64,000 nucleotides of DNA, taken from Metridium senile (taxonomy: Eukaryota > Cnidaria > Anthozoa > Actiniaria > Metridiidae). Shown piece by piece: positions 1 through 64,000 of the stretch; positions within the stretch are counted from its first letter, which is position 1; each line of letters opens with the position of its first letter. The position numbers and the translations under genes are program-made. Below the pieces are notes generated by a model that saw only the letters and a program-made list of their open reading frames with translations, was not told the origin of the DNA and made no database searches. Location of the stretch: NCBI GenBank assembly GCA_949775045.1, contig OX459101.1, forward strand, positions 8,223,601 to 8,287,600, written 5' to 3'.

Positions 1-1135
1 ACATAATCCCATCAGTTTTGCTCAAGTTTTCAATCCCATTCCCATTTTCTATTGTTCTTTTATTTGTAAATTCCAGTCCCAGTGCATCCAATCCCATTTT
101 CCCAGTCAAAAATAAGGCCAATCCCAGCTCCCATTTTACCCCTTCAGGGCCATCTGTACAAAATGCAAACATGCATGATGTGTGCTCTCATAATGCACGT
201 GTCTCACCGGTACCAATCAGAATGCTCCTATAGCAGGAGTGTTCACAATCAACTCGCCTACAGACAATCTCGCCACCACAAACCCGCCACCAAAAATATT
301 TGCTTACCAACAAAATATTTCTTCAAATGTTAACTTAAAGTTTTAAAATAATAAATAGGTATTGTTTTTCCAATACTTTATAGAAAATCTCGGCAAAGTG
401 ACTTGTACTTGTACAGTACTTGACAATGATCACTAGAGTGATTTTCATATGACCGTGATGAGAAAATAGACCATTTAGTTTGTAGTAGTTGATAAAGAAC
501 AAAAGAAAACAATGGATTTAGTGTTTACTACTTAACTATTAGTTTGTCTATTCTTTCACGGTCATAAGAAAATCACTCTATCAAATGTTTTTTTGCGTTT
601 ATTGATCAAATATTGTTACAATGATTCGCTCAAAATTGTATCTATATAATGTGATAAAAAAGATTCTTTAAATACATATTTTAGGAATGAATGTGCGATC
701 ATATGGAAACCAGGCTTTAGGAGTCATCATTTTGCCAGACCATCTATATTTAAAACAGATTCCAAGCCAATTAGCCAATCGAATTGCAATGTCTCTGCAT
801 ATATCATTCATATATGCATAAGATTTAAGTTACTTTTTCATAAAAAAAAACCAACGGACAGAAGCGAAATATGATTCTAACAATAGCTAGTCTGAGAGAA
901 CGTTAACTCGGGATAATGGGCTCCTGCTTATAGCTATTTTATTTTGTAAGGAGTCCTGAATAAAAATACTGTTTTACTATCCCATATAGGACACAACAGC
1001 ATGAACCCCTGACAGAGATGCTTGCGGAGAAGGCTAAGGTTACTGACACTTCGGTGGCTACTGAACCCTCCATCAAAGTAAAAATAGTTACCTTCAGTGT
1101 CCATTACAACTTTAAAGAGTATTCCTGTCGTGAAA
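1..1135. other. Intergenic, no gene seen
   Basis: No reading frame here looks like a protein. The stretch is AT-rich and holds one short inverted-repeat element (listed separately at 436-578). The two short open frames near 18-333 have no recognisable domain and low-complexity composition. Confidence 0.6.
436..578. mobile_element. Short inverted-repeat element (MITE), GAGTGATTTTC family
   Basis: The left end reads GAGTGATTTTCATATGACCG and the right end is its inverted complement (CGGTCAT...AAAATCACTC). TA lies on both sides (434-435 and 579-580), consistent with a TA target duplication. A second copy is at 27073-27194. There is no coding capacity, so it is a non-autonomous element. The TA duplication suggests a Tc1/mariner-like mover, which is inference. 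Confidence 0.7.
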
Positions 1136-1164
1136 TAAATATTTTAGTCACAAACTAGAATGAT

Positions 1165-1745
1165 GATGTAATGTAATGTAATATATATAATGTAATGTTA
1201 TATAATGTATTAAAAAATTCATGAATAATTAATGAGACATTTTCAAAAGAAACCATGACCATGACGAGTGTTGTAAATCTGATACAACACTAGTGTTGTA
1301 TATCCTGATTTGCATAAGTTTTAACTGGTAATTTTACGGCAAAATTTATTTTAATCTTGAAAATTTTGGTCAAATATGAAAGAGCTTACCTAGACATTTT
1401 TTAAGTAGTTTACAACATTCGCGTCCGTGTTGTATCGGCGATACAATCGCGCGCCTTCGGCTTGCGATTGTATCTGCCGATACAACACGGCCGCTCATGT
1501 TGTAAACACTACATGTAATGTAATAATGTAATGTAATGTAATTTAATGTAATGTAATAATGTAATGTAATAATGTAATGTAATTTAATGTAATGTAATAA
1601 TGTAATGTAATGTAATGTAATGTTATATAATGTAATGTAATGTAATGTAATAATGTAATGTAATAATGTAATGTAATAATGTAATGTAATAATGTAAGTA
1701 ATGTTTACAACATGAGCGGCCGTGTTGTATGGGCTGTTGTAAACG
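1165..1745. repeat. ATTAATGAG-type repeat plus TGTAA microsatellite
   Basis: About 1221-1507 is one copy of a dispersed repeat that begins near AATAATTAATGAG and ends GGCCGCTCATGTTGTAAAC. Its 3' part (about 1425-1490) folds on itself: a GCGATACAATCGC arm and its complement lie around a CTTCGG-containing loop. The copy is flanked by arrays of TGTAA/TAATG units (1165-1205, 1510-1705). A repeat end recurs at about 1706-1732. Related copies lie near 29445, 50460-50960, 54070-54297 and 56465. Confidence 0.7.
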
Positions 1746-1977
1746 GCTTGTTAAATTAATGACTAATTAATGAACTCAAGGGAATAGTCAACTCAGATAA
1801 TTACAATCAATCGGGAATCTTTTATTAATGAGAGTTTATTCCTCTGAGAATTTATTATGGTAATTAAAATTCATTCTGACTTGAGCAACGAACATGGAAA
1901 CAACTAGAACCCGATTTTGCGAGCCCAAAACTGCCGAGGGGGAGCGAATTCTAATAGAAAGTACAGTTCCTAAAAAC

Positions 1978-3799
1978 ACTGAAATAACACCAAGTGGGCT
2001 GTGAAGCTATTCCATGAGTGGCAATTCAAGCGTCAAGATAAATTACCAAAACAACTGCATTCAAGCTCTATACGCTTAGAGTTTGAGAAAGTGCAACCGT
2101 TGAGCACTCCTTTGGAAGACATGAATGCCGAAACATTGAACTGGTGGCTGAGTCGGTTCATAGAAGAAGTTTCTAATCGTCGCGGTGAAAGATATCCTCC
2201 CAAAACGTTATATATATTAGCTTGAGGCATTAAAAGGTAATCTCAGTGATAAAAGTGGACACGACCCATTCGCAAGAGGTGATGAAAGGTTCATTAAATT
2301 ATTTAAACATTATAATGTTAACTTTTTCAATGCCGGAATATACTTATATTTGTGCCGTTGGTATTTGCATAGGTTTCTGCTGTTTCGTAAGATAATAGAT
2401 GGAGAGATGAGAGATGCAACCAAGTGTGGAGTTGATATTAAGACGAAACAAGAAGCGAGAGAGGAAATTACCATTGAAGAGGAAAAAATCTTTTGGGAAA
2501 AAGAACTGCTAGGACAGACATCAGCTGAGTGTCTTTTAAATACAATTTATTTTTATTGTGGAAAGTTATTCGGTTTGAGAGCAAATGAGCAAAGGCTCCT
2601 TAGATTGTCAAATATTATTCTGCAAGAAAATTTTATTGTTTTCGATGAAAGCATTTCAAAAACTTTTCATGGGGGTCTAAAGATTTGAAGTGCAATTCGA
2701 TCTAGATTGATTAAGCACATGTGCCATGATTTCGGTCAAATTCATTACCTACTTTATATTACATTTTATGCAGCATTATTGTGAAGCTATACAGTTAACC
2801 GATATATCATTTTAAAGCTTATGGATCTAGGATTTCATTTTTTTTTTAATTATTGCGTTTGACGTTGTCATGACAACAGCAGGCCGCTGCAAAAAGGACC
2901 TGAAATTCCTTTATTAAAGCTGATATCTCCAAATCCTTTAGGTGAAAGTTTTTTTAAACTTATACATGTCTAGTTCCCTACCTGGTCTTGCAACTGAGGA
3001 AAAATCAAAAAAATCTGTAATGCGAAACCTTTAAAATATTAAAAAAATGATTTTTTTCTAGATATAAATGGTTTTTCATTACAGATTTTTCTTAAAATGG
3101 ATCTACTAACTCTAAACCTTAATTGGAAAAAATTGCCAAAAAATAAAAAAAATCTACCATTTCAATGTTTGTTATTAATAAAAATACATTTTGTACGCGT
3201 CAGAGGGGTCTTGTAAAATTGGCGATATTGCATGCGCGCTCAAAAAAACCATTTCGAGCCTCCTTAAGCTATAATACATAGATAAAATCAAAGATTTTGC
3301 CGAGAATATTGATGCCTTCTATTTTCGTCCTTCTCGGGATGGATCATTTCGCTATGAAAAGAGTCCAGTAGGGATAAATACACTAACCAAAATACTCCCT
3401 GATAAATTGTGTGCAAAGGCAGGTATTAAGAGAAAGACATTGCATTGTTTAAGGATAACCTGTGCCTCTAGGCTATTCCAATACGGAGTTGACGAGAAAC
3501 AAACTCGAGAACGTACAGGACACAGGTCCGATTCATTATATCGTTATCAAAAGCCAAGTTTTGATCAAATGAAACACGTTAGTAATGTTTTGGCCCCACC
3601 TGTTGCTACTACGTCAAGCACTACGAAAGAAAGTAAGAATGAAGATTGCCTATCAATTGTAGATAGTTTGTTTGATGATGGCATATCAGACGAAATTTTG
3701 TCTACTCTAGATATTCCTGAGTGCAGTACTAGTCAGAATAGTAGCAATATTGTAATGCCAGTGTTCAATAGCTGCACTGTAAACTTTTGGATGAAGTAG
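1978..3799 (+). pseudogene. Broken DUF3504/Crypton-type tyrosine recombinase
   Basis: Three blocks in order resemble the DUF3504 (KIAA1958/Crypton-derived) tyrosine recombinase family. Block 1 (1978-2225) carries a core-binding-like stretch, KWAVKLFHEW then LNWWLSRFIEEV. Block 2 (2230-2740) reads through DGEMRDATKCGVDIKTKQ and LLNTIYFYCGKLFGLRAN. Block 3 (3280-3799) holds the catalytic C-terminal part, LHCLRITCASRLFQYGVDEK then RERTGHRS, the R..H-type signature. The blocks are separated by stop codons, at least one frame change near 2225, and a non-coding stretch of about 550 bp (2720-3270). It is most likely a dead DNA-transposon or domesticated-gene copy. An intron-containing live gene is less likely, because clean splice sites were not found at the breaks. 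Confidence 0.8.
2720..3275. other. Non-coding interruption inside the recombinase relic
   Basis: AT-rich sequence with homopolymer A/T runs separates the middle and catalytic blocks of the DUF3504 relic. It could be an old insertion or a decayed intron. No terminal repeat or coding frame was recognised. Confidence 0.4.
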
Positions 3800-5494
3800 A
3801 AGTAAGCTATACAATAATGCGTTGTTTACGTTACATGTTGTGGTTGTATTTAGTTTAAGTGGTTGTATTTTTATGATACATCCACTAGTGGTTGTATTTT
3901 TATGATACATCCACTAGTGAATGTATGTTCATTAGTATAACAATGGTGTAATTCATTCATCAACCCCAGCTATTCCCTGCCGTCTTTTCAAACCCTCCCC
4001 GTGCTTTTAGCTACTCGATCTTTATTGGGATTTACAATAGTATGCATGTGATCTGAATGCTGAGCAAGGTTTGGCTGTGGTACCCTCATTAATTATTCAT
4101 GAATTTTACAATGTAATTTAATAATGTAATGTAATAATGTAATGTAATGTAATAATTAATTAATGTAATGTAATGTAATGTAATGTGAATGTGAACATCA
4201 GTGAGTTTTTTCGGTCGTGAAATAAATATTTTAGTCACAATCTAGAATGATGATGTAATATAATGTCATGTAATGTAATGTAATGTGAATGTGAACGTCA
4301 CCAAGTTTTTCTGTTGTGAAATATATATTTTAGTCACAATCTAGAATAATGATGTGATGAATCTATGGTAATAATAGAAATAGTGAGAGCATAAAACAAA
4401 TCTTAGAATATAATAATAATAATAAGTATTGCTGCAAATCTTAACTTCAATTAAAAATTTAAAAAATTCATAGAACAAAATGTGTCAAATCAGTTTTGGT
4501 GGGTATTAATCTACGATTAATGTGAGTCTAGACCCAGGAACAGAGGAGCTCAGGCGTGGGATCAGGTAGTCAGTCACGTGCACCATATTGAGATATTATA
4601 CTGATCACACGATAGAGATGTACTAATATAGCCTATCAGGAGTGTGAACAGGAATGTACATGTCCAATGAAGTATATTAGCCAATCAGCAATGTACACAT
4701 ATAGTACGTATTACATATCTACCGCATGCTAACTATAGGAGGGCGTCTTTTGCAATCGGTACCGTTGCAGTATACATATATACTTAGTATTCGCCTTTTT
4801 GCCCACCCACCCTCTCCTGTAGGTAGTCTTGAGTCATATGTGGTTTTCTAAAGTTTTATACTTTTATTCATACAATAATTATAGGAATTACCCCACGTAG
4901 GGCACATGTCAGTAGGACATGTTATGATTTATATATGAATTGTTATAATAAATAGATATATTATAGATGTAATAGTTATGTTTTGTATGTGACAATAAAG
5001 ACTACTTAATCCCAAGCTGTGAGTGATGTCTTGTGTGTCTAGCTCAAATCTAAATGTAATCAAAATGTCAAAGTAATCATATTAATAGTCAATTCCATCA
5101 AACAAAATGCCAAATCCGGTAATCAAAATGCCAAAGTAATCAAATGAAAACTCAATGCCATTAAACAAATCGAATTGTATGCGGACTCTTCGGAAGCAGG
5201 AACCCATTGGACGAAAAACCATTGGAAAAACCCATTCTCACTACTAGTTTTAAGTGATTCCAACTACTCAAACCAAGATTGAAGTGAATTTTGACTCAGA
5301 ACTAAGATTTAAGTAATTTGAACTTGGTTCAAGCATAGTTAATGTCCAGGGGTTGGGGGTGGGAGGGGGGGGGGGGGGGGGTACTCCCTTTGTCCAAGTG
5401 GTAGGGGTGATTGCGGAGGTGGAGGTTTTGAAAACCACCCCTTAAACAATTGTTAATTATTAGTTTTTGCAATATATGTGTAAACCTAAGCATT
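3800..5494. other. Intergenic: microsatellite and unique AT-rich DNA
   Basis: A TGTAA/TAATG microsatellite lies at about 4108-4290. A GTGAATGTGAAC...TCGTGAAATAAATATTTTAG motif is repeated near 4188-4245 and 4283-4345 and also resembles 1097-1160. A G-tract of about 18 bases ends just before 5382. The pair TGGTTGTATTTTTATGATAC at 3861 and 3890 is a short tandem duplication. No gene was recognised. Confidence 0.5.
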
Positions 5495-6106
5495 CTAGCT
5501 TGCTTCCAACATACCTGGGAATTCATTCAGCAGCGCTGTTCTGTCTTCAGAAATAGGTGTTCTAAGCCTCTTCTCAATCGACTTTCGCCATTCGTCTACG
5601 TATTCAGATGCTGGAGAGTAATGTTCCACAATTCTCAGCAAAGCCCCTTGAATTGGCGGCCAAAGATGATTTAATTCATGTTCAGTAATGTCCATTTCAT
5701 AAGTATGAGCAAATGTAGTATTGCGGTAGTACATGATTCTTGCTAAATCTGCTTCTAAAGAAAGGTCGTTATCAATTGGTAATGCATTCCATCCTGTAGC
5801 AGGCTCAGTGAGGTTGCAAATGTTTCTGAGCAGCTTCAATAGCAAGGTCAAGTCGAAATTGTTCGACTCGCCGTATGTAGTGTCGGAAGGGAAAAGTTTT
5901 TCCCACTCCGTTTGATTTATAACCCTTTTTCTTTTCAAATCCTCCAGAACAGCTTTGTGACTTTGAAGAATCCATGGAAGTGTCTTAGGAAAGTTAATGT
6001 AGTCGAACAATCCTCGAACGATTTTTGTTCCTGCTTGAATTAAAACTCGAGAAAGTCGAAGAAAATTGTCACTTTCCGGTGTTGGTTCTAGGGCTGCTTC
6101 GGCCAT
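5495..6106 (-). CDS. DZIP3-type HEPN domain protein
   Basis: The open frame encodes about 203 residues and starts MAEAALEP. It resembles the HEPN domain of human DZIP3, a family much expanded in cnidarians, molluscs and lancelets, often fused to NACHT, TPR or death-type domains. Hallmarks visible are FDLTLLLKLLRNICNL (about 84-99), TGWNALP (104-110), and the HEPN catalytic-type motif R128-N129-x4-H134 (YYRNTTFAH). HEPN domains are commonly RNA-binding or RNase-like; activity here is inferred from the intact R/H pair only. A consensus donor (CCAG|GTATGT, exon end at 5515) lies just before the stop, so the true protein may continue into an exon not located, rather than ending at 5495. The start is 261 bp from the divergent TMEM60 start, so the two may share a promoter. 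Confidence 0.8.
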   Translation of the reverse strand: MAEAALEPTPESDNFLRLSRVLIQAGTKIVRGLFDYINFPKTLPWILQSHKAVLEDLKRKRVINQTEWEKLFPSDTTYGESNNFDLTLLLKLLRNICNLTEPATGWNALPIDNDLSLEADLARIMYYRNTTFAHTYEMDITEHELNHLWPPIQGALLRIVEHYSPASEYVDEWRKSIEKRLRTPISEDRTALLNEFPGMLEAS

Positions 6107-6367
6107 GATTGCTGCAATTCCCTCAATATCCTTTTTAGACTACATCTAGATCGTTTTTTTTCTTGAACACTACCGAGTTTCAATCCAGTCAATTATGAAA
6201 CGAAAGTATTCTCGCAGGCCAGGCCGTCGGGAACGCAGGCCAGGTCGGCCAGGTCGGTGGAAACAGACTCACTGCTCACTGCTATAGGACTGTAAACGAG
6301 TCGTATTGCGTGACGAACCAAAGGAGCGGCTGCATAGGAGGCTACCCGCGTCTTCGATGAAAACAAA
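6107..6367. promoter_or_regulatory. Probable shared promoter region of HEPN gene and TMEM60
   Basis: Only 261 bp separate the divergent start codons. The region is locally richer in G+C than its surroundings, with repeated AGGCCAGG/GGTCGG motifs at about 6215-6260 and CpG steps near 6295-6355. No TATA box was identified. The promoter role is inferred from position. Confidence 0.4.
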
Positions 6368-6772
6368 ATGGCGACGGTTCATCGTGTGCTGTCACTCTGG
6401 TGTGTTTTTCTTCTCTTTTTGATTTTCCTAGTAATCCGCTTAGACCGCGAGACAACTTGGTTTTGGTTCATCGTATTCATACCTTTTTTCGTGTTTGACT
6501 TTGTGCTGCTTTGCTACATCGTGGTACGATGTATTCAGCATTTGAGAAACGGTCAGCCGTACGGACAACAAAGTGACTTCAGTTTGAAAAGAAAATTGTG
6601 GTTTTTCTTCCTGGTTGCTTGTAAATTAACGTTTCTATTTGTTCTCGGTGCAAAGCTTGAAGGCTTGATCACTGCGTCGTATTACTATGTGTTTATTCCT
6701 CTCTGGGTATTTTTGATTGGAATTGCTTGTGATGTGACTTCCTGGGTTTGGATAAGCTCTCGAACAAGATAG
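6368..6772 (+). CDS. TMEM60: TMEM60-like four-pass membrane protein
   Basis: A single exon of 134 residues, essentially the length of human TMEM60 (133). The layout agrees with that family: a first hydrophobic segment with RVLSLWCVFLLFLIFLVIRL, a WFWFIVFIPFFVFD segment, a basic loop ending SLKRKLWFF, then LTFLFVLGAKLEGL and YYVFIPLWVFL. Four membrane segments are expected at about 7-25, 31-53, 75-98 and 102-127. The function of the family is unknown. The ATG is in a good context (CAAAATGG) with no earlier in-frame ATG close by. The coding sequence is intronless, as I recall for vertebrate TMEM60. Confidence 0.88.
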   Translation: MATVHRVLSLWCVFLLFLIFLVIRLDRETTWFWFIVFIPFFVFDFVLLCYIVVRCIQHLRNGQPYGQQSDFSLKRKLWFFFLVACKLTFLFVLGAKLEGLITASYYYVFIPLWVFLIGIACDVTSWVWISSRTR

Positions 6773-8868
6773 TTGGGATTGTATTGGAAGGAACACAAAT
6801 TTGCGAACAAATCCTGGCCATTCGTGAGGACGACAGTTCATGTGGTCTACTAAGAAGAGACTCATGTGATGGAAGTACGAAGTTATCAACATTTTCTAAA
6901 TACAGAAAAAAAAGAAAATAACGAAAAATCTGCAGTCACAACAATATAAGTAAAGGGAAGTAATTACGTAATTAGTGGCAACTAATACACTGTTCATGTA
7001 ACACAGAATGACTTCCAACGTACTGTCAATGTTGTTAACATTGTCCACTAAAAAAGAAATTAATATCAACAAAAGAAATGATGTGTGACACCACATAAGT
7101 TCACTCTAAATGCTCGATAATAGCATTAATGGTAGGCTTGTCCCCAGCCATGGTATATCGCAGAGTATTGCGGGTGCCTAAAGCCACCACAGCTGGGAAC
7201 TGGGCCTACATTAATGGGTGAGCGTAGTGTTTACAAGTGTTTGGTATTGTGATGCTAAGTTGCCAACCATTTTCAAAATAGGTTCTTAATTTTCTTTGTT
7301 CTAATAACAATGGCTGGTTTGCAAAACCATAACAAAATACGTCACTGTATGTCCACCTATTTGTGAACATAGAATTAATAATTCTTATTCCATATTCACT
7401 GTTTCTCATTATACAGTTAAAAATTGAAATTTCAACTGCTGAAAACAAATAAACAAAGAATCACATGTCACTTGTAGTGTTGATCTCTACTTAACATGAT
7501 AGGTAATATAATGAAATTTGTAGCACCGTAAAAAATGTTGAACTAACTTTACCGACGTTTTGAGCTTTAGCCCTTTGTCGAACATGGACAATGTTAATGA
7601 CATAGCTGTATGTTGTGCAGAAAATTCTGCCAACACAACATTGCTTAAAAGCCAAGTATGTTGCTTTGTATTGCTCATAAAAATGATGGTGAGAATAATA
7701 TGTAATCCAAGCTCAAGAAAATACTTCAGATGTTGTTTCAGGTTCTTAAAACTAACAGCACGTTGCCAGTGGCAGTTCCAGGGAGGGGTCCAATGGTTCC
7801 ATGGAACCCTCCTATGTAACAACAAATACACTGTCTGGAATCTCTGCTCTTGAGCTACCTGTGGCTGCTCTCGCTCCAGTCCAAAACGTTACATTTATGT
7901 TCAAATTTATGTGTGCTTATTGTTGATAGTCAATAAAGTCCTAGTTACAAGAAAACACTTCTAAATATAGGGGTGGCGCAGCATTTTTTTAAGTGTGTGG
8001 GGGGCTGACATTTGTTGGTCTAATATTTGTCCAGAAACAATTTTGCCTAAAACCTCGCAACTTTTCGAAAAAGCCCCTGTCTGCGCCGCCCGTCAATATT
8101 CAGCTGTTTTTAGCATCGGTTTGACCTCTTGTTTACTTGGTTTAACAATCTCAATGGTCGATATTGTTCTCAGTAAATATGTAATGCTGTCCTAGTCAAC
8201 ACTGTCTATAGGGTTCTAGTGCCCTTGGACAGTGACATTACATCAAAATAACCATTAGTTTATGTTATGCTATGACAGCAACATTTGAGACAGAGAAAGG
8301 ACATCAACATTCTGACACTACCCAAAGGCAACAAGTCTTTTAAGTTAGTTACACCAGACTCCAGGGTCGGAGTTAGGGGAGGGGGGGATTGGGGGATTAG
8401 GCTGTAGCTCCTGCTTTTGTACCACAAAATATAAAAATTAAATTAAGAATATTATACCACGGTACGAGAAAACAAGAAAAAAGTCTGAAGAAAAATGCTA
8501 AACTATAAAAACGCAGTGGGCATCCCATACATGTAAACTGAATACAAGGTCTTGTTTCTGTGAATTTTTTCTGGCCACCCCTTCAGCCTAAATTCCTAGA
8601 TCTGCTCCTGGACTCCCCTTGATAAGCTCCCTCTTACCCCCTCAGCAATGTTAACACGTCCAGTCTGAAATGCATGTACATTGTAAAAACATTGATTACA
8701 CAATAAATAACAAGAGATTTGTTTCTATTTTTGACTAATTTGCTTGTAAAAAATAATGCATCTTGAAAATTTACCTATGCATCTATCCATCCAGCCTAAG
8801 AGCTGCCTTGTGGGCTTCCTGTGTAGAATGATGGGCTACCTGTGTTCCTGTGTAAAGTTCACGTCAAG
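6773..8868. other. Intergenic between TMEM60 and CCDC43
   Basis: No coding frame was recognised. It holds a decayed Penelope-type end (about 7495-7610, listed separately). A weak foldback lies at about 8350-8615, whose ends GACTCCAGGGTCGGAGTTAGG-like and CCTAGATCTGCTCCTGGACT are roughly inverted complements. Confidence 0.5.
7495..7610 (-). mobile_element. Decayed Penelope-type repeat end
   Basis: The stretch matches the repeat at 27985-28090: TATAATGAAATTTGTA, CACCGTAAAAAATG and a GACGTTTTGAGCTTTAGCCC block. On the minus strand the block corresponds to the hammerhead-like core of the other copy, but here the core boxes are altered (TCGACAA and AAAA), so it should be inactive. The assignment to Penelope-like elements rests on remembered similarity to repeats in other marine invertebrates. 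Confidence 0.5.
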
Positions 8869-14630
<5,762 letters not shown>

Positions 14631-16926
14631 CCCAGATTCAAACTAAAATCCCTTCTCGAAATTAGAAAACTGGTTTACTTACTGAAATAGTGACTTGCTG
14701 TTAATCATGCAATGTTTGAGTTTACTCGACTGCACGAGAGCGGTCTCTAATTTTCACTTCAGATTCTGAGAAAATGAGATTGCTTGTAGTCTAGGATTTC
14801 ACAGTAAAATTAACAATGACTTGTTTGAAATAGACTTTGACATTTACAAATTATTTTTACTAATGTTCTCGAAATTATTTCACTCTAAATGGAGACAATG
14901 AAAATCAAAGGGAATGATAGTCTCCATCACAGCTGTTTTTTGTGTCTCGTTCTCCTATGGTTCATAGATTCCCTTATTATATAATTGTCAATGGAATACC
15001 TATATTTCTCTGTTTCAAAAATTTGATATGTTCACATATGAAAATAACATGTTATTTTCACATGTGAAGATAACAATCATCACTATGGTTACACAGCTTT
15101 ATGGAAACTTATTGTGTCAAAAAAAGTTTTATTTTATTTTCTTTGATGATTATATAATAAACAGGACATTACATGGTCGCTTGGAGATTGTATCTGTGCA
15201 CGCCCATGTAATATCCTCTATTTCTCAAATATGTTTATGGAACACAGTGGTCTAATGACCACGCATGCGCGAAACAACAAGTGAAATGATCCAGCACACA
15301 AATCTGACATTCGTTCAGACTCTATGAAAAACTATGGAGTAGATGACTTTTATTGCATTTTTCTCAAAATGTAAACAAGAATACAAAAGTTTAAATTAAT
15401 GTTAGCTTCACAATATAACAAAGGTTAAGTACACGAAAATTCAAGCTTATAAATTCAGGGAATTTTGTTATAAATCAACTTCAAAAATTTATGACAATGG
15501 TAAAAATAATGTAAATTTAGATGCTTATGCACCTATCAATGTCTTGCCCCAACAGGGGGAGTGCGGGCAAAGTCAGGCTATTAAACATAAACTTTGCACA
15601 ACTACCTCAGCTCTACCTTTGCTCTATGTTTTTTGACAATACAATACAATAATTTCTGCATCGACAACAGTAAATATATGAGTAAATATATGAATTTGAC
15701 ATCCCCAGGATACGAGCTATTGACAAAAAGATATGAAAAATGTCAATAGTTCCTGGGTATGCAAGCACTCCCCCTGTTAGAGCAAGACATTGCATCAGTC
15801 ATTTGACCATTTGTGTTTGTTTATGGCAATCTATGGACATTAGAGGAATGGTGCCTACTCTAACTGAAAGAGCTGTAAGGAGACTTAGGGAATGATTACA
15901 ATAGGAAATGATTGTTAATTCTCATTGTTGGTTGTATTGTGTGTGGAAATAGAATTGTTGTTATAAGTGTGGTGGGTTTAACATTTATTGTGATAAAAAT
16001 TATTGGAGCAATACCGTAGTACTTTTTACCTCCGTATGCAAATTGCCCATTTCAGACCAAGTGTCATTCCCTTGAGAATTTTTCTTTTATGACGTGTTAT
16101 AACATTTATATGTGAAAGAATCAACTCCCTAGGGTAGCATCACATGATCTGAAATGGGACAACAAACAAGGAAGGTAAAGAGGTCTATTGAACCATGAAA
16201 ATAGAATTAAGTAGTAGAGTACAAACATTATACCTGTGAAACAAGTAGTACCAATTAGTACTAAATAGTGCTAATTAAACAATAGAAAACAATAGAATTA
16301 GCATAAAATATCACTATTTTGTACTATTTATGTTTCACGCTTTTAATGTTTGTACTCTAGCTTATTATAGTAGCTATTTAGTGACCATACTATAGACCAG
16401 AACAATTCATGACACAGTAATACACAAGAGATAACTTTGATTACAATCTAGTATTCTTGAAAATACTTTTATTTTATTTTATTTTATTTTGTGGTTTAAG
16501 TGCACTTGCTCTGAATTTTAAAAAGCCGAACAAAAAGCAAATCCAACACTGAACAACAGCAAAAAAAATGAAACACATTTAACCCCAAAATAGCCTTAGA
16601 AAAATTTATAGCAAAAATCGCTGCTTCGTGACAGGAATTTTACATTTTTTCATTTATATCTCATTCTATAACTGATCGTTTATGTCAAATAAAACACCAA
16701 TGTAGCCACAATAATATTTAATAATAATAACAATTAAATAAACTAAATAGTTATTTTACATCCATGGCAAAGGAAAAATCTCTACGAACGAACTATAATA
16801 TTTCTATAATCTCGTTCTCAACAGGTTGTTGCAAACACTTCCTGTGTTAGTATTACAACTTCCGGCATAGGAACGAGGCTTCCATTGTGGAGACGCCGCG
16901 TTGGTTCATTTCAATACTATTCCAAG
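14631..16926. other. Intergenic between CCDC43 and SDF2
   Basis: No gene was recognised. It contains a foldback at about 15539-15793 with CTTGCCCCAACAGGGGGAGT and GCACTCCCCCTGTTAG arms, an inverted-repeat element at 16217-16357, a short TTTTA run near 16470, and the SDF2 upstream region. Confidence 0.55.
16217..16357. mobile_element. MITE, TA-GAGTACAAACA family
   Basis: The left end GAGTACAAACATT and right end AATGTTTGTACTC are inverted complements, flanked by TA (16215-16216 and 16358-16359). The interior has AGTACTAAATAGTGCTAATT-type text. Related copies are at 58911-59051 and, more diverged, 33155-33296. Confidence 0.7.
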
Positions 16927-19900
16927 ATGGCGCTGTCAGTAGCAACAAATTTACCGTACTTTTCATACTCTTTTAGAAACTTAAAAGCCTATTTATTGAT
17001 AGTTTTAGTAGCTTTATTATCCCAATACACACATGGAAATGCAAAAGGTAAGTTTCTTGCTTTATTAAGGCTGTAATAGTGAGATTTTTGAAGGCAAGAT
17101 TCAGGAAAGTCGACAGTTTTGACAGTAACGTTTTTGTATCTTTTCCAGATGATTTTAAATACGTAACCTGTGGAAGTGTTGTAAAACTTTTAAACCTTCA
17201 ACATAATGTTAGATTACACTCCCATGAAGTAAAATACGGTTCTGGAAGCGGGCAACAGGTAAATTTGTTGATAAAACCATCATTTGTGATTGTGTATGTT
17301 TGGTCCAAAAAAGTCTTCTATTTCAACCCATAAAGAAGCTTTAAAATATTTTAATTTGTGTTTTTCTTCTTCTAGTTATACATTTTTATTCACATATTCG
17401 TAGAGAAAAAGTAATTTGTGGTTAGCGTATGCTCCAATACCTGGATAGAAACTGCATCACATCGTATATATATTGAGCAATATTTAATCCATTTCATAAG
17501 TGCCTTGTGTAAATGTTAAGCTAATTTTCGCATTATAAGCTTAAATTTCTGCCAAACTGAATATTTAAATTTTGTTTTTAATATTTTTATCACTTGAGTT
17601 TGTGTAATTTTATATTTACTGTTATTGTGTAAGCACGGAAAAAATTCTCGATTATGCAAATGATTTTCGTGGAAGCGTACGATTTGCTAACAGAAATGAA
17701 TGGAATTTTTGAAATCTGGAGTGCTCTCATTGGACAATGTCAATTCGAATATTTTTTACGCTCTAAACGATCTTACAAAATCCTTAAAATTTAGAAGATT
17801 TTATTAGTTTTAAGTATATATTATATTATATTTTAAAATTGTTGAATTTGCTAATTATTATTTATATGAATTATTGAAATTTTTATATCCACATGTTAAA
17901 TGAAAAATGATTTTTTCTTTGCTCGACTCTTTGCTCAAATGTTTTCAACATTCACTGTTGTTTTCATCATAAAATTATCATAATGATGATAATTATTACT
18001 AACATTATGATCACCACCACCAACATAATCATCACCATCACCATCACCCTTTTTACAGTTCCGTTCAGTGACCACAAATGATAGTTGCAAGTCGAGGTTG
18101 TAGTTGCTACGCATGTTGAATTAGAGTTTTTTTGTGTGGCAACGCAAACTTCACCTTTGAACTATTATTCTAGGTCTCTGAACGGAACTATAAAAACGTT
18201 TTATTCATTCTATTCCTATCATTTCCCTCCAATCAGTGATTTAGTTATATCATCCATTTATTTTCAGACAGTTGATTGAATGGTTTATTGATTTATTTAT
18301 TTCACAGTCTGTAACAGGAGTTGAAGTCCCTGATGATGGTAACAGTTATTGGGTGATAAAAGGACGAGTAGAAGCTCCCTGCAAAAGAGGGTTAGATCTT
18401 TACACTGATTCTACATAATAAACCAAATTTCAAAAATAAAAAAAAACACTAAATTCAGTATTTACATCGCACACATCATAGAGTGATTCTCATAAACCTG
18501 TGAAATATACTTACATTGTAAGCATATTACTCACTACTTCACTCTCATTCTTTTGTTTTCTATTTATTTTTTTTGACTATTACACATTAATTAATACACG
18601 GTTTAATTAACTCTCATATGATGCAAGCAAACAATATTTATTAGCTTTATTATTTATTAGCTTTATTTATTATTTTCCAAAGAGGATTGTTTACATACAT
18701 ACATAGAAGTCACCCATTTTATTAGTGCACAGCTTTTGGAGCAAAGGGCTTAGCGAAGATTTATATATCTATAAAATGAAGCACTGGGGAGGGAGGGTGA
18801 AAAGAGCACACCAATGCCTGCCTGGGAGACCAGCTTGCTTCTAACTGTGGGAACTACCAATGCTAAATTTTAGATCTTTTTTTTTTTAAACTAGGACACC
18901 AGTAAAGTGTGGAACTACAGTCCGAATACAACATTTATCAACAAAGCGTAATCTACACAGCCACCACTTTCAGTCACCAATATCACATAATCAGGAGGTC
19001 AGCGCATTTGGAGAGGATGGGGTTGGAGATAACCTAGATGATTGGTCTGTTGTATGTTCCACTAAACACTGGGAAAGGAAGGATACTGTCCGATTCAAGC
19101 ATAAAGAGACCAATGTGTAAGTATGCTGGAGATAAGATAATTAACAATAATAAACAGGTTCCCATTTAAATCTGTACTTTCCCATTTAAATCTGTACTTA
19201 TACAAATTTTGTTGATGTGTGCTAAACACACAGATCAACCAATCAGAGAAGTTCACTTCACAAATAATATACTCTGATTGGTTGATCTGTGTGTTTAGCA
19301 CACATCAACACAATTTGCATTGCATAAGTACAGATTTAAATGGGAAAGTACAGATTTAAATTGGAAAGTACAGATTTAAATGGGAACCTGTTAATAATAA
19401 TAATAGAAGATGCTTATATAGCGCACTATATGTAGTCTTGGTGCGCTTTACAGAGAACAAAAAATAGATTTAAATTTAAAACATAACAAGATGTTTAGAG
19501 GGAAGTCGTAGTTACAGTCATAGTGTTCTTATTTGGGAAAAAGGTAGGTCTTCAGCTTAGTTTTAAATGTTGCCAGTGAAGGTTGGTTCTTGAAATCTTC
19601 AGGAAGAATGTTCCAAAGACGCAAAGCAGCATACTCAAACCATCGATCACCATAACACAACATAAGATTACATTACAGCAAAAACATTTGTTGCATCGTG
19701 ACCAGCAAATTGTGAATTTCTATTTGATTTGGGTTTATTCGATCTGTCAATCATTTTGGAGGCAGGGATGTATGTTACCGGTAACTTGATGGGTCCGAAT
19801 TTCATTTAAATGCACAATATGCTGGTTGTGATGCTACAGTAGTTTTCATTGGAATGTTTTTTTTTTGAAAACTATGAAGGATGTGTGCATTGATATTGTG

Positions 19901-21059
19901 TGTTGATGATGATGGTGTGTATTATTATGTTGATGATGAAGATGGTGATATAGTTGTTGACAATAATAAGATTTGACAACAATGATATTTATTGGTAATG
20001 ATGGTGATGATAATGGTGATGGTGAAAATGATGGCAATGATTATGATGTTGATCATTATGATAATGATGATTATGATGGTAATATTGATGATGACTGTCA
20101 GTGATAGTAATGATAATAATGATATTGGTGATGATAATAGTGATAATTATGATGATGGGGATGATAATATTGATGATGCTGGTGATAACAATGATGATGG
20201 TGCTTATGATGACAATGATATTGGTGATAATAATGATGATGGTGCTTATGATGACAATGATATTGGTGATAATAATGATGATGGTGCTTATGATGACAAT
20301 GATATTGGTGATAATAATGATGATGATGATAATGAATTGATAATGATGCTGGTGATATATATTCTAATGAGTGATATATATTGTAGATATCTACATGTGA
20401 CATGAGATCAGTATTGATAATGATGCTGGTGATAACAATGATGATGGTGATGATAATATTGATGATGATGCTGGTGATATAAATTCTAATGAGTGATTTA
20501 TTGTAGATATCTACATGTGACAGGAGATCAGTTTGGTCGACCTATACATGGACAAAGGGAGATCAGTGGATATAGTTACCCAGAACTAGGAAATGAATGG
20601 AAAACAATGGTACAGTAATAAGCACGGCTTAATAGACCACAATCTTGGCAAAAACTAATAAGACACTTATACAGTTTTCTCTATTTTGACCTTTACCTAT
20701 ACATTTTCGCTATAATCCTCCCCTCCCCCTCCATGCAATGTTGGTTTTCAGTTAACATGATTCCTTGGTGACTGCCAGGCCAACATTGTGTAGTGGGGGG
20801 AAGGGGGATTGGCTTTAACAACAAATTGAAGCCCAAAAAGCACACACATTACGGTATAAGACTAATGTCTCATTTTCAAAGCAATTGTCTCACTTAGTTT
20901 TTGCCAAGATCGCAGTTTGTGGAGTATTATATGCCATCTTATCCAAAATGTTTTCACTACTAGATGGAACTGTTAATGGGTTTGTTATACACATGATTTA
21001 ACCATTTCTTTTGTTTGTTGTAGGAGGGAATCTACCTCAAGCCAGACTCAGATGCATAA
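16927..21059 (+). CDS. SDF2: SDF2 / SDF2L1 homologue, six exons
   Basis: The exons are 16927-17047, 17149-17258, 18308-18390, 18895-19116, 20507-20609 and 21024-21059. All phases agree and give 224 residues. An N-terminal hydrophobic signal (AYLLIVLVALL) precedes VTCGSVVKLLN and NVRLHSHEVKYGSGSGQQ, the SDF2 hallmark. The MIR-type repeats follow: TGVEVPDDGNSYW, NLHSHHF, QEVSAFGEDG with LDDWSVVC, and HVTGDQFGRPIHGQREI. SDF2 works in the ER lumen as a DnaJB11 partner in quality control. The protein ends EGIYLKPDSDA and stop, without the HDEL-like retention tail of vertebrate SDF2/SDF2L1. Retention may depend on its partner, or another last exon may exist. I chose the ATG at 16927 (AAGATGG context); the frame is open upstream only through a non-ATG codon. 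Confidence 0.95.
17940..18060. repeat. Short CAT/ATC-rich stretch in SDF2 intron 2
   Basis: CATAATGATGATAATTATTA and CACCATCACCATCACC are imperfect triplet runs. Nothing coding was seen. Confidence 0.6.
19153..19392. mobile_element. Palindromic MITE (AACAGGTTCCC family), copy 2
   Basis: Same termini as copy 1. Flanked by AATA on both sides (19149-19152 and 19393-19396). It is longer than the other copies because one arm carries an extra GTACAGATTTAAAT unit. It lies in SDF2 intron 4. Confidence 0.85.
19393..19640. repeat. Dispersed repeat with TATATAGCGCACTA motif
   Basis: The text GCTTATATAGCGCACTATAT, then GGTGCGCTTTACA and a GTCTTCAGCTTAGTTTTAAA block, resembles a repeat seen in many marine invertebrates (recalled, not searched). 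It begins directly at the MITE copy 2 boundary. Class unknown; possibly a SINE or LINE fragment. Confidence 0.4.
19895..20480. repeat. GAT-rich minisatellite in SDF2 intron 4
   Basis: It includes three or four tandem units of about 48 bp containing GATGATGGTGCTTATGATGA and CAATGATATTGGTGATAATA (about 20160-20330). Long open frames here are repeat artefacts. Confidence 0.9.
20347..20413 (+). pseudogene. Partial duplicate of the SDF2 exon 5 acceptor and 5' end
   Basis: TTGTAGATATCTACATGTGA at 20381-20400 repeats 20501-20520 exactly, 120 bp upstream of the true exon 5. The copy keeps the acceptor and about 26 exon bases (20387-20412), then runs back into the GAT repeat. One difference, GACATGAG for GACAGGAG, would make an immediate in-frame TGA if this acceptor were used. 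Confidence 0.75.
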
Positions 21060-21189
21060 ACTGTTAGGTTTTAACCTAATTTTGAAAAACATTTTTTGAA
21101 TTGAAATGCTTCTATTCCTTATCACACTTCAATTTGGACATCAAGCCTTTTCAAAAACGGTGTTCCATTTCTTAGATACTGTAATTCTT

Positions 21190-21420
21190 AAGCCTCGGCC
21201 AAACGGCAATGATAGCTCATGATAGTTGATGATAGTTCCAACTATCATGTGCGTTTGACCACCAACTATCATGCACTATCATGGACTATCATAGAGTTTG
21301 AACATGCTCAAATTTCACATGATAGTCGATGATAGTTTTTGCCGTTTGACCGCGCGTACAGGATAGTTGATGATAGTTGAGATGCCTTCAACTATCATAG
21401 CCGTTTGACCACCGCTATAG
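21190..21420. repeat. ATGATAGTT foldback with CCGTTTGACC boxes
   Basis: Units of TGATAGTTGATGATAGTT and the complement AACTATCAT alternate. GTTTGACC or GCCAAACGGC boxes are spaced along it. It looks like a foldback element or a decayed tandem array; no target duplication was resolved. Confidence 0.55.
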
Positions 21421-21568
21421 TTCTCCAGTATCTGTGAAACAAAAACTAAATATGTATTTTCTGATTGCACTAATTTATACAAACCTCTGGATTCCACTGG
21501 AACAGTTTTACTAATTGTTCACATAGTTATATTAATTTTTCACATGTTCGATTTGATTAAAGGTCTTA

Positions 21569-21830
21569 CAGTGCAACTACTGAAACCAGGGCCCACAAAA
21601 AAAGAAAATTATCCAATCACAATCGAGAATATGAACAATAGAATCTCTACAAATGTTTGACTTTTTTGCTTAAAATGCTAATAATTTTCATTATTTGTGA
21701 ACGGAATAGATAAAGATTGAATAAGAAACATCTTAGCATGTGAGAACCCTCTACAAGTTTTTTGTTTGATCTAAAAAAATATCTATTTTGAATTTTGGAT
21801 TGGGTGGCCCTGGTTTCATTAGTCGCACTT
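21569..21830. mobile_element. CAGTG-type inverted-repeat element (Tc1/mariner-like MITE)
   Basis: The ends CAGTGCAACTACTGAAACCA and GGTTTCATTAGTCGCACT are inverted complements with a few changes; GGGCCCAC and GGGTGGCCC continue the arms. TA is at the left end. Similar in plan to 32299-32573 and 10357-10561. Confidence 0.6.
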
Positions 21831-22099
21831 TAATTCTTACTCTCTTTGGAGTATCTTTGGAACATTTTTTCAATATAGTTGTTGGCCTTTGTTGAACACA
21901 TTAAAACAAATACCAATGCATGGTCCTTGTCGTCTTTTATTCTTATTTTATATTACAGTAACATTAACATTGTCCACGTAAAGTAGAGATAAATGCTACA
22001 ATAAGTGACACGTGATTCTTTATTTGTTTTCAGCAGTTGAAATTTTATTTTTGAACTGTATAATTATAACAGTACCCTGAGTAGGGGCTATTTTCTCTT

Positions 22100-22475
22100 A
22101 CCCTTAGAGCGACGAGCACAGAAGCAATTTGATTCTATTTCATGGATATAGTGTTTGCGCTCTATTCCACAGTAGCAATTTGATTCTATTAAAGGTTATA
22201 GTGTTTGCGCTCAGACTATACCACAGTAGCAATTTAAATCTATTCCATGCATGGATATAGTATTTCGCTCTATTCCACAGTAGCAATTTGATTCCATTTC
22301 ATGGATATAGTGTTTGTGCTCAGACTATTCCACAGTAGCAATTAATTCTATTTCATGCATGGATATAGTATTTCGCTCTATTCCACAGTAGCAATTTGAT
22401 TCCATTTCATGGATATAATGTTTGTGCTCAGATAGCAATTTCATTCTATTTCATGGATATAGTGCTTAGTTGTGC
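22100..22475. repeat. Minisatellite of CACAGTAGCAATTTGATTCT units
   Basis: About seven imperfect units of roughly 50-60 bp contain AGCAATTTGATTCTATTTCA and TGGATATAGTGTTTGCGCTC. The array ends about 25 bp beyond the stop codon of the DUF4773 gene, so it would fall in that gene's 3' untranslated region or just past it. Confidence 0.8.
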
Positions 22476-22498
22476 TCTAACCAAAATCTAGTAATAAG

Positions 22499-25400
22499 TT
22501 AGTTTAAGACTAGCGAAACACATCCAACACGATGCTTAAACCGGTAGTGGGGTTTTCTGGCATCTATATCAACACACAAACTCTTTCTGTTTTGTCTTTG
22601 CTGGGGGCCGATCACGGGCTTAATGCACACACCAACTTTAAGATTGTTGGTAGTCTTTTGATGAGTGCAGAGTTTCTTGGTAATTTTGACTAATAAAATA
22701 GATAAAAGATTAATAAACAATGGTCATCTCTACTTATACAATTATATTGAAAGTGTGATGATTATGATATTCATGATGATGATACTGGTGGTGTTCATGA
22801 TGATGCAGGCGGCATTTCAAAAATCGTTGTCGCAATCAAAGCTACAGCCAACACCAATGCAAAGGATGTCGGTACTATGAACATAATTTGGTGATTTATG
22901 ACACCTTTTCTTAATAAATATTTAAATATATCTCCTACCACTGCAACAACTTGTTATGGTGATATAACACCAACACGTAAATCTAAAATATCCTGGCTAT
23001 GAATAAATCAATAATATCAACATAATTTGTTGATATATTAGCCTTTTTAAAAAATATTTGTTTCACCATCTACCACTGTAACAATATGGTATAGTCATAT
23101 AGCACAAACACATACAACTAAAATATGCTATGAATAAATCAATAACAAGAGAAGAAATACCATCATCCTTTGCAGGTTTCAGAGTGTGGACGATATGTAG
23201 CTTTCTTGTGACAACGATGTTTAAAATAGGTGTATATTAGGATAGCGATGATAATGATGATCGATGATGATGATGACGACCATGATGCTAATGTTGGCGT
23301 TGGTGTTGATAACGATATTTTTCAGTGATGATGCTTGTTAATGATGATAAGGAGAATGACGATGACCATCATGATGATGATGACCATGATGATGATGACA
23401 ATGTTAGCAGTGGTGCTTGTTGATAAGGAGAATGACGATGACCATCATGATCATGATGACAATGATGATAATGTTGGCGGTGGTATTGATAACGATATTG
23501 ATCGTGATAATGATGATGGTGTTAATAAAGATATTGTCCAGTGATGATGATGATGATGATGATAATGTTGGCGGTTGTGCTTGTTGATGATGATAAGGAG
23601 AATGACGATGATTATGATGACCATGATGATAATGTTGGCGGTGGTGTTGATGACGATATTGATCATGATAATCATAATGAGGATGATAATGACCAGATTG
23701 ATGATGATGATCATTTAAGTCAACTTACTAGGGATGCTTTCTTTGATCGTCAACTTGTTGTCCAACATGAAAGTGATCGTAAATACCTGTGACGTAAAAG
23801 GATTTTTATTAATGTAGTGTGACAGTCACACTAAAGTATTTTGCGTGACCCGCCTAAGATCTCCTCTGACATCTCCTGTCGACAGTCCAACACCTTTAGA
23901 AGAGCGTTCGAACTAGTTTTTCTTCAATATCTCCCTTGCAAAAAACTTTTCGACTATTTTTTTTTCATAGAATTGGAGATAAATGTCTTACAATTCACTC
24001 AGGGTGATTTAAAAATTTGGAAGGTTTTGAGAAAAATTTTCTCCGGTGTATCCTTAACAGCCATAACTGATTTTTAAAAGGGCCTCGATGGAGTTTCCTG
24101 GTATGTAGCTGGTATGCTCGTCGGAAATTTCCAAAAATACCCCTAAAAGATACCGGAAGTTTTTTTTTTCCAAAAGGGCGTGTCTTGGCAAATTTTAACC
24201 CCTAAGAGATACCACAAAAATACTACTATTAAAACATACATTAAAGCGATAAAGGCTTTTGAAATGCTTTTCCGGGGATCGTTACTTACTTTACTATATG
24301 GTACGTGGGTCATGTTAGCACAACCTGTAACACAACGAACCACAATAATGTCAATACAACATGGCTTGATTGATGTATATTATCGTTATAAGACAACGAA
24401 CCACAATAATGTCAATACAACATGGCTTGATCGATGTATATTATCGTTATAAGACAACAACCACAATAATGTCATGCAATACAACATGGCTTGACTGATG
24501 TATATTATATCGTTATAAGACAACGAACCACAATAATGTCAATACAACATGGCTTGATCGATGTATATTATCGTTATCACGTACTATCATCTACATATTG
24601 CCATTATCGTCATTATTTACATCATCATTATCGTAATCACCATCACGTCATCATTAATTATTATCATCATCATTAATTATCATCATCATCGTTATCATCA
24701 TCATCCTCATTGATATATCATCATAATTATCATCATTATGATTGTCATCGCTATCATCATCATCATTAATTATCATCATCATTCCTCATTGTTATCATCA
24801 TAATTATCATCATTATGATTGTCATCGCTATCATCATCATCATTAATTATCATCATCATCGTTATGATCATCATCCTCATTGATATATCATCATAATTAT
24901 CATCATTATGATTGTCATCGATATCATCATCATCATCATCATTAATTATCGTTATCATCATCATTATATGATCATCATCGTTCTCGTTGTATAGCCTGCT
25001 TCGGAGCGAGGAGAATGCCTTGTTCAATTTTTTCAATCATTGTCATCATCATTATCATCATCATCATCATAATTTACCTATCTCTAATTACCTGTATGGC
25101 GGGAGTCCTTATTGACGATTGGCACACAGCACTGACACGTCACCATTGTTCTATTATCACACCGACAGTTTGAATTAGATCGATTTTTGGTTCTCTTTCT
25201 GTTTCTTTTATTTAGTAATGACTGGGCTGCATTGTTCTTCGCTAGCTTCATCCACAAGGCTAAACTGGTTTTGTTGATGCCTTTCATTGTATGCATGAAG
25301 CTGTTTAAAGGAGACGTGTTCGTGAATGAGATTCGTCTTGTTTCACTGGATCGAAGAAGACTGAATGGGTTACCTGTGTAGAAATTCGATTACGTCATGC

Positions 25401-28400
25401 ATTATCATCAAAATCGCCACCATCATTATTATATATTGGCACCATCATTGTCACCATTATAACCCTTCATAACAGCCTCATCATTATCACCATCATCATC
25501 ATCATTATCATTATCATTATCACCATCATCATTATTATTGGCACTATCATTGTCGCCATTATAGCCCCTAACAGCTTCATCATTATGACCATCATCATTA
25601 TCATTATCACCATCATCATTATCCCCATCATCATTATCATTGTCACTGATCATCACCATCATAAACATCATTATTGTCATATTGTCATTATTATTGTTAT
25701 CATCATCATCATCTTCACCACCATAATAACCATTTCCATATCATCATCATTTGCCACCACCATCACTCCGTTTACCTTCGGTTTCATTAGTCGATGTTGC
25801 TTTTCTTGTAAGTTGAAAACATCCACCATGAAACACTTTAGAAGTAGACTGTGAGTCGATCTCATATTGCAGACATCCTTTTATTTCCGATGATGCAATC
25901 CTCAGTCTTTTGAATGTCAAACAAACATCGACAGCATTGGCATATGGAGCCGCGAAACAAAAGGGTGGCACATTATCCGCTGTAAATCAAATAGTTGATA
26001 ACTAAATACTTATTACGTCCTTAGTAGTTAGTATTTCACAGATTTAGGGGGCTCTCATTTATTAGGGGGGGGGGGGGGGGCTCATGCTATTTTCGGAAGG
26101 TATTGTGTGCAGCTTAGTACTGATCAGCTGATAAACTGGGCAAATATAGGGGGTTATGATCTTTTTTTTATCAACCAGGAAGTGTGTGTGTGTGTTTCGG
26201 GGGGGGGGGGGGGGTGCATGGGTGGAGGTGAAATGGGTTTCTCCCCCCCTCTTTTTGCAGTAAAGTCCCGTTTTAGCAAAGAAAAGCGGGAACCTTTAAT
26301 ATACGATCTTTGCGCTCTTGCGTCTGCCGTTATCCGCCAAAAGGATATCAAAGTTCACCCCCCCCCCCCCCCCCTTGTTAAATTTCTGGGTCCGCCCCTG
26401 GACGAGCATACCCGCTACTTTTGCACACGAGTCCCCTCCCCTCTCCCTGGGGGTTATGCATGTACATACTTGTGAGACGGTGGCTTATCAGACTTCTTTT
26501 ATTCCAAGAAACAGCGAAACGAAATCCCTAAAGAAATAATAAACAAGTAAATAATATGAATTTACATACAATGAAACAAGCAGATAATACATCCATTATC
26601 ACGTGATTCCAAATGTATGTGGCGTCATTTAAAATAGCACCAACCATGCATTCAACGGTTTGACTGATCCAAGCACTGTAAAGTGCTAATAACACCATCA
26701 TTTACTTGAGAATGTTGTCGCGATGACAACTAAACGTTGTAATTTCTTCTCGCTTGTATTCATATTAAATTGAATAAGAAAAGTTCTCCTGATTAGAATT
26801 ACTCTATATCACTATAAACTCACTGTTTTCGATTTGAGGTTCCGTATTTTGACACAAACTGTATCGTTGATTTGAATCTCTCGCAGTTTGTGATTGAAGT
26901 TAATCTCTTTACAGCATTTACACTTTCTTTGCTTTGAACAAACACAATTTTGGGGCACTGAAAATCGACAAACAAACATTATTATTATCATTATCATAAT
27001 AACGGCTATCAGCATCAACCGAACAAATTAACACCTATTCGTTGTCTTCAGTTAGATTATCATGGCACTATAGAGTGGTTTTCATATGACCCTGGAAAAA
27101 ATTGGCACTCTGAATCTATTGTTTTCTTTTGTTCTTTATCAACAAGTACGAACTAAATAGTTGTTTTTCTTTCACGTTCAAATGAAAATCACTCTATCTT
27201 GACTGTTATTATTATCATCATCGTCATCATCACTCATCATCTGTGCGTTGAATCAAGATATAGTGCAAGTATGTATCTGGGATTACTTGACGGTCCTAAT
27301 GAAAGGCGGTACGGGTGATTTATGCGTCTATAAATAGGAGCCCTCCATGTCTGAGGTAAATAAGTAAGTAAGTAAGTAAGTAAGTGGAAGGCTTATGATC
27401 CCTCCGAGCCGTCTTGAGAACAACTCTCTCGCCGGCCGTTTTTATAGTTTGTTAACTTGTGGATCAGTTGTAATAGGCCTTCTGCAGGATCTGGTCACGT
27501 GAGATAAATTCCCAAAAAAATTGCTCTGCTAAAAAAAATCATTGGCATATTCAGAAAGAGCACATTAAAGTTAGCACTGTTGCTGAGGTTTAGCATTTCT
27601 TGATATAATTGGAAATGTTTATGATTTTAAACTCCAAACTTAACAAAGAACGTATGACTGGGACGCAAGCCAGGGGAATTTATGTCACGTGACCAGATCC
27701 TGCAAAAGGCCTATTCCGCGAGCTACTTGGATAAGTGATTAAACATTTTTTATAAAAGAAAACATTAAGCTTCCTGTAAAATACCAAAGAGTTCGTGAGA
27801 AAATGACCACGCATCAAAGGGCGTTTCCGTTGATTGGTGCCTAAAGATTCTCCAGTTATGACCTTTCTTGACGTTGCCAAGTTTTAAACTAATAGCAATG
27901 TAATTCTAAATCCAGATCGGAGAGCATTTCTTTGTTGATCCTATTCCAGACTAGATTATATTAAATACACTGACTAAAATACTAGAGGTTATATAATGAA
28001 ATTTGTAACACCGTAAAAAATGCCGTTCACTTAACTTTACTGACGTTTCGAGCTTTAGCCCTTCGTCGGAGTAAAAGACGAACGGCTATATTACCTATCG
28101 TTTAGAGCAGATTTCGTATGACTATGACTATTAAAAGCTCATGGCACGAACGCGGACAAGGCACGGCAAGGCATGTCAATATTTGTTTTTACAAACATTA
28201 CGGTCGCGGCAAGGCAAGCACACGGCACCGCACTTTTTACAATCATACGAAACCTGCTCTATATCAAACACCGACGCAGCCTATACTATACAGCCTTTAC
28301 TCGCTAGTTTCCATTTATGACTAAAATACTATGTATGACGTGTAGGATATTACTTATATATCCTCGTCATCGTCTTTATAATAAGTTAGTATTGGTGTGT

Positions 28401-29274
28401 AGTTCGCAGGGTCTTGGTAAAGCGGATCTGGCCAAATGGTAAAGCTCTTGTTTTATGATTGGTAAAACTCGAGAAGAGTGACTCTCTAATAGTGACTCTA
28501 TAAATAAAATATTATTATATTTAGAACAACCGCCCTAAGTATCAGTATCAGAAACTATGGACGCATTGATATTCTCAGTTATTTGAGTAACCACTACTCA
28601 GTCGTTATTCAGTGCAGTGAGTAACTGTGGATGCATCGATTTACTCAGTTATATTTGAGTAACAACTACTCAGTCGTTTTTGCAGTGTGTAACCGTGGAT
28701 GCATCGATTTACTCAGTTATTTGAGTAGCCACTACTCAGTCGTTATTCAGTGCAGTGAGTAACTGCGGATGCATCGAGTTTGCTGTGTTTTTTTTTTTTT
28801 TTTCAGTACAAAAACATACTCCAGTTTCGAGTTCATCGTTGCGCAGCCAAAGCCTCGATAACATGTAATATATTCTTTGTATTTAGTACTGCCCGTGCGG
28901 GCATGGATATTATATTATCCACGGTGCGGGTTGGCAAAGAATGCCAAACATCAACAAACGACAAAAGTATCACGACTCTTATCTCTACTCTTTGGCAATT
29001 TTACTTACAAACGAGGCTAAGACTGCGCAATAAGGACTAGCATTTCTCGACTATGTGTGAGAAGAGACAAGTGCGGCTAATGAGCGAAGCCCAACTGAGT
29101 CTGCGTATGTTGCTTGTGCTTATGCTTATGTCGCTAGTGTGAACCAGACTTAAAGGTATTAACATAAGAGGAATAAAACTTTCACTTACGTTTAGCTGGC
29201 GATATCAGTGCACCAGCAGAGATACAAGCAACCATCACAACGGCCATCCATGTTAGAAACTTGTACTTAGCCAT
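22499..29274 (-). CDS. Secreted protein with two DUF4773-like modules, eight exons
   Basis: Exons in transcript order are 29274-29190, 26957-26824, 26527-26470, 25979-25776, 25373-25092, 24324-24290, 23786-23729 and 22689-22499. Every junction is GT-AG and in phase; total 1047 nt, 348 residues. Exon 1 is a signal peptide (MAKYKFLTWMAVVMVACISA). Module 1 reads NCVCSKQRKCKCCKEINFN, NDTVCVKIRNL, GFRFAVSWN, then PPFCFAAPYANAVDVCLTF and CFQLT. This matches the DUF4773 pattern of a CxC...CxCC start and a later PP.C.PV..VDVC block. A basic linker (LLNKRNRKRTKNRSN) leads to module 2: NCRCDNRTMVTCQCCVPI, CANMTHVPYSK, VFTITFMLDNKLTIKESI, GVCIKPVIG, SLCVDIDARK and GCVSLVLN. The family is known mainly as secreted proteins of unknown role. 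Exon 3 and exon 7 are both 58 nt with the same phases, which supports internal duplication. Exon 6 is only 35 nt. Confidence 0.85.
22815..23235. repeat. Dispersed repeat with inverted CATCCTTTGCA...GACAACGAT ends
   Basis: CATCCTTTGCAGGTTTCAGA at 23163 and its diverged inverted complement near 22815-22885 bracket two related blocks with CTACCACTGCAACAACTTGT and CACCATCTACCACTGTAACA. A half copy in opposite orientation is at 36295-36480 in the anosmin gene. It lies in the last intron of the DUF4773 gene. Confidence 0.55.
23240..23715. repeat. GAT-rich minisatellite
   Basis: Higher-order units contain GATAAGGAGAATGACGATGA and GATAATGTTGGCGGTGGT, repeated about four times. It ends about 10 bp from the donor of DUF4773-gene exon 7. 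Confidence 0.85.
24300..24565. repeat. Minisatellite of about 61-bp units at an exon 6 acceptor
   Basis: Four units contain CGAACCACAATAATGTCAAT and ACAACATGGCTTGATCGATG. The array begins within about 10 bp of the acceptor of the 35-nt exon 6 (minus strand), so it occupies the branch-point region of that intron. Confidence 0.8.
24600..25080. repeat. ATC/CAT microsatellite
   Basis: Imperfect ATC repeats with three longer units containing TTGATATATCATCATAATTA or close variants. It interrupts intron 5 of the DUF4773 gene and yields only low-complexity frames. Confidence 0.88.
25395..25760. repeat. CAT/ATC microsatellite
   Basis: Imperfect CAT and CACCATCATC runs between exons 4 and 5 of the DUF4773 gene, ending about 15 bp from the exon 4 donor. 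Confidence 0.88.
26040..26405. mobile_element. G/C-tract foldback (GGGGGCT...TTTATTAG family)
   Basis: GGGGGCTCTCATTTATTAGG near the left end, runs of G at about 26065-26080 and 26200-26213, and a run of C at about 26360-26374 on the right make a foldback. It resembles 52980-53214, which has ends GGGAGGCTTTCATTTAT and ATAAAGGAAAGCCCCCT. Confidence 0.5.
27073..27194. mobile_element. MITE, GAGTGATTTTC family, second copy
   Basis: The ends GAGTGGTTTTCATATGACC and TTCAAATGAAAATCACTC are inverted complements, flanked by TA. Same family as 436-578. It lies in intron 1 of the DUF4773 gene. Confidence 0.7.
27476..27711. mobile_element. Foldback element with GGCCTT...GGATCTGGTCACGTGA arms
   Basis: GGCCTTCTGCAGGATCTGGT followed by CACGTGA on the left is mirrored by TCACGTGACCAGATCCTGCA and AAAGGCC on the right. 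TA flanks both sides. The arms are about 45 bp. It lies in intron 1 of the DUF4773 gene. Confidence 0.75.
27985..28090 (-). mobile_element. Penelope-type repeat end with hammerhead-like motif
   Basis: On the minus strand, 28086 to 28022 reads CCGTTC...CTTTTACT, then CCGACGA, a GGGC-TAAA-GCTC hairpin, GAAA, CGTC, AGTAAAG...GAACGG. This is the order of a type I hammerhead: stem I, core box, stem II, GAAA, a very short stem III, the GUC cleavage triplet and the stem I return. Stem I pairs well (ACTTTACT-like with AGTAAAG, CCGTTC with GAACGG). The core box is CCGACGA where the consensus is CTGANGA, one change. Such motifs are known in Penelope-like retroelements. The motif is clear; activity is doubtful. 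Confidence 0.6.
28560..28770. repeat. Minisatellite of about 75-bp units
   Basis: Three units contain GATGCATCGATTTACTCAGT and CTACTCAGTCGTTATTCAGT or close variants. It lies in intron 1 of the DUF4773 gene. Confidence 0.8.
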
Positions 29275-31461
29275 CACAACGTCTTCTCATACTTTGAAGG
29301 CAATCATGTGATGTGGCGCTTTTTATTAAAGATATTATCCAGGGGGGTTGAGGTAATACATGACTCAGGTCATTTTGAGGCCACCACTTTAGGTTTTGTA
29401 AATACATATATACATGTATGCATTGCATGTAGAATTTGTAAAATTTATGAATAATTAATGAGGATTTGACAAAATAATCACGTCCGTGACGAAGGTTGTA
29501 TTTTAGATACAAAATCGTAATGATTTGCATGAGTTTTAAATTGAATTATCTCGACCAGTTTGATAAGCAGTTACGACCAGTTACGACCAGTTCCCGACAC
29601 CGTATGAAAACCATAAATTAGTAAAAAAGATTTAAGACAGAAATGTATCTTTTTAAATTTTTCCTTGACTCTTATTATTGCTCGTGAAAAAGATGAGCAA
29701 TTTTTCTTGACATTTTTGTTAATATTGCTGGTTTAGACCATGTGTAAATTTACCTTACAAGACAAGTTTGCATTGCTTATTTTCTCTAACCCTCGCCCCA
29801 CCCTGTTTATATGTCAGGGGCTTGTTGGCTAGTGCAGTAAGCACGTGCAGGCTCTAAAAGCATTCCGGTAAACCACTGTTAAGTGAGTGTCATCAGAAAG
29901 GAAGGAAGGTAAGCCAAGCTAAAGCTTTAGATAAAAACGAGGAAGGGCAACTGACGCGTGATTTTAAATGAGAGCGATTTCACAAATAATAGTTGTCTCT
30001 TTGTATTCGTTTCTTTATTTGTCTTATTTTCTTTTTCTTTTAAGTGTGTAGGTTATGTATAGGTGTGTGTAATTTAGGGACTGGACACCCCTTAACACCA
30101 CAACAGCCCTTCATTTGCAATTGGGAAACCCCCTGACAAATTTAGATGTAGATGTAGATGTGTAGATGTAGATGTAGATGTAGATGTAGATGTAGATGTA
30201 GATGTAGATGTAGATGTAGATGTAGATGTAGATGTAGATGTAGATGTAGATGTAGATGTAGATGTAGATGTAGATGTAGATGTAGATCTAGATGTAGATG
30301 CAGATGTAGATGTAGATGTAGATGTAGATGTAGATGTAGATGTAGATATGTAGATGTAGATGTAGATGTAGGTGTAGATGTAGATGTAGATGTAGATATG
30401 TAGATGTAGATGTAGATGTAGATGTAGATGTAGATGTAGATGTAGATGTAGATGTAGATGTAGATGTAGATGTAGATGTAGATGTAGATGTAGATGTAGA
30501 TGTAGATGTAGATGTAGATGTAGATGTAGATGTAGATGTAGATGTAGATGTAAATATAGATATAGATGTAGATATAGATATAGATATAGAAGTAAATGTA
30601 TATAAATGTACATGTACATGTACATGCGTACATTTGACAATCTGCTGCGGTTAAGTTATCGTACATTTGACAATCTGCTGCAGTTAAGTTAATTAGCAAT
30701 GCAAATAGGTTAATCAGTGGATAACCCCATTTAACTTTCTTTATTCAATAAGTTCCGTCTTGGTTTCAGGAACTGGCGTTCGTCCCGATGGTTATGTCAT
30801 ATCAATTACCATAATCTGTATCAAGTTCACTGAACTTACCGCCCATATTGCGTACATCGAAAGGTCTTTCAAGACGGCATTCTTTGGTATCGTGGTTTTA
30901 CTCTACATCCTTGCACAATGCGATGTACATCCAATTGTAAAAGGATATAGCGTAAAAGCGACGATCTTCAACTAAATACGTTTACGTAGCCAAAAGCACA
31001 GGTCGACTTCAATCAAATCTCGCAAAAAGTGAGTTTTATTAGCGCGCACCAACGTCATAATCACTTCGATGACATCATACAGCGACGTGGAAGTTACGCG
31101 CGAGAAGGCGTTTTCATCCGCTGGATGGCAATAGTGCGGGCTGTCAGTGTAACTATTAGAAATAAACCATAATCCAATTCAACTGAAAATTAGGAAAATA
31201 TGAATATTGGGAACAATGTAATAAGTGGGACGATTCCTCAGAGACATTCTATGAAGCTGAAGCATCGAATCGATTTACGTAGAGAATGAAGATTTCTCCC
31301 CATCTGCGCTTTCCCGACAAGAAATCTAACTCGCAAAAGGCCAGGGATGGAGAGGAGAACCAGCCCCTAAACAGCCCTAAACTATATATGTTTCCTTGTG
31401 ACATGAAAAGTTGGTTTCCCTGTGTACTTATCAACATGGGGTACCTGGCGCTATAGGCGAG
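29275..31461. other. Intergenic between the DUF4773 gene and the anosmin-like gene
   Basis: A partial ATTAATGAG-type repeat is at about 29443-29590. The TAGATG hexamer array is listed separately. An open frame at 30760-30975 has a hydrophobic stretch and a possible acceptor before it, but no recognised domain. No gene is supported. Confidence 0.5.
30143..30600. repeat. TAGATG hexanucleotide array
   Basis: About 450 bp of GATGTA hexamers with a few variants (TAGATC, TAGATGC, TAGATATG), decaying into TAGATA at the right end. It reads open in several frames on both strands (Cys-Arg, His-Leu, Tyr-Ile, Ser-Thr dipeptides); these are not genes. Confidence 0.95.
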
Positions 31462-31679
31462 TTACGCCTGGTAAATTCTGCATTGAAGGAAGGGACAATT
31501 TTGAAGGCACACCGGTGTGAAATGTTTTACTTCATTCAAGGTAAGAAATAGAAGTTTTGTTCCACCCTTTAATACGCCTATATAACTATCATCTCCAGAG
31601 CTTGCGTTTTTTCTGGTCAGAACAGAAACAAGAGAGAACAACGCAGGATCTGTGCATGAGACCACTTGTAGAAAAGTTC
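31462..31679 (-). CDS. Possible terminal exon, uncertain (anosmin-like gene?)
   Basis: An acceptor TTTATCAG precedes an open frame of 72 codons ending at a TAA. In the phase left by the exon at 35205-35164 it would read GTFLQVVSCTDPALF and onward, with NASS (a glycosylation-type site) and three later cysteines. It does not clearly resemble the third or fourth fibronectin III domain of anosmin-1. It could be chance. The only support is the acceptor, the matching phase and the open frame. Confidence 0.25.
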
Positions 31680-32298
31680 CTGATAAAAGTTGAATGAAGC
31701 TAGGGCAACAACACTACATTTTTGAGTTCTTCGTTGCCTTTGAATTTTACCTAAAATATGACCAACTTCAAATTATTTACTGATTTCATCTTGCTCGTCT
31801 GACATTGAAATCCAACATTAACGAATAAGAAGAAAATAAGATATAAACGTTTTTTTATCCATATAAACTTTCAAAGAAAATGTTTAAATGTTGTAAATAC
31901 AATAAGAGATATATATGCTATATATATAACTTCATATACAAATTCACTAAACAATATAGAGTTCATCAATAAATATATCAAAATAATCAATAAACTTTGA
32001 ATAATATAACTTTAACATGGTCACTTCTGCATCAATTACTTATGCAAGTTAAGTCCTGGACTAAATAATTCTGGTTTCAAATTCTTTATTACACAGTCTA
32101 TGCCTTGATAAGCATGTGATCAGATCATATATATCTTTTGTAATAATTATTCATTACAGTGCGTGGTATGGTAACAAATGCAAACATTAACAAACAGAAA
32201 CTGAGGCTAAGACTGCAAACGACGAACTCATACATGTAAATGGTTCATTGATCAATGAAAATGGGTCCTTAGATTGATGATCAATAGATGAATACTAC

Positions 32299-32573
32299 AG
32301 TGCGACTCGTCGTACCGTAGTCACCTACAAAAACTTTTGATGAATTTTTGACATTATTTTGACATTTTTTCATGTCAATCGGACCAATTACAGACATCAA
32401 AGTATCTAAAGTCTCCGCCTCTGATTGATATTAACTCCGCCTCTCGATATAAACTCCGCCTCTTGATATAAACGTGTATCTGATTGGTCCGATTGAGATG
32501 AAAAAATGTCAAAATAATGTCAAAAATTCATCAAATGTTTTTGTAAGTGACTACGGTACGGCGAGTCGCACTG
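32299..32573. mobile_element. Tc1/mariner-like MITE with CAGTGCGACTCG ends
   Basis: CAGTGCGACTCGTCGTACCG on the left mirrors CGGTACGGCGAGTCGCACTG on the right, with TA on both sides (32297-32298 and 32574-32575). The arms continue inward through AAATTTTTGACATTATTTTGACA-like text for about 100 bp. The centre repeats CTCCGCCTCT. It is non-coding. Confidence 0.8.
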
Positions 32574-32653
32574 TAATTGGTAAGATAAGGTTGACAAAAT
32601 TTCATTTTGATTTACAATTAATCAGTATTAGTGAATAATATTTAATTATCAAT

Positions 32654-32869
32654 AACAGGTTCCCATTTAAATCTGTACTTTCCCATTAAAATCTGTACGT
32701 ATGCAAATTGTGTTGATGTGTGCTAAACACACAGATCAACCAATCAGAGTATATTATTTCTGAAGTGAACTTCTCTGATTGGTTGATCTGTGTGTTTAGC
32801 ACACATCAACACAATTTGCATTAAGTACAGATTTAAATGGAAAAGTACAGATTTAAATGGGAACCTGTT
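32654..32869. mobile_element. Palindromic MITE (AACAGGTTCCC family), copy 3
   Basis: Same termini and arms as copy 1. Flanked by CAAT on both sides (32650-32653 and 32870-32873). Confidence 0.87.
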
Positions 32870-33154
32870 CAATAGTTTTTAATTGAATTAACCAATATTT
32901 AAGGTTTTGCTGCTCATCAATTAATCATTAATTTATTGGTTGATTAATTAGTCTAGATATTAATTATAAGTGGTGATTGGTTTCATTGATCAATGACTTC
33001 ACTTAAGTCCAAGACTTATTTCATATTCTTCTTATATTTAATAGTACAACATTAATATATTGCAATTCTATCATCTATAAAAACAGTACAATTAACATAA
33101 CATACTAGCTAGAGTGCTCATACTAAACCCATGGAAAAACAAAACAAAATAGTA

Positions 33155-33296
33155 GAGTAGACGCACTAAATCCGTGACATATAATTAGTACTAATTAGTA
33201 CTATTTCATAAAAAAATTCTTTCTTTTCTATTGTTTTATTATCACTATTTAGTGCTAAAAATTAGTATTTGTTTCACGGATTAAGTGCATCTACTC
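33155..33296. mobile_element. MITE, TA-GAGTAGACGCAC variant
   Basis: GAGTAGACGCACTAAATCCG on the left mirrors CGGATTAAGTGCATCTACTC on the right, with TA flanks. The interior has AGTACTAATT/AGTGCTAAAA text like the GAGTACAAACA family. Confidence 0.7.
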
Positions 33297-34222
33297 TACT
33301 AATAATTTTGAACTAAATAGTACAAAATAATGTTAATTAAATAATAGAATTAGCACAAATTGGCACTAAATAGTCTTAGCGTTTCATGGATAGATAGATG
33401 GATTGATAGTTTATTTAAATATCTTGCAACTGAGCTGTTTTCAATAACCTGTGAAACACTCTGTAATGGTTTAAGTACTCTTATTACTCTTTAAATAAAT
33501 CACTTAAATTTTTAACGTCTTGAGCAATCTTCTAGATGGACACATGCCCTACTAATGGGGGAGACTCATACACACACTCACTACCTCTACGTTAATAATT
33601 TTGCACACAACTCGGCTCACATGTTCATTTCAGGATTAATGCACCTAAATTCCATTGTTCTTTTGTTGTTATTTGACTATTTATCACACTTTTTAAAATA
33701 CACTTTGTTTCACTGGTTAATGAAAATAACTCTAAGACTGCAAATAATATATCCGTGAAACATTAGTAATTAGTATTTAGTGCAATTTGTGATAATTCTA
33801 TTTGTTTAATTAGCACTATTCAGTATTTGTATCTCAGATTTAGTACAAATTACAGTTCATAGGATTAATGCAAACACTCTACCAACAAATAACTGTTCAA
33901 ACTATCTACAATAAAACTATAACTATCAACAGGAAAATTTCTATATATAAATAACAAATTTTGTTTTCAAAATATTTCATTTTCAAAAATATATTTCTTT
34001 TTGATAATAATATAAAGGTCCTTGATCTGGAACCATCTAGAGCATTCACTTTTAAAAACAAGGCAGGGGGTAGGGTAGGGTAGGGCATATAAAACCTCAA
34101 AGGGGTGGGGTGGAGTTGGGATTGTTTTCTTATTTTAAAAGTGAATGCCCTATATATAGACTAAATCAAAATATGGCAACCAATAGCAAAATGAAACCAT
34201 AAAAAACATTCTTTCAATATTA

Positions 34223-34418
34223 CTGCGGTTTTTGACTTTCTGCAAACTCAGACATTTCTACGGCTTGTTGTGAATATACGTTTTTAGCTGCCGTCAATCA
34301 AAACGAATTTAATAGTCGGTACCTTTTAAATCCTTGATTGATGGCAGCAAAATATGTATTTTATAACTAGCAGTTGAAATGTCTGAGTTCACACCAAGAT
34401 TAATGTCGAAAACTGCAG
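34223..34418. mobile_element. Foldback element with CTGCGGTTTTTGAC ends
   Basis: CTGCGGTTTTTGAC on the left mirrors GTCGAAAACTGCAG on the right, with TA flanks. AACTCAGACATTTCTAC and GAAATGTCTGAGTT continue the arms, and GCCGTCAATCAA faces TTGATTGATGGC nearer the centre. Confidence 0.7.
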
Positions 34419-34599
34419 TAAGTCATTTTCTGGACTGAATAGCTTCTCATAAAATTAATACAAAAATCTTCAAACTCTCAACATGAAAATGAGGCTAGTC
34501 AGTCAACAATTACAATAGTTTGGTGCTATACTTTGATTCAGCCCATAAAAGTGAGTAGTTCCTTTGCTGCCTTATATAAACTCTTTTGATTTTGTTTTG

Positions 34600-34990
34600 G
34601 TTCTCAGGATTGAAGTAAAACTGTTGTTGTTACCATAACAACCAACCAAAGCCAGCTTATGATGGTTGTTCTGTGTGCTGTGGACTTGAGCTCTGCTACG
34701 GTAACTGAACCTAGAACATTCAACATCGTACCAATTAATACTATCTTTATACAAACTGAAACTTAACATTTTTATTAGCTTCTGTACAATCTGCTTAGGC
34801 CTCAAGATGTTTGAGGATGTGAGAATTTTTGTCCCCTGAAAGATGTTCTCTGATGTGTGTTTTTAAATGTCAACGAGTTTTGCCAATATAGCAAACATTA
34901 CAGTTTGCACACGTAAATTTGTAGATAACACGCTTCGCATATCCTTAGGGATGGATAACACCTTGGAATTAAAACACTTGTACTATTACC
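34600..34990 (-). pseudogene. Penelope-like retroelement GIY-YIG endonuclease relic
   Basis: On the minus strand a frame reads KRVIYKFTCANCNVCYIGKT, then a stop, then HLKTHIREHLSGDKNSHI. This is the N-terminal part of a Penelope-type GIY-YIG endonuclease with its Cys pair and the YIGKT..HL..R..EHL block. The next part is broken by stops and continues towards 34600 with FNVLGSVTVAELKST-like text in a shifted frame. The reverse transcriptase is not present nearby. It is a 5'-truncated, dead copy, which is usual for these elements. Confidence 0.75.
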
Positions 34991-35163
34991 ACAATTTATC
35001 TCATCATTTCTGATTCACAGACTATTATAGCCAGCCTGTATCTAAATTCCTGATTAAATAATTACAGGGTAATGTAAAATATGTCATAAGAGGAACTAAA
35101 GAAAGTAAATGTCTATGTAATCAAAGAGTCATTCAAAGGTTTACATAAAAATCTGGTCCTCAC

Positions 35164-46447
<11,284 letters not shown>

Positions 46448-48550
46448 TTTGTCCTGCGAAAGTACCAAGATACAAAAAGACCTTGTTAGACCTGTTGAAC
46501 TGGGATTAGTATAGCTTGTGTGAGAATTTTGTGCACAAATTACCACGTGCGCCCGACGACCTGAGCGGAACGGTAGGCGTTGTCATGTTTTGGCGGAGTT
46601 AAGAGAACCTACTTTATAATCAACATTAAACTTCCATTTCGATTTTAAAAACGAATCAATATATCTTAAAACTCTATAAACTTCATATATTAACAATTAA
46701 AATAACTTTAAAATATTTGTATAATACTTGTGTCGAGTTTTGTAAGGTAACAATAGTTGTAATAAAAGCATGTTGTCTAAATTCTCCCAACATGCGTAAA
46801 TTATGCAGACTTATGGAATGTTGAAAAAGCGATCTGATTGGCTGTTTGCATGTTAGATTTACTTTTCTAAATTAGTTAAGTTATGCAAAAATTTCAAGTT
46901 TCCAGACACGCTTTTGACATTTGCAAATGCGGGCATGTTTGTACAAGTTTGAGTCAAGGCTTTAGCTACGCTAACGAACGAATTTTTCTGGTTAGATTTT
47001 GAAAAATACTGTTCATTTGTACTAAGTGATTGTAAATACAATTTTGGACTGTTGCCAGAAATGTTTTCGTTCAGTGAAAGAATCCAAAGAATTTACTAAA
47101 ATATTATTGTCAAATTACTTCTTTAACACAAGAGCAAAGCTTTCAAGACTTTTTCATATTCATAAAGCTAGTTTCATTTTTATTTTATTCCTTTTTAATT
47201 ACCATCTTTGCTTTTTTTGTGTGTGATTTGAATATATATATGTTTTTGCCATTTAAGGTAGCTAGCTATCTTTACATAACCTTTCGTTAAAAGCTGTTAC
47301 ACTCCAGCTGCAGAAATAGTTTTCCTAGATAATTTTGAAAATATTAACTGTCAAAACGACGTAAATTTTGTTATCATTATGCTGCACAAGCACTTTCTTA
47401 AATTAAATGTCAATACCATCTATTTTTGTTTTGACACTTCATAAATTGCATATTTTTTAATGAAAAGAGTTCCCAAAAATTATATTCACCAATATAATTC
47501 TATATAATGCTAAAAATGACTAGGACATACATATGACTTGATAAGAGCGAAGGCACCAAAACGCGTGAAACAAAATATCTTTTTTAAGTGTAATATATCA
47601 AATAGACACAAAAGGAAAGAGAAAGCTGTGTAGCAGGCGTTTCTTTTTCTGGAAAAAGAAACGCTTGCTACGCAGTTTAGAAAACTACTAAGGTATATTT
47701 ATAGTTTGATTACGCATTGTTATGCATTTTATTCCTTTTTACGGTTTTGTAATTATGTCATCTTGTAAGACAATAGATTTTGAAGCTGAAGCTGTTTATA
47801 TGAAAAGCGGTCAAGTGGCTTAACGCTCGAAAGGTCGTCATTGAAAGACACCATGTAGAGAAGTGCAGCTGCCATTTTACGCTTGGTGATTTTGACTTTA
47901 TATTTATAACTCAAATAGGCTTGCCTTCACTCTTCGTTGCTTCTTGTGTGTAATGTAGTACATTGCTCACGCAGCTTTTTATATAATATTTATTGTTTGC
48001 AATGTATAGCTATTTCAAGAACGTCAGTTAGCTAAGTGAATGTGAATGAAAATAAAAGAAACTGAGAAAGAAAGAAAAAAGAAAGAGAGAGAAAGAGAAA
48101 GAGACTAAGAGAGAAAGGAAGGAAGGAAGGAAGAAAGGAAGGAAGGAAGGAAGGAAGGAAGGAAGGAAGGAAGGAAGGAAGGAAGGAAGGAAGGAAGGAA
48201 GGAAGGAAGGAAGGAAGGAAGGAAGGAAGGAGAAAGAAAGAAAGAAAGAAACTGAAAAAGAAAGTAAAAAGAAAGAGAGACAAAGAGAGAGAGAGAGAGA
48301 AAGAGAGAAATAAGATTCCTCCTAAAATCCTTTATTTTATTTTAATCGAGAAAATATTTTTAATGTTCTTGGTAGAAAATGTGTTGTATTTCAGAGCATT
48401 TCAAAGTTGTTCTGAGTCATCGACATCTATATCAATCGACAGCTCGGGCTTCCTGTCTCTGACGTGTAAGTGGGTGACCTGGTGCCTAGTGTTATTTTTT
48501 GGTGGGACTGATTTATGTGGATTTGTGTATGTGACAGACTCACATCGAAA
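46448..48550. promoter_or_regulatory. Spacer between the divergent anosmin-like and ADAM17-like genes
   Basis: About 2.1 kb lies between the two start codons. It holds a palindrome at about 47625-47685 with AGCAGGCGTTTCTTTTTC and GAAAAAGAAACGCTTGCT arms, and the GGAA array at 48056-48310. No gene and no clear core promoter motif were identified. Confidence 0.4.
48056..48310. repeat. GGAA/GAAA purine tract
   Basis: About 115 bp of GGAA tetramers between GAAAGA and GAGA flanks. It lies about 240 bp upstream of the ADAM17-like start codon. The minus strand reads open as Pro-Ser-Phe-Leu repeats, which is an artefact. Confidence 0.93.
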
Positions 48551-51500
48551 ATGACTCAAATATCAGCTATTCAGGCGATTATTTCTTTATTCATTCTCCA
48601 AGTAGGATGTACTAATGGTAAGGAGTATCATCTTTTTTCAATAATCTTCAAATTTACGGCACATTTCGTCGCCAAAAGCTATAGAGTTCAGATGGCTCAC
48701 AGGGTGCTAAAACCACTTCACCACTTCCACTGATCGGTTGTTTTTGCTTACCACTATTGATAAAATAGGTTTTTGTATGTATATATGATATAAGAATTGT
48801 ATCTATAACAGTGAGTTTTGCTTTGAAAATGAATTTGGTTTTAATGAGTGAGATTTCTAATCAGAAATTTCCGCACTTTCGAATGCCAAATTAGTTGAGC
48901 TGCGCTGTCAAAACTAACCTATAAGTTCAAATTTTATCATGATTAATTTGGTTGATTATAGTAATAGATTTTAAATACTGTATACTACATATTATAGAAT
49001 ATATTCATTACGTCTTTTGGCGTATTTGAGTATATGATTTTGAAAATTTCATATTCGTTTGTTGGCCATCTAAACATTATAGTTTGAAATGGACCGTAAC
49101 CTTAATTTTGCCGGTCTCAACTGTCAAAAAATTATATAAAATTTGTTTATGTAGCTGTAATTTATTATCATGGATATGTAGTTGTTTTGGACCTTGTTGT
49201 AGTAGAATTAGAAATTATGGTTTAAATTATGGGAATATTTTTGCAAAGAAGGCAGGGACACTACAACAATAGCTTATGCCATTTAACCATGGGCCCTTTA
49301 GTATAGATAGGTCAGACCATACACACCAGCAACTTCATAGGCTGCTCTATATCCTTATAGTGTATTAAACCCTGACCATGATTACCCTAAGTGACTGGCT
49401 TATATTACTTATACTAACACACTACACTCTCAAACCTGTATTGGGCATATTGGGGGATGCAAAAGAACCACTGAGGATGTAACAAAGCCTGGCCATGACC
49501 ACCGTCCTTGTCTGGGTCACACCAACACATACTACACTCCCTATCCTTTGTTGGGGGATGCAAAAGAACCACTGAGAATGTAACAAACTCTGGTTGTGAC
49601 CACCCTCAGTCTGGGTCACACCAACACACACTACATTTTCAAACCTTTATTGGGTGATGTAAAAAAACACTGAGGTTGCAATAAATGCTGGTTGTGACCA
49701 CTTCCATTAACTGGTTCATATATACCAACACAGTTCACACAACACATAACTACTTACCATAAATTATCAAATATTGAGATATTTCACATTGGAAGTAAGC
49801 TAAGTATGTGAATATCAATTACAATCATCATCAAAAGCTGTTTATTGATTCATATCTCCATTTATATTTTACAAACAGGCAATATAAAAGATATATTGAA
49901 AGATTACAATACATTGACAAAGACAGACATTCATCATGTTGTTACAAGAAGAGATGCCGAAGGGTTGCTAGATAAAGTTGTCTCATTTAATACCCTTGGA
50001 AGGTTTGTTTGTTATGCATTTTACAATATGGAAAATTACAGTGTGACGCGCGGTACTGTGGCCACCCAAGAAACTTTTGAGAAAGTATTTAACCACATAA
50101 AAACCTCGCTCATCTTCGCCACTTTGTATGAAATAGGTTTCCTACTTTCGATAACTTTCTCAAAAGTTTCTTGGGTGGCGACGGTACCGCACATCACACT
50201 GTAATTATTATTAAATGAATGGGAATGTGAAGTATAGTTTAGTAAACGAGCAGGAGTGTTTTATCAGGACTTAAAACCATGAGGCGAAGCCAAGTGGTTT
50301 TAGACCTGATAAAACACGATCTGCGAGTTTTTTAAACGGCTTTAAAAACCCCAACCTATATTTAGTGTTTTTGTAAAACAAAATCAAGGATTTATGAAAA
50401 ATTATTAGAAAAAATTCAGGTTAAAGTTTATGTAAATTAGGGTGAATCTTTATCTTCAGATATAAAATTAATGAATAATTAATGAGCAATTGACAAAAGA
50501 ATTCATGTCCGTGACGGAGGTTGTAAATCTCATACAGATTTCGTCCTGATTTGCATAAATTTCAACTTGAATTTTCTCGGCCAGATTTACATTTATCTTG
50601 ACAATTTTAGTAAAATATGAAAGAACTAACGTTGGACTTTCATAAGTTCTATACAATATTCGCGTCCGATCTGTATCCTCAGTTATAAAATTAATGAATA
50701 ATTAATGAGCAATTGACAAAAGAATTCATGTCCGTGACGGAGGTTGTAAATCTCATACAGATTTCGTCCTGATTTGCATAAATTTCAACTTGAATTTTCT
50801 CGGCCAGATTTACATTTATCTTGACAATTTTAGTAAAATATGAAAGAACTAACGTTGGACTTTCATAAGTTCTATACAATATTCGCGTCCGATCTGTATC
50901 CGATATACAACGGCTCGTCTTCGACTCGCCGTTGTATATCGGATACAGATCGGCCGCTCATATTGTATATATTACTTAAAACACTTGTCACAGTTACGAT
51001 TTCTTTTGTCAATTTCTCATGAATTATTAATGAGGTTTTGAATATATTGAGAAATGAATGATTGAATAATATGATTGTAGAAGCTATAAAATTTTGTCTT
51101 TTTTTGTTAGCTTTAGAAGGCCTCCTTGTCAATTAATTATACTAATCATATTATAAAAAATATAATATATATATTAATTGTGTAAGTCTGTCTAGGTCTA
51201 ATGGTTGTATTAACAGCTGAAGTGATGTCTTGTCTTTGATCTATCTATAATTTACAATATAATATTTATTTAATATAATATAAATTGTAGATAGATTAAA
51301 GACAAGACATCACTTTTTTGGAGTTTAACACTTACGCGATCATCAGACAGTCTTTGATCTTTTATAACGCTCTACATGTAAATGTATCGAGCACTTTACT
51401 GACAGTATAGATCTATACATCCAGATATATATTATGTAATATATAATGTATATGTATGACAGAATAAAAAACTCATGAATAAAAATAGTTGCCACTTTTG

Positions 51501-54500
51501 AATTACAGAGACAGTGTTAATTAGTTTATAATGCACAATAAAGTACATCTATAGGTGTATGCATTTCAATAGAAACCTATTACATTCATTGTTAGCATGT
51601 TGTATTTAATGAATTAGTAGGCATTGTCTTATATGCCTATAGTAGCAGGCCTTTCTCCCTAAACAATGTCTGTTCATTATAGAAATTTTCTGCTTCACCT
51701 GACACCAAATGAAGGTTTATTCTCTGAAAACTTCAAAGCAGTAGCTGTTGGCAGTGACACCAGTGAAGGCATTCTAGTTGACAAGCTGAGCTTTTATAAG
51801 GGCTATGTTGAAGGTAGGTAGAGAATGTGGGAAAGGTTTTAGTTTTTTATTGTTCAGCCCATCCTCGGAAACCCAGGGGTAATCTTCTGTCGCTTGTTTC
51901 TTGCTCCCAGAATAAATACCCCTGGGAACGTAGTCTGTTGGAGCTTGTTCCAGAAGTCAAAATTCAGCTCTTATTAGGTCGACCAATGAAAATCAAGATA
52001 ACCATTTAAAGAAAGTCGTTAAATAAGTTTGAATTTTGACTAGTTCCGGAACAAGCTCCAACAGACTACGTTTCCAGGGGTATTTATTCTGGGAGCGAGA
52101 AACGAGCGACAGAAGATTACCCCTGGGTTCCCAAGGATGTGTTCAGCCAATATCAGCAAAGATTTGATTTACGTTTTTAAGGGCACTTGAAAAGCCCTTG
52201 AATTTTAGAAAATCAGCAAAAACTCTAGTATTGCAAATTAAAGTTAAGTAAAAATTCTAGTATTGTACATCATTTTCGTAAAATAATTTCAACAAGATTA
52301 ATTAAAATCGCAAAGGAATTATCCGACAGGCATCCCTGCATCTATTGAGGGGTACTGGGAGTGACCGTCCGAGAATGCAAAGTTGTCAAAGTTATCTCAA
52401 AAAGTGACTAGTTTTTGGTCCTTGAAAACTCCTTATATTTTGTTTACTTACATCAGCACGAATCCTGATAATTATTAGATATGGTACCATATACTTAAAA
52501 AAGAAATTTCCAGGATTTTCCAGGAATAAGCTCACACTATCCGTCTTAAAACAGGTGAAGAAAAGTCTCTGGTCAGTGCTCATCTTCAGGATGGTATGAT
52601 GACAGCATCAATAGCAACACCTAATGAAACCTATGTTATTGAGGTAAAAAGGAAATGTCAATATTAAAACAAAGTTCATGGAGTTTTTGAAATAATGGCT
52701 CAATTTAATGTTTTGCACCTTCAATGTGACAGTGATATTCTTCAATAACTCTGCTGGAAAAAGAATCATAGATGATAGTCTCAGTGTTGGCGTCATGTGT
52801 GATTATATGGAAACAGCTAGACTAGTGTGCAATTGTGTGAGATCCTACAGTTGATTGTTCTCCACTATCTATCGGGTGCGATCAGCAAGAAAAATGACCA
52901 GTGTAATGAAGGTTCCGGTTTAGTAATGTTTTATTTTCAACTCTTGCAAAATTTGGACCAAAAATTATGTTCAGTTTAAGGGAGGCTTTCATTTATCATT
53001 TATTAGTGTATGGGGGGGTCGACAATATTGAGGGGGTCATGTTATCTTCAGAAGCTACATAGGGGGGTTGATACTAATTGTATGCAGCTTTACTTATAAA
53101 CTGGGCAAATGTGGGGGGGTTAATGATATTTTTTACCAAGCAGGAAGGGAGGCTGCATAATATTTTGTCGCCCCCTCCCTCCCCCACCATACACTAATAA
53201 AGGAAAGCCCCCTATCAAGGAGAATTATATTTTTTTTTAAATTTTGACATGTCTTTTTCTAGCCATCTTGGAGACACCTAGACCATACTCACCAAGATGA
53301 GATGATTGCTTACAGACACTCTGATGTGAAATTTAACTTTACTACTGGTAACACAAAGTAAGTATCTGTATGGCACAGAGGACAGACAGACACCCAGATA
53401 GACAGACAAATGGACATTTAGGAAAATACAGACAGATAAACATACAAGCAGACAGGTAGAGAGACATACGTCCATACAGACAAGTAGAGAGATATACAAA
53501 AATACAGTTATATGGACGCACAGACATATACCCAGACAGTTGGACATTCAGAAAATACAGACAGACAAACATACAGGCAGACTGGAAGAGAGACATACAA
53601 CTTATGAGCAGAGAGTTATAGGACATTCAGGCCAATAGAGACAAACATACACTGTCAGACAGACACCTAGACAGTCAGTCAGATGGACATTCAGGCCAAT
53701 AGAGACAAACAGACACTGTGAGACAGACACCTAGACAGTCAGTCAGATGGACATTCAGGCCAATAGAGACAAACAGACACTGTCAGACAGACACCTAGAC
53801 AGTCAGTCAGATGGACATTCAGGCAAATAGAGACAGACAGGCAGATGGACACTTATGCAAAATTAATACAGACAGACAGAGATAGTACTAAAAGGCAGGT
53901 GGGCAATGACAAGTAGACAAGTTAACCAAAAGGTGGACAGAAAATTACTGAAAAATAGCATTTAAACTAGACATACAAGGTGGACAGACAGTTAGATATA
54001 CCAATGGATACACAGGTAGATAGAGATAGTTGATTAGCAGACACACAAACAGGAAACAAACTAAAAAAACTCATGAATTATTAATGAGCAATTTGCAAAA
54101 GAAATTATGACCATGACGAGTGTTGTATATCTGATACAATACATTAATGTTGTAGAATCCTAACTGGTATAAGTTTTACTTGAAATTTCTTGGCAAGATC
54201 TACTTTAATCTTGAAAATTTTGTTAAAATTTTGCGTCTGCGTCTGTATTGTAAAGGCTATATGCCAATAGAAAACAGCCGCTCATGTTGTAAACAAACTT
54301 ATAATATTTTGATATATAATACATTGTTTGCATCATCAGGGATGGTCAAAAGAAATTTAATTTTTGTGGACATACCTCACCACCAAACCAACACCATGGC
54401 GATGAGCAGAGTAAGTAGCTATTCTCATTGCATACATAATTAGCATTGCATACAAAATTATATTAATTCCTTAAATTCTCATGTGACTAGTCCGATATTT

Positions 54501-57500
54501 GTTTAATAATGCTTTGCGGCCCCACTGTATAAAGCAGCCGCTCACTCAAGGTCAGTGCCACTTACCGTTATTTGGCAAGTGTTTTTTTCGCACCACCCAT
54601 CCCCCTGGCAGCAGCATCCTTGCTGCATACCTGTCAGAGGCAGCGCTTATTCAAGTAAATACAGTATGTAGTGTTCTTAACAAGAAAAAATGATATATTT
54701 TTTCTTTCTTAAACATTATAGACCATGACCATGACACCTTTAGAAGCAGACGTGCAACTACACCAACCAAGCTAAGATGTCCATTGGTATTGGTTGCTGA
54801 TTATAGGTTTTTTGAGAAAATGGGACAGTCAAGTAAAGCAAACACTGTCAATTATATGGTAAGTTACTTTATAATAAACAATAAATGGATGCATGATTGA
54901 ATGAATACCTGTAATAGCTGTTATTACAGTTATATGCAAATGATTTCAAACAATGGATTCAAATCGAGGCTTTCGGGCAAACCTAAATTGTTTTCGCCCG
55001 AAAGCCTCTACTACAACCCATTGTTCAAAATCATTTGCATATAACTGTAATAACAGCTTTTTATGATTGAAGTAGTTAATAAATGATTGAATTAATTAAT
55101 TAATATTATAAGAGTAGGTTTAAGGCCATCTACTACTGTTTTTATGTTCAGATCTTAAGCTTTCGTCAGACACCAACATCATCAGAAGAAAGAGTGAAAA
55201 ATTGTACCTACTCTTATAATACTTATCACAATGCTACTGAAGGACAACTTAAATAATATTAATATAATGATTGAAGGAATATATAAATCAGTGAAATGTA
55301 GTTCTCTGTAAGGGAAATAATTTCCTAAATGGACGAAAGGCCCTGGGCCTAATATGCAAATTGCAGTTTATGCTAATTAGGAGTTTGTTATGTAAGTTGT
55401 GAAATGTATTATTCGACCATTGTGGTCCAAGATTTGAACCAAACACGTCTAATACGTGCAGTTCTTAAGTTTTTTCTAGTACTAGTTACAATTTCATTAT
55501 GTCACATATACCATGTATATTCAAGCAATTTGTCAATAAAGTGAGATACGTTGGCTTGGACCGACCACTGCACTCAGTGTGCTGTCTTGTTGGGACTTGA
55601 GGGAATGTTAGGAATGAATTTATACTTTAATCAGTATCCCATTATTGTGTTTTTAGATTGGTATTATTGATAGGGTAGATATTATCTACAAGCAAACTAC
55701 ATGGAGTGTCGGCTACGGCAACTATGGATTTGAAATTGAAGAGGTATACACTTGTTCATTAATAATGATTACATTTTATGTTAAACAGGTTCCCATTTAA
55801 ATCTGTACTTTCCCATTTAAATCTGTACTTATGCAAATTTTGTTGATGTGTGCTAAACACACAGATCAACCAATCAGAGAAGTTCACTTCAGAAATAATA
55901 TACTCTGATTGGTTGATCTGTGTGTTTAGCACACATCAACACAATTTGCATAACAACAGATTTAAATGGGAAAGTACAGATTTAAATGGGAACCTGTTGT
56001 TATTACTAATTGTTAATTCATTTAATGAAATGATAAATATATCACACACACCAAGTTAAGCTCTAACAATGCAGTCTTCAACCAAAATATGCTATCAATA
56101 AATATATGATATAAATAGGTCCTTGACCCTTTGATAATTTGAGAAAGTTAATATGTCATACACTATAAATTGATATTAGGTAATGTTTATAACATGAATG
56201 TATAAATCTACAATCACGTGCAAAATACGTTGGGACATTATCTGTTTTTTACATGAAAAATATTTCAACATCATTTTTCCGTTTCCCCCTCTCCCCCGTA
56301 TCAATGTTGAATTGTGGGAATGTGAAACGGTTGTCATTTGAAAGACCAATCAACATTGCTTAAGGGGGAAGGGGGTTTGCAAATCAAATTGATAGTTTTT
56401 GCAAACAAAAACACTCATAAAAAAGTGACATTGTCCCAACAATTTTGCACATGATTGTAGCCTAGAAATGTCAAGTTAAAACTTATGCAGATCAGGATAT
56501 ACAACAGTGCCACTCATATTGTAAACAATGCTTATAACACTCATCATTACCTTTTATCATTCATGAATTTTTTAATAAAATAGTGTTTGTTTATCTCACA
56601 AATGCTAAGGTTTTGGACAGCAATGTTTTGGTCGCTACTGCTAGACTTGATCAAACAATGTATAAATTGATAACAAGAGAAAAAAAGGCTGATATCATTT
56701 GTGCTATGGAGTGTTGAGAGTAGAAATTTTTTTTTGAAATAGTTGTAATGTATATTGTTATGTTTCTTGTAACAGATTAAGGTGCACGAAGTACCAACCA
56801 AAACGTCAGGCATGCAAAGACACTACAATGAGAAGAAAGATCTGTGGAATATCAAAAAACTACTGGAGGTATATTTATGCCCTTTCTTCCATATCATCTT
56901 AATCATCAAAAAGATGGGGAAATTGCAATAAAATAAGTACCATATTTACTTGAATAAGTGCAGTGGGGCTTATTAACTTTTTCTTGATCTCGCTGTCCAC
57001 TTTTTGGGGACAGAACTATAAATTATTACTGGGGAGATAACACAATGGGCGAGCAGTGAAATATAATTACTTTGAACTGAAGAATATAGCTTTTGGTAAA
57101 GACTTATTTCAAATACTGTTCTAGAGTAACATTATAGCTTTAAAATGTGGTGCTTATTTGAGGGCGGAACTTATTCTGCGGCAGCGCTTTTTTGAGTAAA
57201 TACAGTATTTAGAATGGATAAAGATTTTTATTTGCTTTGGCAAGTTATTTGCATGTATTCAAAAGGGAAAAAAAGAAAAACCATAAGAAAAAAAGAAAAA
57301 AAAAACTCACACAACTATCGCAATGATCTCCCATGATGAGCACAGCTCTTGGAGAAAACTCAGAGTAAAATATATGTTTAAAAAATAAATAAATAAATAA
57401 AGATTTTTTCTTTTATGTTCTTACAACCTGTAGGTGTTCAGTTACCAATCGAATTGGAAGAAATACTGTTTAGCTCATTTGTTTACCTATCAAGACTTTG

Positions 57501-60500
57501 ATGAAGGTGTTATTGGCCTTGCATATGTGGGTAACTCTCGACGTACAGCAGTTGGTGGAATATGCACTGAGGGTAATGTATATATATCAATGAATACTAT
57601 TGAACTTAGTCTAGTAATGTTTAAATCAAATATTAAGTAATATTAGATAAGTAATATACTAGATAAATACCATCGTTTGCACCTACCCGTTAATGGTCAC
57701 GATGAAAAACATGTTCTGTCTAGATGTAAACTTCCAAAGTTTGGCGCCAAACTTTGCAATCTCCTAATGCAATCCTCTAAATAAATTCAATTTGTTGAGG
57801 TAAATTTCGCATATTACATATTTTTGTTGCATCTGTTAAAGGATAGATGCAAGTGCAGTACATTTCTATAAATTTCTAGCCTATTTTCATGAACGTGGTT
57901 TACAAACATGCAAAGTTTGGGGTGCCAATCTTTGAAGTTTGACTGCGAGACAGATCATGTTTTTGTTGCAACCGTTAAAGGGTAGATGCAAGCAACGGTA
58001 GATAGTAGATAAACATAAATTCTGAACCGAAAAAACCTTGCAGTCATGCAACTGAATTATGTGGATATTTACAAAATGGTAGAAAATATTAAAATCACAC
58101 TTTATGAATATATAAACATGTTATAAAATCTATTTTCAATGATGTGACTAGCTTGAGATATATCTGGTTAGTAGAAATTACATTTATTTAATCAGATATA
58201 CATATAACAGGTTCCCATTTAAATCTGTACTTTCCCATTTAAATCTGTACTTATGCAAATATTTTTGCAGATCAACCAATCAGAGAAGTTCACTTCAGAA
58301 ATAATATACTCTGATTGGTTGATCTGTGTGTTTAGCACACATCAACACAATTTGCATACTTAAGTACAAATTTAAATGGGAACCTGTTTTATATAATATA
58401 CAAACCCAAAATCAAATTAAAATATACAATTTGTAAGCCGCTATGCAACCATTTTCACTGTAACATAAAACAATAATGTTGATACTGTATTCGTCACTGC
58501 TGATTAATATTTATCATTATTTTTTGTAGATTACAGGACCGGTGGTCGCACATTGTATTTAAATACAGGTTTAAGCAGTAGTGTCAACTGGGGGAGAAGA
58601 GTGTTGACGGAGGAGGCAGACATTGTCACAGCTCATGGTATGTCACATCATTCACAAGAATAATAAACAGGTTCCCATTTAAATCTGTACTTTCCATTTA
58701 AATCTGTACTTATGCAAATTGTGTTGATGTGTGCTAATTAAACACACAGATCAACCAATCAGAGTATATTATTTTTTAAATTAACTTCTCTGATTGTTTG
58801 ATCTGTGTGTTTAGCACACATCAACAAAATTTGTATAAGTACAGATTTAGATGGGAAAGTACAGATTTAAATGGGAACCTGTTAATAGTAATACGCTCTT
58901 GCTTATAATAGAGTACAAATACTAAAAGTGTGCAACATAAATACCACTAAATACTGCTTAATTATGCAAATTCTTTTGTTCTCTATTGTTTAATCAACAC
59001 TATTTAAGGGTAAATAGTACAAAGTATTGCACACTTTTAGTGTTTGTACTCTATGTAACACTGTAATATATGTAAAATAATATGATTATGTAATATCTAT
59101 GTCACAGTGTGTGAAAGAGCAGTGTGTACTAGTCTTTATAATAAACACCAGTCCCTCAGGATGATTTAAAAAATACTGGTTAATTCATTCTGTATTTTTA
59201 ATTTCATATTGGTGTGCTCACTATCTGGAATAATCTACAGAATTTGGTAGGTATATTGTTTCTATAATCATGATTCACCTAGACTTAAGTTGGCTGGAGG
59301 GCCATCTATATGTAGTGTCATAGATGTAGTTGACAATAAAAGGTTTCTGTTGTTTTAAAAGTAAACTTGTTATGTTCTTTTCTTTTCAACATCCAATGCA
59401 TTTTACAGCGCAAAGCCCAAAAGTGTGACCGCAGATAATTTATTCACATTCTTTTGACATGTTTGTCTGTAGCTGCTTTGGATTCAAATAGACTTCATTC
59501 TAGCTATTTTAACTTCAAAATTCATTTGAAGATTGACATTATTCTTGTCTTGTGATTCACAGTGAGAAATGTTGACATTTAAGTAATGATGTGTGTAAGA
59601 AGTAGGCAGGCAAACGGCAATGGAATGCAGAAAGGTGCTAATTGTGCATTGTCTAATCCGTCCATCTCATTGGTTAAAACATGAAAATCTGCCATAATTT
59701 CAAAACTAAGCGGATTTTTTAATATTTTATTTGATACCTAATCCCTTTTCATCTAAGATTTCCTGAGCCTTTATATATCAAAATTTCTATGTGGGGAACA
59801 TATCGAATTGTAAACATCTTTTGGCTATTGTTTTGAGCGCTTATGATTGGACGAGATATTTTAGTAAAAAAGAAACTTTGTTCCAAAACAGAGTTTTTGC
59901 ACATTTTATTTTTAAAATGTGTTACCTATAGGCCAATATACTTTCAGTCTGAAAACTGAGACATTCTTATGTGGGGAAGTTGCTATTGCCGCAGAACAAT
60001 AGAGAGTTGCCTACTTCTTACACACATCATTACTTAATCTAGAGGAGTTGATTGAAAAGATGTAGAGAAAAGATGAATAAATTATCTCCGGTCATACTTA
60101 TGGGATTTCCACATAATATTGTAGTGTAATGTGTGTGAAAGTAAAAGTAATTTAAAATAGAATTGAAATTGCATTCCAGGTCATAACTTTGGCAGTGAAC
60201 ATGACCCAGACAATGATGAATGTGCCCCAAGTGAGCGAAGTGGCGGCAAGTTCATAATGTACCCTGCATCCGTCAGTGGACAGAGGTCTAATAATAAGGT
60301 ACATAGTTTACACTGTTGTAAAGTTGTTCCAATTGTAAATATTCATTAATGAATAGAAATAATAAGATTGATTATTAGATATACCTAGTTTAGTTAATTC
60401 AATTGTATATTATTAGGTATACCAAAATCAGCATATATATGTATTTATTATATACAAGTTGGAAACCTACATAGAAGGAGCAATTTCATTGGTTCGCTAT

Positions 60501-63500
60501 CTAGTTTGATTGAGAAAGCTAGATTAAAACACTGTTTTTAAATTTTTTTGAATTCCTCCGTCGTTCTAAAATATAGAGTAGTTTTAACACTAAAATTATG
60601 CTATTTTCAGCCGTTAAAAAAAAATATTGAGGGAGAAAATGGCAAAAACAGTGGAGAACTTCGATGTGTTTTGAATACATTTTGATTTGCCGTCACACGT
60701 CATTGAGCGCGCACTCTGTATTTTTACTTTCGATTAGCTGTTATTTTATCAAAATAAAACGATTGAAATTCTCATTTTGTGTTGAGGTTTCCTCCTTGTT
60801 TCCTCCTTTCCTCCTCGAGGACTCGCCGTTTGGTAGATATTCCTTCGGCGAATAATTGTTAAATATTTTAATGGTCCAGATTGGAAAAAAGTTCTGCTTT
60901 ATTTGTAACCCAATAAAGATTTATTGTTATATTATTATTATTATTGTAATGGAGTAGAAATATAATTATATATTCAATGAAATAATGAGTAGTTTGATTC
61001 AATGCATTTAGCCATTCATGTAATATCTTTATTAAATTCAATTGTGACTTTTATTTATTGTTCCATTTTCATACATTCATTGATCAATTAATTAATTAAT
61101 TCCTTCCTTCCTTCCTTAATTAGTTCATATATCCATTCATTTATCCATTCATTCATTCATTCATGTTTTTGTTCTTTCCTTCACTCATCCATATAATCTG
61201 TGCATTATATTAATTCAATCAATTAATTAATTCCTTCCTTCCTTCCTTCATTAATTCATATATCCATTCATTTATCCATCCATCCATCCATTCATTCATG
61301 TTTTTGTTCTTTCCTTCACTCATCCATATAATCTGTGCATTATATTAATTCAATCAATTAATTAATTCCTTCCTTCCTTCCTTCATTAATTCATATATCC
61401 ATTCATTTATCCATCCATCCATCCATCCATTCATTTTTTTGTTCTTTCCTTCACTCATCCATTATATTTATTGTTTATCATTCATTCATTTATTCAATAA
61501 AGTTGATCCATTGATTAATTCGTTTTTATCTATCTTTCATCCATTCATTTATTCATTCATTAATTCATCAATTCATTTATCCATCCATTTATTCATTCAT
61601 TCATTTTTGGTTCTTTCCTTCACTCATCCATTATATTTATTGTTTATCATTCATTCATTTGTTCAATAAAGTTGATCCATTTATTTATTCGTTTTTATCT
61701 ATCTTTCATTTATTCATTTATTCATTCACACATTTACATATTATTGGTCGTTAATTCATTCATTTGTCTATTAATTCATCCATTCATGGATTCATTTAAA
61801 CCAATCCATTTGTGTATTATGATCTTTATCTTTCTTTCCTTCCATTCATCTATTTATTATTGGTCATTTGTTCATTCAATTTGATAAATATCTATTTATT
61901 TATTTCACAGCTATTTTCACCTTGTAGTAAGCGACAAATCACAGAAGTCCTCCGGTTAAAGTCAAAGTATTGCTTTACTGGTGAGAAATGATAGTATAAA
62001 TTTGTCCAACTCCGTAAAATATCAATATAGCCCACATATTCATGTTCTGTGTCTAATCTAAATCTCAATATGTTTAAGTATAGTACGTATAGTCAGTTGT
62101 TAAGTGGATAATTTTTGGAGCATGAGTTCCTACCAGTTCGATCGATCCCCAGTAGATTTCTTTTCATTCTTTGTAGCCTTGAATAGATGTAAATAACTGT
62201 AAATTGGAGAATTTTTTTAAATATTTTTATTCAACAAAAAGTAACAATAACAAAATTAAAATAAATATTACATATATATATGGAAACAGCAATTTTTTTT
62301 TTACATTTATGATATATATATATATATACTATAAACATGTGTAACAATAACAGGAATACATGACAAAAAAAAAAAAGAAGAAAAAAATGAAAAATAAATA
62401 AAAATAAAATAAAAAATTGGAGCATTGATGTGTGCACCATTGGCTTTATGGGAGACCAGCTTACTTTAGTTGAAGGAACTACTGACGCTAAATAATAGTG
62501 CTTTTCTTTTCATATTTTTATTCTGAACGCTCAGACATTTTGACAGATTGATACAAAACAATATTCATTATTCAATATTCATAAAACCATGACATCTACA
62601 GTATATCAAAAACTGCTATTAATAATTAATACCTTTCTTTTAGAACCAAGAGAGAAGATCTGTGGCAACTACAAGAAAGAATCAGGAGAAGAATGTGACC
62701 CAGGCAATCTTGGAACAATAGCCTCTGCTTGTTGTACTAAGGATTGTAAACTAAAGGAAAAAGCAGAATGCAGGCAAGTAGAACAGTTAATCAGTCTGTT
62801 AGTAAGTCAGTTGGTAGTCCACTAAGGCACTTGTTTCATCTTGAATCAATGGGTCAGTCCATCAGTTTGTAGGTCAGTAAGACAGTTAAACAATCAGTCA
62901 GACAATTGATTATAAAATAAAATTATAAAACTATGTAGTATCTTTCTATCATTCAGTATGTCAGTTAGTTATTGATTCATCAATCAGCAATCATTCAGTC
63001 GCTCAATTGATTAGTCTGTCAGTCATGATCAGTTAGACAGTCATTCATTCAGCAAGTCAGTCAGCTAGTCAGTCAGTAAGTCAGTTAGTCTTGATCAATC
63101 TGCCAGTCAATCAATTCAACAACAAACCTATATGACAGACCAACTAACCAAATGACCAAACAACCAACCAACTGATCACCAACCCACTGATCTGACTTAC
63201 TGACCGGCTGATAGTCCAAACAAAGAACCATTGACTCAGATTGTAAATTACATCAAATTTGATAATGTTTGTAAATGTGGTGAGGATGACTACATAGGTT
63301 AAAAACTCAGTATTTGCATCAGGTTATAAACCAAAATTAATCTGTAAATTATATTTTTAGTGATGGCTATGATTCCCCTTGTTGCAAGAATTGCAAGTAT
63401 GCCACAGGAACTGTTTGTCGAAGAGCAGATGCAAACTTTTGTCAGGCAAAGACTACATGCAAAGCTAAAAATGCAAATTGTCCCGATGCAGACCCTCTCC

Positions 63501-63525
63501 CTGATAATACTACTTGTATTGAAAG
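48551..63525 (+). CDS. ADAM17: ADAM17-like (TACE) metalloprotease, exons 1-16, continues past the window
   Basis: Exons: 48551-48617, 49879-50002, 51683-51813, 52555-52643, 53263-53357, 54340-54410, 54722-54858, 55657-55743, 56776-56868, 57434-57572, 58530-58637, 59241-59246, 60180-60298, 61911-61980, 62644-62773, 63361-63525. All junctions are in phase (1631 nt, about 543 residues). It has a signal peptide, a prodomain with the cysteine switch [11 protein letters not shown], a furin-type site RSRRA, the metalloprotease domain ([38 protein letters not shown]), GHNFGSEHD, and a disintegrin region ([25 protein letters not shown]). [11 protein letters not shown] is typical of ADAM17 rather than ADAM10. 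ADAM17 sheds TNF- and EGFR-ligand-type proteins at the cell surface. Two oddities: the active-site Glu comes only from a 6-nt microexon, and exon 15 ends with a GC donor (AG|GCAAGT). The membrane segment lies beyond the right edge. Confidence 0.93.
49420..49700. repeat. Minisatellite of about 110-bp units in ADAM17 intron 1
   Basis: Three units contain GGGGGATGCAAAAGAACCAC and CTGGGTCACACCAACACA or close variants. Confidence 0.8.
50039..50201. mobile_element. Tc1/mariner-like MITE with CAGTGTGACGCG ends
   Basis: CAGTGTGACGCGCGGTAC on the left mirrors GTACCGCACATCACACTG on the right, with TA on both sides. The arms continue through CACCCAAGAAACTTTTGAGA and its complement. It begins about 37 bp after the ADAM17 exon 2 donor. 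Confidence 0.8.
50457..50965. repeat. ATTAATGAG-type repeat, tandem 223-bp duplication
   Basis: Two copies at an offset of 223 bp share AATAATTAATGAGCAATTGA and CGTCCTGATTTGCATAAATT. Only the second continues into the terminal hairpin (CGATATACAACGGC with its complement, then GGCCGCTCATATTGTA). It is the best-preserved hairpin of the family in this window. Confidence 0.8.
51228..51315. repeat. Palindrome with AAGTGATGTCTTGTCTTTGA arms
   Basis: AAGTGATGTCTTGTCTTTGA and TTAAAGACAAGACATCACTT face each other, continuing through TCTATCTATAATTTA and TAAATTGTAGATAGA. An AT-only centre joins them. Probably a MITE. Confidence 0.65.
51860..52139. mobile_element. Foldback element with 9-bp target duplication (MULE-like MITE)
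   Basis: The direct repeat TGTTCAGCC flanks it (51851-51859 and 52140-52148). The ends CATCCTCGGAAACCCAGGGG and its complement start arms of more than 100 bp that hold CTCCCAGAATAAATACCCCT and TAGTCTGTTGGAGCTTGTTC. A 9-bp duplication and long arms point to the Mutator superfamily. It lies in ADAM17 intron 3, close to exon 3. Confidence 0.82.
52980..53214. mobile_element. G/C-tract foldback, second copy
   Basis: GGGAGGCTTTCATTTATC on the left, then TTATTAGTGTATGGGGGGG, mirror CCCACCATACACTAATAAAG and GAAAGCCCCCT on the right. It lies in ADAM17 intron 4 and is related to 26040-26405. Confidence 0.65.
53360..54050. repeat. GACAGACA-type minisatellite in ADAM17 intron 5
   Basis: About four units of roughly 63 bp contain CATTCAGGCCAATAGAGACA and CAGACAGACACCTAGACAGT, flanked by looser GACAGACAGA repeats. 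It starts 3 bp after the exon 5 end. Confidence 0.85.
54071..54297. repeat. ATTAATGAG-type repeat copy
   Basis: It begins GAATTATTAATGAGCAATTT and ends GCCGCTCATGTTGTAAAC. The terminal hairpin found in other copies is shortened here. Confidence 0.65.
54916..55058. repeat. Foldback with AGCTGTTATTACAG arms
   Basis: AGCTGTTATTACAGTTATAT and GCAAATGATTT face AAATCATTTGCATATAACTG and TAATAACAGCT. Inner arms GAGGCTTTCGGGC and GCCCGAAAGCCTC also pair. It lies in ADAM17 intron 7. Confidence 0.75.
55095..55250. repeat. Repeat with ATTATAAGAGTAGGT terminal inversion
   Basis: TATTATAAGAGTAGGT on the left and ACCTACTCTTATAATA on the right are exact inverted complements. The interior has AGCTTTCGTCAGACACCAAC, a text I associate with retroelement ends in marine invertebrates. 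Class not resolved. Confidence 0.5.
55784..55998. mobile_element. Palindromic MITE (AACAGGTTCCC family), copy 4
   Basis: Same termini. Flanked by GTTA on both sides (55780-55783 and 55999-56002). It lies in ADAM17 intron 8. Confidence 0.87.
58206..58388. mobile_element. Palindromic MITE (AACAGGTTCCC family), copy 5
   Basis: It has the family termini with an internal deletion and one damaged arm (ATTTTTGCAGATCAACC). The flanks are ATAT and TTAT, one mismatch. It lies in ADAM17 intron 10. Confidence 0.8.
58676..58883. mobile_element. Palindromic MITE (AACAGGTTCCC family), copy 6
   Basis: Same termini. Flanked by AATA on both sides (58672-58675 and 58884-58887). It lies 38 bp after ADAM17 exon 11. 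Confidence 0.87.
58911..59051. mobile_element. MITE, TA-GAGTACAAACA family
   Basis: GAGTACAAATACTAAAAGTG on the left mirrors CACTTTTAGTGTTTGTACTC on the right, with TA flanks. It lies between MITE copy 6 and the proposed microexon. Confidence 0.75.
59241..59246 (+). CDS. ADAM17: Six-nucleotide microexon completing the ADAM17 zinc site (proposed)
   Basis: Exon 11 ends ACAGCTCATG and exon 13 starts GTCATAAC. A direct join would give [11 protein letters not shown], lacking the two residues between the first His and the Gly of HExGHNFGxEHD. Inside the intron, CTACAG-AATTTG-GTAGGT supplies a standard acceptor, six bases and a donor. Including them restores [12 protein letters not shown] in frame. 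No other 6-nt fit was noticed in the intron. Confidence 0.7.
61070..61900. repeat. CATT/CCTT minisatellite in ADAM17 intron 13
   Basis: Units of about 120 bp hold TTAATTCCTTCCTTCCTTCC, TATATCCATTCATTTATCCA and TTTTTGTTCTTTCCTTCACT, repeated three to four times and then decaying into CATTCATT. It ends about 10 bp before the exon 14 acceptor. Confidence 0.88.
62830..63240. repeat. CAGTCAGT-rich stretch in ADAM17 intron 15
   Basis: Imperfect TCAGTCAGTCAG/TTAGTCAGT repeats, with the complement CCAACCAACTGAT-type text near 63120-63200. No exon was seen in it. Confidence 0.75.
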
Positions 63526-63540
63526 GTATAGACAATCAGT

Positions 63541-64000
63541 AAAATGATAGAAAATCATGATGATAGTGATGAAAATCATGATGATGGTGATGAAAATCAT
63601 GATGATAGTGATGAAAATCATGATGATAGTGATGAAAATCATGATGATAGTGATGAAAATCATGATGATAGTGATGAAAATCATGATGATAGTGATGAAA
63701 ATCATGATGATAGTGATGAAAATCATGATGATAGTGATGAAAATCATGATGATAGTGATGAAAATCATGATGATAGTGATGAAAATCATGATGATAGTGA
63801 GGAAAATCATGATGATAGTGAGGAAAATCATGATGATAGTGAGGAAAATCATGATGATAGTGAGGAAAATCATGATGATAGTGATGAAAATCATGATGAT
63901 AGTGATGAAAATCATGATGATAGTGATGAAAATCATGATGATAGTGAGGAAAATCATGATGATAGTGATGAAAATCATGATGATAGTGAGGAAAATCATG
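63541..64000. repeat. 21-bp minisatellite at the right edge
   Basis: More than twenty units of AAAATCATGATGATAGTGAT plus G or GG, with GATG/GAGG variants, starting about 15 bp after the exon 16 end. It continues past the window. The minus strand reads open as a seven-residue Ile-rich repeat, which is an artefact. Confidence 0.95.

Follow-up and report, generated by a model that had tools for sequence, protein, structure and literature searches.

A probable six-nucleotide microexon carrying the catalytic glutamate codon of ADAM17 in the sea anemone Metridium senile

The ADAM17 gene and its split zinc motif

Where does the ADAM17-like protease encoded in this part of the Metridium senile genome get its catalytic glutamate, when direct joining of the exons on either side of the active site gives HGHN? 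In the window (the whole stretch of 64,000 nucleotides that was analysed), 16 exons joined following the GT-AG rule make an open frame of 543 amino acids. The best solved relative of the joined protein is ADAM17 (PDB 8snl, 2i47; E 1.9e-125, residues 26-542), and ADAM10 structures match it far lower (E 1.2e-49). Alignment to human ADAM17 placed ADAM17-like prodomain, catalytic and disintegrin sequence within this frame, and homologues extend well beyond the last residue of the 543-aa part contained in the window. We consider it highly probable that the glutamate comes from a genuine microexon (an internal exon of about 3-30 nt) of 6 nt, which is included as a rule when the anemone's single ADAM17 gene is spliced and is common to other hexacorals. 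The features involved are the following (a slash marks an exon boundary).

48551..63525, plus strand: ADAM17/TACE orthologue, 16 exons including the putative 6-nt one; its 3' part lies beyond the window end
58530..58637, plus strand: exon 11, ending with the first zinc-ligand His codon plus G (CATG/GTATGT)
58638..59240, plus strand: intron 11-12, 603 nt, GT...CTACAG
59241..59246, plus strand: candidate microexon, AATTTG, which would complete GAA (catalytic Glu) and give TTT (Phe) and the first base of GGT (Gly)
59247..60179, plus strand: intron 12-13, 933 nt, GTAGGT...CATTCCAG
60180..60298, plus strand: exon 13, starting GT CAT AAC TTT GGC, which completes the Gly and brings the second zinc-ligand His
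55784-55998, 58205-58395 and 58663-58886, no strand assigned: copies of a foldback element in introns 8, 10 and 11, with arms containing TTCCCATTTAAATCTGTACT
59579..60037, no strand assigned: element of high copy number within intron 12-13, bounded by perfect terminal inverted repeats of 30 bp and with TTAA at both ends

Apart from the microexon, the gene looks, on its sequence, like an ordinary ADAM17. In the 389-Mb genome, in which the window lies on contig C7, there is one ADAM17 locus: 15 of the 19 matches are the larger exons of this gene, and the remaining four are ADAM10-like genes on C3, C5 and C15. A second ADAM17 copy as the source of the glutamate was rejected, as the genome search returned this locus and the ADAM10-like genes only. 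In the ADAM10-like gene on C15 (L018:760-1020), three tandem copies of the active-site segment (...THELGHSFGAK/GT) follow one another at a spacing of about 98 bp, each in a different frame. Another peculiarity is found after exon 15 of the ADAM17 gene, where the intron has a GC donor in place of GT (62774-62779, CAG/GCAAGT), making it the one GC-AG intron of the gene.

Several repeats were also found in and around these introns. The three foldback copies (D1, D2 and I13) are related to one another, the one at 58663..58886 lying within intron 11-12, and 20-nt units similar to those of the foldback recur at 12216-12415, 19159-19386 and 32660-32860. Of 2765 candidate places in the genome for the high-copy element at 59579-60037 (I17), 40 were scored, and 39 of these, other than the element itself, match it at 95-98% identity. 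Just behind exon 16, a 21-nt tandem array (TGATGAAAATCATGATGATAG, 21.7 copies, 63545-64000) runs up to the window end. A scan of viral contigs gave three weak loci.

The fit of the candidate six-nucleotide exon

Exons 11 and 13 are separated by 1542 nt. Within this gap, AATTTG stands at 59241-59246 with CTACAG before it and GTAGGT after it, and the sequence up to the start of exon 13 reads CATTCCAG followed by GT CAT AAC. The exon ends and the CTACAG/AATTTG/GTAGGT fit described in an earlier note on this DNA proved exact in coordinates and letters. The splice sites on both sides of AATTTG are canonical (AG/GT) and, since all phases are 1, inclusion and skipping would both stay in frame: with the 6-mer included the product is HEFGHN, with it skipped HGHN, and the HExxHxxGxxH zinc motif of ADAM17 (an M12B metalloprotease) is complete only in the former.

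To estimate how often such a fit arises by chance, the 1542-nt intron was shuffled 4000 times at the dinucleotide level, and any arrangement giving H-E-x-G-H counted as a fit. Any fit of this kind appeared in 10.0% of the shuffles, one with F, L or I as x in 3.4%, and one with F in 1.0%; a fit with both splice scores equal to or better than those observed was present in 1.4%, and an F/L/I fit with an equal or better summed splice score in 0.4%. The "few per cent" proposed in the earlier note is about right, the shuffles giving 0.4-10% depending on the criteria. When fits closer than about 40 nt to the end of an intron or of the window were disregarded, no H-E-x-G-H fit turned up in the other introns that the gene has in the window (0/13), and the whole window held four on the plus strand and one on the minus strand. 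Chance alone is not negligible and leaves the matter unsettled; the comparative evidence is decisive.

The same intron was searched for other ways of supplying the residues. It holds 57 candidate internal exons of 3-120 nt that are stop-free and in frame, and HExGHN results from 59241-59246 alone. Two more candidates would produce an HExxH: a 6-mer at 59118-59123, with HEQCHN, which lacks the Gly, and, with no GHN, a 27-mer at 59892-59918, where HEFLH is followed by a longer insert. When the flanking exons were extended by multiples of three up to 90 nt, no acceptor extension was found for exon 13, and the single donor extension of exon 11 (33 nt) hits stops. Alternative donor or acceptor extensions and the other internal exons were ruled out on these results.

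Exon boundaries in other anthozoans and the probable history of the two introns

The homologue set comprised 120 listed of 1093 proteins, from a protein collection clustered at 90% identity. The closest proteins among the matches listed are from Actinostola (79% identity), Actinia (68%) and Nematostella (61%), with an Exaiptasia match of 82% over 45% of the query. HExGH occurs in 119 of the 120 listed homologues (102 HEFGH, 9 HELGH and 8 HEIGH), and the motif Gly is kept in all 119 that have the motif. The four anemone-like homologues among them (P0002, P0003, P0004 and P0007) all have HEFGHN, as the microexon predicts, and this is the sequence found in the Exaiptasia, Actinia and Nematostella entries. 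P0003, labelled as coming from the sponge Haliclona caerulea, shares 85% identity with P0002 from the anemone Actinia tenebrosa and is probably, judging by this similarity, an anemone sequence that bears a sponge name.

The sole listed homologue without HExGH is the closest one, P0001, the Actinostola gene model (79%), which reads VTAHGCPGHN at this point, i.e., VTAHGCPGHNFG. Such a reading would result if the gene predictor, blind to the 6-nt exon, had spliced from the CATG end to an acceptor lying 9 nt before exon 13. An ADAM17 model of Porites lutea, P0246, is odd at the same point (VTAHRTYV) and ends soon after VTAH (VTAHRTYVMTPV); it may be a second model spoilt by the microexon, or else stem from a pseudogene.

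Two further protein searches (100 and 40 proteins listed) provided short frames that span an exon and the presumed intron, the taxa of most unnamed frames being assigned by similarity. Among the frames leaving exon 11 into the intron, the first boundary follows the His in all 11 coral-/anemone-like ones, a count that omits P0246 (a gene model and not a read-through). In all 11, VTAH is followed by Gly and, after it, by one of K, T, M, N, I and E, that is, by a codon with A or G first, both of which are demanded by CATG/GTR. At the second boundary, where frames enter exon 13 at GHN, the preceding residue has an NNA codon, required by an AG acceptor, in 19 of 20 cases (13 S, 3 P, 1 L, 1 T and 1 I), although this test is weak alone, because 12 of the 20 amino acids pass it; the misfit is P0242, with F before GHN. 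The frames counted are partly non-independent, since P0207-P0209 overlap and the pairs P0253/P0254 and P0235/P0239 are near-identical.

Several of these unspliced frames could be paired with spliced sequences. P0221 matches unspliced P0241 exactly over 36 aa and then continues with EIGHNFGS, P0221 itself running intronless from exon 10 into exon 11. P0008, which has EI, is exact over 35 aa to P0236/P0237 on one side and over 36 aa to P0205 on the other, and four further EI sequences have an exact partner on one side: P0006 with P0228 (43 aa), P0010 with P0229 (43 aa), P0011 with P0227 (38 aa) and P0009 with P0235 (35 aa). The frames of P0006, P0008 and P0010 run without interruption for 752, 752 and 748 aa, and the longest contigs of these three measure 4058, 2555 and 2451 nt, too short for so intron-rich a gene; the three are hence most likely derived from mRNA. 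P0009 and P0011 might come from gene models and not from cDNA. P0240 (exon 11) and P0226 (exon 13) share one value for the length of the longest contig, 2513836.

Two residues between two conserved phase-1 ends correspond to a missing stretch of 6 nt, and therefore the microexon is very probably present in stony corals as well, where EI would stand in place of the EF of anemones, the coral 6-mers being deduced from flanks and products. What can be read directly from the sequences is the fit in Metridium together with two conserved boundaries around two residues found in spliced relatives. The main proposal of the earlier note, a 6-nt exon with the catalytic Glu codon in an ADAM17-like protease, gains support from these same two boundaries and from the EI of the spliced coral-/anemone-like relatives.

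Seven other frames (P0243, P0245, P0247, P0248 and P0250-P0252) start directly at E[LF]GHN after the presumed intron; in them the His/Glu intron is present and the one inside the Gly is absent. In four of the seven, 18-24 of the 24 residues past the boundary agree with the octocoral Paramuricea (P0125). P0250 resembles the Paramuricea-like frames, yet agrees in 11 of 24 without gaps; P0243 matches the brittle star P0052 in 22 of 24, and P0245 has no clear origin. Since the octocoral- and brittle-star-like frames have the first boundary only, the second intron was probably gained, within the Gly codon (G/GT) and 6 nt downstream of an older His/Glu intron (CAY G/AR), in the hexacoral line. One further frame, P0244, from an animal without assigned taxon, shows the Gly boundary, so that the dating of the gain is tentative. 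Going by the boundaries, the microexon seems to have been retained since before the split of sea anemones and stony corals. An intron common with the ADAM10-like paralogues of this genome was ruled out, as HExGH is uninterrupted there and neither intron is present.

Splicing, skipping and comparison with known systems

The birth of a second intron in the Gly codon, 6 nt after the His/Glu intron, would have left AATTTG as an exon. An exon of 6 nt is hard to recognise across the exon. We infer a two-step order of intron removal, in which the upstream intron (603 nt) would be removed first, joining AATTTG to exon 11; GTAGGT would then act as the donor of an exon of normal size, and the downstream intron (933 nt) would be removed in the second step. 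With this order of events, so short an exon would never have to be recognised from its two sides at once, which is sterically difficult, and the product would be an ordinary HEFGHN-type zinc protease. A model combining intron definition with stepwise splicing has been proposed for the 1-nt exon of APC11 (PMC4674806).

The acceptor of the microexon is among the weakest of the gene, with a score of 1.47 where the 14 other acceptors range from 1.24 to 6.47 (leave-one-out), so that it stands above only one of the 14; 36% of all AG sites in the gene span score at least as high. Its donor, GTAGGT, which under a recursive-splicing (RS-exon) scheme would have to serve as the regenerated donor at the junction once the first step is complete, is mid-range (5.48, above three of the gene's 14 GT donors). 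Constitutive microexons of the human brain have been reported to have stronger splice sites (PMC8831610), and the weak acceptor hence counts against plain constitutive splicing unless intronic enhancers compensate. It is mainly for this reason that we keep in consideration a regulated switch, proposed in the earlier note as an on/off control of catalysis, in which the microexon would be skipped in some cells or stages to give an in-frame, Glu-less ADAM17 acting as a decoy or dominant negative. Both forms would be in frame and a neural-regulated 6-nt microexon is known in animals (PMC8831610), but on balance we find such a switch improbable. The direct exon 11-13 join was found in none of the 260 listed proteins (120 of 1093, plus 100 and 40). 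This counts for little, since clustering at 90% identity would conceal an isoform that is shorter by two residues. Skipping would also leave the first two zinc-ligand His separated by one residue, and not by the three of HExxH proteases; with the spacing of these ligands changed, the skipped form would have a defective zinc site rather than a clean loss of Glu. Moreover, the eMIC-dependent programme of neural microexons is reported to have arisen in bilaterian ancestors (PMC8797185), and this known route would be unexpected in a cnidarian. For these three reasons, constitutive inclusion ranks far above the switch. We give similarly little credit to the idea that hexacorals have kept the Glu microexon because its inclusion, limited by the weak acceptor, is regulated and sets the balance between active sheddase and inactive decoy.

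More doubtful still is that the 6-mer is a chance fit in a gene that makes an inactive, Glu-less ADAM17 by joining exon 11 to exon 13. An E-x-G fit of any kind in 10% of the shuffles and an Actinostola model that likewise lacks the Glu would be in keeping with it, but spliced EI sequences come from coral-like genes whose exons end at the same places, the Exaiptasia, Actinia and Nematostella entries have HEFGHN, and the rest of the ADAM17 protein is intact and conserved. Just as hard to credit is a supply of the two residues by another exon, a case raised in the earlier note, or by a shifted splice site of the same intron, since none of the 56 other in-frame, stop-free candidates, including the 6-mer that gives HEQCHN, yields HExGHN, and neither flanking exon has a usable extension.

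A normally included microexon at this site would mean that an exon near the lower size limit holds a residue essential to an enzyme, providing a natural test of the way in which a spliceosome can process 6 nt reliably. The Actinostola model, in which an active sheddase seems to have been made to look like a pseudoenzyme, is a warning of what automatic annotation can do in anthozoan genomes; one practical outcome is the microexon-aware annotation of ADAM17. In the open-licence literature, covered by titles and the starts of abstracts, we found no report that describes a microexon in ADAM17 or in any protease of a cnidarian, which leaves absence unproven; in the available text of the two closest-looking papers, ADAM17 appears as one reference only in the first and is absent from the second.

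Human ADAM17/TACE (PDB 8snl, 2i47) resembles the anemone protein in prodomain, catalytic domain and disintegrin, and has the HExGHNFGxEHD that is obtained here with the microexon included; in the anemone gene this motif would be interrupted by a pair of introns with 6 nt between them. Constitutive exons of very small size are already known (PMC4674806, PMC9929638). In 2015 a 6-nt exon was given as the shortest constitutive exon on record up to that time, in a paper describing a 1-nt exon in APC11 of Arabidopsis for which sequential splicing was proposed (PMC4674806), and MPC1 has a microexon of 4 nt (PMC9929638). The exons of APC11 and MPC1 are, as reported, likewise tiny and apparently included as a rule, whereas the anemone exon would carry the catalytic Glu of a protease, predicted across sea anemones and corals. 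The eMIC-dependent neural microexons are also small and of a length divisible by three, but that programme is described as bilaterian in origin (PMC8797185) and the anemone case gives no signal of regulation. The misannotated microexons of plants belong to different genes and, as here, are reported to be conserved, missed by gene prediction and needed for the protein (PMC8831610).
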